Shown here piece after piece: positions 1 through 64,000 of a DNA stretch of 64,000 nucleotides (its first letter is position 1; each line of letters opens with the position of its first letter). Source of the stretch: Picosynechococcus sp. PCC 7003 (GTDB lineage Bacteria > Cyanobacteriota > Cyanobacteriia > Cyanobacteriales > MRBY01); the NCBI RefSeq assembly GCF_001693255.1, contig NZ_CP016474.1, positions 310,001 through 374,000 of the forward strand, given 5' to 3'. The position numbers and the translations under genes were made by a program. Below the pieces are notes generated by a model, which had not been told where the DNA came from, did not search any database, and was given only the letters and a program-made list of their open reading frames with translations.

Positions 1-39
1 GTTCCATTAGAAAATATTGATTCCCCTGAGAATCTAAAA

Positions 40-92
40 AAATCCCCCTAAATCGTCAAAATAAGGAAATTAAGGGGGAAATTTTGCTATTA
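40..92 (-). terminator. Rho-independent terminator of the metallophosphoesterase pair
   Basis: Read on the minus strand, a C5 arm (in TTTCCCCCTTAA) is followed about 20 nt later by the matching arm (TTTAGGGGGATTT) and a run of T. It starts 13 nt past the stop of the gene ending at 105. The stem also resembles the dispersed CCCCCT/AGGGGG repeats common in cyanobacteria; a related copy is at 40605-40646. Confidence 0.6.
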
Positions 93-104
93 GAGGGCAA
101 AAAA

Positions 105-845
105 TCAACCAAATCCCGCTCTACCATAACGCACTGTCCGAAAGGTGACTTGGTCTGTATTGGGATTGTAGAGGGTGTAGGTGGCTTGCTTTGGGATTCG
201 ACCCACATTGCCAACGCCAACAATCAAACGGGCGGCAGTGCCAGCAGGGTCACCAATGGTGTAATCCTGATTGACAGCAGCCTGGTCAATGGTGGTAACT
301 GTGGCCGCTAATTTTCCTTGGCTCACTTGATACTGAAAGGTTTGACCCGATCGCCCACAAAAAAGACGATTGCTCCCGGTGCGGGACAGGCGATCCAACA
401 AAACCAAAGGGGAGATATCCGGTGTGAGGGCTTCAAACACCGTCAGACTACTGCCATGGAGTAAAAGACAATCTAGTTCTGCAAAGCCGAAATGGAGCTG
501 CCGAAACCATTCCACCGTTTCTAGGGGGATATGATCCCAAAGTTGCTTGAGAATGGCACCGCCTTTTTCTGTGAGAAAAGGATTTGCTTCGGGTTCCGCC
601 GCGAGCCCCCGCACAATTAAACATTGTTCTTCCCAGGCGCCTTTACAGACCTGGGGAATCAGTTCTCCTTTTTTGGGGTTGCGAATGCGGTCTACAACCG
701 CATTGCCTTCAGGGGTTCCATCAATCAGGTCGCCTAAAATATATAGCTCCGTAACTTTGGGGGTTTGCCGCCGAATATCTTGCAGCACCGCTTCATAGGC
801 CGTTAAATTCCCTTCGATACCGCTTAAAATGGCCCATTGCACCAT
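105..845 (-). CDS. Degenerate metallophosphoesterase-like protein (predicted pseudoenzyme)
   Basis: A calcineurin-like phosphoesterase fold of about 246 aa, paralogous to the gene immediately upstream. The GDL(I/V) metal motif (ILGDLIDGTP) and an LLHGS motif remain. The first metal motif, normally SDIHGN, reads SGIEGN; the GNxD motif reads GAWEEQ; the terminal GHTHxP motif reads GRSGQT. Most metal ligands of the family are therefore missing, and loss of catalysis is inferred. The ATG at 845 is chosen because it lies 4 nt after the upstream stop codon, which suggests translational coupling; the open frame extends upstream only through the neighbour's coding sequence. A regulatory or binding role is possible but unproven. 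Confidence 0.8.
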   Translation of the reverse strand: MVQWAILSGIEGNLTAYEAVLQDIRRQTPKVTELYILGDLIDGTPEGNAVVDRIRNPKKGELIPQVCKGAWEEQCLIVRGLAAEPEANPFLTEKGGAILKQLWDHIPLETVEWFRQLHFGFAELDCLLLHGSSLTVFEALTPDISPLVLLDRLSRTGSNRLFCGRSGQTFQYQVSQGKLAATVTTIDQAAVNQDYTIGDPAGTAARLIVGVGNVGRIPKQATYTLYNPNTDQVTFRTVRYGRAGFG

Positions 846-849
846 GGTC

Positions 850-1674
850 TTATACCCCCCGTTCACAAAGGTGACTTGGATCGTCGGCCCGTTCGGCAAA
901 TTCCATGCCCTGGGCTAGGCGCCAGGCAAAAATCGGTGGTAATCCTTTCTCGACAATGGCAGTGCAGGTTTTGTGGTAGTCGTATTCTACTTCCTGTAAC
1001 GTCACCTGCTCGCGATCGCCATCGTAGATGACATAGGTGGCATTGGGACGGCCATGGCGTGGCTCACCAACAGATCCGGCATTGACAATGCGCTTGACGG
1101 GGGCAGTAAATTCCTGCTCCGGGGCGATCGCCTTTCCAGAATTAGTGCGCACAGAAAATGTTAGCGAATGCTGCTTAAGGGTGCGCACATAGGGAACATG
1201 GGTATGGCCACAAAATAGAATATCGGCCCCCGTGCTCAAAACCCGCTCTAGGGCTAGGAAACCATCCAGTTCTGGCAGTAAATATTCATGCTGACTTTGG
1301 GGACTGCCGTGGGTAAAGGCCAGTTGATCTTGCTTGAGCACTTTGGGTAATTGGGCTAGATAAGCACGGGTTTCCGGGTGAATTTCTTGATCTGTCCATT
1401 GGTGGGCAACCTTACCCCGCTTTTCTGCGAGCAATGATGGATAACTACACTCACAGGCATTTAAACCATCAACAATATCTTCATCCCAGCAGCCTTGGAC
1501 GGTGGGAATATCTAGCGATCGCACGAGGGTCACCACCTCATTGGGGTAGGGGCCATAGCCGACCAAATCTCCTAAACAATAGATCTGGTCTACATTTTGG
1601 CTGTCAATGTCCTTGAGCACCGTAGTCAGGGCTTCATAATTCCCGTGAATACAGGAAATAACGGCTATTTTCAT
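850..1674 (-). CDS. Metallophosphoesterase (calcineurin-like, YfcE/MJ0936 type)
   Basis: A 274-aa soluble member of the binuclear metallophosphoesterase family, which hydrolyses phosphoesters. Motifs in order are SCIHGN near residue 8, GDLVGYGP near 35, GCWDE near 62, THGSP near 120 and GHTHVP near 156. The usual Asp of the first motif is Cys here, while all the His ligands are kept, so activity is likely but metal preference may differ. It is the first gene of a two-gene unit with the degenerate paralogue at 105-845, arranged as a tandem duplication. The substrate cannot be told from sequence. Confidence 0.88.
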   Translation of the reverse strand: MKIAVISCIHGNYEALTTVLKDIDSQNVDQIYCLGDLVGYGPYPNEVVTLVRSLDIPTVQGCWDEDIVDGLNACECSYPSLLAEKRGKVAHQWTDQEIHPETRAYLAQLPKVLKQDQLAFTHGSPQSQHEYLLPELDGFLALERVLSTGADILFCGHTHVPYVRTLKQHSLTFSVRTNSGKAIAPEQEFTAPVKRIVNAGSVGEPRHGRPNATYVIYDGDREQVTLQEVEYDYHKTCTAIVEKGLPPIFAWRLAQGMEFAERADDPSHLCERGV

Positions 1675-1731
1675 AGTTTTTAGAGATTTATGCTAATTTT
1701 CTAGGCAACTAAATTAGGTGAGAGCTTGATT

Positions 1732-2541
1732 TTAGGTATAGGCATATTGCTGTTCTAGGTCAGATTGCTGCCGTTGTTGCCGTATTTGCCCTTGGTAATA
1801 AGCCAATAATTCATCGTTGAGACAACAGTCCAAGATAGTATCTGCTATTTGTTTCTCATTCAGTTGAGTGCCGATCACTTCTAGGCCGCTGAATCGTTCG
1901 GGTCTACCCTCCAGCCAAGGTTCACAGGGCAGCTCACGGTAGAGACTGTCCGCCATCCCTGCCACATAGTCGAGATAAAAAGCCCGGCCATCCACAATTT
2001 CAACAATGCCCTTCGCCCGCTGGATCTGGCCATAGGCGCCGGTGGTGAGTTCATCCCAAAAAATATTCAGACTCGCCGGATCAAAGACTTGACCCCTCAG
2101 AGGCGATCGCCACACCTGAATTTCATGGGTCGGTAGCGGTAGGGGCACTTCAATCACTTGATCCGCCCAATCATGCCAAGGGGAACTGGCGATCTGCTCA
2201 GACACAAAAGCCAAGCGCTGACAGGGAAAACCAGCTGCTTCTAACGCTTTTAACAACTCTTCCCCGGACGCTAAGGCCACATAGAAACCAAGCTCTAAAA
2301 TGGCGATCGCCCCCTGCTCTACGGCGCGGATCAGTTCAATTTCCTGTCCTTCTTCTAAAAACTGCCAATGGGGAAACTCAAGGGCAAGACAATGGCGATC
2401 AATGGCACAGTCCACTGTCCGGGGTGAGAAATAGGTGACAGGCACTGTTTTTCCCTGGAATTGCTGCCGGAGCCACTGGGTTTTTCCGGAGCCCGCCAGA
2501 CCGGCGATCGCCACGATAGCTGTTTTTGTCCAATCGATCAT
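1732..2541 (-). CDS. COG0523/CobW-like P-loop protein, putative metal-homeostasis factor
   Basis: A 269-aa protein with an N-terminal Walker A (GLAGSGKT, residues 14-21) and a C-terminal segment resembling the CobW C-terminal domain (YGQIQRAKG..VDGRAFYLDYVAG, then RFSGLEVIG). G3E-family GTPases of this type act in metal insertion or zinc allocation. Two usual hallmarks are not visible: the CxCC metal motif and a clear NKxD guanine-specificity motif. It may therefore be a reduced family member. It diverges from the FAD oxidoreductase at 2643, and the shared upstream region holds a perfect Fur/Zur-type palindrome, which supports a zinc- or iron-responsive role (inference). Confidence 0.75.
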   Translation of the reverse strand: MIDWTKTAIVAIAGLAGSGKTQWLRQQFQGKTVPVTYFSPRTVDCAIDRHCLALEFPHWQFLEEGQEIELIRAVEQGAIAILELGFYVALASGEELLKALEAAGFPCQRLAFVSEQIASSPWHDWADQVIEVPLPLPTHEIQVWRSPLRGQVFDPASLNIFWDELTTGAYGQIQRAKGIVEIVDGRAFYLDYVAGMADSLYRELPCEPWLEGRPERFSGLEVIGTQLNEKQIADTILDCCLNDELLAYYQGQIRQQRQQSDLEQQYAYT

Positions 2542-2606
2542 TGTGTTTTCTTCCTGCTAGCGGACAGGCCAGCGCTTGTTTCGGTGATTTGCTATCATCA
2601 CTATTT

Positions 2607-2621
2607 TGATAATAATTATCA
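2607..2621. promoter_or_regulatory. Fur/Zur-family operator, perfect 7-1-7 palindrome
   Basis: TGATAATAATTATCA is a perfect inverted repeat with 7-bp arms around one central base. This is the form of operators bound by Fur-family metalloregulators, Zur in particular in cyanobacteria. It lies between the divergent starts at 2541 (minus) and 2643 (plus), so it could control both genes. The COG0523-like neighbour favours Zur over Fur. Confidence 0.7.
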
Positions 2622-2642
2622 TTCTTGTTTAAGATCGTGAAA

Positions 2643-3908
2643 ATGTCTATCCCCCCAGTAATTTCCGTCAAGACCGTACAGCAATGTGATATCGCAATTG
2701 TTGGTGCAGGTATCCAGGCCCTGACCCTAGTGCTGCACCTTTTGAAAAAGCGTCCCCAGTGGCGCAAGCGCATCGTTGTTTTTGATCCCCATGGTCGTTG
2801 GCTGGCCCGCTGGTCTCACCAGTTTGCCGCTCAGGAGATTCCCCATTTGCGATCGCCTGCGGTGCACCATCCCCACCCAAATCCTTTTGCATTACGCAGA
2901 TTTGCCGAGGGACGCCCCAACGAGCTTTTTCCGCCCTACGATTTGCCGGGTACCCAGCTGTTTGCAGATTTTTGCCAAAAGGCGATCGCCGAATTTCAAT
3001 TAGACCAAAGACTAATTGCCGCCACAGTCACCGATTTGATGCCGCCCCAACAGGGCCAACACAAATTTTGTTTAAGCCTCGATAATGGTCAACAATGGCA
3101 AGCGAAGCGGGTTGTTTTAGCAACAAATCAAACCCAACGGCAGTTACCCAATTGGCTGGAACAGCTCGAAGAGACCTACCCATCTGATCGTCTTTGTCAT
3201 AGTGATCATGTTGATTTACGGGGATTACAGCTTAAAGATGAAAAAATTGTCATTGTCGGCGGTGGTCTCTCCACAGGTCATCTCGCATTGGGGGCGATCG
3301 CCCGCCAGGCCCAAGTGACGATCATTGCCCGTCGTCCTTTCCAGGAAAAACTGTTTGATGCCGATGCGGGTTGGTTAGGGCCAAAATATCTCAAGGGATT
3401 TCACGCCGAGACCGATTGGCAAAAACGCCACCAAATGATTCTGGCAGCCCGCAATGGTGGTTCCCTCACACCTGCAGTAATGACCCAGCTCCGCCGCGCC
3501 GAACGCCAAGGCACCATTATCCTCAAGCCAAACTGTCAAATTCAAGCGGCCCATTGGCAAGGCAATCATTGGCAACTGCACTGTGACAATGGCGAAATTC
3601 TTCAGGGCGATCGCCTCTGGTTGGCAACGGGAAGTCGTTTTGATGTCACCGCCGAACCCCTGCTCACACCGGTGATGGAGCACTATCCCCAACCGATCAT
3701 GAACGGTCTGCCGATTTTAGATGAATATTTACGCTGGCAAGGCTGTGATCTGTTCCTCATGGGAGGATTGGCCGCCCTCCAACTTGGCCCCACGGCCCGT
3801 AATATTTCTGGGGCGCGCCTGGCTTGCGATCGCCTCGTCCCCGCCCTAACCAAATCCAGTCTGCAGCGAATTTATCACATGAATGCCTGCTCTGGGATCA
3901 GCGCCTAA
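2643..3908 (+). CDS. FAD/NAD(P)-binding oxidoreductase (COG4529/ornithine-monooxygenase-like)
   Basis: A 421-aa flavoprotein with two Rossmann folds. The N-terminal dinucleotide motif (IVGAGIQALT) would bind FAD, and a second at mid-protein (IVIVGGGLSTGHLA) would bind NAD(P)H. A late ATGSRFD motif is typical of this class. The family includes lysine/ornithine N-hydroxylases and uncharacterised oxidoreductases; no substrate can be assigned. The ATG at 2643 is preferred over the TTG at 2625 because the earlier start nearly abuts the metalloregulator palindrome. Divergence from the COG0523-like gene suggests joint metal control. Confidence 0.8.
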   Translation: MSIPPVISVKTVQQCDIAIVGAGIQALTLVLHLLKKRPQWRKRIVVFDPHGRWLARWSHQFAAQEIPHLRSPAVHHPHPNPFALRRFAEGRPNELFPPYDLPGTQLFADFCQKAIAEFQLDQRLIAATVTDLMPPQQGQHKFCLSLDNGQQWQAKRVVLATNQTQRQLPNWLEQLEETYPSDRLCHSDHVDLRGLQLKDEKIVIVGGGLSTGHLALGAIARQAQVTIIARRPFQEKLFDADAGWLGPKYLKGFHAETDWQKRHQMILAARNGGSLTPAVMTQLRRAERQGTIILKPNCQIQAAHWQGNHWQLHCDNGEILQGDRLWLATGSRFDVTAEPLLTPVMEHYPQPIMNGLPILDEYLRWQGCDLFLMGGLAALQLGPTARNISGARLACDRLVPALTKSSLQRIYHMNACSGISA

Positions 3909-3956
3909 AATCTCTCCAAGTCCGATGTTATCAAGTATGGAGATTGTGGCTGTACC

Positions 3957-4007
3957 TAAAAGGCGATCGCCCCTTTTTCTCCCCAAAACATTCTCCCCTG
4001 GGGGAGA
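3957..4007. terminator. Convergent-gene hairpins between the FAD oxidoreductase and kaiC
   Basis: Two stems lie here: AAAAGG..CCCCTTTTT built around a HIP1 site (3958-3977, followed by T5 on the plus strand), and the palindrome TCTCCCC/GGGGAGA (3992-4007). They sit between convergent stop codons, so bidirectional termination is plausible. Confidence 0.5.
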
Positions 4008-4026
4008 TGCCGTCAGGCAGAGGGGG

Positions 4027-5577
4027 TTACTCCGGCAAAGTTTTATCCTGTACACCCCGCATAATCCGCGACAGTTCCGACTTTTCATCCACCGCAATCC
4101 GCGTCGGCGAACCACTGATGATCCGTTCATAGTTCCGGAAAGAGTCCTTAATCATTGCACCACCTTCGCTGATGGTGTATTCTCGAATCCCCTTATCGTG
4201 CCAGGAACCCCGCATCTTAAAGACGTTGATCGCCCGAGACATCTCGCCGCGAATTTCTACGTACTGCAACATCAAAATCGTGTCTGTGATCGTTGAGATA
4301 TGGGATTCCGTAATCGAGTGGGCGCCCATAAATTGGTCGGTCGTATTGGTGAAAAAGCCCGTAATCTCTTCCTGTTTCGCGTAACCTGTCACCCCAATCA
4401 CAAATTGCCGGAAGGCATTATTGGTCACCCCCCGCGCTAAAGCTGACAAAGAATCGATCGCAATCCGCGAAGGCTTAAACTCAGAAATTTCTGACTTAAT
4501 CATCTGTAGGTGATCCTCAAGGCCCGCCGACTCTGGGTAGGAACAGAGCAATTTCAATAATCCTTGCCGTTCCATCTCTTCAAAATCGATCCCCCAGGAA
4601 GAGGCATTCCGCGATAACTGCGCCCGGGATTCTTCATAGGCAAACAGAATCGCCCGTTCACCACGCCGACAACCTTCTTCAAGGAACTTACTCACCAATA
4701 ACGTCTTGCCTGTGCCGGTAGCGCCTGTGGCCAGGATGATCGAATCCTTAAAGAAGCCGCCGCCACACATCTTATCGAGGGTTTCCACCCCAGACGAAAT
4801 CCGTGCATTGGAAGACCGCTGGGTGAGACGCATTGCTCCCAGTGGGAAAATATTGATCCCATCGTTGGTGATCGTGAAAGGATATTCTCCCTTCATGTGG
4901 GTTGTCCCCCGTAGCTTGAGGATTTCGATGGTGCGTCGCCGCCGTTCCCCTTCTAGGACATTCCGCAGGATTATCACGTTATCCGACACAAATTCTTCTA
5001 CCCCAAAGCGAGCCACGGGGCCATATTCATCTAATCTCTCCGTGGTCATGATCGAAGTGACAGCAAGATACTTTAACCGCGCGACCAGACGGAAAATTTC
5101 CCGACGGACAACGGGGGCTGCATCATATTGTTGAAATACTGCCGTTACCGAGTCAATAGAAACGAGCTTGGCATTGTATTTACGAATTGCGTATTGAATC
5201 CGTTCAATCAAAGCAGAGAGATCAAAGTTTCCCACTACTTCTTGACCATCGGGATCGGGGGAAGCATCAAGAATAAACAACTTGCCTTCATCCACTAGGC
5301 TTTGGAGATCCCAGCCGAAACTATGGGCGTTTTGGATAATATCCCGGGGGGATTCTTCAAAGGTGACAAAAAGCCCTGGATAGTCGAAGTGCTTGATGCC
5401 GTGGTAGAGAAACTGAATCGCCAGTAATGTTTTCCCAGTTCCCGAAGTCCCACTCACTAGGGTTGTTCTGCCGGAGGGTAAACCACCATGACTAATCTCA
5501 TCAAGACCTTCGATGAGGGTGCGGATTTTTTGGACGCCTTTGATGGCACCGTTATTAGAGGAGGTGGGCTGGTTCAT
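4027..5577 (-). CDS. kaiC: Circadian clock protein KaiC
   Basis: A 516-aa tandem RecA-like ATPase, the hexameric core of the circadian oscillator. CI has Walker A GTSGTGKT (43-50) and catalytic Glu pair E74-E75. CII has Walker A GATGTGKT (about 285-292) and E315-E316. The autophosphorylation pair equivalent to S431/T432 of Synechococcus elongatus is S428-T429, in the motif SHISTI. Everything needed for the KaiA/KaiB-driven phosphorylation cycle is intact. It is downstream of kaiB on the same strand, but about 590 bp of unusual spacer intervenes, where kaiB and kaiC of S. elongatus sit close together. kaiC may therefore need its own promoter. Confidence 0.99.
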   Translation of the reverse strand: MNQPTSSNNGAIKGVQKIRTLIEGLDEISHGGLPSGRTTLVSGTSGTGKTLLAIQFLYHGIKHFDYPGLFVTFEESPRDIIQNAHSFGWDLQSLVDEGKLFILDASPDPDGQEVVGNFDLSALIERIQYAIRKYNAKLVSIDSVTAVFQQYDAAPVVRREIFRLVARLKYLAVTSIMTTERLDEYGPVARFGVEEFVSDNVIILRNVLEGERRRRTIEILKLRGTTHMKGEYPFTITNDGINIFPLGAMRLTQRSSNARISSGVETLDKMCGGGFFKDSIILATGATGTGKTLLVSKFLEEGCRRGERAILFAYEESRAQLSRNASSWGIDFEEMERQGLLKLLCSYPESAGLEDHLQMIKSEISEFKPSRIAIDSLSALARGVTNNAFRQFVIGVTGYAKQEEITGFFTNTTDQFMGAHSITESHISTITDTILMLQYVEIRGEMSRAINVFKMRGSWHDKGIREYTISEGGAMIKDSFRNYERIISGSPTRIAVDEKSELSRIMRGVQDKTLPE

Positions 5578-6170
5578 TACGACTTAGGGACTGGAAATGT
5601 AAAAGTGAAGAGATCAACTAAGGTTGTCCTAATGGAGGGCTAGCAGGTGCTTAAAGTGCCATCTTTTTGGACAGCATGGCCTGGTACCCCAATGAGACGA
5701 AGAAATATACTAAATCAAATGGCTTTATCCTACCAGAATCCGTCGCAGTGCTCCGCCCATAGCCAAAGGCTTGGGGAGTGGTGAAGTGACGGGCGACCAG
5801 AGGGAGCAACCTGGTACGCTCGACAAAGCACAGGGTTGGCGACCCATGCGGGATATCCATAACCGGACTCCGAGGGCAGAAACGCACCAAGGGAGTTGTG
5901 CCCCTTTTGAACCTTGACAACAAAGTATCGGGTTCCAGAACTGAAGCGTGTTCTGGGTGAAACTTTGTGCGTAAGAGGTTGAACATACAGTTTTTGTACT
6001 TGTTCATCGTCTGCGGTGGGGCGCATCGTGGATGTTAAATTAAAATGCCTGCGGAGACGGTCTGGCGGGGGTTGGGGCAACTCAATCTAGTTAGGAGTCT
6101 TTGAAACAGGAATCTCCGACCATACCCGCTAGGGTTGGGGGGAGAGCGTCAATAGAAAGTGCTCCTGTTC
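5578..6170. other. Long HIP1-free spacer between kaiB and kaiC, possible mobile-element remnant
   Basis: This 593-bp stretch has no convincing gene. Open frames on the minus strand (5651-6080) look like shadows: mutually overlapping frames without domain features. No GCGATCGC is present, unlike the flanks. It contains hairpins, for example CCAGAAC/GTTCTGG near 5935-5957, and GGGT/ACCC near 5834-5846. The end next to kaiB (6105-6152) carries a nested hairpin followed by GCGTCAA, resembling the right end of IS200/IS605 elements. The likeliest reading is a decayed insertion; the kaiC promoter should also lie here. Confidence 0.5.
6108..6152 (+). repeat. IS200/IS605-like right-end hairpin next to kaiB
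   Basis: After GAAACAGGAATC comes a nested stem, TCTCC-ACC-ACCC paired with GGGT-GG-GGAGA across the loop GCTA (6113-6145), then GCGTCAA. The layout (GGAA, C-rich arm, TAGGG, G-rich arm, GTCAA) is how right ends of tnpB-bearing elements look in cyanobacteria. No tnpB frame survives upstream, so this would be a relic. The resemblance comes from recall of such ends, not from an alignment. Confidence 0.35.
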
Positions 6171-6485
6171 TTAAAGCTCTTCTTCCCGTTCTAAAAACTC
6201 TTCATAAAGGAGATCGAGACCAATCAATACTTTTTCTCGGTCGGAGAGATCACCGATGATCTTGCGGACGGGAGGCGGAAGCACTTTAGAGAGGGTTGGT
6301 GTCGCCAAAATCTTATCTTCTTCGGCTAGCTGGGGGTTTTGGAGGACATCAATTACTTTTAGGGCATACACCCCTTTAAAGTCAGTTTCTAAAATATTTT
6401 TTAAGGTTTTGAGGGCACGGACAGAGTTGGGAGTATTGCCAGCCACATAAAGCTTTAAAACATATGTTTTCTTTAGGAGGTTCAT
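6171..6485 (-). CDS. kaiB: Circadian clock protein KaiB
   Basis: A 104-aa fold-switching clock protein that binds phosphorylated KaiC, sequesters KaiA and so drives dephosphorylation. The strongly conserved [19 protein letters not shown] block is near residue 10, and [20 protein letters not shown] in the middle fits the thioredoxin-like/fold-switch core. The acidic C-terminal tail (FLEREEEL) is also normal. The ATG at 6485 gives the usual family length; an in-frame TTG at 6491 would add two residues. It lies 66 bp after kaiA and is probably cotranscribed with it. Confidence 0.98.
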
Positions 6486-6551
6486 AGACAAGGCTGATGT
6501 GGGGAGAAATAGGGTTGGGTTCTAGGCGTCGCGGAGGGGAATGATTTCATC

Positions 6552-7451
6552 CTAGTCTATCCGAAATAGAAGTTCAAAAGGTAGATCTTCACGGGGGATC
6601 GAACGACGGTACATTTCGCATAAGTGGGCGACGATATCAATGAGGGTGAGGCGGTAGTCAAGGAGAATTTCTTCACTTCTCCCTTCGAGTTTGAGCTGTT
6701 GAGCGAATTCGTCCATTAACTTCATGTGAGTTTCGAGAATATAGGAGACAGAAACATCAGCAAAAAAGGCTTGATTGACGAATTGATCAATGGCTTGATT
6801 TGTGGGGAGATCGCCACTGAAGTAGCTTAGGACAATATTGCGATAATCGGCGACAAATTGTTCGCGAAATTCTTGTTGTTCTTCGGGGGAAAGACTGCGA
6901 TAAAAATATTTGGGATTACGTTTGTAATAAACGCCAAGGTAACCCAATCGCTCCCGTAATTTTTCGGCGAGACGACGCTGTTGTAGCAGTAAAAAAGCTT
7001 GGTGAGTTTTGTCGGGATCGCTGTGCTGGGGATCTTGGGGTTTGTCGCTCAGGGCGCAGCTAGGAGCGAGGTGCAGAAATTGGGCGATCGCCTGGTCAAT
7101 GGTCAGAGATAAGTTCTCGAGATTAGCAAAATCTAGGTATTTTTCAGCACTATGATAGAGTTGCGCGGGGATGACCTGTTGGGAGATTTCACAGGCGGTG
7201 GTTGGCCCAAGAAAAACACAGGGAAGTAAAATCCCCCCCTGAGTTAAGTGCTCAAAATAGTCTTGATTTTCCTGTGCTTGAACAGCCACAAGACAATCAG
7301 TTTGTTCTTTGTTTGCTTCAAGAAATGGCAGGAATTCTTGGTCATACTCAAGGAGCTTGATCTGGTAGCGATCGCCTGTCAATTGAGCTTCAATTTTTCC
7401 AGGTTGAAAACCAGAAGGCGTAACTAGACAAAGGGAGAGTTTAGAAACCAA
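6552..7451 (-). CDS. kaiA: Circadian clock protein KaiA
   Basis: A 299-aa KaiA with both halves: an N-terminal pseudoreceiver domain (residues 1 to about 150, no phosphoacceptor pattern) and the C-terminal helical domain from RRLAEKLRERLGYLGVYYKR onward, ending in LIDIVAHLCEMYRRSIPRE, which binds the KaiC tail and stimulates autophosphorylation. The start is TTG; this frame begins MVSKLSLC, matching the usual KaiA beginning, and no ATG fits. At 299 aa it is slightly longer than the 284-aa S. elongatus protein. It is first in the kaiA-kaiB-(gap)-kaiC series. Confidence 0.97.
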   Translation of the reverse strand: MVSKLSLCLVTPSGFQPGKIEAQLTGDRYQIKLLEYDQEFLPFLEANKEQTDCLVAVQAQENQDYFEHLTQGGILLPCVFLGPTTACEISQQVIPAQLYHSAEKYLDFANLENLSLTIDQAIAQFLHLAPSCALSDKPQDPQHSDPDKTHQAFLLLQQRRLAEKLRERLGYLGVYYKRNPKYFYRSLSPEEQQEFREQFVADYRNIVLSYFSGDLPTNQAIDQFVNQAFFADVSVSYILETHMKLMDEFAQQLKLEGRSEEILLDYRLTLIDIVAHLCEMYRRSIPREDLPFELLFRID

Positions 7452-7611
7452 AGTAGACCGACCAACATCGAAATAAGCTTAAGTTAAAGGATAGCTTTCT
7501 TTTAATAATGGGACAATTATAAAGATAAGCTTAATTTTTTGCCTGCTTGGGGCTACGATAACATCTCTTGCCAGAATGCGCTGGGATTTTACCGAAGATT
7601 TGGCGCAAGCA

Positions 7612-9393
7612 TTATTCCTGTACCCGCAACAATTGGTAAGGGGATCTTTCCAGGAGGAGATCAAGGGTTTTGTCCTCCAGCGGAAGTTCTGGGCGAGTAG
7701 ATGCCCGCACCACCAGTAGGTAGGAAGGATTGACCTGGGTTAAGGTGTGATTGATGGCGGCGAGTTTTTCTTCTTTTTCATTGTCAATAAAAAGAATATC
7801 CTGGCCTGTGTAGAAGACGAGACTTGGCTTTTCAAAACCCACCATCATCACTGTTTCACCAGGCCGCTGCTGGGCTGTAATGGCCTCGGCAATCTCCCGG
7901 AGGCCGGCTTGGCGAGCTTGATCTAACAGGGTACTGGCAGGGAATAGGATAAGGACAATAAAAGCGACCATAATTGCTCCATTGGCAAGCCAAATCCCTA
8001 GGCGCGATCGCCACACACAGATCGACAGCACGATGGCCCCTAGGAGCCAAATCCCGAAGCCCCACCATTCGAGATTGGATTGGGCGTAGGTTGTGGCTAG
8101 ATCAGGGGCTGCAGGATCGTAGCCAATCACTTGGGGGCTATAGATCATAAAGCCACTGAGAATTAACAACAGTCCCACATTGGCGATCGCACTCCAACGA
8201 AATCCGGCCGAGAGTTGCCGGGGCGTTTCGATGACATGGCTGAGAAACAACGCCACTAAGATCGCGGCAGCGGGCAAGAGGGGAATGGTGTAACTCGGCA
8301 ATTTGGTGACGGCGATGGTAAAGAAGCCAAAAATCACCCCAAACCAAATACTCGCAAAGACGGCAAGGTGGGCAGATCGCGCTTCCTGACGCCAGCGGCC
8401 CGGACGGTGTAACTTGAGTCGGGCGATCGCCGCTGGCAGATACACAGACCAGGGCAAAAACCCCACCAACACCACCGGAAAATAAAAATACCACGGGGCA
8501 TCATGGCCATTTACAACCCCCGTGAATCGCTCAAAATTGTGGTAACCAAAAAAACTATCAATGTACGCTTGGCCATTGCGGAGGGTCACAAGGACAAACC
8601 AAGGCAAGGCGATCGCCGTAAAGATCAATGCCCCAGTCAAAGGTTTAGCTTCTCCCAGCAGTACCTCGCGAAACTTGCCGACATAAAGCAAAAAGAGCAT
8701 GATCACCAGTCCCGGCACCACGATCCCCACCGGCCCCTTGGTCAGCACCGCACAGGCAAACAAAGCGTAAGCAGCAATGTACCAGCCATTGGGAAACCAG
8801 CGATTGATGGGCTGCCCGCCGCTGCCATAGCCATAGAAAAAACAAATCAGGCCCCCACTAAAGCAGCCATTGAGGAGCATATCGGAGACCCCCTGCCGCG
8901 CCCAGACAATGGTTTGGAAGTTTAGAGCAATTAAACTGCTGCCGATCCAAGCCGCCAGCCAGAGTTTGCGTTGGGTATTCGGGGCTTCAGGACTTTGGGC
9001 TGCCGTCGCTGTGCCAAAACCAAATTTACGCAGCAGCACAAAGACTAAGGCCATTAAACCGAGGGCCGCAAAGGCCGAGGGCAACCTGGCCCCCCAGGCA
9101 TTCACCCCAACAATTTTGTAGGCGATCGCCATCAGCCAATACACCAGGGGCGGCTTATCGAAGCGGGTGGCATCGTTGTAATAGGGCGTAATCCAATCTC
9201 CGGTAGCTAGCATCCGGCGAGCAGCATCCGCAAACATTGGCTCTGTTTCATCCACAAGGCCCACTGCACCGAGATGCCAAAAAAAGGCGAGTCCCCCCAG
9301 GAGACCCAAGGCGATCGCCGAGATGATCCCTGTAGTTTTCGGGAATTTCTCATAGCTTTGGTAACAACGACGAACAGAATCAAGGGGCGACAT
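7612..9393 (-). CDS. Glycosyltransferase family 39 (ArnT/PMT-like) integral membrane protein
   Basis: About 593 aa with a dozen or so predicted transmembrane helices. The first loop carries VDETEPMFADAARRML and DATRFDKPPLVYW, the Asp/Glu signature and lipid-donor loop of GT-C dolichyl/undecaprenyl-phosphate mannosyl- or aminoarabinose transferases. A soluble segment follows the last helix. It would move a sugar from a polyprenyl-phosphate donor to a lipid or protein on the outer face of the membrane; donor and acceptor are unknown. The ATG at 9393 is preferred over a TTG at 9453 that abuts the upstream stop codon. Confidence 0.85.
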   Translation of the reverse strand: MSPLDSVRRCYQSYEKFPKTTGIISAIALGLLGGLAFFWHLGAVGLVDETEPMFADAARRMLATGDWITPYYNDATRFDKPPLVYWLMAIAYKIVGVNAWGARLPSAFAALGLMALVFVLLRKFGFGTATAAQSPEAPNTQRKLWLAAWIGSSLIALNFQTIVWARQGVSDMLLNGCFSGGLICFFYGYGSGGQPINRWFPNGWYIAAYALFACAVLTKGPVGIVVPGLVIMLFLLYVGKFREVLLGEAKPLTGALIFTAIALPWFVLVTLRNGQAYIDSFFGYHNFERFTGVVNGHDAPWYFYFPVVLVGFLPWSVYLPAAIARLKLHRPGRWRQEARSAHLAVFASIWFGVIFGFFTIAVTKLPSYTIPLLPAAAILVALFLSHVIETPRQLSAGFRWSAIANVGLLLILSGFMIYSPQVIGYDPAAPDLATTYAQSNLEWWGFGIWLLGAIVLSICVWRSRLGIWLANGAIMVAFIVLILFPASTLLDQARQAGLREIAEAITAQQRPGETVMMVGFEKPSLVFYTGQDILFIDNEKEEKLAAINHTLTQVNPSYLLVVRASTRPELPLEDKTLDLLLERSPYQLLRVQE

Positions 9394-9453
9394 GGGCGAA
9401 TTGGAAGATGTTAAGTAAAAAACTTCAGCGATTGTAACCTGCCGAGTGGGCAA

Positions 9454-12156
9454 CTAATTCGCATCCGTAGACAGGGCTTCTGGATCTAAAAGTTCCACCT
9501 GACCCAGGCGACCGTCGAGGCGGACCCATTGACCCGGTTGGAGCAACTCAAGGGCCATGGCGACATTGGCAACCATCGGAATTTGGTGTTGGCGGGCCAG
9601 ACTCGCCCCCTGGGATAGCATTCCCCCCTGGGTTGTGATAATGCCACTCACCTCCCGGAGGCGCTCCAGAAAATGTTCATCAATATAGGTGGTCACCAAA
9701 ATATCATTGGGACTCCAGGACGAAACCCTTTCCCCTGGCAGGCAGCGATGGACACGGCCAATCACCGAGCCACTACTCACCGCTTGCCCCTGGAGTTTTT
9801 GCAAAAAACAACTGCTAGAGACATCTTCTTTCGTGGTCAGCTGACCGTAGATAATCTCTGGGGGAGGCCCCTGCTCTTGGTTCAAATTCATTTGCGATCG
9901 CCGATATTGAATTTTGAGCTGGAGACGGGAGAATTCCTGGGATTGGGGCGCATTGATCAGGGCTTTTACCTCCGGGAGATTGAGCCAAAAAATATCCTGG
10001 GGCTGTTCTAAATAGCCTTGGTTTTGCCAAATCTGGGCGATCGCCAAAAAATTCCACCGCAATTGGGCTAAAAAGGTTTCACAGAGACCCGTGACCGCTT
10101 CCTGTTGCCCGTAGATCTGCTGCAGTTGACGTTGGGCTGAGTTAAGGCTAGGGGGCGAAATAGCAGTGCGCGGCTGATTTACTAAACCCGTCAACTGCTG
10201 GCGGATCGTTCCTGAATCTTCTCGCCAACGGCGCTGGGCCAACTCCCAAGGGAAATCTGCCCCGTCCCCATACTCCTTAAGCCACTGATCTAAGCGAGCA
10301 AATAGATGTTCCCCATCGGGCAGTTCGGCCAACTGAGCAAACAAAACCGCCCGTGTAAAGGGTTCGACGTCTCCCTGGCGCGATTCCCCTGTGGTGCGGA
10401 GGGTACCCCGAATATCCACGGCCAGTTGATTGAGGGTTTGAAATTTGGGCGGGAGCGGCGGCAGGAAATAGGCCAGTCCCGTGGTCAAACGGCGCCGCCA
10501 AAGGATCACTTCACCCCGGAGCCAATAGCCGAGCAAGAGTTCTAGAATCTCTGTAATTTGCTCGACATTCTGCACCAAGTCCGCCAGGCTGAGGGTCGAA
10601 AGATCATTGCGGCTGATCATTTTGATCGTTTTTAGCAGGGGGTAACAAAGGCGATCCGCTTCCTGCTGAAACTCTGAATACCATTGCCAATCCCAACGTA
10701 AATAGCGGTAACAGAACAAAGGATGGCGCAGGCCAAACAGCAGACAGCCCAGCCGGGATTGGAGGTCGCTAAATTCAAAATTTTCCCGGCGACAGACCCG
10801 CTCCCAAAAGCTGCGATTGAGATAGCTATACCCCCGATGGTGGGAAATTAACGCGATGTTCTGGAGATTTTCACGCCCTTCCCACAGGGCATCGTAGATA
10901 CTGGCGATCGCCCCTGGGGCCGTGACCTCTAATAAGGAGGCGCTCAAAGGCGACAAGGGTTTTGGGAAATGGCTTGCAATCTCTTCCCTCGTCCAGACCG
11001 GATGGAGGTGATAGATGGGCCGCACCCGCAAAATCCAAATATCCTGGCCCGTAAAACACCATTCCAAAGCCTGGGGACTACCCTGTTGATGTTCCAATTG
11101 GCGACTAAGGTGGGCCACTTCCTGCAAAATATCCAGGGGAGGATGGTGGGTATAGGGTTTACCGCCCAGGGGCTGGGGGGAATCCAGACCGTAGTACAGC
11201 AAAAATTGGCCTTCACCAATCACGAGCGGCGTAATAAAATCCTGGGCAACTTCCGTGAGCGGATCCTGGCGCGTGTAGGGCAGCGGCGGGCGACTGTAGG
11301 TAATGCCAGACCATTGCACAGACGGTTGGGCTTGTACTAGCAGGGCTTGTTTTCCCACTGCCGTTTGACTAAAGCCATTCACCAGGGCAACTTCTAAGGC
11401 TTCTGGGGTGGTGAGTTGCTCCGTGGGAATTTGGAAGGATGGGGGAATTTTTTCGCTGGAGAGACGCACCATATAGGGGCGATCGCCACTGGGCTTGAGT
11501 AAATCAACCAGTCGTTTAAAATCATCCCCTGGTTTGAGCACCCACCCCGGCAAAACGGGATAACCCAAATATTTTAATTGACTGAGGGTCGCCGCATCCT
11601 GACCCACTTGGGGGCTACTGAGGCGTTGGTCGAGGGAGAGAAAGCCATATTCAGGCCGAAAGATTTGCCAAACTTGTCGACTACTCGGTGCCCGTTGACT
11701 TAACCAGCCCAGGAGTCCCCCCAGGGCGATCGCCGTCACCCAATAGCCCGGCACCGCACCGTGGCGGATCGTCAGGGCCACAAAAATCAAGGTCAAAACG
11801 GCCCAGATGCCCAGGCGAATTTGTCGAAATACCGTCAGGCCTACCAGCCCAATAAAACTAACAATGGGCGTAATCTGCCAATCGTGGAGTAACAAACCGC
11901 CCCACACCGCCGCAAAAGCTAGGTCTTGGGTGCGCCAATAGCGGCCCATCATCAAGGCCAACAGACTAATGAGTTCCCAGGGGGACTGGTATGGGAAAAA
12001 ATACCGAGTAAAGAGCACCACAATCATCCCCAGGAGACAATCCCCCGACAGTTGTCTAAAGGGATGGCGATCGCCCCAGGGCAAAATACAAAATGCACCG
12101 AGGATTGGGATTAAAGTAAAAATGAGTAGACAACCCCAGACCTGCGTCAATGTCAT
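9454..12156 (-). CDS. PEP-synthase-like membrane protein with altered swivel-domain His
   Basis: A 900-aa multidomain protein. Residues 1 to about 170 are hydrophobic with several membrane segments, faintly like PlsY acyltransferases (GRYW..VWGG). Residues about 190-390 look like a reduced PPDK/PEP-synthase nucleotide-binding domain (MVRLSSE, SGITYSRP, WILRVRPI). The C-terminal ~90 residues match the PEP-utilising mobile (swivel) domain (DILVTTYIDEHFLE.., SGIITTQGG, IPMVANV). The phosphohistidine site of that domain, normally GGxxSHxA, reads GGMLSQGA: the His is Gln. A role as a phosphotransferase is thus doubtful. Its start overlaps the aminotransferase stop by 4 bp. Confidence 0.7.
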   Translation of the reverse strand: MTLTQVWGCLLIFTLIPILGAFCILPWGDRHPFRQLSGDCLLGMIVVLFTRYFFPYQSPWELISLLALMMGRYWRTQDLAFAAVWGGLLLHDWQITPIVSFIGLVGLTVFRQIRLGIWAVLTLIFVALTIRHGAVPGYWVTAIALGGLLGWLSQRAPSSRQVWQIFRPEYGFLSLDQRLSSPQVGQDAATLSQLKYLGYPVLPGWVLKPGDDFKRLVDLLKPSGDRPYMVRLSSEKIPPSFQIPTEQLTTPEALEVALVNGFSQTAVGKQALLVQAQPSVQWSGITYSRPPLPYTRQDPLTEVAQDFITPLVIGEGQFLLYYGLDSPQPLGGKPYTHHPPLDILQEVAHLSRQLEHQQGSPQALEWCFTGQDIWILRVRPIYHLHPVWTREEIASHFPKPLSPLSASLLEVTAPGAIASIYDALWEGRENLQNIALISHHRGYSYLNRSFWERVCRRENFEFSDLQSRLGCLLFGLRHPLFCYRYLRWDWQWYSEFQQEADRLCYPLLKTIKMISRNDLSTLSLADLVQNVEQITEILELLLGYWLRGEVILWRRRLTTGLAYFLPPLPPKFQTLNQLAVDIRGTLRTTGESRQGDVEPFTRAVLFAQLAELPDGEHLFARLDQWLKEYGDGADFPWELAQRRWREDSGTIRQQLTGLVNQPRTAISPPSLNSAQRQLQQIYGQQEAVTGLCETFLAQLRWNFLAIAQIWQNQGYLEQPQDIFWLNLPEVKALINAPQSQEFSRLQLKIQYRRSQMNLNQEQGPPPEIIYGQLTTKEDVSSSCFLQKLQGQAVSSGSVIGRVHRCLPGERVSSWSPNDILVTTYIDEHFLERLREVSGIITTQGGMLSQGASLARQHQIPMVANVAMALELLQPGQWVRLDGRLGQVELLDPEALSTDAN

Positions 12157-13331
12157 GGTTGTGGAGAAAGGAAAGTTTGGATCCGGCGCACGGCTTCCCG
12201 CAGTACCGTTGGTTCCTGAACGAGGGCAAAACGAACATACCCCTCCCCTGTTTTACCAAACCCTGATCCTGGCGACAGGGCAATTCCGGTTTGGGCGACC
12301 AATTGGGTACAAAATTCCAAAGAAGTCCCCGACCAAGACTCTGGCAACTTGGCCCACACATAGAGGGTAGCTGCAGGCTTGGGCACAGACCAACCGTGGT
12401 CATTAAGGGCTTCGACAAGGGCATCGCGACGGGCTTGGTAAACGCGCACATTCTCCGTTACGGTGGCTTGATCCCGTTGCAGAGCGGCGATCGCCCCGCT
12501 GAGAATGCCTTGGTATTGGTTAAAATCAACCACCGCCTTAATTTGGCGTAGGGCCGCGATCAGTTGGGCATTTCCCACCGCAAAGGCAATGCGAAAGCCC
12601 CCCATGTTAAAGGACTTCGAAAAGGTAAAAAATTCAATGCTACAGGTTTTTTCTCGATCCGCCTGTAATACCGATGATGGCGCCGTTTCCCCAGCAAAAT
12701 AGATGTCGTTGTAGGGAAAATCATGAATCAACGCCAGATCATGGGCCTGACAAAACGCCACCGCTTCCCGGAAAAAATCAAGGGTTGCCGTGGCTGTGGT
12801 GGGATTATGGGGATAGCTCAGAATCATCAAGCGACTTTGCGCCAAGATATCCTGGGGGATCGCTGTAAATTTTGGCAGAAAATGATGCTCGGCGGTGAGG
12901 GGCATAAAGTAGCTTTGGCCACCCGCTAGTGCCACCCCACCGGCATAGGAAGGATAGCCCGGATCCGGAAGTAGGGCGTAGTCTCCAGGGTCGAGCAAGG
13001 CCAGGGGCAGGTGGGCCGTCCCCTCCTGGGAACCGATCAACGCCAAGACTTCGGTGTCGGGATCAACGGCAACCCCATAACGCTCGGTGTACCAAGTGGC
13101 GATCGCCTCCCGAAAAGCCTGGGTATTGCGGTGGAGGACATACCCATGGGTTTTGGGATCCGTTAATGCCTGAGCAATGGTTTCCATGGCGATCGCCGAA
13201 GCGGGCAGATCAGAAGAGCCGAGGGACAGATCAATTAAGTCCTGACCCGCCGCCACCGCCTTGGCTTTGGCCCGGTCCATATCTGCAAACACATTTGCCG
13301 AAAGCCGTGATAACCGCTGGGAAAAATGCAT
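12153..13331 (-). CDS. Class I/II aminotransferase (DapC/LL-DAP aminotransferase-like)
   Basis: A 392-aa PLP-dependent fold-type I aminotransferase. SYPHNPTTATA is the substrate/PLP Asn-Pro motif, HDFPYNDIYF the Asp/Tyr region, and FFTFSKSFNMGGFRIAF carries the Schiff-base Lys near residue 235. The sequence looks most like the aspartate/succinyl-DAP/LL-DAP aminotransferase group, so amino-acid or lysine/cell-wall biosynthesis is likely, but substrate cannot be fixed. It follows the thioredoxin gene by 27 bp and overlaps the next gene by 4 bp. Confidence 0.88.
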   Translation of the reverse strand: MHFSQRLSRLSANVFADMDRAKAKAVAAGQDLIDLSLGSSDLPASAIAMETIAQALTDPKTHGYVLHRNTQAFREAIATWYTERYGVAVDPDTEVLALIGSQEGTAHLPLALLDPGDYALLPDPGYPSYAGGVALAGGQSYFMPLTAEHHFLPKFTAIPQDILAQSRLMILSYPHNPTTATATLDFFREAVAFCQAHDLALIHDFPYNDIYFAGETAPSSVLQADREKTCSIEFFTFSKSFNMGGFRIAFAVGNAQLIAALRQIKAVVDFNQYQGILSGAIAALQRDQATVTENVRVYQARRDALVEALNDHGWSVPKPAATLYVWAKLPESWSGTSLEFCTQLVAQTGIALSPGSGFGKTGEGYVRFALVQEPTVLREAVRRIQTFLSPQP

Positions 13332-13358
13332 AGGGGCAAATTAAATCGCTGAGGAATA

Positions 13359-13685
13359 TTACAGTTGAGCTTCAACAAAATCTTTGAGACCCTGCTTTGT
13401 GATTGCCCCTTCATGGCTTGCCACAACCTTCTGGGCCTTAAAAAAGCGCAGGGCAGGCACCCCCTCTACTTGGCATTGGGCAACGGCTTCTGGGTTAGGG
13501 TCAACTTCGAGCTTGACGACTTTTAGGCGATCGCCATATTCCTGAGCGGCCCAACTGACTGAGGGCGAAACTAACCGACAAGGCCCACACCAACTAGCCC
13601 AAAAATAGACCAAGATATCTTGATTGACGTTGAGGACTTCCTGCTCAAACTGGGAATCGGTGATTTCCAAAACGCTGCCACTCAC
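13359..13685 (-). CDS. trxA: Thioredoxin
   Basis: A 108-aa single-domain thioredoxin with the redox motif WCGPC (C33, C36) and the cis-Pro segment EGVPALRFF near residue 78. It reduces protein disulphides in the cytosol. The GTG start at 13685 is supported by an AAGGAG ribosome-binding site about 9 nt upstream. Sequence details (SPSVSWAAQEY) differ from the major plant m-type thioredoxin, so this is likely one of several cyanobacterial paralogues; the gene symbol is generic. Confidence 0.92.
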   Translation of the reverse strand: MSGSVLEITDSQFEQEVLNVNQDILVYFWASWCGPCRLVSPSVSWAAQEYGDRLKVVKLEVDPNPEAVAQCQVEGVPALRFFKAQKVVASHEGAITKQGLKDFVEAQL

Positions 13686-13799
13686 AGGGGGTGAACTCCT
13701 TGATTACTTACAAAATGAAGACAGTTCTTTACGTTAACAGTTTTCGGCGATCGCTGGATCAATGGATTTACGAACAGCCACAAAACTCCACAACACAAA

Positions 13800-13830
13800 C
13801 CGGGTAGAAGCCCGAAGAACGGCTACCCGG
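13800..13830. terminator. Hairpin downstream of vipp1
   Basis: CCGGGTAG and CTACCCGG form a perfect 8-bp stem with a 15-nt loop between vipp1 and the thioredoxin gene. There is no strong T run on either strand, so it could be a processing or partial terminator structure. Confidence 0.4.
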
Positions 13831-13911
13831 TCGAGTAATCTGCTTGTAAGTTTTGTCTGTCGGTTATAGGCAATCAAAGATCAGGACGCAATAGTTCCTG
13901 AGGGCCAGCGC

Positions 13912-14715
13912 CTAGAGATTTTTCATTTGGGTGCGTAAAGCCTCCAACTCGGCATCCACTGCTGCAAAATCCGCATCCGTTGGTTCGTGCGTTTCGACGG
14001 GGGTATCGGCAATTTCCTCCATCTCATCCACCATTTTGGCTGCTTCTAGGGCCGGTGTTTCTTGGGAAGCCGCTTTTAACATGGCCAACTCATCATCAAT
14101 GGAATTGGAAGCCTCGAGTTGGGCAAATTCTTGATCCAAACTGGCACTGCCCAAGACGTTGGTTGCTTCGGATTGAGCTTCGAGTTCCATGATTTTGTCC
14201 TCCATCCGCTCGAAGGCACTCATCGCACTGCTGGTGTCGATGTTGTTCATGGTGCTCTGGAGTTGGGCATTCGCCTTCGCAGCATTGGCCCGGGCCTTGA
14301 GCATGTCTTTTTTGGTCTTGGCCTCTTGGATTTTGCTTTCTAGGGCAAGGAGGTTTTCCTTGAGGGTTTTCACCTGGGCGTTTTGTTGGGTCAGTTGCTG
14401 TTGGAGCACCGCTGCGGTATCAGCAAAGGTTTTTTTCCGTACCAGAGCTTCCCGGGCGAGATCTTCTCTACCATTTTTGATGGCTAATTCTGCTTTCTTT
14501 TGCCAAGTGGTCGCTTCGGTTTGGTTTTTGATCAGTTGTTGCTCAGTTTTTTTCTGGGCGGCGATCGCCCGGGCCACCGACTGGCGTAATTGCACCAAAC
14601 TTTCCCCCATATCGGCAACGGCCTGTTCCAATATTTTTTCGGGGTCTTCGGCCTTACTGACCATATCATTGAGGTTGGCTTTGACAACACGACCAAGACG
14701 ATCTAAAAATCCCAT
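13912..14715 (-). CDS. vipp1: Vipp1/IM30 (PspA family) thylakoid membrane protein
   Basis: A 267-aa, almost entirely helical coiled-coil protein of the PspA/IM30 (ESCRT-III-like) family. It starts MGFLDRLGRVVKANLNDMVSKAEDPEKIL, the amphipathic membrane-binding helix and core typical of Vipp1. It has a C-terminal extension beyond the PspA core (about residues 220-267, ending LEALRTQMKNL), the feature that separates Vipp1 from PspA. It forms rings and rods that maintain thylakoid membranes and protect against membrane stress. A long upstream gap (to 15253) should contain its promoter. Confidence 0.96.
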   Translation of the reverse strand: MGFLDRLGRVVKANLNDMVSKAEDPEKILEQAVADMGESLVQLRQSVARAIAAQKKTEQQLIKNQTEATTWQKKAELAIKNGREDLAREALVRKKTFADTAAVLQQQLTQQNAQVKTLKENLLALESKIQEAKTKKDMLKARANAAKANAQLQSTMNNIDTSSAMSAFERMEDKIMELEAQSEATNVLGSASLDQEFAQLEASNSIDDELAMLKAASQETPALEAAKMVDEMEEIADTPVETHEPTDADFAAVDAELEALRTQMKNL

Positions 14716-15253
14716 GATGCTTTATCTCTATACGTGATTGAGTGCAATTTAAACTGTGACTTACTCTGGCAAAGGGGTAAGCATACTCCTTTACATTTTA
14801 ATCACTCCTTTGGTTTCCTATGGTAATCGCTTCTACCACTTGGGTCATTGACTGAGAACTTCGTCTGGGGTGAATCCCCAAAGCCGAGCTATTCTTTCCC
14901 ATAGAAGTTGCGTCTTCGTGTAGTTGGCAGCCGATGTAAGTTTAATTTTTAAGACTACACCGCGATCTTGGCTGGTTTTCGTATTATTTTGAGATTAGCA
15001 AAATAAAAACAAAATATTAACGATATCCAGAAACGGCGTGAAGCTCGAACAGGTTATTGTAAAATAGTGACTTTCCTGGAAAAATCATCCTAGTAAAAAC
15101 GCAGTACCCGTTGTAAATCGCAGGAATATAGATTCCTAATCTTGATGCAAACGGGCAAATGTCAGCCATGTTGCAAGGGATAAGCCTGGGGTGAGAAAAA
15201 GCGAGATTGCCAGTGAACTTGGCCTAACTTCCCTAACCGTCGCGACTAAAACT
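14716..15253. other. 538-bp intergenic region, divergent promoters of vipp1 and the histidine kinase
   Basis: No gene is evident in either orientation apart from an in-frame GTG (15191) that could extend the kinase. A TGGGG/CCCCA hairpin (14876-14890) and otherwise AT-rich DNA are visible. As it separates divergent genes it must hold two promoters; a small RNA cannot be excluded. Confidence 0.5.
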
Positions 15254-16426
15254 ATGCACTTAGATGATCTGCACATTCTGCTAATTGAAGATAATTTGGC
15301 GGAAGCTGAATTGTTAGGGGATCTACTGGCAGACATTGAGATGGTGCAGTGCAACATTGTGCATTTTGCCCACCTCGAAAAGGCGATCGCCTGTCTCGAA
15401 GACCAGTCCTTTGACGTGATTTTGCTGGATTTGAGCTTGCCCGACAGCCAAGGCCTGAGCTCCCTACCGATTCTGATGGGGATTGCCCCAGACGTTCCCA
15501 TTGTGGTGCTGACCAATACCAATGATGCGGAATTGGCCCTCGAAGCGGTGCACCAAGGGGCCCAGGATTATCTAATCAAAAAAAATATCGCCTTTGACCA
15601 AGAGACATTACTCCGCTCAATTCTCTACGCCATCGAACGTAAGCGCAATCAACAGGCCCTTAAGTTAGCCAATGAGCGACTCCGCCAGGAAATGAAGGCC
15701 CGCGAAGCGACGCAACTCAAGCTCAAACAATCCAACCAGGAGCTTGAACAATTTGCTTACATTGCCTCCCACGATTTAAAGCAACCCTTAGCGAGTATTT
15801 ACTCTTGGTCTCAACTGCTCCAGGTGCGCTATGGGAATTGCTTTGATGAAAAAGGGAGCAGCTACATCCGCGCAATCCAAGATTCCGTGCGCCAGATGAC
15901 CCAGCTTATCGAGGACCTTTTAACCTATTCGCGGGTCGATCAGGTAGAAAATACGGCGGTGGACGTGGATTGTAACTTGATTGTCCATCAGGTTTGTAAT
16001 CGACTCAGTTCGGCGATCGCCCAACAAAGCGCCAAACTCACTATTGATCCCTTACCTACTATCCAAGGAAATCCTCTACAAATCAGTCAAATTTTCCAAA
16101 ATTTAATCGAAAATGCCCTCAAGTATTGCCGCGAAGATGTTCCTCCCCAGATTACAATTAGCGCCGTCCAGAACGATAACCACTGGGTTTTTAGCTGCCA
16201 CGACAATGGCATTGGCATCGAACCCGACTACTTTGAACAAATTTTCTACGCCTTTAAACGTCTCCATTCCCAGAGTCAATACTCAGGCACTGGCATTGGC
16301 CTCGCCGTCTGTAAAAAAATTGTGCGCCGCTATGGTGGCGAGATTTGGGTAACATCTACCTTCGGCGAAGGTTCTACTTTTTTCTTCTCTTTTCCGAGGC
16401 AGTCTTCCCCCAAGGATCAAGCCTAG
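15254..16426 (+). CDS. Receiver-histidine kinase (phytochrome-kinase-like) signalling protein
   Basis: A 390-aa protein with an N-terminal receiver domain (ILLIEDN; phosphoacceptor Asp in VILLDLSLPDSQG near residue 56; Lys in YLIKKN), a linking coiled coil (about 145-175), then a HisKA domain with phospho-His in SHDLKQPLASIYSW and a HATPase domain (NLIENALKYC, DNGIGIEPDYFEQIF, GTGIGLAVCKKIV). The SHDLKQPL H-box and FxRLH region resemble kinases related to Cph1-type phytochromes. A receiver in front of the kinase suggests it takes phosphoryl input from another kinase. The ATG at 15254 is preferred over a GTG at 15191. Its partner regulator is not in the window. Confidence 0.9.
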   Translation: MHLDDLHILLIEDNLAEAELLGDLLADIEMVQCNIVHFAHLEKAIACLEDQSFDVILLDLSLPDSQGLSSLPILMGIAPDVPIVVLTNTNDAELALEAVHQGAQDYLIKKNIAFDQETLLRSILYAIERKRNQQALKLANERLRQEMKAREATQLKLKQSNQELEQFAYIASHDLKQPLASIYSWSQLLQVRYGNCFDEKGSSYIRAIQDSVRQMTQLIEDLLTYSRVDQVENTAVDVDCNLIVHQVCNRLSSAIAQQSAKLTIDPLPTIQGNPLQISQIFQNLIENALKYCREDVPPQITISAVQNDNHWVFSCHDNGIGIEPDYFEQIFYAFKRLHSQSQYSGTGIGLAVCKKIVRRYGGEIWVTSTFGEGSTFFFSFPRQSSPKDQA

Positions 16427-16515
16427 GAAGCAACCCCAGGGTCTCTGCACAGGAGTTTGATCAAGTTACAATAAAGTTTGCCCAGACCTAGTTGATTTCA
16501 CCTGATACAGACACC

Positions 16516-17769
16516 GTGACTATTTCTCCCATTTCTCCCCAAGACACCACCTTTAACCCCAATCAACCCGATGCCTTTGGGCGTTTTGGGAAATATGGTG
16601 GTAAGTATGTGCCTGAAACCTTGATGCCCGCCCTGGCTGAATTAGAAGCGGCCTATGCCCAATATCGTAATGATCCGACTTTTCAAGCAGAATTGGCTGG
16701 GCTATTAAAAGATTATGTTGGTCGCCCCAGCCCCCTCTATTTCGCGGAACGGCTGACGACTCGCTACGCCCGCCCCGATAGTTCTGGCCCCCAAATTTAC
16801 CTAAAACGGGAAGATCTCAACCACACAGGTGCCCACAAGATCAATAATGCGATCGCCCAGGCCCTCCTCGCCAAACGCATGGGCAAACAACGAATCATCG
16901 CCGAAACTGGTGCGGGTCAGCATGGTGTTGCCACGGCGACCGTCTGTGCCCGGTTTGGAATGGAATGCATTATCTATATGGGGGTGCAGGACATGGAACG
17001 CCAAGCCCTCAACGTCTTCCGCATGAAATTATTAGGGGCGACTGTCCAACCTGTAGAAGCGGGCACCGGCACCCTCAAAGATGCCACCTCCGAAGCCATT
17101 CGTGACTGGGTCACAAATGTAGAGACAACCCACTATATCCTCGGTTCCGTGGCTGGCCCCCACCCCTACCCGATGATGGTGCGGGATTTCCATGCGGTGA
17201 TTGGGTCAGAAACTCGGTTACAGTGCAAAGAAAAATGGGGCGGCCTCCCGGATATTCTTATTGCCTGTGTGGGGGGAGGCTCCAATGCCATGGGCCTTTT
17301 CCATGAATTTGTGAAAGACTCCACCGTGCGCCTGATTGGTGTTGAAGCCGAAGGGTCTGGGATCACCAGTGGCCACCACGCCGCCACCCTCACCCAAGGG
17401 AAACCAGGGGTCCTACATGGGGCCATGAGCTACCTATTGCAAGACACTGAAGGTCAAGTCGTCGAGGCCCATTCCATCAGTGCCGGCCTAGATTACCCTG
17501 GCGTCGGCCCCGAACACAGCTATCTCAAAGATACTTGTCGGGCTGAATATTACAGTGTTACTGACCAAGATGCGGTGGCCGCCTTCCGTCGGGTGTCTGA
17601 GTTAGAAGGGATTATTCCGGCCCTGGAAACGTCCCATGCCTTCGCGTATCTAGAAACCCTTTGTCCTCAGTTGCCGGGTAGTCCGCGCATTGTGATCAAC
17701 AGTTCTGGCCGGGGCGATAAGGATGTGCAAACGGTGGCCAAATATCTCGATCGCCATGGCTGGGACTAG
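16516..17769 (+). CDS. trpB: Tryptophan synthase beta chain
   Basis: A 417-aa PLP enzyme that joins indole and serine to make tryptophan. [15 protein letters not shown] begins the conserved core. [17 protein letters not shown] contains the PLP-binding Lys (about 108), and [12 protein letters not shown] is the phosphate-binding glycine loop. The usual TrpB length is met from the GTG at 16516; a TTG at 16492 would add 8 residues and cannot be excluded. trpA is not adjacent, as usual in cyanobacteria. A strong terminator follows. Confidence 0.97.
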
Positions 17770-17807
17770 AGAAATTCGAGATCAAAGTTTAAATTGCTGT
17801 AAATAAC

Positions 17808-17839
17808 GAGGGGGGTTTAAGGTAATCCCTCTTTTTTTT
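17808..17839 (+). terminator. Rho-independent terminator of trpB
   Basis: GAGGG and CCCTC form the stem, followed directly by eight T residues, 38 bp after the trpB stop. Confidence 0.8.
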
Positions 17840-17843
17840 GTGG

Positions 17844-18503
17844 CTACCAGTGGATCTGACTCAGGATGTAGCGGAGTCGGTCGTAGTCATCTTTGAGGAG
17901 GGTGCTGATCATGCGACCTACATCGATTAACCATTGGCGATCGCCTTTTCGGAGTCGATAAACTTCCCGCACTGCCGCGGCCATCAGGGATTCAGGGGGA
18001 ACCCAATTCACCTGCAAGAGAATCCGGAGAAATTCTAATCTATCTGTGAAGTGAATAATTTCGTTCGGCTCGCAATGGTAGACCGATTGGTGAATTTGGG
18101 GGGGGCGGGGCGGTAAATATTGAAACACTTCCCCCCGCCGACCATTCCGGCGATTACTGGGCATTTCGAAGCCGACGATGGCCGCCCGGAATTCCGTTTT
18201 GAGCATTGCAAAAATTTGCGGCTGCTGTTCCCGTAACTCTTCGAGGCTCATCCCCAAGGCCCTGGCTCGATGGACTGAATCAATGGGGGCGGTGGTGACG
18301 TAGGTAACCACCCCGTAGACGATATTGCCCGATTCTTCGTCATAGGATTTTACCCAACTGCCAAAGGGAGGCATTACCGGAAAACTGAGGTCTTCTGGCT
18401 CCAAACATTGGGCGGTGAACTCAGTGGTGGTGGTTTCAATGACCTCGGCAATGTGATCGGGGTGGCGATCGCCAGGGGAAAATTGGGGCAAGGGCAGACG
18501 CAT
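17844..18503 (-). CDS. HAS-barrel domain protein, conserved in cyanobacteria
   Basis: About 219 aa. The N-terminal ~110 residues (HIAEVIETTTTEFTAQC.., GSWVKSYD, NIVYGVVTYV) match the HAS barrel, the small beta-barrel found at the start of HerA helicases and ATP-synthase subunits, here with no ATPase domain after it. The C-terminal part is helical and basic. The ATG at 18503 is used; a TTG at 18515 is possible. It is 18 bp downstream of ndhS, so the two are likely cotranscribed. Function unknown. Confidence 0.75.
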   Translation of the reverse strand: MRLPLPQFSPGDRHPDHIAEVIETTTTEFTAQCLEPEDLSFPVMPPFGSWVKSYDEESGNIVYGVVTYVTTAPIDSVHRARALGMSLEELREQQPQIFAMLKTEFRAAIVGFEMPSNRRNGRRGEVFQYLPPRPPQIHQSVYHCEPNEIIHFTDRLEFLRILLQVNWVPPESLMAAAVREVYRLRKGDRQWLIDVGRMISTLLKDDYDRLRYILSQIHW

Positions 18504-18521
18504 AGGATGAGCCAAAGGGGC

Positions 18522-18692
18522 TTATTTTGTGACTTCAAGCTCCGCGAGGTTAAAGGTAATCAGTTTATCCCAGTTACCCCCTTCAAACAGAACTGCCGCC
18601 CGACCATCGCTGACCCGTTGGACGAGGCCCTTGAACCGATAAAAGGTGTCATCGGGGTTGATTACGCGCACCATGCTACCAGGGAGAATCAT
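18522..18692 (-). CDS. ndhS: NAD(P)H dehydrogenase-like complex subunit NdhS
   Basis: A 56-aa protein, [15 protein letters not shown] at the start and [14 protein letters not shown] in the second half. It has the SH3-like fold and conserved face of NdhS (Ssl0352 in Synechocystis; CRR31 in plants), the peripheral subunit that forms the ferredoxin-docking site of photosynthetic NDH-1 used in cyclic electron flow and respiration. The length is normal for the cyanobacterial form. The ATG at 18692 is the only sensible start. It lies 18 bp upstream of the HAS-barrel gene on the same strand. Confidence 0.93.
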
Positions 18693-18746
18693 CGCTTCCA
18701 AACCTTTTACTGAAATGACTAAGAAATTTTACCTATCATAGCGCGT

Positions 18747-19412
18747 TCAATTGGTGTTGCTCGCTGAATCTGTCAGGCGATCGCCTTCATTGTTTGGCTG
18801 GGGTAGGGACTCTGGTAGATAAATCGTGCGAATATCCGCTGGCAATTCCTCTAAAACCAATTGACGTCCTTGGTTGAGCCAATCTTCTACATCCTCAACG
18901 GTTAAATACTCCCCCTCGGCCTGGAGGTGGGCAGAAATGCGGGTCGAGCTCCAGTGAAAATAATCCGCGAGCACCACAATCAACCGGGGCAGTGGCGGGA
19001 CTAAATCCAAGGCTTGTTCCAGGTAACACCACAGGGGCGGCGTTGTCCGTTTAATGTCGTAGTTGATGCTGGCCACCGGCGGAATCTCAAACTGATTTTG
19101 GTAGGCCGTCACCACTTCCAGGAGCCACTGCTGTAGGGATTGAAACCCCTGGGCTTCTAAATCGAGGGTGCGCAGTTCGTGGAAAATTTGCCGCCAGGTC
19201 AGGGCAAAAAGATAATCCGTTTGCACAGGCGATCGCCCCCCATGGCCAACGAGGGTGTAGACCAACGGCGCATATCGACAAAAAATCCCCGTAAAATACT
19301 TCCCTTGATCCAAATAGCGTTGACAAAAAGTCAGCAGATCCGAATCGCTATAATGGTTGAGGGCCAAAATCAGTGGATGATTGGTTTCAGAAAAACTCGG
19401 AATCTGAATCAT
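18747..19412 (-). CDS. Conserved cyanobacterial protein with weak ECF-sigma-like layout
   Basis: A 221-aa protein without a secure family. The N-terminal third (LLTFCQRYLDQGKYFTGIF..LVYTLVGHGG..LFALTWRQIFHELRTLD) resembles sigma-70 region 2. A later segment (LPRLIVVLADYFHWSSTRISAHLQ) has the leucine-rich helix-turn-helix spacing of region 4. Critical promoter-contact residues cannot be confirmed. The C-terminus is polar and probably disordered. The ATG at 19412 is preferred to a TTG at 19421. If not a sigma factor it may be a degenerate relative. Confidence 0.55.
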   Translation of the reverse strand: MIQIPSFSETNHPLILALNHYSDSDLLTFCQRYLDQGKYFTGIFCRYAPLVYTLVGHGGRSPVQTDYLFALTWRQIFHELRTLDLEAQGFQSLQQWLLEVVTAYQNQFEIPPVASINYDIKRTTPPLWCYLEQALDLVPPLPRLIVVLADYFHWSSTRISAHLQAEGEYLTVEDVEDWLNQGRQLVLEELPADIRTIYLPESLPQPNNEGDRLTDSASNTN

Positions 19413-19494
19413 GTCCTGCAATAATGCCTAAAAAGTGCCTGTGCGGCGTCACTTGATTTTAATCATAAGCGATTCACCTCCAAACGTTTGTTCC

Positions 19495-20076
19495 ATGATC
19501 GTTGCTCTTTCTGCATTTTTCCCTCCCTCAATGGCGGCATTTTTCCCCGCCTTCGATAGCCTGTTTTCTACCCAAGGCATCATGGTGATGTTGCTCTGTG
19601 CCTATGGGGTCGCCATGTGGATGTTTCTGACCACCGCCCCCAAAGTCCACACGATTATGGTTTCGGATCTAGAAGTCGCCCGGGGATTTTATGAAGGGAT
19701 TTTGCAACTCCCCGTCGCCGATGTCCCCCTCCATTACTACTACAACTATGAACAAACCCTAGGGGCTGCGAGCCTTGACCCGATGTATATGGGAGCCAGT
19801 CCCATGGCGATGGGCCGCACTGAAACCTTGGGAGGCGCAGATGGGTTGTGGTACCAACTGAAAAAAAATACCCAACTCCATGTGGTGTCCGGGGCGAGCC
19901 TCGGGAAAAAAAATCGCCACCGCCACGTTTGTTTCGATAAAGATTGTTTAGAGGCGATCCTGCTCCGTATCCAGGCCCGCCGCCTCAAATATAAAATTCG
20001 CCAGGAGAAACCCTTAAACTTCCTGGTCAAAGACTGGGATGAACGGGTGATCGAACTCGCAGAAGTTATTAATTAA
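19495..20076 (+). CDS. Membrane-anchored glyoxalase/VOC-like protein
   Basis: About 193 aa. A hydrophobic stretch (GIMVMLLCAYGVAMWMFLTT, about residues 27-46) predicts one membrane anchor. The rest has VOC-superfamily features: VHTIMVSDLEVARGFYEGILQLPVADVPLHY at the start of the fold, and KNRHRHVCFDKD then LNFLVKDWDERVIELAEV at the end. VOC proteins are metal-dependent lyases or binding proteins; clear metal ligands are not evident. The ATG at 19495 is used, with a GTG at 19435 possible. The stop codon is 15 bp from the convergent nadB stop. Confidence 0.7.
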   Translation: MIVALSAFFPPSMAAFFPAFDSLFSTQGIMVMLLCAYGVAMWMFLTTAPKVHTIMVSDLEVARGFYEGILQLPVADVPLHYYYNYEQTLGAASLDPMYMGASPMAMGRTETLGGADGLWYQLKKNTQLHVVSGASLGKKNRHRHVCFDKDCLEAILLRIQARRLKYKIRQEKPLNFLVKDWDERVIELAEVIN

Positions 20077-20091
20077 TTCGCCAGGGGTTTA

Positions 20092-21765
20092 TCAGGGCAA
20101 CTGCTCCAGGCGCGACGATATGGAACGTTGTAACGTTTCTCCTTCAATTAACGTATGCACTTGCCAAGCGACCTCGGGGTTGGGATAGTCAGTGCGATAG
20201 TGACCGCCACGGCTTTCAGTACGCCAGAGGGCACTTTTGAGGATCAAGAGGGCAACATCGGTGAGGTTACAGGTTTCTGCGTAGAGGCGAATTTGCGGCT
20301 CGGCATCGGGATGGCTTAGGTGGATCTGCTGTGGGGGATGGCCCTGTAAAAATTGCGCCAGGGGCATTTGCTGGAGTTGCTTTTGCCAGGTGCTTACTTG
20401 GGCGATCGCCTCCTGTAAAATTTTCTGTTCTCGACAAATACCGGCGCTTTGCCAGAGCAATAGGGGCAGATCGGCCCGGATTGTTTGGACTTTGACAGAT
20501 AATTTGTTCCAGCTGGCGGCAATGGTCTGAAGCTCAGGATTTTGCACTACCAAGGTTGATGGTTTTGGTTTGAGATCCCGCAGTTGCGCCGCAAACACCA
20601 GACATTCGAGTAAGGAGTTGCTCGCAAGGCGGTTTGCGCCATGGACGCCCGTACTCGCAGTTTCACCAATGGCATACAGCCCTGGAATCGAGGTTTCACA
20701 GTCTGTATTGGTGGTGATGCCTCCCATCCAATAGTGGGCGGCGGGGGCCACAGGAATTGGCTCCGTAAAGACATCCACTCCCCACTCAGCACACATCCGA
20801 ATAATATTGGGAAAACGACGGCGGATTTTTTCAGCGGGGATCACACTCAGGTCGAGGTAAACATGGGCATTGGCCGGATCGCCGGCATTTTCGGCTAGGT
20901 AGCTAAAAATAGCGCGACTGACCACATCACGGGGAGCCAGTTCACCGTCGGGATGGTAGTCAAAGGCAAAGCGATCGCCATTGAATCCCAACAGATGTGC
21001 CCCTTCGCCCCGCACTGCTTCACTAATCAAAAAATGGGGGGCATTTGGTTTCGTTAAGGCTGTGGGATGAAACTGAAAAAATTCGAGATCCCGTAACTGA
21101 GCCCCCGCCCGCCAAGCCAGGGCCACCCCATCCCCGGTACTAACGGTGGGATTTGTGGTTTGGGCGAAAATTTGCCCGCCGCCCCCCGTGGCTAAAATCA
21201 CGGCCCCCGCTGCAATCCACCGAATGTGATGATCAAATAAAACGCTGACCCCTTGGCATTGCCCCGTTTCATTGCGCCAGAGTTGGAGAGCAAAGGCCTG
21301 GGCGACAATATGAATATTCGAACGTTCAACCACCTGCTCGATCAAAGTGGTAATAATCGCCTTGCCAGTGGTGTCGGCAGAATGCAACACCCGGGGGCGA
21401 GAATGGGCCGCCTCCAGGGTCATCGCCAGCTCCCCATCCCGGCGGTCAAAGGCGACGCCCATGGCCACCAGATGATCAATGGCTTCTTTGGCGTGGTTAA
21501 CTAAAAATTCAACGGCTTCAGGATCACACAGGCCCGCCCCAGCTTTCAGGGTGTCTTGGAAATGCAATTCTGGGGAATCCAAGGGGGCGATCGCCGCCGC
21601 AATCCCTCCCTGGGCCCACTTACTCGATCCGGTGCGTAGCTTTGCTTTGGTGATGAGACCCACCTGTAAATGACTCGGTAAGGACAACGCCGCATACAAG
21701 CCCGCTGCGCCACTCCCAATGACAACAACATCAAACTGAGTCGGCAAATTGGTCACACTGGTCAT
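20092..21765 (-). CDS. nadB: L-aspartate oxidase
   Basis: A 557-aa FAD enzyme that oxidises aspartate to iminoaspartate, the first step of de novo NAD synthesis with NadA. The FAD motif is VVVIGSGAAGLYAALSL near the N-terminus. Motifs SSKWAQGGIAAA, HFLISEAVRGEGA, PVAPAAHYWMGGI and GIYAIGETASTGVHGANRL-type residues mark the succinate-dehydrogenase/aspartate-oxidase flavoprotein fold. The C-terminal helical domain includes the SRGGHYR.DYP motif. The ATG at 21765 is preferred over an upstream TTG. The gene stands alone, as is common in cyanobacteria. Confidence 0.96.
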   Translation of the reverse strand: MTSVTNLPTQFDVVVIGSGAAGLYAALSLPSHLQVGLITKAKLRTGSSKWAQGGIAAAIAPLDSPELHFQDTLKAGAGLCDPEAVEFLVNHAKEAIDHLVAMGVAFDRRDGELAMTLEAAHSRPRVLHSADTTGKAIITTLIEQVVERSNIHIVAQAFALQLWRNETGQCQGVSVLFDHHIRWIAAGAVILATGGGGQIFAQTTNPTVSTGDGVALAWRAGAQLRDLEFFQFHPTALTKPNAPHFLISEAVRGEGAHLLGFNGDRFAFDYHPDGELAPRDVVSRAIFSYLAENAGDPANAHVYLDLSVIPAEKIRRRFPNIIRMCAEWGVDVFTEPIPVAPAAHYWMGGITTNTDCETSIPGLYAIGETASTGVHGANRLASNSLLECLVFAAQLRDLKPKPSTLVVQNPELQTIAASWNKLSVKVQTIRADLPLLLWQSAGICREQKILQEAIAQVSTWQKQLQQMPLAQFLQGHPPQQIHLSHPDAEPQIRLYAETCNLTDVALLILKSALWRTESRGGHYRTDYPNPEVAWQVHTLIEGETLQRSISSRLEQLP

Positions 21766-22089
21766 TCCTTTGGGGCAGAGGGTGGGCAATAAATTCTAAT
21801 CACTATAGCTTTAAACTGCAGCGAACTGTGAGTTGTCACTAGCCAGCAATGGCGAATGGTTGATTTCACAACTATGGTGCAAAAGAAAAACATTTCTGCA
21901 ACTGAATGAACAAAAAAAATCCCCCCAGAATGGAGGGACTTACTTTTTTTTCGGGGTGTTGGAAAATTTTCCTGGCTGAGATTAACGAGAAGTCAGCCAT
22001 TGGGAAAATAACTTGAAACTATAGCCGCAGTAGATGAACATCATGGGCAAAATTGACCGAAATCAACAAATTTTCAGGAAATAATTGAT
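21766..22089. other. 324-bp gap between nadB and dps
   Basis: It contains the nadB upstream region and the dps terminator described separately. Nothing else gene-like is visible; the remainder is AT-rich. Confidence 0.5.
21912..21938 (-). terminator. Rho-independent terminator of dps
   Basis: On the minus strand TCCCTCC, a 5-nt loop, GGGGGGA and then eight T residues form a typical intrinsic terminator, about 150 nt after the dps stop codon. Confidence 0.65.
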
Positions 22090-22581
22090 TTATCGCACAA
22101 TGCTACTAAGCATCCAGGCTTGTTTTTCATGATCACGGATCCGGCCACTGAGGAGTTCTACCGTAGAAACATCATGGTTTTGTTCTGCCTGTTGCAGGAC
22201 ACCCTTCAGCTTCTCGGTGAGGGTGATGTGGTCATTGGAGAGCTCAGCGATCATTTCTTCGGCGCTGGCTAGGCCACTGGCTTCCTTGAGGGAGCTCAAT
22301 TCTAGGAACTGATGGAAAGAACCAGGAGCGGATAGTCCTAAGACCCGGATGCGCTCGGCAATGTCATCTACGGCGATCGCCAATGCTTGATACTGCTCTT
22401 CAAGTAGGTTGTGGATACCGTAGAACAGATTCCCTTGGACGTTCCAGTGGAAATTCTGGGTCTTGAGGTACAGCAGATAGGTATCTGCCAGAATGTGAGA
22501 CAAAGATTGGGCGATCGTTAAGGATGCCTCTTGGTTTTGGGTCGTTGTACCATTGATCGGTGCTTGTAAAGTCGTAGCCAT
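22090..22581 (-). CDS. dps: Dps-family ferritin-like protein
   Basis: A 163-aa four-helix bundle that assembles into a 12-subunit shell storing iron and shielding DNA from oxidative damage. The ferroxidase-site motif sits in NFHWNVQGNLFYGIHNLLEEQY, and the paired acidic residues in AVDDIAERIRVLG; both are intact. A good AGGAGG-type site lies upstream (TTTAGGAGGAAAA), with a rather long spacing to the ATG. The next genes upstream on the same strand are also stress-type proteins. Confidence 0.95.
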   Translation of the reverse strand: MATTLQAPINGTTTQNQEASLTIAQSLSHILADTYLLYLKTQNFHWNVQGNLFYGIHNLLEEQYQALAIAVDDIAERIRVLGLSAPGSFHQFLELSSLKEASGLASAEEMIAELSNDHITLTEKLKGVLQQAEQNHDVSTVELLSGRIRDHEKQAWMLSSIVR

Positions 22582-22808
22582 AAAGTATTTTCCTCCTAAA
22601 TGTTATTAAATGGGTTTGGTAAATGTGTTTAAAAAGCCCTGTGTAAGTAGGGTGAAGTCATTTGCTTCGACCCCTGGGCCAAACAGAGTTGCGCTTTAGG
22701 ACAGCCTGAGAAAATAGAACTCAAGTCCTGCGGACAAACTCCGTTTTAAGGTTTGGAATTCACGGTTTTAAGATGATTCGGTGTTTCCAATGGAAGTCGA
22801 GGTTCGAC

Positions 22809-23630
22809 CTAGGCCTGTTGTAGGGTTTTGGGTTTTGCCCAAATGCCTTGGCTGTTCTGCTTGTATTCGTCCTCGACCCGCATCCAGGCACGGTAAGCAG
22901 CAACGTGTTGATTTTGCTTTTCTTTGTAGACCTGGTTGTAGACTTCGACAAAGGTTTCTTGGGCCGCGTCAGAGAGGCGTGAGCGCACAGACTCCGGTAG
23001 ATCTTCAGTCGAGTTGACTCGTCCCGTATCAAAGCGGGAGATCAAGAAGTCTTTACAGGAGAGGATGTCTGTTCCCCCTTCTGCCTGGAAGAGACTTTCT
23101 AATTTCGTCGCAGTACCTTGACTCGTTTCAGCGGTCAGCATCAGACCACCGGCTTTAATCTTTGTTTCGTAAATGGCTGCCTTTTCTTTGGGCATTCCGA
23201 GGCTGACCAGGGCAGAAATAAGTCCGACACCTGCGCCACCGGCGATCGCCCCGCTAGTTGCGCCGAGCAGTGCCGCACCGATGGGGCCACCAGCGACCAC
23301 TGTACCAATGAAGGGCACAAATAGGACACCGAAGCCACTCAGGGCACTGAATAGGGTTCCGAAGAGGGCGCCATAGATTGCGCCGGACTGCAGACCTTCT
23401 TTAATGAAATCTGCCCGACCGAAGAAACCGGTGATTTGGGTTTCTGACTGCAAATTCTTACCGATGATGGAGATGTCTTCTCGCTTGACTCCCATATCGA
23501 GCAACTGCCGCAGTACCTTGTTCGCCTGCTGGCGATCCTCAAAGATCGCAGAAACAGTACAGGGTACTTTTGTCTGGAGATCAGTCGTTTGTTGATTGTT
23601 TTGATTCTGATCAAGCGTTGCCGTAGTCAT
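22809..23630 (-). CDS. Glycine-zipper stress protein with C-terminal ChaB domain
   Basis: A 273-aa protein in three parts. Residues about 20-75 form a small alpha/beta domain (VSAIFEDRQQANKVLRQLLDMGV, EDISIIGK) as in general-stress proteins of the GsiB/YflT type. Residues 80-155 are glycine- and alanine-rich hydrophobic zipper (SGAIYGALFGTLFSALSGFG..) likely to enter membranes. The C-terminus (LPESVRSRLSDAAQETFVEVYNQVY, YRAWMRVEDEY) matches the ChaB domain. It may be an osmotic or salt stress envelope protein; the combination is cyanobacterial. Exact role unknown. Confidence 0.8.
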   Translation of the reverse strand: MTTATLDQNQNNQQTTDLQTKVPCTVSAIFEDRQQANKVLRQLLDMGVKREDISIIGKNLQSETQITGFFGRADFIKEGLQSGAIYGALFGTLFSALSGFGVLFVPFIGTVVAGGPIGAALLGATSGAIAGGAGVGLISALVSLGMPKEKAAIYETKIKAGGLMLTAETSQGTATKLESLFQAEGGTDILSCKDFLISRFDTGRVNSTEDLPESVRSRLSDAAQETFVEVYNQVYKEKQNQHVAAYRAWMRVEDEYKQNSQGIWAKPKTLQQA

Positions 23631-23678
23631 GGATTATCCTCTTATTGTCTCGTTTGCGTTTCGTCGTGAGACAGAGGA

Positions 23679-23999
23679 TTAGAAGTTGTTGACGGCTTTT
23701 TGGAAGGATTGATCTAATTCTTGCCAGGCGCTTTCAAAGCCTTTCTGCAACTCATCCCAAGCCGATTCGCTGGCATTCTGGAGTTCGTCGAATTTCTCTT
23801 GGGCAGCATCCCGCTTGGCGGTCAGCTCTTCTAGCATATTGTTGTATTTGAGCTTACCGTCTGCCTCCGCTTGGTCGACTTTGGCGCGAAACTCATCAAT
23901 GCGGGCGTCGATTTTATCAATCTGTGCCTTGACTTTCTCTTTATAGAGTTTTTGATTTTCTGCGTTTTGTTCTAAGTTCTTATCTAGTTGGTTAGCCAT
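23679..23999 (-). CDS. Small coiled-coil stress-type protein
   Basis: A 106-aa, almost wholly helical, highly charged protein (ENQKLYKEKVKAQIDKIDARIDEFR.., heptads through residue 75) with a C-terminal amphipathic helix repeating W/F residues (SAWDELQKGFESAWQELDQSF). No known catalytic domain. The ATG at 23999 is used; an AAGGAGG lies about 16 nt upstream, a spacing also seen for dps. The location beside dps and the ChaB-domain gene on the same strand suggests a shared stress regulon. Confidence 0.7.
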   Translation of the reverse strand: MANQLDKNLEQNAENQKLYKEKVKAQIDKIDARIDEFRAKVDQAEADGKLKYNNMLEELTAKRDAAQEKFDELQNASESAWDELQKGFESAWQELDQSFQKAVNNF

Positions 24000-24440
24000 A
24001 AAGTAAGGCTTAAACCTCCTTGTCTGCGTATTTTTCAAAAATCAAGCACTGGTCAGATTCAATATTCAAAATATTACTTTGAAATCAAATTTGTTTTTGC
24101 TTGGCTACAGTTTTAATATTACGAAATATTCCAATTAAACACATCTATCGATAGGCATAGATCGCCTCTGAAAGCTTTGTTTTTCAAGGGTTTCAAATTT
24201 AAGAGCATTACTTTTGTGATATTTATTCGGTTTCCCGAACCTTAACCGAACTATATTTTTGCGGTGTTTATTTTCGTTTAAAAGATACTTCAGCTAAAAG
24301 CTTTTGTCGCTGATTCTACAGCAGAATAATATTAACAAGTTCTCATCGGTGATTCAGAACGATGGGACAAAAAAAGAGGCCGCCTGGATGACGACCCCCA
24401 AGAGAAAACTTTTTTTGAGCAAGAAATCTCGAATTTTTAA
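24000..24440. other. 441-bp AT-rich intergenic region
   Basis: No ORF or RNA gene is recognised. It includes the promoter region of the coiled-coil gene and, at its far end, the terminator of the DUF4079 gene. HIP1 sites are absent. Confidence 0.5.
24369..24399 (-). terminator. Rho-independent terminator of the DUF4079 gene
   Basis: On the minus strand a G-rich arm (GGGGGTCG) pairs, with G-T wobbles, with CGGCCTCT and is followed by a run of seven T residues, about 40 nt after the stop codon. Confidence 0.6.
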
Positions 24441-24920
24441 TTAAAAGGATAAACCGAGATTAACGCCAAGGGCGGCATGGACAACGAGTAAGGCGATCGC
24501 CGCTGACCCTACATAGGCATGTACCGTGCGGAGGGAATCTTTGCCAAGGAATTTTGTGATCGATAGCGCACCGTTGGCCATCAACAGCCCAATGGCGATC
24601 GTGCCCGTCCAGAAGTGAGGACTTTCAAAAATTGGCTCTCCTTGCATGACCAAAGAAAGAACGCCCCCTGTCCAACCCAGGCTGATAAAGGTTGTGAGCC
24701 AGAGCGCTGCTTTCTTGTGCCAGTAGGCACTTTCGTTTTTTGTGCTGACATCCTCACTGCGGCGAATCTGCCAACCTTTAACGGCGGCGGAACCGCCAAC
24801 GGCGACAATGACAATGCCCATCATCAAGGGGTGCCCCCAGTGGGTAACGATTTCTGGGATCGGTAAAGTGTTGAACCAAGCGGCAATTGGTTCTAGATAG
24901 GGACGAATGAACTCACCCAT
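24441..24920 (-). CDS. DUF4079 family membrane protein
   Basis: A 159-aa protein with about four transmembrane helices (HPLMMGIVIVAVGGSAAVKGW; ALWLTTFISLGWTGGVLSLV; FWTGTIAIGLLMANGALSI; YVGSAAIALLVVHAALGVNLGLSF). The His residues in HWGHP, HKKAALW and VHAALG resemble haem-b membrane proteins, and DUF4079 members occur throughout cyanobacteria. A cytochrome-like role is a guess. It stands alone, with its own terminator. Confidence 0.78.
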   Translation of the reverse strand: MGEFIRPYLEPIAAWFNTLPIPEIVTHWGHPLMMGIVIVAVGGSAAVKGWQIRRSEDVSTKNESAYWHKKAALWLTTFISLGWTGGVLSLVMQGEPIFESPHFWTGTIAIGLLMANGALSITKFLGKDSLRTVHAYVGSAAIALLVVHAALGVNLGLSF

Positions 24921-25056
24921 GTTATTTCTAAAAATTTTCTTAAAAAGTTTGCGTCCTCTATCTTAGAGGATTCGTTAAACCGCCCACGACTTTAGGCCCA
25001 AAGAAATATGGCCAATGGATCACAAATGGCTGGGTGTGGTGATGGTTAGGCAACAG

Positions 25057-25608
25057 TTAGGCGATCGCCAAAATTTTTTCCCGGAGCGTTTGGTCTTCGG
25101 TAAAGGTCTGGTTGGTGGCCGCTAAATTATCCAGGAGAGGCTGCAGATAAACCTGGAGCGGCTGCACATCATCGGGTAGGGAAAGGTCTGGGGTGATATC
25201 GAGAATCCCCTGGGCGAGGAACCAACGCTTTTTAATATCAGGATCCGGAATGACTACATTTTCCGCCTGGATCACCGCATCATTAAAGAGCAAAATATCG
25301 AGATCCAAGGTGCGGGGGGCATACTTATCGGCGGTGCGGACTCGACCAAGCTTTGTTTCGAGCGATCGCAGCACATCGAACTTAAATGATGTCGCCTCAT
25401 ACTCCGTTTCAACTAAGACGACACAGTTAATGTAATAGGGCAGATCCTTGGTCGGCGGTTGGCCTGGAGCCGGAATCGCGTCCGTCACAAAACATCGCGA
25501 TACCGCTTTGAGCTGACAGAACGGCTTTAATTCCGTCATGGCTCTCAAGATATTGGCTTCCGGTTGAATATTAGAGGCGACGCTGAGGTAGACACGATTC
25601 TGGGCCAT
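25057..25608 (-). CDS. folK: HPPK, 2-amino-4-hydroxy-6-hydroxymethyldihydropteridine diphosphokinase
   Basis: A 183-aa cytosolic folate-pathway kinase. It transfers pyrophosphate from ATP to 6-hydroxymethyl-7,8-dihydropterin. The signature APRTLDLDILLFND is near residue 100, with VYLSVASNIQPEANILRAM at the N-terminus (family: LSLGSN). The Gly of that motif is Ala here. It is the last gene of folM-folB-folK, 5 bp after folB. Confidence 0.93.
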   Translation of the reverse strand: MAQNRVYLSVASNIQPEANILRAMTELKPFCQLKAVSRCFVTDAIPAPGQPPTKDLPYYINCVVLVETEYEATSFKFDVLRSLETKLGRVRTADKYAPRTLDLDILLFNDAVIQAENVVIPDPDIKKRWFLAQGILDITPDLSLPDDVQPLQVYLQPLLDNLAATNQTFTEDQTLREKILAIA

Positions 25609-25613
25609 GGTTT

Positions 25614-25976
25614 CTAACGCTCCCGGTAGATCGTCACTGCCGAAGCTTTTGCGAAACGCAGGGCACCGGGTTTATCAATGGTGACTTCTACCTTTTCCAC
25701 AAGGGGATCGGTAAAGCAAATATCGGCGACGACCTGGGCCATTTTTTCGATCAAATTGTAGCTAGAAGGTTCAATGGCCGCCAAAATCGCCTTAGTGATT
25801 CGTTTGTAATCAACGGTGTCATCGATACTATCGGTTTGGCCCGCTTTGGTGAGATCCGCGTACATCACCACATTGATCACCACATCCTGTTTTTTGGTGC
25901 GTTCTTCCGGAAAAATGCCGATAATGCAGCGCAATAGCAGGTCACGAATATAAATTTTATCGAGGCTTTTAGACAT
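25614..25976 (-). CDS. folB: Dihydroneopterin aldolase
   Basis: A 120-aa T-fold enzyme that cleaves 7,8-dihydroneopterin to 6-hydroxymethyldihydropterin and glycolaldehyde. IYIRDLLLRCIIGIFPEER contains the active-site Glu region (family G..P.E...), and EKVEVTIDKPGALRFA holds the Lys-Pro motif. It overlaps the preceding folM stop by 8 bp and precedes folK by 5 bp, so consecutive folate steps are translationally coupled. Confidence 0.94.
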   Translation of the reverse strand: MSKSLDKIYIRDLLLRCIIGIFPEERTKKQDVVINVVMYADLTKAGQTDSIDDTVDYKRITKAILAAIEPSSYNLIEKMAQVVADICFTDPLVEKVEVTIDKPGALRFAKASAVTIYRER

Positions 25977-26706
25977 AGAAATTTTCTCCTAGGTGAAACC
26001 CACCATCAACACAAATGACTTGGCCAGTGATGAAGTCATTTTTTAAATAAAACAGTACCGTTTGGGTAATATTGCGTGGATCACCAAACCGTCCCAGGGG
26101 GGTTTTCGCAATTACGGCTTGCACCCGCTCATCGCCCTCAGCATTGACTGGTGGCAAAATGGGGCCTGGGGCGATCGCATTGACACGAACATTGGGGGCA
26201 AGCTCAAATGCTAGCATCTTCGTGAAACTATGGAGCATCTTTTTGCTGAGGTGATAGGGCACATGCTCATGGTCGTAGCCGTAGATGCGGGTATCGAGGA
26301 AATTAATCACATTGCCGTGGCTGGATTCTTTAGAAAAGAACGCTTTCGTCAACAGAAAAGGGTGGAGGGCATGAACCTGAATGTTGTCCCAGAGATTTTC
26401 TGGACTTAGGGCAAACAGACTTTCTTTATTAAACATCGAAGCATTATTGATCAAGATGTCTAGTTGAGGTGTTTTCGTTTTCACTGTCTCGATCATCGCT
26501 TCCACACTGTCCCGTTGGAGCAGATCCGCCGCTACGGCATCGACGGTTATGGGAAAGGCAGAAAGTTCTTCGGCCAGTTGTTCTACCTCGGCCTGGGAAG
26601 AGCGGTAATGGAGGATGAGATTGATTCCTTCCTGGGCGAGGGTCCGGGCGATCGCCGCACCGATGCGTTTTGCCCCCCCTGTGATTAAAGCGGTTTGTTG
26701 ACTCAT
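25969..26706 (-). CDS. folM: Short-chain dehydrogenase, FolM/pteridine-reductase-like
   Basis: A 245-aa Rossmann-fold reductase. The cofactor motif TGGAKRIGAAIA has the Arg-containing form typical of pteridine reductases and FolM. INNAS is the NNAG equivalent, YHLSK carries the catalytic Tyr and Lys, and the C-terminal VDGGFH is standard. Its place directly before folB and folK supports reduction of dihydro- or biopterins rather than fatty-acid work. The ATG at 26706 (MSQQTALITGG) is chosen; an upstream in-frame start at 26790 would add a long unlikely leader. Confidence 0.85.
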   Translation of the reverse strand: MSQQTALITGGAKRIGAAIARTLAQEGINLILHYRSSQAEVEQLAEELSAFPITVDAVAADLLQRDSVEAMIETVKTKTPQLDILINNASMFNKESLFALSPENLWDNIQVHALHPFLLTKAFFSKESSHGNVINFLDTRIYGYDHEHVPYHLSKKMLHSFTKMLAFELAPNVRVNAIAPGPILPPVNAEGDERVQAVIAKTPLGRFGDPRNITQTVLFYLKNDFITGQVICVDGGFHLGENFYV

Positions 26707-26909
26707 GGTTCCCGTTCGGCAATTAAAACCCATAGAAGTTAACCTATTCTTTCCGGAGAAAGCAACCATCACCCTCATGACGCATGCCAATCAATAAATT
26801 CCCCCCCAGCGCCCGGAGATGTAACAGATGTACAGAGAACCTTTAAGGCAGGGAAACGGGAATGATAAAATTTGGAATACTTTTTTAGTGAAAGAGAGAG
26901 AAGGTCAAC

Positions 26910-28013
26910 GTGGTTCAAGTACCGATCAAGCCCACCCCGCAAACCCCCGCCCCCACCACTGCAATTCCCAATGGCCCAGCCCTCGAAGCTTGGTTAAATG
27001 ACTGGGCGCAGCGGATTATTAATGGCGATCGCCTTACCCGTACCGAAGCCCTCCGCCTCACCGAAATCACTGGCCCAGAAAATATCCTCAAACTCTGTGC
27101 CGCTGCAGATCTGATCCGGCACGAATGCTGTGGCAATACCGTTGACCTCTGCAGCATTGTGAACGTGAAATCCGGGAGTTGCTCCGAAAACTGTAGTTTC
27201 TGTTCCCAGTCCGCTCACCATCCCGGTACGGATTCCCCCGTTTATGGCCTCAAAACCGCCGAAGAAATTATTGAACAGGCCAAAGCCGCCGAAGCCGCTG
27301 GGGCAAAACGTTTTTGTCTCGTCAGTCAAGGTCGGGGCATTAAATACAACAGCCCCAAAGATAATGAATTTGAGCAAATTTTAGAAACGGTACGCCGCAT
27401 CCAAGCAGAGACAGCGATTAAACCCTGCTGTGCCCTCGGTGAAGTCACCCCAGAACAAGCCCAACAGCTCCGGGAGGCCGGCGTTACTCGCTACAACCAC
27501 AACCTGGAAGCTTCGGAAAATTTCTTCCCCGATATCGTCACCACCCACAGTTGGCAAGACCGGGTCGAAACCATTAAAAACCTCAAAGCAGCAGGCATTC
27601 AAGCTTGCAGTGGCGGCATCATGGGCCTCGGCGAAAGTTGGGCAGACCGGGTTGATTTGGCGATCGCCCTGCGGGATCTCGAAGTCGAATCTGTTCCTTT
27701 GAATCTTCTCAATCCCCGTCAAGGAACGCCCCTGGGAGATAATGGCCGCCTTGATGTCTACGAAGCCCTCAAATGTATGGCGATCTTCCGGTTTATCTTG
27801 CCTGAACAAATTATTCGCTATGCTGGCGGTCGAGAAGCGGTGATGGGTGAACTCCAACACCTCGGTCTGAAAGCAGGCATCAATGCGATGCTCATCGGCC
27901 ACTACCTCACTACCATGGGTCAACCCCCCGAACAAGACCAAGCGATGCTCGAATCCCTCGGTTTACAAGGGGGTGAAGCACCGATCCCTGGCCAATATTC
28001 CGCCGCCCAATAA
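26910..28013 (+). CDS. bioB: Biotin synthase
   Basis: A 367-aa radical-SAM enzyme that inserts sulphur into dethiobiotin. The 4Fe-4S motif is CSENCSFC (C91, C95, C98). Further family blocks are YNHNLEASENFFPDIVTTHSW and CSGGIMGLGESWADRVDLA, and the auxiliary-cluster Arg region FIL is intact. The GTG at 26910 gives an N-terminal extension of about 25 residues rich in Pro/Thr relative to the minimal enzyme. The next gene, bioY, starts 3 bp after the stop, forming a biotin synthesis-uptake operon. Confidence 0.97.
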   Translation: MVQVPIKPTPQTPAPTTAIPNGPALEAWLNDWAQRIINGDRLTRTEALRLTEITGPENILKLCAAADLIRHECCGNTVDLCSIVNVKSGSCSENCSFCSQSAHHPGTDSPVYGLKTAEEIIEQAKAAEAAGAKRFCLVSQGRGIKYNSPKDNEFEQILETVRRIQAETAIKPCCALGEVTPEQAQQLREAGVTRYNHNLEASENFFPDIVTTHSWQDRVETIKNLKAAGIQACSGGIMGLGESWADRVDLAIALRDLEVESVPLNLLNPRQGTPLGDNGRLDVYEALKCMAIFRFILPEQIIRYAGGREAVMGELQHLGLKAGINAMLIGHYLTTMGQPPEQDQAMLESLGLQGGEAPIPGQYSAAQ

Positions 28014-28016
28014 CCC

Positions 28017-28658
28017 TTGAAAGCGAAAGCCATCCCCAGATCCTTGTCCCCAAAGCAAACCGCCACTACTGGCCCGAACTGGTTTAACCAACTCCTGTGG
28101 GCATTGATCGGTGTATCCCTGACCATTGGGGGCACCTTCATCGAGGCCCATCGGCTCAATCTCCCGTGGGACTGGTCAGTGGCGGGACTGCAAACCCAAT
28201 CTTTGGGGATTTACTGTCAAGTGGCGGCGGTTCTCCTCACGGGCTGTTTGGGGGGTAAAAATGCGGGCATTATCGCCCAGATCGCCTATATTCTGATCGG
28301 GTTGTTTTGGTTGCCGGTGTTCTCCCAAGGGGGGAAATTAGGATATCTGACAGAACCCACCTTTGGTTATATCCTCGGCTTCATCCCAGCGGCGGGCATT
28401 TGTGGTTGGCTTGCCTTTCGGTATGTGCTGAGTTTAGAAGCCCTCGCCCTCAGTGCTTTTTGCGGCCTCATCGCTCTCCATAGTTGCGGCATTCTTTATC
28501 TAGTGGGGTTGACCCTCTTAGAAAAATTACAGGCGACGGAACTGAGTTTGCTCCAGGCGATCGCCCTCTATACTGTGACTCCCTTTCCAAGTCAGTTAAT
28601 GCTAGTCTGTGGTGTGGCTGTGTTGGCCTATGGGGTACGACGGATTTTGTTCTATTAG
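28017..28658 (+). CDS. bioY: Biotin transporter BioY
   Basis: A 213-aa membrane protein with about six helices, the S-component of ECF-type biotin uptake. GGTFIEAHRLNLPW and CLGGKNAGIIAQIAYILIGLFWLPVFSQGG, with GYILGFIPAA after it, are typical of BioY. The TTG at 28017, 3 bp after the bioB stop, is the only start that includes the N-terminal segment. No ECF ATPases are adjacent, so it uses a shared module or works alone. Confidence 0.93.
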   Translation: MKAKAIPRSLSPKQTATTGPNWFNQLLWALIGVSLTIGGTFIEAHRLNLPWDWSVAGLQTQSLGIYCQVAAVLLTGCLGGKNAGIIAQIAYILIGLFWLPVFSQGGKLGYLTEPTFGYILGFIPAAGICGWLAFRYVLSLEALALSAFCGLIALHSCGILYLVGLTLLEKLQATELSLLQAIALYTVTPFPSQLMLVCGVAVLAYGVRRILFY

Positions 28659-28717
28659 GCCAAAGGCCAAAGCATTGGGCTTGATATTTTTTCTCTTTAG
28701 CGAAACGGAAAATCTCC

Positions 28718-29224
28718 ATGGATCTGCGCCAAGATTTACTTAAAAATCGCTGGTTTTGGCTTGTTGCCTTCCTCGGATTAGTCCTTGATCAACTCACAAA
28801 AACCATTGTGCTCCAGACCTTGCCGGAGGTTGGTGATACCTTTGCCCTCTGGCCGAATGTCTTCCATTTCACCTATGTGCAAAACACTGGGGCCGCCTTC
28901 AGTATCTTTACCGATGGGGTACATTGGCTCCGGTGGTTGTCCTTGGGGGTCAGTGTCGGTTTGATGGCCTTGGCTTGGTTTGGCGATCGCCAAACCCTCT
29001 GGGAACAAGGCGGCTATGGATTTATCCTTGCGGGGGCGATGGGCAATGGCGTAGACCGCTTTTTATTTGGCTATGTGGTCGATTTTCTCGACTTTCGCCT
29101 GATTAATTTTCCTGTATTTAACATTGCCGATGTCTGTATCAACATTGGCATCGCCTGTTTATTGCTTAATTTATGGTTTTCTTACCGCCTCGCCCAAGCA
29201 GAATCCCCCCCTCACTCTAAATAA
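28718..29224 (+). CDS. lspA: Lipoprotein signal peptidase (signal peptidase II)
   Basis: A 168-aa inner-membrane aspartic protease with four helices that cleaves signal peptides from prolipoproteins. The catalytic Asp pair lies in FGYVVDFLDF (D122) and FPVFNIADVC (D138); QNTGAAFS and GNGVDR are the other conserved blocks. It follows bioY by 59 bp and may be cotranscribed. Substrates plausibly include the lipoproteins at 29881 and 54696. Confidence 0.97.
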   Translation: MDLRQDLLKNRWFWLVAFLGLVLDQLTKTIVLQTLPEVGDTFALWPNVFHFTYVQNTGAAFSIFTDGVHWLRWLSLGVSVGLMALAWFGDRQTLWEQGGYGFILAGAMGNGVDRFLFGYVVDFLDFRLINFPVFNIADVCINIGIACLLLNLWFSYRLAQAESPPHSK

Positions 29225-29271
29225 TCTGGCTGGAGGGCTAGCTGAGGGCCATTATGAATTTCCAAAAAATG

Positions 29272-29658
29272 TCAAGAATAAATATATTCGCTGCCATTGT
29301 GCTCATTTTGCCGCGAGAGCAACTGCTCCTCTAATTGGGCAATGCGCTTGTAGGCCACTGTCAACTGGGCTGTCAGTCGCTTGATCTGCAATTCCGGGCT
29401 CATTTGCTTTTCGTCCATGGGATGCCCCTCTAAGCCAAGGGTTTCATCAAATAAAACATCTTTATGGTGAAAGGATTCTCCGCCGACCCGAAAATCTAAG
29501 CCAAAGGCCGCTGGATCAATTTTGGGAACCATCGCCATCAAATCTGTTTCTGACAAGGATTGTCCCGTTGGGCCTAGCCCCTGCTGCATTTGTTCGACGG
29601 TTTGATACAACAGATCAAGCTGATGTTTCAACTCGTTGATATAGCCTTGAACACTCAT
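29272..29658 (-). CDS. Conserved hypothetical protein with C-terminal coiled coil
   Basis: A 128-aa protein not recognised. The N-terminal helix (YINELKHQLDLLYQTVEQMQQG) and the C-terminal heptad helix (QIKRLTAQLTVAYKRIAQLEEQLLSRQ) flank an acidic central loop. The ATG at 29658 fits. Convergent with lspA with a 47-bp gap. A structural or adaptor role is the most that can be said. Confidence 0.65.
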   Translation of the reverse strand: MSVQGYINELKHQLDLLYQTVEQMQQGLGPTGQSLSETDLMAMVPKIDPAAFGLDFRVGGESFHHKDVLFDETLGLEGHPMDEKQMSPELQIKRLTAQLTVAYKRIAQLEEQLLSRQNEHNGSEYIYS

Positions 29659-29745
29659 ATTTTGTCAGCCTAAAGTCGGGTCTTTGTCCCATGCTAGTAC
29701 CAACCCCAAGGCTGTGAATATTTATCCTGATATATTTAAGATTCT

Positions 29746-29767
29746 CTTAGAAAACCTTAAGAAAACC
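29746..29767. promoter_or_regulatory. Tandem 11-bp direct repeat upstream of the binding-protein gene
   Basis: CTTAGAAAACC is followed immediately by CTTAAGAAAACC. Adjacent direct repeats of about one helical turn, 114 bp before an ATG, could be a response-regulator (PhoB-like) site, but the half-site does not clearly match a known consensus. Confidence 0.3.
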
Positions 29768-29880
29768 TTGCGTCTCTAAGGATCAAGTTGCAATTGTCCT
29801 GGACAAGGTTGAAGTTGATTAAAGGCTAAATTTGCTATTTTTTGAAAAGATATTTCCCAGGGGAAACGACATTTAGATTT

Positions 29881-31014
29881 ATGCCCAATCGCCGCCATTT
29901 TTTGACTATTTCCGCACTCTATGCCCTTGCTGGGTGTTTGGGAGGGTGTCAACGAACCTCGGAGACAACTTTACAAATCAACACATTACGGGGGTCAATT
30001 TCGCCACAACTGTTGACATTGTTTCGGCAAAACCAAGGGCAAACGGTCACCTTAGATCTCAAACCCCTAGAGCAGCTCCAGGAATTATTTGAGGTGTTGC
30101 AGGATGCGGCGATGAAGATGCCGGAGACTTCTGAAAATTTTTTCAATCGCTCGGCAACAGTACCGGATCTGTTGACCCTAGGCCATGGCTGGTATCGACA
30201 GGCGATCGCCTTGGGATTTATTCAACCGTTATCTCTAGAAGAACTAACGCGTTGGGAAGAGTTGGGGGAACCTTGGCAACGATTTTTGCGCCGCAATATC
30301 CAAGGAGAGATCGACCCCCAAGGACAACTGTGGGGACAGCCCTACCGCTGGGGCACAACGATGTTGGTCTACCGCAAAGATAAGTTGAAAAAATTGGGGT
30401 GGACACCAACGGATTGGGCGGATCTGTGGCGGCCCGAATTACAGGGAAAAATTTCTCTGCTAAACCAATCGCGGGAAGTGTTGGGGCTTTTACTCAAAAA
30501 ACAGGGCAAATCCTACAACGAAACAAATCCAGCGGCGATCGCCGATTTGGAGAGCGATTTCCAAGCCCTCCACCGCCAGGTTAAATTCTATAGTTCTACC
30601 CACTACCTCCAGCCCCTTGAGATGGGGGATACTTGGGTTGCCCAGGGGTGGTCCCAGGATATTTTGCCCCTCCTGCAACGATACCGCAATTTAGGGGCGG
30701 TGATTCCCGCCAGTGGCACGGCCCTCTGGTGTGATCTGTGGGTACAGCCCCAGCGCAGTCAAACCTCTTTTGAGACCCTAAAAACTTGGTTAGAGTTTTG
30801 TTGGGAACCGGCGGCGATTCAACAGATTTCCCGTAGTAGTCACGGTGCCTCCCCACTGATTTATACTGCGACCAATTTAGAGCCTGCCATCACTGATAAT
30901 CCGTTAATTTATCTCGATCAAAACACTTTCGATGCCAGTGAAATCATTGAGGTGTTAGACCCGGACACGACGGCTGAATATCAAAAGGTTTGGCAGAGGG
31001 TACGCCAGGGCTAG
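29881..31014 (+). CDS. Solitary extracellular solute-binding lipoprotein (PotD/polyamine-type)
   Basis: A 377-aa exported binding protein. A twin-Arg-like NRRHFL and hydrophobic stretch lead to the lipobox LAGC, so it should be lipid-anchored and processed by LspA. Mature regions (INTLRGSISPQLLTLFRQ, DLLTLGHGWYRQAIALG, PYRWGTTMLVYRKDKL, YQKVWQRV) match cluster D periplasmic proteins for polyamines/iron. No permease or ATPase lies nearby, so it is an orphan; ligand unknown. The ATG at 29881 is preferred over a TTG at 29842. Confidence 0.82.
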   Translation: MPNRRHFLTISALYALAGCLGGCQRTSETTLQINTLRGSISPQLLTLFRQNQGQTVTLDLKPLEQLQELFEVLQDAAMKMPETSENFFNRSATVPDLLTLGHGWYRQAIALGFIQPLSLEELTRWEELGEPWQRFLRRNIQGEIDPQGQLWGQPYRWGTTMLVYRKDKLKKLGWTPTDWADLWRPELQGKISLLNQSREVLGLLLKKQGKSYNETNPAAIADLESDFQALHRQVKFYSSTHYLQPLEMGDTWVAQGWSQDILPLLQRYRNLGAVIPASGTALWCDLWVQPQRSQTSFETLKTWLEFCWEPAAIQQISRSSHGASPLIYTATNLEPAITDNPLIYLDQNTFDASEIIEVLDPDTTAEYQKVWQRVRQG

Positions 31015-31087
31015 GCCGGAAAAATTTTGATTTTGCCCACCGCTGTTCTGGATAATGCGGAGGAAGATCATCGATTTAGGAGTTCCC

Positions 31088-32233
31088 ATGACCCACGACA
31101 CCATTGGGGTGGCGATCGCCGGCACCGGTTTTGGCCAAAAAATTCATATTCCCGGCCTCCAACACCACCACCGTACCGAAGTGGTCTCGGTTTACCATCG
31201 CGATCCTGACAAGGCCCAGGCGATCGCTGCCGCCCATCAAATTCCAGAGAGTGCCAGCGATTTTACTGCTCTCCTGGATAATCCTGCCGTTGCCGCCGTG
31301 GCCATTTCGACGCCACCTTTTTTGCATTATGAAATGGCCAAACAAGCTCTCCTGGCGGGGAAACACGTCCTCCTAGAAAAACCCATGACCCTCAACGCGG
31401 CTGAGGTGCGGCAGCTTTACCATCTAGCAGCCCAAAAGAATCTAGTTGTGACCCCGGACTTTGAATTTCGTTTCGTTCCCGCTTGGCAATGTCTCGCGGA
31501 ATATCTGGAACGGGGTTTTGTCGGTGAAAAACGCCTAATTACGATCAACTGGCTAGTGACCAGTCGGGCTAACCCAGATCGACCTTGGAATTGGTATGCC
31601 CGTAAGGATCAAGGGGGTGGCGCTTTGGGGGCCGTGGGTTCCCATGCTTTTGATTATGTCTATTGGTTGTTTGGCCCGGTGAAGCGTCTATCCGGTCACC
31701 TCAGTTGCGCCATCAAAGAGCGACCCGACCCCCGCGATGGCGATCGCCTTAAACCCGTAGATGCCGATGACACCTGCTTGATCATGTTAGAACTGGCCGA
31801 TGGGACGCCGTGCCAAATGAATATTACCTCCGTCAGTCACCACGGTCGGGGTCACTGGCTCGAAGTCTATGGCGATCGCGGTTCCCTGGTTTTGGGGAGC
31901 AGTAACCTCAAGGATTATGTCCATGGTTTTACCCTCCAGGCGGGCCAAGCGGGCGAAGACCTGCAATCTGTGACGATTCCAGAGCGCCTCGAATTTCCCC
32001 AAACCTTTGCTGATGGCCGCCTCGCGCCCTTTATCCGGGTCGTCGATCATTGGGTCAAAGCCATTGAACGCTGCCAACAAAATCAAAGTCTTGCAGAAGA
32101 TCCAGCGGCGATCGCCCCAACACTCCGGGAAGGGGTTTACTCTCAATTGCTTATGGATTTAACCCACCAGGCCCATAACCAAGGCCGTTGGCTAACAGTG
32201 CCGGATCTTGATACCTATCTCGATCTAGGCTGA
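31088..32233 (+). CDS. Gfo/Idh/MocA family oxidoreductase
   Basis: A 381-aa NAD(P)-dependent dehydrogenase. The N-terminal Rossmann motif is VAIAGTGFGQKIH; the EKP motif (HVLLEKPMTLN, about residue 95) supplies the catalytic Lys. GGGALGAVGSHAFDYVYWLFG gives the substrate-binding Asp/His region. Substrates in this family are sugars or related polyols. The ATG at 31088 has a good TAGGAG site 7 nt upstream. Its 3' end overlaps the convergent gene at 32215 by 19 bp. Confidence 0.88.
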   Translation: MTHDTIGVAIAGTGFGQKIHIPGLQHHHRTEVVSVYHRDPDKAQAIAAAHQIPESASDFTALLDNPAVAAVAISTPPFLHYEMAKQALLAGKHVLLEKPMTLNAAEVRQLYHLAAQKNLVVTPDFEFRFVPAWQCLAEYLERGFVGEKRLITINWLVTSRANPDRPWNWYARKDQGGGALGAVGSHAFDYVYWLFGPVKRLSGHLSCAIKERPDPRDGDRLKPVDADDTCLIMLELADGTPCQMNITSVSHHGRGHWLEVYGDRGSLVLGSSNLKDYVHGFTLQAGQAGEDLQSVTIPERLEFPQTFADGRLAPFIRVVDHWVKAIERCQQNQSLAEDPAAIAPTLREGVYSQLLMDLTHQAHNQGRWLTVPDLDTYLDLG

Positions 32234-32928
32234 CGCGGTTGGGATGTGTTGCGTCGTCCCTGGGGATTTTGGGCGGCTGCCTGGGGCGTTAAACCATTGT
32301 GCGGCGATGGTGGCGGCTGGAGTTGCCGCCGCCCGTTTTGGACAATCTCCAGTTGCTCCCGGAGGTTCACCTCAAGGCCACCAAGGAGATTGTGGGCATA
32401 TTGATCCGCATCTTGTTGGATGGTCTGGGCTTCGGCGATCGCCTGGTTTTTCATTTGCTGCACCTCCTGGGACACCTGCTGCCGAAAAGCTTCTAAATCG
32501 GCGAGGGTATTTTGGCGGAGAGCTTGGCATTCTTGCTCTGTGGTGTAGCGCAATTGGGCGGCCTGTTGCTCTGCCTGCCGGGTTAGGGCCATCTCATCTA
32601 GGTATTGGGCGGCCTGCTGTTTGGCGCTGGTGACAATGCGATCTGCGTCGGCTTCGGCCTGTTCGACGAGGTGTTGCTGATACTGGAGCACTTCGACGGC
32701 CCGCTCAATAATCTCAGGGATACTCGCGCGCACCACATCGAGCTGGTCTAAAACATCGTTGTCTTTAACGAGGGTTAGTCCTGTGAGGGGAATTTGAAAT
32801 CCTTCGAAAATGACTTCTTCTAAATGGGTGAGCTGTTCCTGCACATTTAAATCTACCCCTCGATAAAGGGTTGGGGAGTTGACATTGTTGTCGGCGGGCT
32901 TATCTGGGGAGGATGAACTTTGTACCAT
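32215..32928 (-). CDS. DivIVA-like coiled-coil protein
   Basis: A 237-aa protein. Residues about 20-60 form a domain with a short conserved head ([29 protein letters not shown]). Residues 70-190 are a long charged coiled coil. The C-terminal 45 residues are Pro/Gln/Arg-rich and disordered. The layout is that of DivIVA/Cdv3-type cell-division or septum-placement proteins of cyanobacteria. The start at 32928 lies inside the upstream coaD gene, overlapping it by 76 bp. Both ends thus overlap neighbours. Confidence 0.7.
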
Positions 32929-33389
32929 TGATAAAGATCTTCAGCGACATTGTCAGGAACGAGGTGATCAACGGAACCACCAAATTTAGCAATTTCTTTG
33001 ACGACGCTGCTGCTGAGAAAACTATATTCGTTGGAGGTCGCCAGGAATACTGTCTCGATATTATCCCAAAGCGTCTTATTTGTATGCGCCATCTGTAGCT
33101 CCTTCTCGAAGTCGGACAGCACCCGTAGTCCCCGGAGTAATACACCAGCATTACGTTGTCGGGCGTAGTCAGTGGTTAAACCGGTGAAACTCGCCACTTC
33201 CACATTGGGTAAATGTTGGGTACAGCGGCTAATTTGGGCCACGCGCTTTTCGAGGCTAAAAATCGGCGATTTACTGGGATTGCACAGCACCGCCACGATT
33301 ACTTTTTCAAAAAGGCGATCGCCCCGTTCAATAATATCGAGATGACCCAGGGTAATCGGATCAAAGCTTCCAGGATAAATAGCAATCAC
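32853..33389 (-). CDS. coaD: Phosphopantetheine adenylyltransferase
   Basis: About 178 aa. A hexameric nucleotidyltransferase in CoA synthesis, converting phosphopantetheine and ATP to dephospho-CoA. The ATP motif HLGH-type block is [19 protein letters not shown], and the second is [18 protein letters not shown] (ISSS/T type). A GTG start at 33389 gives the usual N-terminus; an in-frame start at 33404 is less likely. The C-terminal ~20 residues (after WYKVHPPQ) extend past the family core and overlap the start of the DivIVA-like gene. Confidence 0.95.
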
Positions 33390-33480
33390 AAAATACAGCA
33401 CCACACAGAAGAGATCGGCTTTATTGTGACATATTGTTTCCCCAAGCCCCTAGGCAAACCCAGGGACATCAGCCCCTACA

Positions 33481-34269
33481 ATGGAAAATGATTTTAGCAA
33501 TGATTTTAACCAGCTTATGAGCGAGCACCACCCGGAAAAAAAATACGAAGGTAAGGCGAAAATTCTCTACAGTACCGCCGATCCTGATGTTCTCCTCACC
33601 TATTTCAAAGATGACGCCACCGCCTTCAATGCCCAGAAAAAAGGCACTATCCAGGGCAAAGGAGAAATGAATTGCACCATTGCTGCCGCCCTCCTCCAAT
33701 GGCTGGGAACCCAGGGAATCCCAACTCACTTTATCGAACAAACCAAAGCCGATGAAATGCTCGTAAAAGCAGTCAAGATTCTGCCCGTAGAAGTGGTGGT
33801 GCGAAATATCGCAGCGGGTAGTCTTTGTAAACAAACAGGTTTAGCCCAGGGCACGGTGCTTCCCCAGCCCCTTGTGGAGTTTTATCTCAAGGATGATGCC
33901 CTTGGGGATCCCCTCCTGACCCGCGATCGCCTCATGCTGCTCAAGATCGTAACCACCGAGCAATTGGCCCAACTCCAGGACTATGCCCTCCGGATCAATG
34001 GTCTAATGCAAGGCTTTTTTGAGCGCTGTCAGATTACCCTGGTGGATTTTAAAATCGAGTTTGGCACCGACAAAACAGGCACAATTCTTTTGGCCGACGA
34101 AATTAGCCCCGACACCTGCCGTCTGTGGGATCAAACCGAAACAGACCCCAACCTGCGGGTAATGGATAAAGACCGCTTCCGTCAAGACCTCGGTAACATC
34201 GAAAACGCTTATCAAACTGTCCAGGCCAGGGTCTTGGCCCAGGTGCAGCAATTGCAATCCCTCACCTAA
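33481..34269 (+). CDS. purC: SAICAR synthase (phosphoribosylaminoimidazole-succinocarboxamide synthase)
   Basis: A 262-aa purine biosynthetic ATP-grasp-like enzyme. The YEGKAKILYSTADPDVLLTYFKDDATAFNAQK block is the conserved N-terminal ATP-site lobe, VEVVVRNIAAGSLCKQTG lies centrally, and LADEISPDTCRLWDQ is the C-terminal signature. There is an N-terminal extension of about 20 residues, as in related cyanobacteria. It diverges from coaD. Confidence 0.97.
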   Translation: MENDFSNDFNQLMSEHHPEKKYEGKAKILYSTADPDVLLTYFKDDATAFNAQKKGTIQGKGEMNCTIAAALLQWLGTQGIPTHFIEQTKADEMLVKAVKILPVEVVVRNIAAGSLCKQTGLAQGTVLPQPLVEFYLKDDALGDPLLTRDRLMLLKIVTTEQLAQLQDYALRINGLMQGFFERCQITLVDFKIEFGTDKTGTILLADEISPDTCRLWDQTETDPNLRVMDKDRFRQDLGNIENAYQTVQARVLAQVQQLQSLT

Positions 34270-34443
34270 ATTTCCCTTGCCCAAGGCTAAATTACGAGGC
34301 CCAGATGTGGAAACATAAGCAACGCTTCCCCGTCTTCGACTCTGGTACAATCCAGCAGAGTAAATTACTCATGTTGGCCAATTTACAGAAAAAGCACTTA
34401 TAAATAGAGTGCTGATAACTTTCGTTTGATCTGGTGTTTGGAC

Positions 34444-36615
34444 GTGCAGAAACAACAAAATTTAGACTATTTTTCCCCCCAGGCCCTAGCACTTTGGGCG
34501 GCGATCGCCTCTTTGGGTATCATGTCTCCGGCCCATGCCGAACCCCGATCAGAAGGGAGTAATCTCGATCCCCTGATGCCAACGGTGACCCAAGTTGTCG
34601 TGCCGGCTCTGCCAGTAGAAGTCACAGACACAGCGCCCACAGAACAGGCTTCCCCGACGCCAGCGCCCCAAACCCAAACCCTGGCCCAGGCGCCGACCCA
34701 AGCTGTCACCCCTCCCGCTACCCAGGCTCAACCAACTTCCCAAGACAGTAATCTGCCGCAGCTCTACGCCCAGCAGCAGGGAAACCCCAATACCCAGGCC
34801 AACCCCAACGAACCCAGGGTATTGGTTGCAGAAATTCAGATTAATGGTGTGGGCGACAATGTCGAACTAGAACAAGAAATTATCCAGGCCATTGAAACCC
34901 GGGCTGGACGACCCACAACCGTTTCACAAATTCGGAATGATGTGAACCGCGTCTACGCGACGGGTTTGTTTGCCAATGTCGTGGCGACCCCAGAAGATAC
35001 GCCCCTAGGGGTGCGGGTAACGTTCGATGTGGTACCCAACCCCGTTTTAAGCGATATCGTCGTGCAGGCGTTGCCCCTAGAAGGCAGTCAAAATATTACG
35101 CCCCCTGAAGTTGTCGATAATATTTTCCGCGATCGCTATGGCGAAATTATCAACCTCAATGATTTCCAAGAGGGCAGTAATAAACTCCAACAACTCCAGC
35201 AGTGGTACCAAGACAACGGTTACGATCTGGCCAAGGTAATCGGTATTGATGAACCCAGTGCCGATGGGGTTGTGACCCTCGTTGTCGTTGAAGGGGTGAT
35301 CGAAGACATCCAAGTCAATTTCATCAATGCTGACAATGAACCCGTCGATGGCAAAACCCGGGACTTTATCATTACGCGGGAAATGGAACTCAAACCAGGG
35401 GACGTTTTCCGGCGGGATGTCGCCCAACGGGATCTCCAGCGGGTGTTTGGTCTGGGACTATTTGAAGATGTTCAGTTAGATTTCACCACCGGTACCGAAG
35501 ATCCAACCCAGGCTGTTCTAAATTTGAATGTCATTGAAGGGAATACAGGTTCCATCGCCGCTGGTGGGGGGATCAGCTCGGCCAGTGGCTTCTTTGGGAG
35601 TGTGAGCTACCAGCAACAAAACCTGGGTGGTAATAACCAACGTCTAGCGGCAGAATTCCAACTGGGGCAACGGGATGCCCTGTTTGACCTCTCCTTTACG
35701 GATCCTTGGATTGCTGGCGATCCCTACCGGACATCCTATTCGGTCAATGCCTTCCGCCGTCGTTCTATCTCACTGATCTTTGATGGAGGTGAGACAGATG
35801 TCGATCTCGACCCCAGTGGCGATCGCCCCCGGATTAACCGCATTGGTGGTGGGGTGACCTTTAGCCGTCCCCTATCGAAAAATGTTTTTGGCCCCTCTGA
35901 ATGGCGTGCCTCCCTGGGCTTTGATTACAACCGCGTCCGGATTACCAATGCCGATGGCGATACAGAGTTTATCGACCAAGCTGGGAATCAACTCAGTTTC
36001 TCGGACAGTGGCGTTGACGATATCTTTTCCCTGAGCCTGAACGTTGTACGGGATAAACGCACGAGCTTTGATGGGGCGACCCGGGGTTCCATTACCCGTT
36101 TCGGTACCGATCAGACTATTCCCATTGGCAGCGGCAGCATTCTCTTTAACCGACTCCGGGCCAGCCACAGTATCTACATGGATTCACCGATTAAACTTCC
36201 TAGCTTTGGCAGTGAAGAGAAACCCCATACTTTGGCCTTCAACATCCAAGGGGGCGCTATTCTCGGTGACTTACCGCCCTATGAAGCTTTCTCCCTTGGG
36301 GGCAGCAACTCTGTGCGGGGCTTTGAAGAAGGGGATCTCGGCAGTGGCCGTAACTACGTCCAAGCGACGGCAGAATATCGCTTCCCGATTTTCTCGGCAG
36401 TGGGTGGAGCGCTATTTGCTGACTATGCCACCGACCTCGGTTCCGGGGATGATGTACCGGGCGATCCGGCTGGAACCCGTGGCAAGCCTGGCAATGGTTT
36501 TGGTTATGGTATCGGTGTTCGGGTGAATTCTCCCCTGGGGCCAATCCGGGTGGATTATGGGCTCAATGACCAAGGGGACAGCCGCATTCACTTTGGTATT
36601 GGTGAGCGCTTCTAG
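34444..36615 (+). CDS. Omp85/BamA outer-membrane assembly protein
   Basis: About 723 aa. A signal peptide ends near SPAHA. A Pro/Thr/Gln-rich linker (about residues 60-125) is followed by three POTRA domains (about 125-370: VLVAEIQINGVG.., LSDIVVQALPL.., IEDIQVNFINAD..). A 16-strand barrel domain occupies the rest, with the conserved GGSNSVRGFEEG and ending in the aromatic C-terminal strand ..IHFGIGERF. It inserts barrel proteins in the cyanobacterial outer membrane; the three-POTRA count is typical of cyanobacterial Omp85. A GTG at 34444 is preferred over a TTG at 34426. lpxC follows. Confidence 0.93.
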   Translation: MQKQQNLDYFSPQALALWAAIASLGIMSPAHAEPRSEGSNLDPLMPTVTQVVVPALPVEVTDTAPTEQASPTPAPQTQTLAQAPTQAVTPPATQAQPTSQDSNLPQLYAQQQGNPNTQANPNEPRVLVAEIQINGVGDNVELEQEIIQAIETRAGRPTTVSQIRNDVNRVYATGLFANVVATPEDTPLGVRVTFDVVPNPVLSDIVVQALPLEGSQNITPPEVVDNIFRDRYGEIINLNDFQEGSNKLQQLQQWYQDNGYDLAKVIGIDEPSADGVVTLVVVEGVIEDIQVNFINADNEPVDGKTRDFIITREMELKPGDVFRRDVAQRDLQRVFGLGLFEDVQLDFTTGTEDPTQAVLNLNVIEGNTGSIAAGGGISSASGFFGSVSYQQQNLGGNNQRLAAEFQLGQRDALFDLSFTDPWIAGDPYRTSYSVNAFRRRSISLIFDGGETDVDLDPSGDRPRINRIGGGVTFSRPLSKNVFGPSEWRASLGFDYNRVRITNADGDTEFIDQAGNQLSFSDSGVDDIFSLSLNVVRDKRTSFDGATRGSITRFGTDQTIPIGSGSILFNRLRASHSIYMDSPIKLPSFGSEEKPHTLAFNIQGGAILGDLPPYEAFSLGGSNSVRGFEEGDLGSGRNYVQATAEYRFPIFSAVGGALFADYATDLGSGDDVPGDPAGTRGKPGNGFGYGIGVRVNSPLGPIRVDYGLNDQGDSRIHFGIGERF

Positions 36616-36638
36616 GGCGTTATCGGTCTGATTTCGTG

Positions 36639-36658
36639 GGGGGGCAACCCCCTTTTTT
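36639..36658 (+). terminator. Intrinsic terminator abutting the lpxC start codon
   Basis: GGGGG(G)CAACCCCC followed by six T residues is a compact GC stem with a tetraloop-size loop. It ends only 3 nt before the ATG of lpxC. It would terminate the omp85 transcript and leaves no room for a Shine-Dalgarno site. Confidence 0.75.
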
Positions 36659-36661
36659 GTG

Positions 36662-37489
36662 ATGGTTAAAACGTTAAAAACAACCGTTGAATGTTCCGGG
36701 GTCGGTCTCCATTCGGGGCAACGAGTCACCCTAAAGCTGATGCCTGGCGATCGCCACCAGGGTCGTTATTTTGTGCGCACAGATTTACCAGGGGAACCCC
36801 AGATCCCGGCCCGCATTGAGGCTGTCAATCAAACACTCTTGTCTACGGAATTGGCAGTAGGCGAAGCCAAGGTTAGAACCACAGAGCATTTGCTAGCGGC
36901 ATTAGTAGGTCTGGGGATTGATGTGGTGCGTATCGAAATTGATGGGCCAGAGTTACCCCTGTTGGATGGCTCGGCGGTGCAGTGGGTAGAGGCGATCGCC
37001 AAGGCCGGTACCCAGACCCTCACAGATGAGGCGATCGCCACCCCTGTGGTCATAGAACCCATTTGGCTCCAGGAAGATGAGGCCTTTGTGGCGGCCTTGC
37101 CCGCTGCGGAATTGCGGTTTACCTATGGCATCGATTTCACCTACAAGCCCATTGGTAACCAGTGGCACAGTTGGAGCCCCGCAGCAGAACCCTTTGCCCA
37201 GGCGATCGCCCCGGCTCGGACTTTTGGCTTTGCTGACCAAATTGAGCAACTGAAAAAAGCTGGATTAATTCAGGGAGGGAGTTTAGATAATGCCCTCGTT
37301 TGCGACCAAGAAAAATGGCTCAATCCGCCACTCCGATTTGAGAATGAGCCTGCTCGCCATAAATTACTTGACTTAATCGGTGATTTAAGTTTGCTTGGCA
37401 CGATTCCCACGGGCCATTACCTGGCCTACAAAGCGAGCCATAAACTCCATACCCAACTCGCCAAAACTTTACAGGCAACTCTTTTCTAA
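36662..37489 (+). CDS. lpxC: UDP-3-O-acyl-N-acetylglucosamine deacetylase
   Basis: A 275-aa zinc deacetylase that commits to lipid A synthesis. [15 protein letters not shown] opens the protein; [15 protein letters not shown] holds a zinc-ligand His; [16 protein letters not shown] carries the other His and Asp ligands. The length is short compared with the 300-aa proteobacterial enzyme but usual for cyanobacteria. A GTG at 36659 is an alternative. It sits directly after omp85 with a terminator-like hairpin up against its start. Confidence 0.96.
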
Positions 37490-37556
37490 AATTCTAATCA
37501 AGCTGCTACTTGGTAAAGGATGATGCAAACAATGTGACCTATATTGCTAGTTTTTG

Positions 37557-37594
37557 GGGCTGGCGATCGCTTTTTTCAGAGATTGCCAACCCCT
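37557..37594. terminator. Bidirectional hairpin between lpxC and the peroxiredoxin gene
   Basis: GGGG-TGGC-ATC and GAT-GCCA-CCCC pair with single mismatches around a T6-containing loop. It sits between convergent genes. Confidence 0.45.
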
Positions 37595-37607
37595 AGGAGC
37601 CGAAGCT

Positions 37608-38243
37608 CTACTTATTCGGTTGAGGAGTCATGCGCAGATAGGGCTTGATTTCCTTGACGCCTTTGGGAAACTTGACTTTCGCATCCTCAGTGGAAATTGC
37701 TGGAGAAACAACAACATCCTCGCCGTCTTGCCAATTGACGGGAGTCGCCACGCTGTAGTTGTCCGTGAGTTGTAGCGAATCCAAAACCCGCAAAATTTCT
37801 TGGAAGTTCCGGCCAGTGCTGGGGGGATAGGTGAGGGTTAAACGCACCTTCCGCTCAGGATCAATCACAAAAACAGTCCGCACCGTCACTTTCGGGTTGG
37901 CGTTGGGGTGGATCATGTTGTAGAGGGTGGCAACTTTTTGATCCGCGTCGGACAAAATCGGGTAATTGACAGCACATCCCTGGGTTTCATCGATATCACC
38001 GACCCAGTTGTTGTGGGAGGCCGTGTCATCAACGCTGAGGGCAATCACCTTCGCATTGCGCTTTTCAAACTCTCCCTTTAACCGGGCTACTTCGCCTAAT
38101 TCGGTGGTGCACACGGGGGTAAAATCAGCGGGATGGGAAAACAAAACCACCCAACTGTCGCCAGCCCAATCATAAAAATCAATTTCCCCAATGGTGGAAT
38201 CTTGGGTGAAGTTGGGGGCCACATCGCCTAACCGGAGGGACAT
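37608..38243 (-). CDS. 1-Cys peroxiredoxin (Prx6 type)
   Basis: A 211-aa thiol peroxidase. The peroxidatic Cys is in FTPVCTTE (C45), with the Arg of the active site in the TVRTVFVID region. No resolving Cys is obvious, apart from one Cys in TQGCAVNYP, which is not at the 2-Cys resolving position. The long C-terminal part (VATPVNWQDGEDVVV.., FPKGVKEIKPYLRMTPQP) is the Prx6 dimerisation domain. It detoxifies peroxides in the cytosol. Single gene; its start region is an AAACTCC-type leader. Confidence 0.92.
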   Translation of the reverse strand: MSLRLGDVAPNFTQDSTIGEIDFYDWAGDSWVVLFSHPADFTPVCTTELGEVARLKGEFEKRNAKVIALSVDDTASHNNWVGDIDETQGCAVNYPILSDADQKVATLYNMIHPNANPKVTVRTVFVIDPERKVRLTLTYPPSTGRNFQEILRVLDSLQLTDNYSVATPVNWQDGEDVVVSPAISTEDAKVKFPKGVKEIKPYLRMTPQPNK

Positions 38244-38552
38244 AAACTAAACTCCTGATGTTAAATAAACTACCAAAGGATCATTATGGCCCATCTACCT
38301 GGGAAGATGCCAAGGGGGGCGATCGCCACTGGAAAATGATAAGCTGCCGTCACAGAGCGCAATATTTATTAACTTTTGTTGCCATTCTTCAGAATCAAAA
38401 AAGCCAAAGGTGACAACCAAGCCGGAAAAATGAAATAATAAGCCAGAATTTTTTACGTTAGTAGTTTCAGGCCGCCTGAAGCTTGGTATTTTACATAAAT
38501 CTAAGAATTCATCAAAAAAAAGCTGGGAAAAGCCTAGGAGGAATCAATCATA
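38244..38552. other. 309-bp divergent promoter region, peroxiredoxin and psbU
   Basis: No gene is seen. It must carry the divergent promoters. An AGGAGG site with long spacing precedes psbU. A HIP1 site lies at about 38319. Confidence 0.5.
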
Positions 38553-38969
38553 ATGAGTAGAGTTGTGAGTGCATTAATGGGGCTCGTCCTCATGTTCGGT
38601 TGCGCGTTCTTTAGCGTTCAACCCCAAGCCCAAGCCCTCGATTTAAGCAATGGCTTTGTTTCTGCAGCCGTGCTCGGTGAGCGTGTTAATCCCGCTGACA
38701 AGGTGCTTGAGTCAGAATATGGCAAGAAAATTGACCTAAACAACGCCAGCGTCCGTCTTTTCCGCGAGCTCCGTGGATTTTATCCCATATTAGCCAAACG
38801 CATCATCGAAAATGCCCCCTATGACAGCGTTGAAGATGTATTAAATATCCCCGACCTCAGCGAGAAGCAACTGGCACGATTAGAGGAAAATTTAGAGCGT
38901 TTCACCGTCACCCCCCCTGCTGATGTGTTTATTGATGGTGACCAACGTCTAAACACCGGTGACTATTAA
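38553..38969 (+). CDS. psbU: Photosystem II 12 kDa extrinsic protein PsbU
   Basis: A 138-aa precursor with a signal peptide (MSRVV..FGCAFFSVQPQAQA) that is removed on entry into the thylakoid lumen. The mature part carries double helix-hairpin-helix repeats (KIDLNNASVRLFRELRGFYPILAKRI and DSVEDVLNIPDLSEKQLARLEENL). PsbU stabilises the oxygen-evolving Mn cluster and PsbV binding, and helps heat tolerance. The ATG is preceded by AGGAGG. A strong terminator follows at 39041. Confidence 0.98.
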   Translation: MSRVVSALMGLVLMFGCAFFSVQPQAQALDLSNGFVSAAVLGERVNPADKVLESEYGKKIDLNNASVRLFRELRGFYPILAKRIIENAPYDSVEDVLNIPDLSEKQLARLEENLERFTVTPPADVFIDGDQRLNTGDY

Positions 38970-39040
38970 GGATACAAACGAAATCTTTCCTTGCTGAGGA
39001 AAATTTTTGTGAGTCAAACCTAAACTTTAAGATACAAGTG

Positions 39041-39067
39041 ACCTATTCCCCAGGGATAGGTTTTTTT
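39041..39067 (+). terminator. Rho-independent terminator of psbU
   Basis: ACCTATTCCC and GGGATAGGT pair with one T bulge over a 2-nt loop region, followed by T7. It sits 71 bp after the psbU stop. Confidence 0.8.
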
Positions 39068-39077
39068 GTGGCGATTT

Positions 39078-40490
39078 TTAAGATTTAGGACTCGGTTGGC
39101 ACAGTCGATAAAACCGAGGCACCCACAGGGATTCCCAATGAAAGGCTCCAAAGGCCAGTACGGGAGCCAGGAGAGTCAGGAGCAAAAAACAGCCCGCCAG
39201 GGTTGACAGGGACATGGAGAAAAAATCTTGGGTCAAGCGCACCAAATCATGATCTAAAAGGCCTCCTTTCCCGACCCGGTAGGCAATGCGGAAGGTTTCG
39301 CTAGTCATGAGCTGCCCGAAAAAGGCACTATTTTCTAGAAAGCTAAAACTGGCCAACAGGGCATAGAGGGTTTGTTCGCCAGAGACATGGCAAAAGTATT
39401 TACCAAGGGCAAAGTACAGGCAAATAAAAACGGCGGCAATTTCTAAGAGGTGGCCCATGGCGATAATGGCGATTTGATCCCAACCTGTCAAGATCAGAAG
39501 GATTTGCAGGAGAGTCAGACCGGCCAAGGTAATCAGGGTGCCGCGATTGCGACGGTATTGCCAAGCGAGATAGGCGATCGCCCCGTAGAGCAGCCACAAA
39601 ATAATGCTGGCGCGGCCGAGGGCGAGGGTAATGCCGCCCCCAAAGATAAAATCAAAACTCGGCACAGCGGGATAGCCAAACAGCCAATAGGCGATCGCAT
39701 GGCCAATTTCGTGGACGAGGGTGAGAAAGGTATTCAGAATAAAGCGACTGGGGGGCAGCAAAAAGAGAATTAGGCCCAAGCCGCCACCAATGAGGAGTGC
39801 CTGGGGCGTATCCGGAGGCAGTGGCCGTGACCGAGGGCGCTGATAAGAGATTTGAGACGGCAAGGCACCATGGAGGGGAAAACAGGTTTTGAGGAGATAT
39901 TTCTGTTGCTGGCGATGGTAGACATTGAGGTAAACTTTTTCGACGTCATCCAGGGAAAAATGCTGTAAAGCCTCCTGGATAATCTGGCAATAGTCTTGGC
40001 GATCGCGTTGGTCAATCACCGTTAACTTGATCACCAAGGCCCCAGCGGAGGGCGTAACTTTGATACTCCACAGGTAAGCCGCTAGCAGTTGCCGGAGTTT
40101 CAAGGTGAGCGCATCGTTTTTGAGGGCAGTCTTTTGGGGCGGTTCTTGGGCGCTGAGTGCTTCCGGAGAGGGTTCCCGTTCGGCTGGGGAGAGTAAGCCC
40201 GCAACGATTGTCCATTCCCAGTCGGGGGTGACTTCCCCAAAACGAAGGCCTTCAACGGTAAAGGTTTCCGTGATCGTGCGTTCCCAAATTTTTTGCCAAG
40301 GGGCGAGGATTTGTTTGGCGATCGCCTGGTCAGGGGTTGTAAAGCCTTCGAGTTGAATTTTAAGGTGTTTATCAGCCACCCGCTTGAGCATCACCCGGAT
40401 CTGGTGGGGTTGAAATGCTTGCCTTAACACTTGGGCGATCGCCTGGGGATTTCCCTGTTCCGCCAACTGACGCAAATCCGACTCTTTCAC
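39078..40490 (-). CDS. Membrane HExxH metalloprotease-like protein with N-terminal repeat domain
   Basis: A 470-aa protein of unknown function. Residues 1 to about 220 are soluble and contain two related segments (MLKRVADKHLKIQLEG.. and LWSIKVTPSAGALVIKLTV..), each followed by a helix with Gln/Ile/Leu repeats, suggesting a tandem alpha/beta fold. From about residue 235 there are around seven membrane helices. TLVHEIGHAIAYWLFG near residue 265 has the zinc HExxH motif of M50-type proteases, with DF downstream (SFDFIFGGG). A site-2-protease-like role is inferred. Not assigned to a known family here. Confidence 0.75.
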   Translation of the reverse strand: MKESDLRQLAEQGNPQAIAQVLRQAFQPHQIRVMLKRVADKHLKIQLEGFTTPDQAIAKQILAPWQKIWERTITETFTVEGLRFGEVTPDWEWTIVAGLLSPAEREPSPEALSAQEPPQKTALKNDALTLKLRQLLAAYLWSIKVTPSAGALVIKLTVIDQRDRQDYCQIIQEALQHFSLDDVEKVYLNVYHRQQQKYLLKTCFPLHGALPSQISYQRPRSRPLPPDTPQALLIGGGLGLILFLLPPSRFILNTFLTLVHEIGHAIAYWLFGYPAVPSFDFIFGGGITLALGRASIILWLLYGAIAYLAWQYRRNRGTLITLAGLTLLQILLILTGWDQIAIIAMGHLLEIAAVFICLYFALGKYFCHVSGEQTLYALLASFSFLENSAFFGQLMTSETFRIAYRVGKGGLLDHDLVRLTQDFFSMSLSTLAGCFLLLTLLAPVLAFGAFHWESLWVPRFYRLCQPSPKS

Positions 40491-40548
40491 AGCATCACTT
40501 ATCTCAGGAGATCACTTCGATTATGCCACCAGACTCCCCTCACCACAA

Positions 40549-40582
40549 AAATAGGGAAAGGCAGTCTCGTCTTTCCCTATTT
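40549..40582 (-). terminator. Terminator between rpe and the HExxH gene
   Basis: AAATAGGGAAAG and CTTTCCCTATTT form a perfect 12-bp stem with a 10-nt loop. On the minus strand it is followed by T-rich sequence, so it likely ends the rpe transcript before the next gene's promoter. Confidence 0.7.
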
Positions 40583-40604
40583 GTTGATGATGCAATGATT
40601 TGAA

Positions 40605-40646
40605 ACTTCAGTCTGAAGTCCCCCTTTGAAGGGGGATTTAGGGGGA
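40605..40646. repeat. Dispersed CCCCCTTTGAAGGGGG-type palindromic repeat
   Basis: A 15-bp palindrome ACTTCAG-T-CTGAAGT (40605-40619) is joined to CCCCCTTTGAAGGGGG (40620-40635) and a trailing TTTAGGGGGAT. Repeats of this appearance are scattered through many cyanobacterial genomes. It lies just past the rpe stop codon. Confidence 0.6.
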
Positions 40647-40650
40647 TGTC

Positions 40651-41340
40651 CTAGGCCGCAACTGCTTTTGGCTTCTTGCTGTTACGAATCCCTTCGATCG
40701 CCTCAGCATAACTAGGTGCCTTGAAAACCGCAGAACCCGCAACAATCGCATTGGCTCCCGCATCAATGACTTGCCACGCATTCGCAGGCTTGATGCCACC
40801 ATCGACTTCAATCCAAGGATCGAGGCCGCGCTCATCACACATTGCCCGCAATTTTTCGATCTTGCTAACCATTGAAGGAATGAAGCTTTGGCCACCGAAC
40901 CCAGGGTTCACACTCATGATCAAAATCAGGTCACAGACATCAAGGACGTGCTCAATGATGTTGAGGGGTGTAGAAGGATTCAGTACAACCCCAGATTTTT
41001 TACCCAGCTCGCGAATTTGGCAGAGGGTGCGGTGGAGGTGGGGAGACGCATTGTGTTCTGCATGGACAGAAATAATGTCAGCACCAGCTTTGGCAAAATT
41101 TGCCACGTATTTTTCTGGCTCAACAATCATCAAATGCACATCCAAAGGCTTTTTGGTGTAGGGACGAATAGCCTCAACAATTAACGGCCCAATGGTGATA
41201 TTCGGGACAAAACGACCATCCATGACATCGACGTGAATCCAATCAGCGCCAGCTTCATCGACTGCTTTAATTTCTTCACCAAGGCGGCTAAAGTCCGCGG
41301 AAAGAATGGACGGGGAAACTACAATTTTCTTGTCGGTCAT
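40651..41340 (-). CDS. rpe: Ribulose-phosphate 3-epimerase
   Basis: A 229-aa TIM barrel of the Calvin cycle and pentose phosphate pathway, interconverting Ru5P and Xu5P. Conserved blocks are [14 protein letters not shown] at the start, [19 protein letters not shown] (metal and catalytic Asp), [19 protein letters not shown] and [12 protein letters not shown]. The ATG at 41340 gives the normal length. It lies between the palindromic repeat downstream and the TnpB element upstream. Confidence 0.97.
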
Positions 41341-41448
41341 GGTGGGTGGATTCCTCTTATTTATCTCAAGAATTCTAAGTTGGTATCAATATTAACAAAA
41401 GTTTGTATCAATATTTTTTGTGGCCTGACCTTGGTGGGGCCATTGTAT

Positions 41449-41600
41449 GAACTACTCCAGCCTAAGAGGCATGGAGTTTCCGTCGTTTCATCGCCCCAAG
41501 TTGCCTCATGCTTCCGCAATCGGTAGAGCTTGGCGGCTCCGCGACTGAAGAGGCCAGTTCTTGACCCCTTGCCCAGGCTAAATTAACCTGAGCTGCATTG
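41449..41600 (-). ncRNA. Putative omega RNA (reRNA) overlapping the tnpB 3' end
   Basis: In IS200/IS605 elements the TnpB guide RNA comes from the 3' end of tnpB and the element right end. Here a stem (ACTCCA..GCCT, loop, AGGC..TGGAGT, 41454-41477) covers the tnpB stop codon and is followed by the element boundary, the expected scaffold end. The 5' limit is arbitrary. The RNA is inferred from family knowledge, not from its own sequence features. Confidence 0.35.
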
Positions 41601-42709
41601 ATATCTCTATCCTCCCTGTGGCCACAGTTTGGGTTTGAGCAAATATGTACCCTGTCTGCCAATGTCTTTGGCGTTAGCTCCCAACATTTAGCGCAACGCT
41701 GAGAGGGCTTAAGCGTCCTTGTCGGGGACTCCACATAAAATCCTCCTGCCTCTGCCAGCTTGTATTCCAGCATTGAACCAATCATGCCGAAGCCAACCGA
41801 GAGAATGGAGCGGTTAAGCCCTGTTTTTTGAGCTTTCCGTTTGCTGCCTTTTTTGGCTTTGCGGGTCATGTTTTTGACGTTTAACTGCTCACCTGCAACT
41901 AGGCTATTACCGCTGACTATGTTGCTTGTGATTTGATGCAGCCAATCTTCGCGCTGACGGGTAATTTTGCGTTGCCGCATTGATACCTGCCGTCTCGCTT
42001 TTTGCCACCGCCGCGATGCTTTAACTCGCTTATTTCGGTTTGGTGCACGCTTTCGTCTGAGTTGCTTGGATGCTTGCCTTACAGCAACCTCACCGACTTT
42101 GATAAAGCCAGGCTTTGATAGTTGCTCCCCTGTAGAAAGGGTAATCGCTTCCTTGCAACCTAAATCAATCCCCACAGACCCACCCTCGGTTTCCCGCTTG
42201 GGTTCACATTTGACGGTGATTGAGGCATACCACTTGCCCTGGCGGAAGAAAATTGTGCAAGTTGTTGGTTTTCCCCAGGTGCGAGCTTTCCCTCTCATTT
42301 GCATTCTGCCTAAGTGGCTCAACTTGAGAAAGCCATGCTGACCGTCTGTTTCTACCTGCCAACCTGCCCCGCAGGGATATGTCCACCCTCCATAGCGTCG
42401 AGATGCCTTGAACTTTGGATATCCCCCCAATCCCTTAAAAAATCGGTTGAAGGCAAAGTCCACTCGCTTTAACGTTGCCTGTAGGGCATGGGAACCCAGT
42501 TCCTTAAATTCTGGCCATACTTGCTTGAACCCTGGCAGACTATTTTGCTGCTCAAAGTAATCGACTGCATGGTTGAACTTTTGGTACTGGGTTTTACGGT
42601 TAGCAATCGCTGCGTTATACAAACTGCAATGTAAACGCCGCCAATAGTGCAGCTTTTTTTGCTGTTGGCGACTTGGATAGAGCCTGTAAGTGATTCGGCG
42701 TGTTACCAT
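41462..42709 (-). CDS. tnpB: RNA-guided nuclease TnpB (OrfB, IS200/IS605 family)
   Basis: A 415-aa protein with all parts present: an N-terminal helical/WED region, a split RuvC nuclease with D182 (SVGIDLGCKEAI), E274 (LVAGEQLNVKNM) and a DRD motif at about 367-369 (EDRDINAAQ), and a C4 zinc finger (C339, C342, C357, C362). TnpB proteins cut DNA guided by an RNA from the element end and help retain the element. The ATG at 42709 is chosen since it fits the usual MVTRRITYRLYPS beginning and its start codon lies within an inverted repeat shared with the divergent RHH gene. Confidence 0.93.
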   Translation of the reverse strand: MVTRRITYRLYPSRQQQKKLHYWRRLHCSLYNAAIANRKTQYQKFNHAVDYFEQQNSLPGFKQVWPEFKELGSHALQATLKRVDFAFNRFFKGLGGYPKFKASRRYGGWTYPCGAGWQVETDGQHGFLKLSHLGRMQMRGKARTWGKPTTCTIFFRQGKWYASITVKCEPKRETEGGSVGIDLGCKEAITLSTGEQLSKPGFIKVGEVAVRQASKQLRRKRAPNRNKRVKASRRWQKARRQVSMRQRKITRQREDWLHQITSNIVSGNSLVAGEQLNVKNMTRKAKKGSKRKAQKTGLNRSILSVGFGMIGSMLEYKLAEAGGFYVESPTRTLKPSQRCAKCWELTPKTLADRVHICSNPNCGHREDRDINAAQVNLAWARGQELASSVAEPPSSTDCGSMRQLGAMKRRKLHAS

Positions 42710-42720
42710 GCTCCTATGGT
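42705..42720. promoter_or_regulatory. Inverted repeat over the tnpB start codon
   Basis: ACCAT-N6-ATGGT, a perfect 5-bp-arm inverted repeat. The first arm contains the complement of the tnpB ATG (42707-42709). It is a candidate operator for the RHH protein encoded next door. Confidence 0.45.
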
Positions 42721-42725
42721 AGTCT

Positions 42726-42739
42726 ATTGTGCCCACAAT
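42726..42739. promoter_or_regulatory. Palindrome over the RHH gene start codon
   Basis: ATTGTG-CC-CACAAT is a perfect 6-2-6 palindrome whose second arm overlaps the ATG at 42738. Together with the repeat at 42705-42720 it brackets the 28-bp divergent region, consistent with autoregulation by the RHH product. Confidence 0.5.
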
Positions 42740-42875
42740 GAACAAGTCAGAAATACTAAAAATAAGGCTAACATCAGAGGATCTGGCAAGACTCAAGGCG
42801 TTCGCGTCCAACAAGGATGTCAGCATGGCTCAAATTATCAGAGAGTACATAAGGCGATTGCCTAAGCCTGATTGA
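42738..42875 (+). CDS. Ribbon-helix-helix (CopG/Arc-type) protein paired with TnpB
   Basis: A 45-aa protein, MNKSEILKIRLTSEDLARL through IIREYIRRLPKPD. The beta strand ILKIRL, helix SEDLARLKAFASNK and helix SMAQIIREYIRRL match the RHH fold of dimeric DNA-binding repressors. It diverges from tnpB with only 28 bp between the start codons, an arrangement seen in some tnpB elements of cyanobacteria. It probably represses both genes. A degenerate HIP1-like GGCGATTGCC lies near its 3' end. Confidence 0.8.
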   Translation: MNKSEILKIRLTSEDLARLKAFASNKDVSMAQIIREYIRRLPKPD

Positions 42876-42878
42876 TTT

Positions 42879-42940
42879 GGCTACTTCCGTTTCTCTTCAG
42901 TAGCCGCGCTATCCTTCCCTACCCTAAAGAGGGATAGGGA
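42879..42940. repeat. Left-end hairpins of the TnpB element
   Basis: GGCTACT..AGTAGCC (42879-42905) and TCCCTACCCT-AAAG-AGGGATAGGGA (42916-42940, 10-bp stem with one bulge). Subterminal hairpins are recognition structures in this IS family; the second could also terminate the RHH transcript. Confidence 0.5.
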
Positions 42941-42970
42941 CTGCCGCGCCCAAGTTCAGGAAACACTGAC

Positions 42971-44031
42971 CTAGCGTTGGGGGGGACGCAGAGGCCCATC
43001 GGTTTGTACAGGGATCAAGATACTGTTTAGTTTGCGCAGCTGCTCTGCGGTGCCCATACAAATAAAAAGTCCCCAGATAGGAGTAGCGTCTCTCCCGTTG
43101 GCCCAGGAATGAGACTGCCATCTTGACGACGAATAGCGAGGACGAGGGCACCGGACTGCACCCTAAGTCGGGCTTCGCTGAGGCTTTTGCCAATATAATC
43201 GCCACAATTGCTATCGACACGGATTTCTTCGAGGTAGTAAGAGCGTTCTGTTCCGGTGAGAATGCCATCAACAAAGTCCATGACTTGGGGTCTGAGGGCC
43301 GCAGCGGCCAGGCGACGCCCCCCGGTAATGTAGGGGGACACAACGGCATCGGCCCCGGCACGGCGTAATTTTTCGACGGCTTCTTCGGTACTGGCCCTGG
43401 CGATCGCCCGAATTTTTGGGTTTAATGTTTTCGCCGAAAGCACTGTGTAGAGATTTTCTGCGTCGGAACTGAGGGCTGCCACCAAACAAGTTGCCCGGTC
43501 AATTTTCGCTTCATGGAGATATTGATCGAGGGTGGCATCCCCTTGAATGCAGATATAACCTTGGTCGCGGGCGGCTTCAATAATTTCCGGTTCGAGATCG
43601 ACAACTACAAAAGGAATCCCCTCGGCGACAAATTCCCGGGCGACCTGCTGTCCGGTACGACCGAGGCCACAGACAATGTAGTGGTTATTAAGACGACTGA
43701 TTTGCTGCTGGTACTGCTTCAATTTTTTTACCTCCTGGAAATAGCCGCTAATCATTGCTTCGATAAAGCGGTTCACGATATAACCGACTGCGATTAAACC
43801 CAAAAAAATCAGAATGATCGTAAACACACGGGAGCGATCGCCGAGGGGATAGGTTTCCCCAAAGCCAACGGTCGAGAGGGTGATCATCGTCATATAGGCT
43901 GCATCCACCCATGACCACTGCTCCACGACAATAAACCAACTCGTCCCCAGCAGAAACAGCGCCACCAGCATCAGCAAGCCTAGTTGCAGCTGCCCCCTGA
44001 GGCGCCTATATTTTTGCTCAATGCTATACAC
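42971..44031 (-). pseudogene. Potassium channel with RCK domains, C-terminal frameshift
   Basis: A two-helix potassium channel with selectivity filter TVGFGE, followed by an RCK-N (TrkA-N) domain (YIVCGLGRTGQQVAREF) and an RCK-C domain. The uninterrupted frame covers 43027-44031 (334 aa) and ends in ..GDFLFVWAPQSSCAN. One base shifted, the next frame reads ICMGTAEQLRKLNSIL and runs to a stop at 42971, which is the expected RCK-C ending. The slip is at an A5 run (43064-43068 on the plus strand; six would restore the frame). The tail lost is about 35 residues; the protein may still function. The IS lies right after it. Confidence 0.85.
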
Positions 44032-44216
44032 CGATGATCCTCAAAATAAGTCTGATGTTTGTAGGGAAAGTTGCAGACAATTCAAATCGACCTGTAGGAA
44101 GCTAAAAAAACACAGAATTTCTTTAGCTCATTCCCCCCTTGTATTTAGCAAAAAAGATTACCCATTGGCTAAACTGAAATTTAACTTTGAGTCTCGCCAT
44201 CGCAGAGGAGTAACCC

Positions 44217-45473
44217 GTGAGTCCCCAAACGCTACTAAACCATTCTCCAGCCCAAAGCTTTAACTCAGACCAGTTCGATCAGTATGTGATGCATACCTAT
44301 GGGCGCTTTCCGGTGGCGATCGCCAAGGGGGAAGGTTGCCGTTTGTGGGATACGGAAGGGAAAAGTTACCTAGATTTTGTCGCGGGCATTGCCACCTGCA
44401 CCCTCGGCCATGCTCACCCCGCCCTGATCCAAGCCGTCAGCGCGCAAATTCAAAAACTGCACCATGTTTCTAATCTCTACTACATCCCAGAGCAAGGCGC
44501 TTTAGCCCAGTGGATCGTCGAACACTCCTGCGCCGATAAAGTCTTTTTCTGCAACTCCGGGGCCGAAGCCAACGAAGCAGCCATTAAATTAGTCCGCAAA
44601 TATGCCCACACCGTCTCAGACTTCCTCGAGCAACCCGTGATCCTCTCGGCGAAATCGAGCTTCCATGGGCGTACCCTCGCCACCATCACCGCCACCGGAC
44701 AACCCAAATATCAAAAACATTTTGACCCGCTCCCTGATGGATTTGCCTATGTACCCTACAACGACGTTCGCGCCCTCGAAGAAGCGATCACCGATATCGA
44801 TGAAGGGAATCGCCGCGTCGCCGCCATTATGCTCGAAGCTCTCCAGGGGGAAGGAGGTGTCCGGCCTGGTGAGGTGGAATATTTCAAAGCAGTGCGGCGC
44901 ATTTGTGACGAAAATGGGATTCTCCTCGTCCTCGATGAAGTGCAAGTTGGCGTTGGGAGAACCGGCAAATACTGGGGCTACGAAAACCTCGGCATTGAAC
45001 CAGATATTTTCACCAGTGCGAAAGGTTTAGCGGGAGGGATCCCCATTGGTGCCATGATGTGCAAGGATTCCTGCGCTGTCTTTAACCCTGGGGAACATGC
45101 CAGCACCTTTGGTGGGAACCCCTTCTCTTGTGCAGCGGCCCTAGCGGTGGTTGAAACCCTCGAACAGGAAAACTTACTAGAAAATGTCAACGCCCGTGGG
45201 GAACAGCTCCGGGCGGGTTTAAAGACCCTGGCCGAAAAATATCCCTACTTCAGTGATGTCAGGGGTTGGGGTTTGATCAATGGCATGGAAATTAAAGCAG
45301 ACCTCGAACTCACCTCCATTGAAGTGGTCAAAGCGGCCATGGAAAATGGTTTACTATTGGCCCCCGCTGGCCCGAAGGTGCTCCGGTTTGTGCCGCCCCT
45401 GATTGTCTCCGCCGCAGAAATTGATGAGGCGATCGCCCTTCTCGATCAAACCCTCGCGGCCATGGCCCTCTAA
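44217..45473 (+). CDS. argD: Acetylornithine aminotransferase
   Basis: A 418-aa class III PLP aminotransferase of arginine synthesis, acting on N-acetylornithine. Motifs: GRFPVAIAKGEGCRLWDTEG at the start, FCNSGAEANEAAIKLVRK, SFHGRT, LVLDEVQVGVGRTG (PLP Asp), FTSAKGLAGGIPIGA (Schiff-base Lys). The GTG at 44217 gives an N-terminus slightly longer than the core. The terminator at 45505 follows. Confidence 0.95.
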   Translation: MSPQTLLNHSPAQSFNSDQFDQYVMHTYGRFPVAIAKGEGCRLWDTEGKSYLDFVAGIATCTLGHAHPALIQAVSAQIQKLHHVSNLYYIPEQGALAQWIVEHSCADKVFFCNSGAEANEAAIKLVRKYAHTVSDFLEQPVILSAKSSFHGRTLATITATGQPKYQKHFDPLPDGFAYVPYNDVRALEEAITDIDEGNRRVAAIMLEALQGEGGVRPGEVEYFKAVRRICDENGILLVLDEVQVGVGRTGKYWGYENLGIEPDIFTSAKGLAGGIPIGAMMCKDSCAVFNPGEHASTFGGNPFSCAAALAVVETLEQENLLENVNARGEQLRAGLKTLAEKYPYFSDVRGWGLINGMEIKADLELTSIEVVKAAMENGLLLAPAGPKVLRFVPPLIVSAAEIDEAIALLDQTLAAMAL

Positions 45474-45504
45474 ATTTCCTCATCCTGCACAAAGCAATAA
45501 AAAG

Positions 45505-45540
45505 CTCCCCCATTGTTAAAAATCGGGGAGTTTTGTTTTT
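45505..45540 (+). terminator. Rho-independent terminator of argD
   Basis: CTCCCC, a 14-nt loop, GGGGAG and a TTTTGTTTTT run, 32 bp after the argD stop codon. Confidence 0.75.
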
Positions 45541-45561
45541 ATGGCGCTTACCTAACTGTGA

Positions 45562-47127
45562 CTACACCGTAACGGGGGTCGGAGTCGGCGTTTCTTCCTG
45601 TTCCAAAAATTCCGCTAACTGGGTTTCAATGCTGTCCTTCACGATCTGGCGGTACTCCAGGAAATGCTCGTTGTGGGCACAGAGGGTGAGGTAATGCTCA
45701 AACACCGCCGGATTGTGGCGCAAAATACCGAATAAATGGTGCCAAAAGCGCCAACGGGTATCCCGCTTGATGCCTTGCCGCCAAATAACGATCGCCAATG
45801 CCTTGAGATCGACCAAACTGGGCAACTTGGCCGGGGGATGACATTTCGGCGCGCCCAGTTTTAGGAAACAACGGTAAATGCGGTCTAAATAAAGGTGCGG
45901 ATCGTAGAGTTGCCAAAAGGCGTGGACATACTCATTGGCAATGTCTTCGAGGGGACGGGTGGGGATGAAGTTCATCAGGGTTGTTTGGTTGATGTTGCCG
46001 TCCTTTTTCGCCCGGAGTCGCCCTTCCGCTTCGAGGCGGTGCCAGAGTGCCGTATTCGGCAAGGCCTGGAGCATCGCAAAGGTGGTGGTGGGGATCGCCG
46101 TCAGTTCCGCAAATTTGATAATGCGATCGCCTGCCCCTTTTTTCTCCCCATCGAAGCCGATGATAAAGCCTGCCATGGGCCGCAAACCTGCTTGAATAAT
46201 TTTGTCAATGGATTCAGCGAGGGAGCTGCGGGTATTTTGAAATTTTTTGGTGAGTTGTAGACTCTCTTCATCGGGGGTTTCAATGCCGAGGAAAACCGCA
46301 TCAAAGAAACATTCCACCATCAGATCCATGAGCTCTAGATCATCGGCAAGATCCACCGAAGCTTCGGTATTGAAGCGGAAGGGGTATTGATGCTCCCGTT
46401 GCCATTCCTTGAGGGCCTTGAGGAGGAGTTTAACGTTCCGCTTGTTGCCGATGAAATTATCATCCACCATGAAAATGCTGCGCCGCCAACCCAATTCGTA
46501 GAGGCAATCCAATTCCTTTAAAAGCTGCTCTGGGGTTTTGGTGCGGGGTTTACGCCCGTAGAGCACGATAATGTCACAAAATTCACATTGGAAGGGACAG
46601 CCCCGGGAGAACTGTACCGACATCGAATCATATTGATCCAATTCCAACAGATCATAACGGGGTACTGGCGTAGTGGTGACATCGGGTTTTTCGGTGGCGC
46701 GAAAAGTTCCAGAAGTGGCCCCGTTGTTAACGGCTTCCACAAACATCGGCAGGGTAAGTTCTCCTTCATCGAGGATCAAAAAGTCCGCCCCTACATCCTG
46801 GACTTCTTCGGGTACTGACGTCGGGTAGGGGCCGCCAACCGCCACCAATTTATCCCGTTTTTTCGCTTCCTTAATTTGGTCAAGGAGGTCATCTTTTTGG
46901 ACGATCATCGCCGACATCAAGACCAGATCGGCCCATTCCCATTCCGCCTCCGTCACAGCGCGAATATTGCGGTCAACCAGTTTAAACTCCCACGCCTGGG
47001 GCAAAATCGCCGCCACGGTAATTAAGCCCAAAGGAGGCAACAGCACCTTGCGGTTGACCAGTTCAAGGATTTTTTCGTAGGACCAAAAAGTGGGAGGAAA
47101 AACCGGATAGATGAGGAGGACACGCAT
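45562..47127 (-). CDS. B12-binding radical SAM protein with DUF4070
   Basis: A 521-aa enzyme: N-terminal cobalamin-binding Rossmann domain (LLIYPVFPPTFW.., with LVLMSAMIVQKDD), radical-SAM barrel with cluster motif CPFQCEFC near residue 182, followed by a C-terminal DUF4070 helical domain (from about 370). The family includes methyltransferases such as the hopanoid C-2 methylase HpnP and other tailoring enzymes; the product here is unknown, and no hopanoid genes are in the window. The ATG at 47127 fits. Opposite to argD with its own gap. Confidence 0.85.
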   Translation of the reverse strand: MRVLLIYPVFPPTFWSYEKILELVNRKVLLPPLGLITVAAILPQAWEFKLVDRNIRAVTEAEWEWADLVLMSAMIVQKDDLLDQIKEAKKRDKLVAVGGPYPTSVPEEVQDVGADFLILDEGELTLPMFVEAVNNGATSGTFRATEKPDVTTTPVPRYDLLELDQYDSMSVQFSRGCPFQCEFCDIIVLYGRKPRTKTPEQLLKELDCLYELGWRRSIFMVDDNFIGNKRNVKLLLKALKEWQREHQYPFRFNTEASVDLADDLELMDLMVECFFDAVFLGIETPDEESLQLTKKFQNTRSSLAESIDKIIQAGLRPMAGFIIGFDGEKKGAGDRIIKFAELTAIPTTTFAMLQALPNTALWHRLEAEGRLRAKKDGNINQTTLMNFIPTRPLEDIANEYVHAFWQLYDPHLYLDRIYRCFLKLGAPKCHPPAKLPSLVDLKALAIVIWRQGIKRDTRWRFWHHLFGILRHNPAVFEHYLTLCAHNEHFLEYRQIVKDSIETQLAEFLEQEETPTPTPVTV

Positions 47128-47242
47128 GGTATTTAAGGGTTTTATGATGAAAGGGTTTTAAAAAGGCTGATTTTTAGAAGGCGATCGCCAACCATCATCA
47201 AAACTGACGTCAGGTAAGCGCACGAGTGCCTTCAGTGTAGCG

Positions 47243-47461
47243 CTAAAGTTTTGTAACGGTACCCACGGCGAAAATGGGCCCCACCATGGCAATAGAAACC
47301 GCATCGGTGAGGACTTCCCCCGTTACAGCGACCTGTAGACCTTGCTGTTGATAGCCCTGGGGCAAATCTCGCAGTTCATAGTTAACCCCCGCTGTCGTTT
47401 CGAGGACCCATACCCCAGCACCTAGGGATTGATGGACAATGCGCCCCGTTAGTTCTTGCAT
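47243..47461 (-). CDS. Small conserved hypothetical protein
   Basis: A 72-aa protein, MQELTGRIVHQSLGAGVWVL onward, with alternating strands (GVWVLETTAGVNYELRDLP, LQVAVTGEVLTDAVSIAMVGPIFAVGTVTKL), likely a small beta-barrel of the OB or DUF5818 kind. The ATG at 47461 has a GAGGTGA site at good spacing. No function is known. Confidence 0.65.
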   Translation of the reverse strand: MQELTGRIVHQSLGAGVWVLETTAGVNYELRDLPQGYQQQGLQVAVTGEVLTDAVSIAMVGPIFAVGTVTKL

Positions 47462-47528
47462 TCGGCTCACCTCATAGTTGTCGATCAGGTTTCTGCAATA
47501 TCCTTATAAATCTTTAAAATAAAATTTT

Positions 47529-48644
<1,116 letters not shown>

Positions 48645-48818
48645 CTAAAGGATTACTTAATGGAAAAGCCAGGAAAAAAGGCAAGCATTTGGGCAGAATA
48701 GGCGGGATATAGGCAAACCTTGACCTTTAGCTGTCAAAAATCGTCACAATCTCCGGCTGTACGGGAAACGGTTGCTAGGATGGCCAGTAGAGAAAAATTG
48801 TGAGCTTGTAATCTGCGT

Positions 48819-50336
48819 ATGTTTCAACGTCGTGCTAGTGGTGTTCTGTTGCATCCTACGTCTTTGCCGGGTCGATTTGGAATCGGCGATCTGGGGCCAG
48901 AAGCCTATCGATTTATTGATTTTCTTGCCGATAGTGGACAGCAGGTTTGGCAAGTTCTGCCCCTGGGGCCAACGGGGTTTGGGAATTCTCCTTATCTGTG
49001 TTATTCGGCCTTTGCGGGCAATCCGATGTTGCTGAATTTGGAATGGCTGGCTTCGGAGGATCTGTTGGAAGAGGAAGATTTAGCGGCCTGTCCGAGTTGC
49101 CCTGGGGATCAGGTGGACTATGATCAGGCGATCGCCTTTAAGATGCCGCTCCTCAGAAAAGCTTGTAAACGCTTCCAAGCAGTGGCGACCCCAGAAAGAA
49201 AACGAGAATTTCAAACCTTTTGCGAAGAGCAGGCCTATTGGCTCAATGACTATGCTCTCTTTATGGCCCTCAAGGAAGCCCACGACGGCAAAAGTTGGTA
49301 TGACTGGGATGCGGCCCTCGCTTGGCGTGATCCAAAGGCGATCGCCCAACAGACAGAAGTCCTCGCCGATCAGATTTTTTTCCATAAGTACGCCCAATCG
49401 GAATTTTTCCGCCAGTGGTCAACCCTAAAGAGCTATGCCAATGAAAAGGGCATCCAAATCTTTGGGGATTTGCCGATTTATGTGGCCCATGACAGTGCCG
49501 ATGTGTGGGGGCACCCGAAAATTTTCCGCCTCGATTACGAAACCGGGGCCGCAAAGTGGATGGCGGGGGTCCCACCGGATTATTTCAGTGAAACAGGCCA
49601 ACTCTGGGGCAACCCGGTCTACAACTGGCGTAACCTTTCGCGCCGTCATTATTCCTGGTGGATCGAGCGCATTAAAACCATGCTGGAGTATGTCGATATT
49701 GTCCGCATCGATCACTTCCGGGGTTTTGAGGCCTTTTGGGCGGTTCCCCAAGGGGAGAAAACAGCGATGAATGGCCGCTGGATCAAAGCCAAGGGTGACG
49801 AATTTTTTGCGTTACTCAAAGATAAGCTCGGTGAACTGCCCATCGTCGCTGAGGATCTGGGGGTAATCACGCCGGATGTGGAGGCCCTGCGGGACAAATA
49901 TCGCTTACCAGGCATGAAGATTTTGCACTTTGCCTTTGATAGCGATCGCGCCAATCCGTTTTTACCGTTTAATTACACCAATCGCAATTGCATTGTCTAC
50001 ACGGGCACCCATGATAATGACACCACCGTGGGCTGGTTTGACAAACGTAGTGATGAAGAAAAGGCACGGGTTACGGATTACCTTGGTTGCCTCTGCGATG
50101 AGGGAATCCATTGGGGTCTGATTCGTCTGGCGTTGGGTTCCGTGGCAAATCTGGCAGTTTTCCCCCTCCAGGATCTTTTGGGTTTAGGGTCTGAAGCAAA
50201 GATGAATACCCCTGGGGTGGCCGCCGGGAACTGGACTTGGCGCTACCAGCCGGAAATGCTGAGTGATGACCTCATTGGCAAATTGCGCTACCTCGTCTAT
50301 CTTTACGGGCGTGAACCGGAGTATCGAGGCGAATAA
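48819..50336 (+). CDS. malQ: 4-alpha-glucanotransferase (amylomaltase)
   Basis: A 505-aa GH77 enzyme. It transfers glucan chains during glycogen or starch breakdown. Motifs include GVLLHPTSLPGRFGIGDLGP at the start, IFGDLPIYVAHDSADVW, DIVRIDHFRGFEAFWAVP (catalytic Asp) and IVAEDLGVITPDVEALR, then YTGTHDNDTTVGWF. The ATG at 48819 is standard. The next gene starts immediately after the stop codon (adjacent TAA-ATG), indicating translational coupling. Confidence 0.96.
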   Translation: MFQRRASGVLLHPTSLPGRFGIGDLGPEAYRFIDFLADSGQQVWQVLPLGPTGFGNSPYLCYSAFAGNPMLLNLEWLASEDLLEEEDLAACPSCPGDQVDYDQAIAFKMPLLRKACKRFQAVATPERKREFQTFCEEQAYWLNDYALFMALKEAHDGKSWYDWDAALAWRDPKAIAQQTEVLADQIFFHKYAQSEFFRQWSTLKSYANEKGIQIFGDLPIYVAHDSADVWGHPKIFRLDYETGAAKWMAGVPPDYFSETGQLWGNPVYNWRNLSRRHYSWWIERIKTMLEYVDIVRIDHFRGFEAFWAVPQGEKTAMNGRWIKAKGDEFFALLKDKLGELPIVAEDLGVITPDVEALRDKYRLPGMKILHFAFDSDRANPFLPFNYTNRNCIVYTGTHDNDTTVGWFDKRSDEEKARVTDYLGCLCDEGIHWGLIRLALGSVANLAVFPLQDLLGLGSEAKMNTPGVAAGNWTWRYQPEMLSDDLIGKLRYLVYLYGREPEYRGE

Positions 50337-50720
50337 ATGGGGCGATCGCTCAAAAAAGGAACGGGTTGGCGGTTAGGCTGGAATCCTGACCCCACCCGGA
50401 CTTTTCAAGGCTTAGTTGGAGCCGACGATTGGGCCGTGGAATTAACTACCGCAGAATTTAAAGATTTTTGTCGTTTGTTGGTGCAGTTAGCCGATACCGT
50501 CGAAAGTATTGCTTCGGAATTGATGCCAGAGGAACGGATCGCTATCGAAGCAGAAAGTGATTTGGTTTGGCTGGAGATTGAGGGGTTTCCGGCTAGCTAT
50601 AGTCTGCGTTTGTTAGTTCTAACCCAGCGAAATATTGAGGGCAATTGGCAACCGGAAGCTGTGCAGCAGTTGGTGCAATTAAGTCATATTTTTCATAAAA
50701 GTCATGAATTGCCGCTGTGA
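50337..50720 (+). CDS. DUF1818 family protein
   Basis: A 127-aa cyanobacterial conserved protein, GTGWRLGWNPDPTRTFQGLVGADDWAVELT at the start. DUF1818 proteins adopt an alpha/beta fold related to plant Whirly/PsbP-like folds but have no known activity. Its first codon directly follows the malQ stop, so the two are expressed together. A function in carbohydrate metabolism is possible by context only. Confidence 0.8.
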   Translation: MGRSLKKGTGWRLGWNPDPTRTFQGLVGADDWAVELTTAEFKDFCRLLVQLADTVESIASELMPEERIAIEAESDLVWLEIEGFPASYSLRLLVLTQRNIEGNWQPEAVQQLVQLSHIFHKSHELPL

Positions 50721-50795
50721 TGCTCCGGAAGATCAAGAGTCAGGAAATTATCGAAAGTGGCGATCGCCCCGAAAGCCATTAAAAACTCGAAAAAT

Positions 50796-50811
50796 ATAAC
50801 ATTTATGTTAT
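50796..50811. promoter_or_regulatory. Palindromic operator of the HigBA-type module
   Basis: ATAACAT-TT-ATGTTAT is a perfect 16-bp palindrome, 9 bp upstream of the toxin ATG. Its position overlapping the expected promoter fits autorepression by the XRE antitoxin. Confidence 0.7.
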
Positions 50812-50820
50812 GTTGAACCT

Positions 50821-51147
50821 ATGTCTTGGAGCATTGAATACCCTTACTCTGATGTCGAAGAGTTTGTCCTTGAACTCCCACCGAGTTTAGCAGCCAAGTA
50901 TTTTCGCCTTACAGATCTAATGCTAGAGTTTGGTGCTCATCTCGGTATGCCCCATACCCGATCTATGTCAGGCGGCTTATTTGAACTTCGCGTTAAAGGT
51001 AGAGAGGGGATTGCACGAGTATTCTACTGCACGCTAGTAGGACAACGGATCGTCATGCTCCATGGCTTTGTGAAAAAATCCCAAAAGACTCCATCGAAGG
51101 AACTCAAAATCGCTAAATACCGTATGTCGGAGGTCAAGAGTAAATGA
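50821..51147 (+). CDS. RelE/HigB-type toxin (phage-derived Gp49-like)
   Basis: A 108-aa basic protein, with FELRVKGREGIARVFYCTLVGQRIVMLHGFVKKSQKTPSKEL, the core of the HigB/Gp49 (PF05973) toxin fold; Arg, Tyr and Lys residues expected for ribosome-dependent mRNA cleavage are present. The gene order is toxin then antitoxin, characteristic of HigBA. It overlaps the antitoxin by 4 nt. AT-rich with no HIP1 site. Confidence 0.88.
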   Translation: MSWSIEYPYSDVEEFVLELPPSLAAKYFRLTDLMLEFGAHLGMPHTRSMSGGLFELRVKGREGIARVFYCTLVGQRIVMLHGFVKKSQKTPSKELKIAKYRMSEVKSK

Positions 51148-51440
51148 ATCATGCTGAATTGAAAAAAAAGGTATTGACTAATCCTGAAACATGCATTATG
51201 TACGACAACATGGAAGCTGAGTTTTCCTTGTTGAGACAAATGCTCAAAGCGAGACAAGAAGCTGGTCTTTCTCAAGCGGAGGTTGCTGCTCGCATGGGAA
51301 CTAAAGCCCCTGCTGTCACACGGCTAGAATCATCTCTTAGTAGTGGCAAGCATTCACCTTCTTTGGCAACCCTACGTCGTTATGCTCAGGCCGTAGGTTG
51401 TGAGCTTCAAATAACACTAGTCAAGTCCGAAAATATTTAG
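51144..51440 (+). CDS. HigA-type XRE antitoxin
   Basis: A 98-aa protein with a helix-turn-helix domain (LLRQMLKARQEAGLSQAEVAARMGTKAPAVTRLESSLSSGKHSPSLATLRRYAQAVGCEL), typical of Cro/cI-type antitoxins. It neutralises the toxin and represses transcription at the palindrome at 50796. The N-terminal helix (about 25 residues) likely makes the toxin contact. Overlap with the toxin is ATGA. Confidence 0.9.
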   Translation: MNHAELKKKVLTNPETCIMYDNMEAEFSLLRQMLKARQEAGLSQAEVAARMGTKAPAVTRLESSLSSGKHSPSLATLRRYAQAVGCELQITLVKSENI

Positions 51441-51502
51441 AACACAACACAATTTTTCTAGTGAAATAACACCTAACTAATTGTTTAAAAATCCTGTGGT
51501 CT

Positions 51503-51538
51503 CGTTATAATCTGATTTAAAAATAACGGCTTTGTTAT
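51503..51538. promoter_or_regulatory. Repeated ATAAC/GTTAT half-sites at the second TA module
   Basis: CGTTAT (51503), ATAACG (51523) and GTTAT (51534) surround the start at 51537; ATAAC-N6-GTTAT spans 51523-51538. The same ATAAC/GTTAT core occurs in the first module's palindrome. Probable autoregulatory operator. Confidence 0.45.
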
Positions 51539-51755
51539 GACTGAACTCCTAGAACAAGCAATTAAACATTTACAATCTTTGGATACGGAAAGACAAGATG
51601 CGATCGCGGCTTTAATCATGGAAGAGCTTGAGGACGAAGCCAAGTGGGATACAGCTTTCGCTCAATCCCAGGAACTTTTAGCAGATTTAGCGGCTGAGGC
51701 AATGACTGAATATAAGGCAGGCCAAACACAAGTGCTAAAACCTGAAGAACTGTGA
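51537..51755 (+). CDS. Antitoxin of a RelE/ParE-type module
   Basis: A 72-aa acidic protein: helical N-terminal segment (LLEQAIKHLQSLDTERQDAIAALIMEELEDEAKWDTAFAQSQELL) and a charged, likely disordered tail. The composition and position before the toxin support an antitoxin. The DNA-binding fold is not recognised. It contains one HIP1 site (51600), the only one in this island. Its stop codon overlaps the toxin start by 4 nt. Confidence 0.75.
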   Translation: MTELLEQAIKHLQSLDTERQDAIAALIMEELEDEAKWDTAFAQSQELLADLAAEAMTEYKAGQTQVLKPEEL

Positions 51756-52021
51756 AGTCGAGAACAACAACTAAATTTCGTAAGGCACTTGCAAGCTTGC
51801 CTGATGCTATTCAAAAACAGGCACGTAGCGCGTATCGTCAATTTCAAAAAGATTCTGCCCATCCCAGCTTAAGATTTAAACAGGTTCATCCCAATTTGCC
51901 AATTTACTCGGCTCGCATCAGTAAAAACTATAGAGCAGTTGGCCAACGAGATGGCGACACAATCATTTGGTTTTGGATTGGCTCCCACGCAGAATATGAC
52001 AAACTTTTATCACAAATCTAG
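51752..52021 (+). CDS. RelE/ParE-type toxin
   Basis: An 89-aa basic protein: RTTTKFRKALASLPDAIQKQARSAYRQFQKD, then LRFKQVHPNLPIYSARISKNYRAVGQRDGDTIIWFWIGSHAEYDKLL, which is the beta-sheet and C-terminal helix pattern of RelE/ParE toxins. The C-terminal IGSHAEYDKLL is common in this group. The start is a GTG inside the antitoxin stop (GTGA), so translation is coupled. Confidence 0.88.
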   Translation: MKSRTTTKFRKALASLPDAIQKQARSAYRQFQKDSAHPSLRFKQVHPNLPIYSARISKNYRAVGQRDGDTIIWFWIGSHAEYDKLLSQI

Positions 52022-52067
52022 CTATCACAATATTTTTTTAATTCGGATATTTTATAAAGTAATCAAC

Positions 52068-52985
52068 ATGATCATCAAAGAAAAAGATTCTATTAATGCA
52101 AACATAGAGCAATTGAAAACGATTATTAATTTACCTGACTTATCCGAAGCAAAAGTTTTGCAGGCAAAAACAGAGCTTAAAAAACTCACCTCTGGTAATC
52201 AAGGGGAAAAAGATTCTGCTTATTTTATTGATTTCTATTATAAAAATTCGCCGAACTGGGCAATTATTCACGATCTTAGAATTGAACATGGTGGTTTGGT
52301 AGCTCAGATTGATCACATTTTAATTAACAGATTTCTTGATTTTTATATCTTGGAAACCAAGCATTATGCCCATGGTATCAAAATCACAGAGCATGGCGAG
52401 TTTTTGGTGTCATATCAGAAAAGCTATAGAGCAATAGAGTCTCCCATTGAGCAAAATAAAAGACATATCAAAGTTTTGAAGAATCTTCTTCAGAGCGAAG
52501 AAATACTACCTAAAAGATTAGGCATACCGTTACAGCCTCATTTTCTTGCCTATGTTTTAGTTTCACCAAAGTCTCGCGTGATCCGCCCCAAGGCAAAAGA
52601 TTTCAAAACAGATGCTGTTATTAAATCAGACGAATTTTACAAGCAAACACGAGACAATCTAAATAATGAAAGTATATTGACAACCCTCGGTTCACTGACA
52701 AAAATGATTTCATCTGAATCATTGCAACAAATAGCTGAAAACCTAGTCAATTATCATCAGCCTGCTCAACTTGATTACTACAAAAAATTTTCGATTTCCA
52801 AAGAAGAAGATAATCGCCACCCCGTTGTAATAGAACAGCCAAAGAAAACAAAGTACTATTGCTATTGCTGTAAGCAGCCTATTTCCAAAAAAGTTGCAAT
52901 GTTTTGTTTCAATAATAAAATTCGCTTTGACGGTAAAGCATACTGTTTCGATTGCCAGAAACAATTCCCTTTAAAGTCGCCTTAA
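52068..52985 (+). CDS. NERD-domain nuclease with Cys-rich C-terminal domain
   Basis: A 305-aa protein. The NERD domain (residues about 40-160) has GNQGEKDSAY, then QIDHILI (D82) and ILETKHY (E96, K98), a PD-(D/E)XK nuclease pattern. The central part (from about 165) is helical; the C-terminus (about 265-300) has YCYCCKQP.. and AYCFDCQ, a likely zinc-binding motif. The ATG at 52068 is used, with upstream frame reading through the toxin gene. The DNA is much richer in AT than its surroundings, lacks HIP1, and overlaps the convergent rhomboid by 15 bp. Likely foreign, perhaps a defence nuclease. Confidence 0.8.
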   Translation: MIIKEKDSINANIEQLKTIINLPDLSEAKVLQAKTELKKLTSGNQGEKDSAYFIDFYYKNSPNWAIIHDLRIEHGGLVAQIDHILINRFLDFYILETKHYAHGIKITEHGEFLVSYQKSYRAIESPIEQNKRHIKVLKNLLQSEEILPKRLGIPLQPHFLAYVLVSPKSRVIRPKAKDFKTDAVIKSDEFYKQTRDNLNNESILTTLGSLTKMISSESLQQIAENLVNYHQPAQLDYYKKFSISKEEDNRHPVVIEQPKKTKYYCYCCKQPISKKVAMFCFNNKIRFDGKAYCFDCQKQFPLKSP

Positions 52986-54623
52986 CAAAAGCGTTAGGAC
53001 AATTCCCCAGGAGAGGCCCAGCAAATGGCTATAAAAACTGACATTAGGGGAACTGAGATCCACCGCAAATTGGATCACAATAATTAAGCAAATCAAGCGA
53101 AATTGCCTGCCTGCGGCTTCGAGGTGAAACCGTCGCCACCCCTGCCACAACACTACGGCGATCGCCCCGATCATGCCCATAATCGATCCAGAAGCCCCGA
53201 CCCATACTTGATAGCTATAGCGGATTTCATTGGTGAGATAGGCCAACCAAGCCGGAAACGTCTCATAGTCAAAGCCCTGGGCCAACAGCACCAATCCAAA
53301 CAAGGTGACCGTCGCCCCGAAACCACTGCCCAGATAAACGAGGAGGTAACGCGATCGCCCTAAGTGTTTTTCGGCAAAGGGACCTAATAGGGCCAAGGTC
53401 GCCATATTCATCAAGAGATGGGCTAGCCCCACGTGGATAAAATTCGCCGTAAACAAACGCCACCATTCCCCCCGCAAAACTTGGTTGGGAATGAAACCGC
53501 CGCCCTGGAGAATTGCTTCCGGATTTTCAGGACTGCTAACGGCGATCGCCCCCAGGAATACCAGACAATTGACGGCAACTAAAACAGAATTCACCGAAAG
53601 TTGCTTGTGTCCCGCAGGCTGTTGGCCCACGAGGGATTGATAAAGTTGCTCCTGGGTTTCCTGCTGTACCAGGCGGCTGAGGCGGGCCAAGTCAGGATAA
53701 GCGTCTGTGGAAAGGAGCGATTGGGCCGGTCGGGGGGGATGTTGGCGGCGCATTTGGACGGCATTACGGAAACGCTTATGGGAGTCCTCCTGGAGGGTCT
53801 GTAAAATAGCATTTCCTTGGGAGGTACTTCCGGCTCCATAGTGGGCGATCGCCAACCAAAACCCCTTAATCTCTTTGGCATAATCCCTGAGGGGACCTGT
53901 TAATAGCCGTTGCACCGTTTTGATTTCGCCACAAAAGGCCGCCGTAAATAACAACACCAGATGCCACTGACGGCGATCGTTTCCTCGCAACAGTTGCACT
54001 TTGGTCTCCGGTTTGAGCACAAGCCGCAAGAGTTCAGACAGTTGACCCGTTTCCCCTAGAGCACGGCAATAGTAAACCAAAAGCAAGGGTTCTTGGGGCG
54101 TTTGCGACATTCCCCGGAGCCAAGTCAGCAGCCCAGCCCAATCAAACCGCATCGCATAATCCATGGCGATCACCTGACGGGCCAAAAAACTGGGGTGATC
54201 TTGGTATTTTTCTAAAAGATTTAAACCTGGGGTGAGTTGGCCCCGTTGGCTCATGATCAAAGCGCGAATGATGTGTGGCTGTTCCCACCAACCATCAAAG
54301 GGATGGAGATATCGCAAATACAAAGCCCATTGGTAGGCACGCGGAAAATCTTGGCGGGACAAGAGACTCTGGATCTGCCGCAGCCCCAAGGATGGCACGA
54401 GGATCAACAGCAACCAAGCGATACCACCCCACCAAGCGGCCCAGGCCATCGAAATAAGATTCATCCCCCAGGTGAGGGCCAGAACAAACCCCGCCACCCA
54501 TAGCCACCCCAGAGGACGGGGTCGCGGCGATCGCCAAGTACGGAGCATCAAGACCCCACAGGAAAAAGAAACAGCGTAAAACCAAATCAGGGGCCACAAA
54601 GCAGATGCCATCACAGAAGCCAT
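52971..54623 (-). CDS. Rhomboid family intramembrane protease
   Basis: A 550-aa protein. The N-terminus has 3 or so membrane helices (1-90) and a TPR-like helical stretch (about 90-330). The C-terminal part is a six-helix rhomboid domain with GASGSIMG (catalytic S478) and YSHLLGLSWG (H533), and HxxMN (HLLMNMATLALLGPF). Both catalytic residues are present, so it is predicted active. Rhomboids cut transmembrane substrates; the large N-terminal helical domain may choose them. Convergent with the NERD gene. Confidence 0.88.
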   Translation of the reverse strand: MASVMASALWPLIWFYAVSFSCGVLMLRTWRSPRPRPLGWLWVAGFVLALTWGMNLISMAWAAWWGGIAWLLLILVPSLGLRQIQSLLSRQDFPRAYQWALYLRYLHPFDGWWEQPHIIRALIMSQRGQLTPGLNLLEKYQDHPSFLARQVIAMDYAMRFDWAGLLTWLRGMSQTPQEPLLLVYYCRALGETGQLSELLRLVLKPETKVQLLRGNDRRQWHLVLLFTAAFCGEIKTVQRLLTGPLRDYAKEIKGFWLAIAHYGAGSTSQGNAILQTLQEDSHKRFRNAVQMRRQHPPRPAQSLLSTDAYPDLARLSRLVQQETQEQLYQSLVGQQPAGHKQLSVNSVLVAVNCLVFLGAIAVSSPENPEAILQGGGFIPNQVLRGEWWRLFTANFIHVGLAHLLMNMATLALLGPFAEKHLGRSRYLLVYLGSGFGATVTLFGLVLLAQGFDYETFPAWLAYLTNEIRYSYQVWVGASGSIMGMIGAIAVVLWQGWRRFHLEAAGRQFRLICLIIVIQFAVDLSSPNVSFYSHLLGLSWGIVLTLLLRRL

Positions 54624-54695
54624 TAGGGGGGAGAAAACATTAATTGCTATCTTAAGTTGGGAATAAATCTTTTTCTTTCCCTTGAGAAATTACCC

Positions 54696-55628
54696 ATGAA
54701 AAAACGGCTCCTGTCTGCCCTCTGTCTGCTTTCCCTCAGTGTCTTTGGCTGTACTGCGCCATCGACTACGGATGTCACTAGCCCCACCGAAAATGAGACG
54801 CCGACAACGGCAGTGCAACCCTTGGTCACGGGGGCGATTCCCGACCAAGATCCTGAAAAATTGCAGCGACTCTATGGCCTATTGGCGGATTATCTCAGTG
54901 CTGAACTGGGAGTCCCCGTGGAATATAAACCCGTCACCGATTATCTTGCGGCAGTCACAGCCTTTAAGGTGGGTGATTTAGATTTAGTTTGGTTTGGTGG
55001 GTTAACGGGTGTCCAAGCGAGGTTGCAAGTCCCTGGTGCCGAGGCGATCGCCCAACGGGATATTGATGCCGAATTTCACTCGGTACTCATTGCCAATGTC
55101 AATAGCGGTCTAGGGGAATTAGCCAGTGATGCCGATTTAACCCAAGTAAAAGGCAAAACTCTCACTTTTGGTAGTGAATCCTCCACTTCTGGCCGCCTGA
55201 TGCCCCAATACTACCTAGAACAAGCCGGAGTTTCCCTCGAAGACTTTCAAGGGGAAGTGGGTTTTTCTGCCTCCCACGATGCCACCATTCAATTGGTCGA
55301 AGCTGGCACCTACGACCTGGGAATGCTCAACGAACAGGTGTGGAATAGTCGCGTCGAAGCCGGGGAAGTGGACACCAATAAAGTAAAAGTGATTTGGCGA
55401 TCGCCTGCTTACTACGATTACCACTGGGTTATTTCCCCCGACGTGGATGAGCGCTATGGGGAAGGCTTCCGGGATAAAGTCCAACAGGCTTTGCTCCAAC
55501 TCGATCCCAACAACCCTGAGCACAAAGAAATTCTTGATTTATTTGGGGCGACCCAGTTTATTCAGACCAGCAACGAAAACTACGCTGAAATCGAAGCCGT
55601 GGGCCGCCAGATTGGCAAGATTCAATAA
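54696..55628 (+). CDS. PhnD-like phosphate/phosphonate-binding lipoprotein
   Basis: A 310-aa secreted binding protein. The signal peptide ends in a lipobox (LSVFGC). The mature part (LYGLLADYLSAELGVPVEYKPVTDYLAAVTAFKVGDLDLVWFGG, TFGSESSTSGRLMPQYYL, VSPDVD-type) is the PhnD/PtxB/phosphite-phosphonate family. No ABC partners are adjacent. The ATG at 54696 is chosen over a TTG at 54657. It diverges from the rhomboid gene. Confidence 0.85.
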   Translation: MKKRLLSALCLLSLSVFGCTAPSTTDVTSPTENETPTTAVQPLVTGAIPDQDPEKLQRLYGLLADYLSAELGVPVEYKPVTDYLAAVTAFKVGDLDLVWFGGLTGVQARLQVPGAEAIAQRDIDAEFHSVLIANVNSGLGELASDADLTQVKGKTLTFGSESSTSGRLMPQYYLEQAGVSLEDFQGEVGFSASHDATIQLVEAGTYDLGMLNEQVWNSRVEAGEVDTNKVKVIWRSPAYYDYHWVISPDVDERYGEGFRDKVQQALLQLDPNNPEHKEILDLFGATQFIQTSNENYAEIEAVGRQIGKIQ

Positions 55629-55659
55629 ACGGAGATTTAGGCTAAGAAATCTCTTGATT

Positions 55660-55698
55660 GGCCCCCTAAATTTCCCTCAAACTGGGAGCCGGGGGGCC
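55660..55698. terminator. Hairpin between the phnD-like gene and gloA
   Basis: GGCCCCC (55660-55666) pairs with GGGGGCC (55692-55698), with an inner TCCC/GGGA pairing. It is located between convergent genes; no long T run is seen. Confidence 0.45.
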
Positions 55699-55711
55699 TT
55701 ATAAATCAGCT

Positions 55712-56107
55712 CTAAGCGGCTGCCTTTTTCATTTCGATCAGTTCAATCTTGTAGCCGTTGGGATCTTCGACAAAGGCAATTACCGTGGTGCCATGCTTCA
55801 TGGGGCCGGGTTCCCGGGAAATTTTACCGCCCAGCTCGCGGATTTTTTCGCAGGTGCCATAGATATCATCCACACCCAGGGCAATATGACCAAAGCCATT
55901 GCCGAGGTCATAGCTATCGGTGTCCCAGTTGTGGGTTAGCTCGATCACGGTATTGTCTTTTTCGTCGCCATAACCAACAAAGGCCAAGGTGAATTTGCCG
56001 CCGGGGTAATCTTTTTGGCGCAGGAGCTTCATCCCCAGCACATCACAATAAAATTTGAGGGATTCTTCTAAATTGCCGACCCGAATCATGGTGTGAAGCA
56101 TTTTCAT
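55712..56107 (-). CDS. gloA: Lactoylglutathione lyase (glyoxalase I)
   Basis: A 131-aa VOC metalloenzyme that detoxifies methylglyoxal by isomerising its glutathione hemithioacetal. It has the Ni/Zn-ligand set: H5 ([10 protein letters not shown]), E56-type in [11 protein letters not shown] in [10 protein letters not shown] and E in YKIELIEM. The order and length match bacterial GloA. Standalone gene. Confidence 0.95.
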
Positions 56108-56149
56108 AGGGGGTGTTTTTCTCCTTTGGTAACGAACTATCTCTAGTGT

Positions 56150-57328
56150 CTATTCTAAATTGAGTTCCCCTTGGAGCCAGTCTTGGGCGGTGCGGACGAG
56201 GGTGCCATCTTCTTCGAGGGCGACGATACTTACATCAAGGGGAACAGCCAGGGGACTGTCGTAGGGCAACACAAAGCCCAGATTTTCAGTATTCAGGTTA
56301 AAGTCGGCAACTCGCAAGGGTAAGTCAGGGTTTTGGCTCAGGTAATATTCCAGGGTTGGCCGATCAAAAATTACCCCGTCTACTTTGTTGGCCTCCATTA
56401 AGGCGATCGCCTCCTCTAAGCTGGGACGCTGCACAACTTTGGCGCGATATTCAGCCGCCCAAGCTTCCCCTGTCGTGCCTTGGACAACGGCCATGCGGGT
56501 TCCGCGTAAATCCCCAGGATCACGGATTGCATCCTCTGGCAATTTAGCGAGGGCGAGGGTAAAGGCCGAGGCTAATCCCCCAATCAAAGAAGAAACCGCA
56601 ACCAAAGAGATCAACATCCAAACTCCGGCGATAAATCGGCCCCAAGGGGTTTTGGGTGAGCGATCGCCATAGCCAACCGTGGTCAAAGTCACCAGGGCAA
56701 ACCACATCCCATTGCCCACACCATGCAGATAATGGTTAGGAAACTCCTCTGGGTTATGGCGTCTCTCCACGAGCCACATGCCATTGCCCACTAAAAATAA
56801 ACAAACCAGCAAAACCCCCACCGAAGAGAGAGCTGTGCGGGTGAAAAAAGGACGCACCCGTTCCCAAATGGGAGGCGACTCTTCGGGCAGCAAAACCCCT
56901 AGTCCTGAGACGAAGAAAGGCTGGGTAAAATCCACCGTTTCTAAACGCTCGGCGGTAATACTAAACGGCCCCACCAGGAGATCTAATTCCCCAGTGGCCA
57001 CGGCATCCAGGGCAGCCTGCGTCTCCGTTTGCAAAATCAACTCATATTCCCAGCCATTTACGAAGGCAATGGTTTCCCAGATATCCGGCACAATCCCTTG
57101 AAAGTCACCATTGACCGACTCCACTAAAAAAGGAGGAGTACCACCGATGCCAACCTGGAGAACCTCTGCGGCCTCATCGTCTGGCAAGTTATTGAGACTT
57201 TGGGCCAACCCAACTTGGATTTGTGCTTCGGCCAAGATGGATAAGCCAATTAAGCCGAGAATTTGCAGGCCCTTCTGCCTAAGTTTTTTGATCGAAGGAC
57301 AATCACTGACTTTTTTTACATTAACCAT
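56150..57328 (-). CDS. GluR0-like ionotropic glutamate receptor / potassium channel
   Basis: A 392-aa membrane protein. A signal-like N-terminus is followed by a binding-protein lobe (VGIGGTPPFLVESVNGDFQGIVPDIWE..), then two channel helices around a pore loop with TTVGYGD, the potassium filter, and the second lobe (from about 270). That layout, split ligand-binding domain with inserted K+ pore, is the prokaryotic GluR0 architecture known from Synechocystis. Ligand is probably an amino acid. The start at 57328 is an ATG. Confidence 0.88.
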   Translation of the reverse strand: MVNVKKVSDCPSIKKLRQKGLQILGLIGLSILAEAQIQVGLAQSLNNLPDDEAAEVLQVGIGGTPPFLVESVNGDFQGIVPDIWETIAFVNGWEYELILQTETQAALDAVATGELDLLVGPFSITAERLETVDFTQPFFVSGLGVLLPEESPPIWERVRPFFTRTALSSVGVLLVCLFLVGNGMWLVERRHNPEEFPNHYLHGVGNGMWFALVTLTTVGYGDRSPKTPWGRFIAGVWMLISLVAVSSLIGGLASAFTLALAKLPEDAIRDPGDLRGTRMAVVQGTTGEAWAAEYRAKVVQRPSLEEAIALMEANKVDGVIFDRPTLEYYLSQNPDLPLRVADFNLNTENLGFVLPYDSPLAVPLDVSIVALEEDGTLVRTAQDWLQGELNLE

Positions 57329-57336
57329 TCCTGAGA

Positions 57337-57549
57337 TTATTCAAATAACGACAGTGCCATTGTAGTCACTAGCAACATTTTATCAATGGGCCGATTTTTA
57401 GATAGAAATTCAGCACTTCGTAAAACAAATCCCTGTTTAAAATTCAATTCTTCTTTCGCCAACACACTCACGACCGCAGTTGCATATTCTGTAACGACGG
57501 CTTTTTCTTCTCCTGACTTGTTTACAATGAATTTAATGTTTCTTCCCAC
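57337..57549 (-). CDS. Hypothetical small protein (doubtful)
   Basis: A 70-aa open frame starting at a GTG, 8 bp upstream of the GluR0-like gene on the same strand. Composition is protein-like (VNKSGEEKAVVTEYATAVVSVLAKEE..), but there are no recognisable domains or a good ribosome-binding site. It could be a real leader ORF or chance. Confidence 0.3.
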   Translation of the reverse strand: MGRNIKFIVNKSGEEKAVVTEYATAVVSVLAKEELNFKQGFVLRSAEFLSKNRPIDKMLLVTTMALSLFE

Positions 57550-57877
57550 ACATGATTAAATGCTCAAGCTGGTTATTGAGATCACCAAAACTTGAGTAAT
57601 CTTAAGGCTTACAGATTTATTTTCTGGAGCCTTTTTTATATTCAAACATGATCAAATACCATCCTTGGCATAGTGATCTGCCGTATTTTTAGAGTGATAG
57701 ACGATGATCTTTTAGGATGCGAAATGCTGTGGATCAAAAAATAAGTGTTTGCGTTATTGTGTGATTTTCTTTAAAGGCAATTTAAAAAACAAAACAGTCA
57801 GTAAAGCCTTGAGCTAATTCTTTGAAAATTACCTAACTTGCAAATTCAGGATCTCTTTCCTGGTAAAAGATCAGCGT
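57550..57877. other. 328-bp AT-rich gap
   Basis: Between the pbpC stop codon and the small ORF/GluR0-like gene. No gene, clear terminator or repeat is seen; it probably holds the promoter of the GluR0-like gene. Confidence 0.5.
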
Positions 57878-60196
57878 TTAATTAACTGAAAATCCCCGTT
57901 TCGTGGTTTGGGGTGGGGCAACTTCTACGGAAAAGTTAACTTGATCTTGGCGATCGCCTTGGCGAATTTCTAAGGTCTGGGGGCCAGGGGTTAGGCGTAA
58001 CTTCGGGTTTTGGGGATCGGCGGGCTGCCACGGTTTGCCATTGAGCTGCCATTGCACAGGCTCTTGGTTCGTGGTTTGAAATTGGATCGTCAGTTGCCCG
58101 GGATTGTTGGGGTCGCTCAGGAGGCGATCGCCATCTTGGGGAAACAGAATTTTTAAGCCGCTTTGGGGCGTAGCGAGGGTCGTTTGGGTCGCCAACCAGC
58201 GGTCATATTCCGGGGGCAACACTAGACGAATTTCGCCATTAATTTCCTGGTAAAAATTATCTAAATCTGTTTCATACTTGCTTAAATCCCCCGGAAAAAA
58301 ATATTCCTGAACGATAACAGGACAAAGGCCCGTTGATTTTTTGCCAGACAGGGCACAAATAGGCCGTTTAACCATGGCTGCTGGTTCCGGGAATACTGAG
58401 GGTTCCCGCTGCTGGTGCAGGTACAACATGATATCTCGCCAGAGTGGTGCGGCTCCCGTCACCCCTGAAACTTGTTGCATGGGCGTGCCATCGAAGTTAC
58501 CAATCCAGGTGGCGACGGTATAGTTTTCGCTAAACCCCACCGCCCAGGTATCACGATAATTTGAAGATGTCCCTGTTTTAACTGCCGCTGGAAACGGTAA
58601 ATTCAATGCGGAATCGACCCCAAAGGCGATCGCCCTGGCCTGTTTATCACTCAACATCTGGGTAATGAGTTGCCAAGTTTGGGGATCACTGAGGGGCGTT
58701 GTGGCAGCTTCAGGGCGAGTGAAATGGCTGACTAAATCACTTTTTTCGCCGCCATTGGCCAGGGTACGGTAGGCATTGGCCAACTCCATCAGGGTCACTT
58801 CACCGCTACCCAGGGTGAGACCCAAGCCATAGTAGTCTGGGTCTTCGGTTAAATGCTGAAAACCTAATTGGTGCAAGCGCGTTAAAAATGTCTCAACACC
58901 CACTTGTTCTAAAACTCGCACCGCCGGAATATTGAGGGAATTGCCTAAAGCTAGGCGTACTCGCACCGGGCCTAAAAATTTTTCATCGTAGTCCGTAGGT
59001 TCATAGAGTTTGGCGTCGGGAATGGCATAGTAGGTGGGAATATCCGCCAAAATCGTATTGGGACGAATGGTTCGGGTCTCTAGGGCCAATTGGTACAGAA
59101 AGGGCTTGAGGGTGGAACCTGGTTGCCGGAGGGCTTGTACGCCATCATTTTCCCCTTGGGGCGTAAAGTAATCCGTAGACCCCACATAGGCTAAGATTTC
59201 GCCGGTTTGATTATCAATGGCGATCGCCGCCCCTTGGTGGACATTATTTTGGTCTAAATTTAAAACGGTCTGGCGCACCTGTGCCGCGACAAAATCCTGG
59301 AGATTTTTATCTAGGGTGGTACGAATCACGGGGTTTTGGCTGGTATCCAACTGCTCTGTTAGCCAAAAAACAAAATGGGGGGCGCTGAGAATTCCCTGAT
59401 GACGTGGTTGCAGGGTGATGGCTTCTTGGAAAACCCGATCCGCCTGTTCTGGAGAAAGTTCACCCTCAGCGACGAGGCGCGCCAGCACGTACTGTTGCCG
59501 TTGTTTGAGGTTGTCCCAATAATCGTAGGGGTTGAGATAAGTGGGACTGTTGGGAATGGCCGCAAGGAGGGTCGCCTGGGCCACATTGAGATCCGCCGCT
59601 GCTACACCAAAATAAATCTGGGCTGCCGCTTCAACACCGTAGATATTTCCCCCCATGGGTAAACGGTTAATGTAAGCCGTTAAAATTTCTTGGCGATTCA
59701 TGCCCGCCGCTAACCGCCAGGCGACCCAAATCTCCTGGAGTTTCGCGTTCAAAGTCCGGGGGCGATCGCCTAACATCCGGGCGAGCTGCATCGTAATCGT
59801 CGAAGCCCCGCTGACAATTTTTTGGTGCTTGATTGCTTGGTAGGTGGCCCTGGCGATCGCCTGGAGATCTAGGGGGCCATGGGCGTAAAAATCACCATCC
59901 TCCGCCGCAATAATCGCCTGCTGAAAATAGGGTGAAACTTCATCGAGGCTAACAACGGAGGTATTTTCTTGGTCGGCACTGAGCACTGTCCCCAAAAACA
60001 AACCATGGCGGTCATAAAAGCGGAAGGCCTGGTCGGTCTGGACAATATCTGCGGCTTGCACAGGCATCAGTAGAGGCGTTAAACGCACAGCCAAGGCGAT
60101 CGCCCCCAGGACACTGATAATTTTTAGGGGAAGGGACGATCGTTGCCAAATTTTTAGGAGCCAGTCACGCAGCAACACAAGTAGCTTGGGCCTCAT
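57878..60196 (-). CDS. pbpC: Penicillin-binding protein 1C (glycosyltransferase/transpeptidase)
   Basis: About 772 aa. A transmembrane anchor (about 20-45) is followed by a GT51 domain (AAEDGDFYAHGPLDLQAIARA with catalytic Glu; GASTITMQLARML), then a transpeptidase domain with SxxK (GSTLKPFLYQ), NSLNIPAVRVL and KTGTSSNYRD, and a PBP1C-type C-terminal beta domain (from about 675). It polymerises and crosslinks peptidoglycan. The ATG at 60196 is preferred; a GTG at 60322 would add 42 residues across a region shared with the divergent hupE start. Confidence 0.93.
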   Translation of the reverse strand: MRPKLLVLLRDWLLKIWQRSSLPLKIISVLGAIALAVRLTPLLMPVQAADIVQTDQAFRFYDRHGLFLGTVLSADQENTSVVSLDEVSPYFQQAIIAAEDGDFYAHGPLDLQAIARATYQAIKHQKIVSGASTITMQLARMLGDRPRTLNAKLQEIWVAWRLAAGMNRQEILTAYINRLPMGGNIYGVEAAAQIYFGVAAADLNVAQATLLAAIPNSPTYLNPYDYWDNLKQRQQYVLARLVAEGELSPEQADRVFQEAITLQPRHQGILSAPHFVFWLTEQLDTSQNPVIRTTLDKNLQDFVAAQVRQTVLNLDQNNVHQGAAIAIDNQTGEILAYVGSTDYFTPQGENDGVQALRQPGSTLKPFLYQLALETRTIRPNTILADIPTYYAIPDAKLYEPTDYDEKFLGPVRVRLALGNSLNIPAVRVLEQVGVETFLTRLHQLGFQHLTEDPDYYGLGLTLGSGEVTLMELANAYRTLANGGEKSDLVSHFTRPEAATTPLSDPQTWQLITQMLSDKQARAIAFGVDSALNLPFPAAVKTGTSSNYRDTWAVGFSENYTVATWIGNFDGTPMQQVSGVTGAAPLWRDIMLYLHQQREPSVFPEPAAMVKRPICALSGKKSTGLCPVIVQEYFFPGDLSKYETDLDNFYQEINGEIRLVLPPEYDRWLATQTTLATPQSGLKILFPQDGDRLLSDPNNPGQLTIQFQTTNQEPVQWQLNGKPWQPADPQNPKLRLTPGPQTLEIRQGDRQDQVNFSVEVAPPQTTKRGFSVN

Positions 60197-60353
60197 CTCT
60201 TTTCGTAGTTGTAGCCCTTTTCTGGGGCGATCGCCCAAAGGCTTAATATTTTGCAGGTTTACCGAATAAAGCGAATCTTTAAGACTCGTCACCAAAGCGA
60301 TATCATCCCTGGGATTGTTCACTAGAATTGGAATGTTTCAAAGGAGCGACACC

Positions 60354-60959
60354 ATGGGTCAGCGTCACATTCGGCACAGTTTGTTATTTCTCGGAGCAAT
60401 GCTTTGCGTTTCTCTACCATCGGCGGCGATCGCCCACGTCGGCGGCCACGAAACCGCTGGATTTTTGCATGGATTTCAACATCCCCTTGGGGGACTCGAT
60501 CACCTCGTGGCCATGTTAGCGGTGGGGATTTGGGCGGTTCAGGTCGAAGAAAAGCAAGGGCGTTTTTTACTCCCCCTGAGCTTTCTGGGTTTGATGTTGG
60601 TGGGTGGTTTACTCGGCATGGTCGGCATGAACGTACCAGGGATCGAGGTCGGGATTATTTTTTCCGATCTCCTGTTAGGTTGCTTTGTTTTCTTTGGCAC
60701 CCGTCTCCCCTTGCTGTGGAGTAGTCTCATTATTGGTGCGCTGGCTGTTTTCCATGGCTATGCCCACGGCGCAGAGATGCCCACCAATGCCCAGGGTCTT
60801 CAATATGCCCTCGGTTTCCTAGCAGGAACTGCGAGCTTACACCTTATCGGCATGGGAACGGCTTTGCTGGCCTTACGTCGCCAACAGATCCAATTTTTCC
60901 GCATTGCTGGGGTAATGATGGTGGTGGCTGGTTTGACAGTCTTTGCCCAGAGCATCTAA
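60354..60959 (+). CDS. hupE: HupE/UreJ family protein
   Basis: A 201-aa membrane protein. A signal peptide precedes AHVGGHETAGFLHGFQHPLGGLDHLVAM, the HupE/UreJ signature His-rich motif. Six or so membrane helices follow. Family members import nickel (or cobalt) for hydrogenase and urease. The ATG at 60354 has AAAGGAG at good spacing. It diverges from pbpC and is followed by a terminator. Confidence 0.9.
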   Translation: MGQRHIRHSLLFLGAMLCVSLPSAAIAHVGGHETAGFLHGFQHPLGGLDHLVAMLAVGIWAVQVEEKQGRFLLPLSFLGLMLVGGLLGMVGMNVPGIEVGIIFSDLLLGCFVFFGTRLPLLWSSLIIGALAVFHGYAHGAEMPTNAQGLQYALGFLAGTASLHLIGMGTALLALRRQQIQFFRIAGVMMVVAGLTVFAQSI

Positions 60960-60994
60960 GCGGCAATACTGCCAGGTTTGATATTAGCTCAAAG

Positions 60995-61025
60995 AACTCT
61001 CCAGGTTTTAGTGGGGAGTTTTTTT
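60995..61025 (+). terminator. Rho-independent terminator of hupE
   Basis: AACTCTCC, a 10-nt loop and GGGGAGTT followed by T7, 36 bp after the stop. Confidence 0.8.
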
Positions 61026-61046
61026 CATGGACTGATGATGGCCAAA

Positions 61047-61080
61047 GAAAAAACCGACTGGCGTCTTCACCAATCGGTTC
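61047..61080 (-). terminator. Rho-independent terminator of the EF-G gene
   Basis: On the minus strand AACCGATTGG and CCAGTCGGTT form a stem with an 8-nt loop, followed by T6. It is 47 bp after the stop codon. Confidence 0.8.
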
Positions 61081-61126
61081 TTTTGTTGTGATCTCACCGG
61101 GTGGGAAATCGTCACTTAACGGTTAG

Positions 61127-63211
<2,085 letters not shown>

Positions 63212-63666
63212 AGGTTTATGTTCGCTCGATAAAATTTAAGTACTACTATTTTTACTAGGGTGATCACTCGGTGCAATTAGACGTACAACTGAAAACGTCT
63301 CGGTCTTGTTTGAGCCAATCTAAAACCGATGTGGTTTATGGTGAGTCGTTAAGGGACTAATTTGTATTGTAAGTGTCACATGCTTAGTTCGTATAAGCTG
63401 CCGCTCCAGTCTTGGGAAAACTGAATATTTTGCTACAGCAAAGAATATTAAAATCCTTGCGGGGCACGATGGCAACATTACAGATTGTAAATTATCTTGC
63501 GGTCAACTTAAAAGGATCTTGGGGGGCGATCGCCGATGGATGAGGTAATAACCATGATCCAAATATTGAGCTGATGAGATTAGATCAGACTTGGCGATCG
63601 CCCGGGATTTTTTTCAGGTCACGTCCACGGCACAATGGAGAGTTGCACGGCGACGGAGAAAATAGC
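63212..63666. other. 455-bp divergent promoter region, EF-G2 and trmJ-like gene
   Basis: No gene is recognised. It contains a GACGT/ACGTC hairpin (63280-63299) and HIP1 sites at its far side, and must hold two promoters. Confidence 0.5.
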
Positions 63667-64000
63667 TTGGCGAGTTTGACGCATATTCGGATTGTGGTTG
63701 TAGAACCTGCAGGGGCACTAAATCTTGGCTCCATTGCCCGGGTGATGAAAAATATGGGCCTGAGGCAATTGTTTTTAGTCAATCCCCATTGTAACCATTT
63801 GGGCCAGGATGCCTACCTGATGGCAGTCCATGGGCGGGAATTTCTCGAACAGGCGGTGGTTGTGCCTGATTTGGCAACGGCATTGACGGGTTGCAAAAAG
63901 GCGATCGCCACCACTGGACTCCAGCGCAGTTTGTCGATGCCTGTGGAAACGCCGAAAGAAGCTCTGCCCTGGTTTTTAGAAGATGATCAGCCCAGCGCGT
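63667..64000 (+). CDS. TrmJ/TrmH-type tRNA/rRNA methyltransferase (partial)
   Basis: The first 111 codons of an SPOUT-class methyltransferase. IRIVVVEPAGALNLGSIARVMKNMG and LFLVNPHCNHLGQDAYLMAVHG are TrmJ/LasT (RNA methyltransferase TrmH group 1) hallmarks, usually 2'-O-methylation of tRNA position 32. The frame begins with TTG at 63667, helped by a GGAG site 9 nt upstream (another TTG at 63676). The window ends inside the gene; the SPOUT knot is not seen. Confidence 0.88.
   Translation, partial: MASLTHIRIVVVEPAGALNLGSIARVMKNMGLRQLFLVNPHCNHLGQDAYLMAVHGREFLEQAVVVPDLATALTGCKKAIATTGLQRSLSMPVETPKEALPWFLEDDQPSA

What the first reader, a model, noticed from the sequence alone, without database searches (positions are those of the whole stretch)
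42705..42875. Tiny RHH gene divergent from tnpB with an inverted repeat over each start codon
A 45-aa ribbon-helix-helix protein faces an intact TnpB with 28 bp between start codons. ACCAT-N6-ATGGT covers the tnpB ATG and ATTGTG-CC-CACAAT covers the RHH ATG. This looks like a compact switch in which a self-encoded repressor silences both itself and an RNA-guided nuclease. The two half-sites differ, so there may be two affinities or two factors.
Basis: partly seen in the sequence, partly recalled or inferred. Interest (0 to 1): 0.75.

Follow-up and report, generated by a model that had tools for sequence, protein, structure and literature searches.

The report
Mini-repressor gene paired with TnpB nuclease
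Many cyanobacterial jumping genes that carry the RNA-guided nuclease TnpB replace their transposase gene with a 45-residue DNA-binding protein placed to switch off the nuclease and its guide RNA, and some keep only that protein and the guide RNA, which suggests these elements control their own RNA-guided cutting.

Summary
The genes are as described: a 45-aa RHH protein (42738-42875, +) lies 28 bp from the start of an intact TnpB (41462-42709, -), both inside one 1507-bp IS605-type element (41447-42953). The genome holds seven RHH copies. The two inverted repeats are real here but not conserved: TACCAT-N6-ATGGTA occurs in 2 of 7 copies, ATTGTG-CC-CACAAT in 4 of 7. What recurs is a tandem direct repeat about one helical turn apart, beside the RHH start codon and overlapping a tnpB promoter whose -35 often covers that codon. 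Over 32 non-redundant RHH-tnpB loci the 11-bp periodicity has z=7.2; it is absent in 31 TnpA-tnpB loci of the same TnpB clade. I found 50 RHH-tnpB loci in 24 genera, always divergent. RHH occupies the slot otherwise held by transposase TnpA and exchanges with it repeatedly. RHH genes are under purifying selection (median dN/dS 0.11); full-length partner TnpBs keep the RuvC D-E-D triad. Many 'solo' RHHs are RHH + promoter + non-coding RNA elements; in three families the RNA's 3' end matches sequence downstream of tnpB (omegaRNA/right end). Best reading: an element-borne autorepressor of the tnpB/omegaRNA promoter, analogous to CvkR/Arc beside Cas12k. Binding is untested.

The parts
41447..42953 (.). 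whole element, 1507 bp, IS200/IS605 type, no tnpA
   Evidence: shared ends of all copies: left end follows TGAAC, right end closes with GGAGTAGTTCAT followed by variable sequence
42954..42958 (-). TGAAC target motif bordering the left end (likely TAM; by analogy)
   Evidence: TGAAC borders the left end in the full-length chromosomal copies and the short elements
42738..42875 (+). RHH gene, 45 aa (MNKSEILKIRLTSEDLARLKAFASNKDVSMAQIIREYIRRLPKPD)
   Evidence: Pfam RHH_1 at gathering score; AlphaFold pLDDT 91, two helices after an extended N-terminus; Foldseek ranks RHH proteins (antitoxin DNA-binding domains, CopG, Arc), E>0.1; family dN/dS median 0.11
41462..42709 (-). tnpB, 415 aa, RuvC D-E-D intact
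   Evidence: Pfam OrfB_IS605, Cas12f1-like_TNB, HTH_OrfB_IS605; catalytic residues aligned
42714..42730 (-). putative operator: direct repeats ACAATAG (42724-42730) and ACCATAG (42714-42720), spacing 10 bp
   Evidence: 6 of 7 match, shuffle p=0.027 in this copy; class supported across 32 non-redundant loci; only at the seven RHH copies in the genome
42716..42745 (-). putative tnpB promoter: -35 TTGTTC (42740-42745, covers part of the RHH start codon), 18-bp spacer, -10 TACCAT (42716-42721; TACAAT in 5 of 7 copies)
   Evidence: weak in this copy (consensus scan finds none); position inferred from relatives, where 20 of 30 loci have a >=9/12 promoter, 13 with the -35 overlapping the RHH start codon at one fixed position
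   Evidence: present in 2 of 7 copies only
   Evidence: present in 4 of 7 copies
42876..42953 (-). left end with two imperfect hairpins
   Evidence: conserved in RHH copies and, in part, in the TnpA element L007 and the short elements
41447..41610 (-). right end plus 3' end of tnpB, the expected omegaRNA region, guide taken from sequence beyond 41447
   Evidence: this stretch alone, with the left end, is kept in the ~285-bp short elements; omegaRNA role by analogy

Best explanation
The RHH protein is an element-encoded transcriptional repressor. RHH dimers bind side by side on two repeats one helical turn apart beside the RHH start codon. This blocks the divergent promoter that makes the tnpB mRNA, from whose 3' end the omegaRNA is expected to be cut, and, because the sites abut the RHH start codon, probably limits RHH itself. 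The element thus caps its own RNA-guided nuclease and guide RNA. RHH sits where autonomous relatives carry the transposase TnpA, so RHH elements probably move by TnpA supplied in trans. Some relatives have lost tnpB and keep RHH plus the RNA. Shown by sequence: architecture, recurrence, slot exchange, repeats, selection, shared RNA 3' ends. Inferred: binding, repression, autoregulation, trans mobilisation.
For: (1) 50 RHH-tnpB loci in 32 genomes, 24 genera, 14 families; RHH always divergent when adjacent. (2) Tandem-repeat signal at 11 bp: 0.413 vs about 0.28 expected, z=7.2, and within-locus pairing beats cross-locus pairing (0.413 vs 0.291, p=5e-5), so it is not just shared promoter consensus; absent in TnpA-tnpB controls (z=-1.1). 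16 of 32 loci have a >=6/7 repeat, shuffles mean 2.9. Repeat sequence differs between RHH subtypes (GTACAA, GTAGGC, TGCTATA, TCGTTA). (3) Promoter pointing at tnpB in 20 of 30 loci (5.1 expected), -35 starting exactly 7 nt from the RHH start codon in 13. (4) RHH dN/dS median 0.11; the syntenic solo pair L028/L029 has 9 differences, all synonymous. (5) RHH/TnpA exchange in one slot: 8 changes on the TnpB tree, at least 6 forced by supported branches. (6) The sites occur only at the seven RHH copies in the genome. (7) CvkR, a repressor divergent from cas12k with a mapped site in the promoter, and Arc RHH genes at the same place (PMC9938897; layout seen here).
Against: No binding or expression data. 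The window copy is one of the weaker examples: its tnpB promoter is not found by a consensus scan and its repeats are 10, not 11, bp apart. About half of the RHH-tnpB loci have no clear (>=6/7) repeat, and one clade (L088 group) has an inverted arrangement instead. The RHH-sense promoter is not visible (2 loci vs 5 expected), so autoregulation is positional inference.
Confidence: 0.8

Rival explanations
1. RHH is an accessory DNA-binding protein for transposition (as RHH proteins accompany HUH relaxases), helping a TnpA supplied in trans recognise or bend the element ends.
For: RHH occupies the tnpA slot and occurs on TnpA-less elements that still move; Pfam NikA-like at weak score; kept in mobile tnpB-less elements.
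Against: The repeated sites lie in the tnpB promoter, not at the ends; in the host genome six ~285-bp short elements with the same ends moved without RHH; syntenic solo RHHs persist where no mobility is evident.
Confidence: 0.08
2. RHH is a type II antitoxin that binds and inhibits TnpB protein, with promoter autoregulation as a side effect.
For: CopG/RelB-type antitoxins are among the nearest named models, all below cut-offs; TnpB is potentially toxic.
Against: Only about 45 aa with no toxin-binding extension; kept under selection in elements without tnpB; unrelated RHH subtypes pair with nearly identical TnpBs (93% identity, L137 vs window), odd for a specific protein-protein antitoxin.
Confidence: 0.05
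3. RHH is a passenger whose protein function is unrelated to tnpB; the pairing is an accident of the left-end slot.
For: Solo RHH genes exist, some syntenic in one family.
Against: The periodic repeat and the tnpB-directed promoter recur across many TnpB lineages; many solos keep the same promoter and an associated RNA.
Confidence: 0.04

Closest known systems
CvkR and Arc_1/Arc_2 regulators of type V-K CRISPR-associated transposons (PMC9938897)
   Same: small DNA-binding regulator, reverse orientation just upstream of the effector gene (Cas12k), in cyanobacteria; CvkR represses cas12k and its site overlaps the promoter; Arc proteins are also RHH; layout seen here in Cas12k loci
   Different: effector is TnpB in a 1.5-kb IS605-type element, not Cas12k in a Tn7-like element; the Arc proteins seen here (MAEETREVRGRLPKDLK...) do not visibly resemble these RHHs in sequence beyond the fold; sites here are mostly direct repeats, CvkR's is an inverted repeat
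IS200/IS605 elements with divergent tnpA and tnpB; IS1341 group (tnpB without tnpA)
   Same: TnpB, hairpin ends, right-end guide layout; L007 in this genome is a tnpA+tnpB relative
   Different: tnpA replaced by an RHH gene
CopG/Arc ribbon-helix-helix repressors
   Same: RHH fold, about 45 aa; putative sites side by side about one helical turn apart
   Different: encoded in a TnpB element; no sequence match to any solved structure at E<=0.01
TldR (nuclease-dead TnpB-like RNA-guided repressors, PMC13418256)
   Same: TnpB-family locus with a regulatory role
   Different: here TnpB keeps its catalytic triad and repression is assigned to a separate protein

Membership tests
IS200/IS605 family | TnpB with RuvC and zinc-ribbon domains | tested here: met
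   Pfam hits above cut-off; D-E-D intact
IS200/IS605 family | Y1 HUH transposase TnpA encoded | tested here: not met
   absent from this element; present in relative L007 with the same right end and a similar left end; so a TnpA-less (IS1341-like) derivative
IS200/IS605 family | subterminal hairpins and fixed flanking target, multiple copies with shared ends | tested here: met
RHH (CopG/Arc) DNA-binding proteins | RHH domain by sequence and fold | tested here: met
   PF01402 exactly at gathering score 20.5; helices at 13-26 and 30-39; top Foldseek hits are RHH proteins though E>0.1
RHH (CopG/Arc) DNA-binding proteins | binds operator DNA as dimers | not testable with these tools
   needs gel shift or footprint
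CvkR/Arc regulators of V-K CAST | neighbour is cas12k in a Tn7-like element | tested here: not met
   neighbour is tnpB; no Cas12k match in the own genome
CvkR/Arc regulators of V-K CAST | small regulator divergent from the RNA-guided effector | tested here: met
type II toxin-antitoxin | antitoxin always with its toxin | tested here: not met
   RHH kept in tnpB-less elements
TldR | inactivated RuvC site | tested here: not met
   all full-length TnpBs aligned (RHH partners plus L007) keep D, E, D
omegaRNA (for the RHH-RNA elements) | 3' end shared with tnpB elements, conserved structure, variable guide next to the right end | tested here: met
   family X1: (20 of 39 pairs with compensatory change); X2 by one tnpB locus; X3 by one short match; X4-X6 by layout and end motifs only

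The most novel reading that the evidence does not exclude
RHH plus omegaRNA is a distinct module that can exist without the nuclease: repressor-controlled, guide-RNA-only mobile elements that feed different guides to TnpBs encoded elsewhere in the cell, with RHH setting guide and nuclease dosage and giving resident elements repressor immunity against incoming relatives. The Arc-Cas12k arrangement in V-K transposons would then be a parallel to, or descend from, this RHH-TnpB arrangement.
Probability: 0.35. Interest if true: 0.88.

Novelty: new variant of a known kind. Interest (0 to 1): 0.72.

Why it matters
How TnpB elements keep their own nuclease in check is little explored; in the library searched no paper describes a dedicated repressor for TnpB. 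If right, TnpB elements in many cyanobacterial genera carry a built-in switch, parallel to the one known for Cas12k, and guide-RNA-only elements carry the same switch. It is directly testable with a 45-aa protein and a 40-bp DNA, and could give a compact off-switch for TnpB tools.

Tried and rejected
Inverted repeats as the conserved operator: rejected. RHH ORF as chance: rejected (dN/dS and recurrence). Shared promoter consensus as the sole source of the 11-bp periodicity: rejected by cross-locus pairing and the TnpA control. Homology of this RHH to the CAST Arc proteins: no sequence resemblance seen by eye (not tested by a profile search). Rfam on the window region and on 20 solo loci: nothing but one tRNA. 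PDB sequence search with the RHH profile: no hits. Plasmid collection: one distant RHH. Genome-contig scan: titles almost all cyanobacterial; the Gracilibacteria contigs match contigs of genome G344 of this order by length, and one Tatlockia MAG was not followed.

Full report
Observation. The 45-aa RHH gene (42738-42875, +) and the 415-aa tnpB (41462-42709, -) are as described, 28 bp apart. They lie in one element, 41447-42953, whose ends are shared by all copies: the left end follows TGAAC and the right end closes with GGAGTAGTTCAT, followed by sequence that differs in every copy. The genome (3.35 Mb) holds seven copies with RHH (six with intact tnpB, one with broken tnpB but intact RHH), one copy on contig C3 (L007, 85% TnpB identity) with a TnpA transposase in place of RHH, and at least six short elements of about 285 bp with both ends, roughly the last 50 codons of tnpB and neither RHH nor the rest of tnpB.

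The inverted repeats. Both exist here, but ACCAT-N6-ATGGT is in two of seven copies and ATTGTG-CC-CACAAT in four. The first arises from one A-to-C change that also changes the putative tnpB -10 from TACAAT to TACCAT. They are therefore not the conserved regulatory element.

Recurrence. Searching 391 genomes of the same order, this RHH family occurs in 111 genomes, 67 of 150 genera. Of about 110 loci read, RHH lies divergent and next to a tnpB in dozens, with no adjacent co-directional case. Starting from tnpB instead (89 loci of the same TnpB clade), the slot upstream holds a divergent TnpA in 49, a divergent RHH in 13, neither in 27 (the 13 overlap partly with the first set, and three of the 27 have weak or distant hits: L144, L162, L225). 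In total 50 RHH-tnpB loci, 32 genomes, 24 genera, 14 families. On a tree of 35 full-length TnpBs the RHH label needs 8 changes, at least 6 forced by supported branches (part of the RHH rows were chosen because they have RHH). The RHHs are of several subtypes: a same-genus TnpB 93% identical to the window's carries a different RHH (L137) with a different intergenic sequence. All full-length RHH-partner TnpBs aligned, and L007, keep D-E-D.

Operator. Aligned on the RHH start codon, the upstream sequence shows direct repeats about one helical turn apart (for example L030 TGTACAA-N4-TGTACAA). Over 32 non-redundant loci the match frequency at offset 11 is 0.413 (z=7.2), other offsets near background; pairing halves from the same locus beats pairing across loci (0.413 vs 0.291, p=5e-5). 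In 31 TnpA-tnpB loci of the same clade there is no such signal (z=-1.1). RHH genes without tnpB show it at 12 bp (z=6.1). 16 of 32 loci have a 6-of-7 or better repeat at 10-12 bp against 2.9 in shuffles. The L088 clade instead has an inverted TTGTATC/GATACAA (seen by eye). A promoter reading toward tnpB is present in 20 of 30 loci (5.1 expected), its -35 starting exactly 7 nt from the RHH start codon in 13; no promoter for RHH itself is visible. In the own genome the site occurs only at the seven RHH copies. The offsets, windows and cut-offs were chosen after looking at the sequences, so the z-scores are descriptive; the TnpA set is the fairest control.

Selection. Pairwise dN/dS between related RHHs has median 0.11 in RHH-tnpB loci and in solos. 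Pairs were filtered for amino-acid identity above 60%, which biases this low, but closely related pairs (L088 group) also give 0.04-0.18. The syntenic pair L028/L029, where tnpB is gone except for what looks like its first codons after the operator, differs at 9 sites, all synonymous.

RHH with RNA and no tnpB. Many 'solo' RHHs keep the outward promoter (19 of 47 with the -35 at the same position), and beyond it lies 250-430 nt of conserved non-coding sequence at different genomic sites. In family X1 the last 70-130 nt match the sequence around and downstream of the tnpB stop in RHH-tnpB elements (about 70-87% identity, E down to 4e-22). In twelve aligned sequences 20 of 39 predicted pairs show compensatory change; the sequence just beyond the right end differs in each. 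Family X2's 3' part lies downstream of a tnpB in L323, and X2 RNA occurs in up to 40 copies per genome, mostly without a detectable RHH. X3 shares a short 3' match with L019 of the own genome, itself a second RHH-tnpB pair. X4-X6 are assigned by layout and end motifs only. Altogether 37 such loci in 20 genera. That these RNAs are omegaRNAs is inferred; TnpB cutting omegaRNA from its own mRNA is from PMC10278001 (title and abstract).

Mechanism and comparison. The best-supported mechanism is an element-borne repressor of the promoter for tnpB mRNA and omegaRNA. The closest known case is the divergent CvkR or Arc (RHH) regulator of cas12k (PMC9938897), seen here in Cas12k loci: same layout and logic, different effector and element, no evident sequence kinship of the RHHs. 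I found no paper on a TnpB-linked RHH in the library; subscription journals and preprints are mostly not held, so absence there is weak. Nothing here measures binding, transcription or mobility.

Noticed in passing
L040, L071, L073, L081, L082, L084, L087, L103 (X1); L090, L095, L110, L114 (X2); L068, L101, L122, L124, L133 (X3); L034, L037, L051, L054, L060, L066, L080, L102 (X4); L120, L128, L130, L135 (X5); L096, L108 (X6): Families of mobile elements made of an RHH gene and a divergent conserved non-coding RNA, with no Rfam match in the loci scanned; X1-X3 share 3' ends with tnpB elements.
   Followed up: partly
G298, G251, G315, G327 (loci L311-L338): X2-type RNA elements in 13-40 copies per genome, mostly without a detectable RHH gene.
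   Followed up: partly
own genome, L011-L016: Six ~285-bp short elements with both ends and the tnpB 3' end (likely omegaRNA region) but no full tnpB and no RHH.
   Followed up: partly
own genome, L019:1338-2555: A second, distantly related TnpB family, with a stop inside tnpB, paired divergently with a different RHH (MKKRLDFRIEQYEFELLEEYCNAVGRTKTDVLRELIRSLKSKKKPS).
   Followed up: partly
own genome, L007 (contig C3): Relative of the window element with TnpA divergent from tnpB in the RHH slot; the likely source of transposase for the RHH copies.
   Followed up: partly
L061/L139: The operator plus start of RHH is duplicated in tandem upstream of tnpB (two near-identical promoter-operator units).
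   Followed up: no
L035-L049: Solo RHH genes (MARDYMLRIRLN..) in related genomes, several in the same gene neighbourhood with conserved upstream sequence; look vertically inherited.
   Followed up: partly
window 43027-44031: Gene beside the insertion is a potassium-channel/TrkA-type protein.
   Followed up: no
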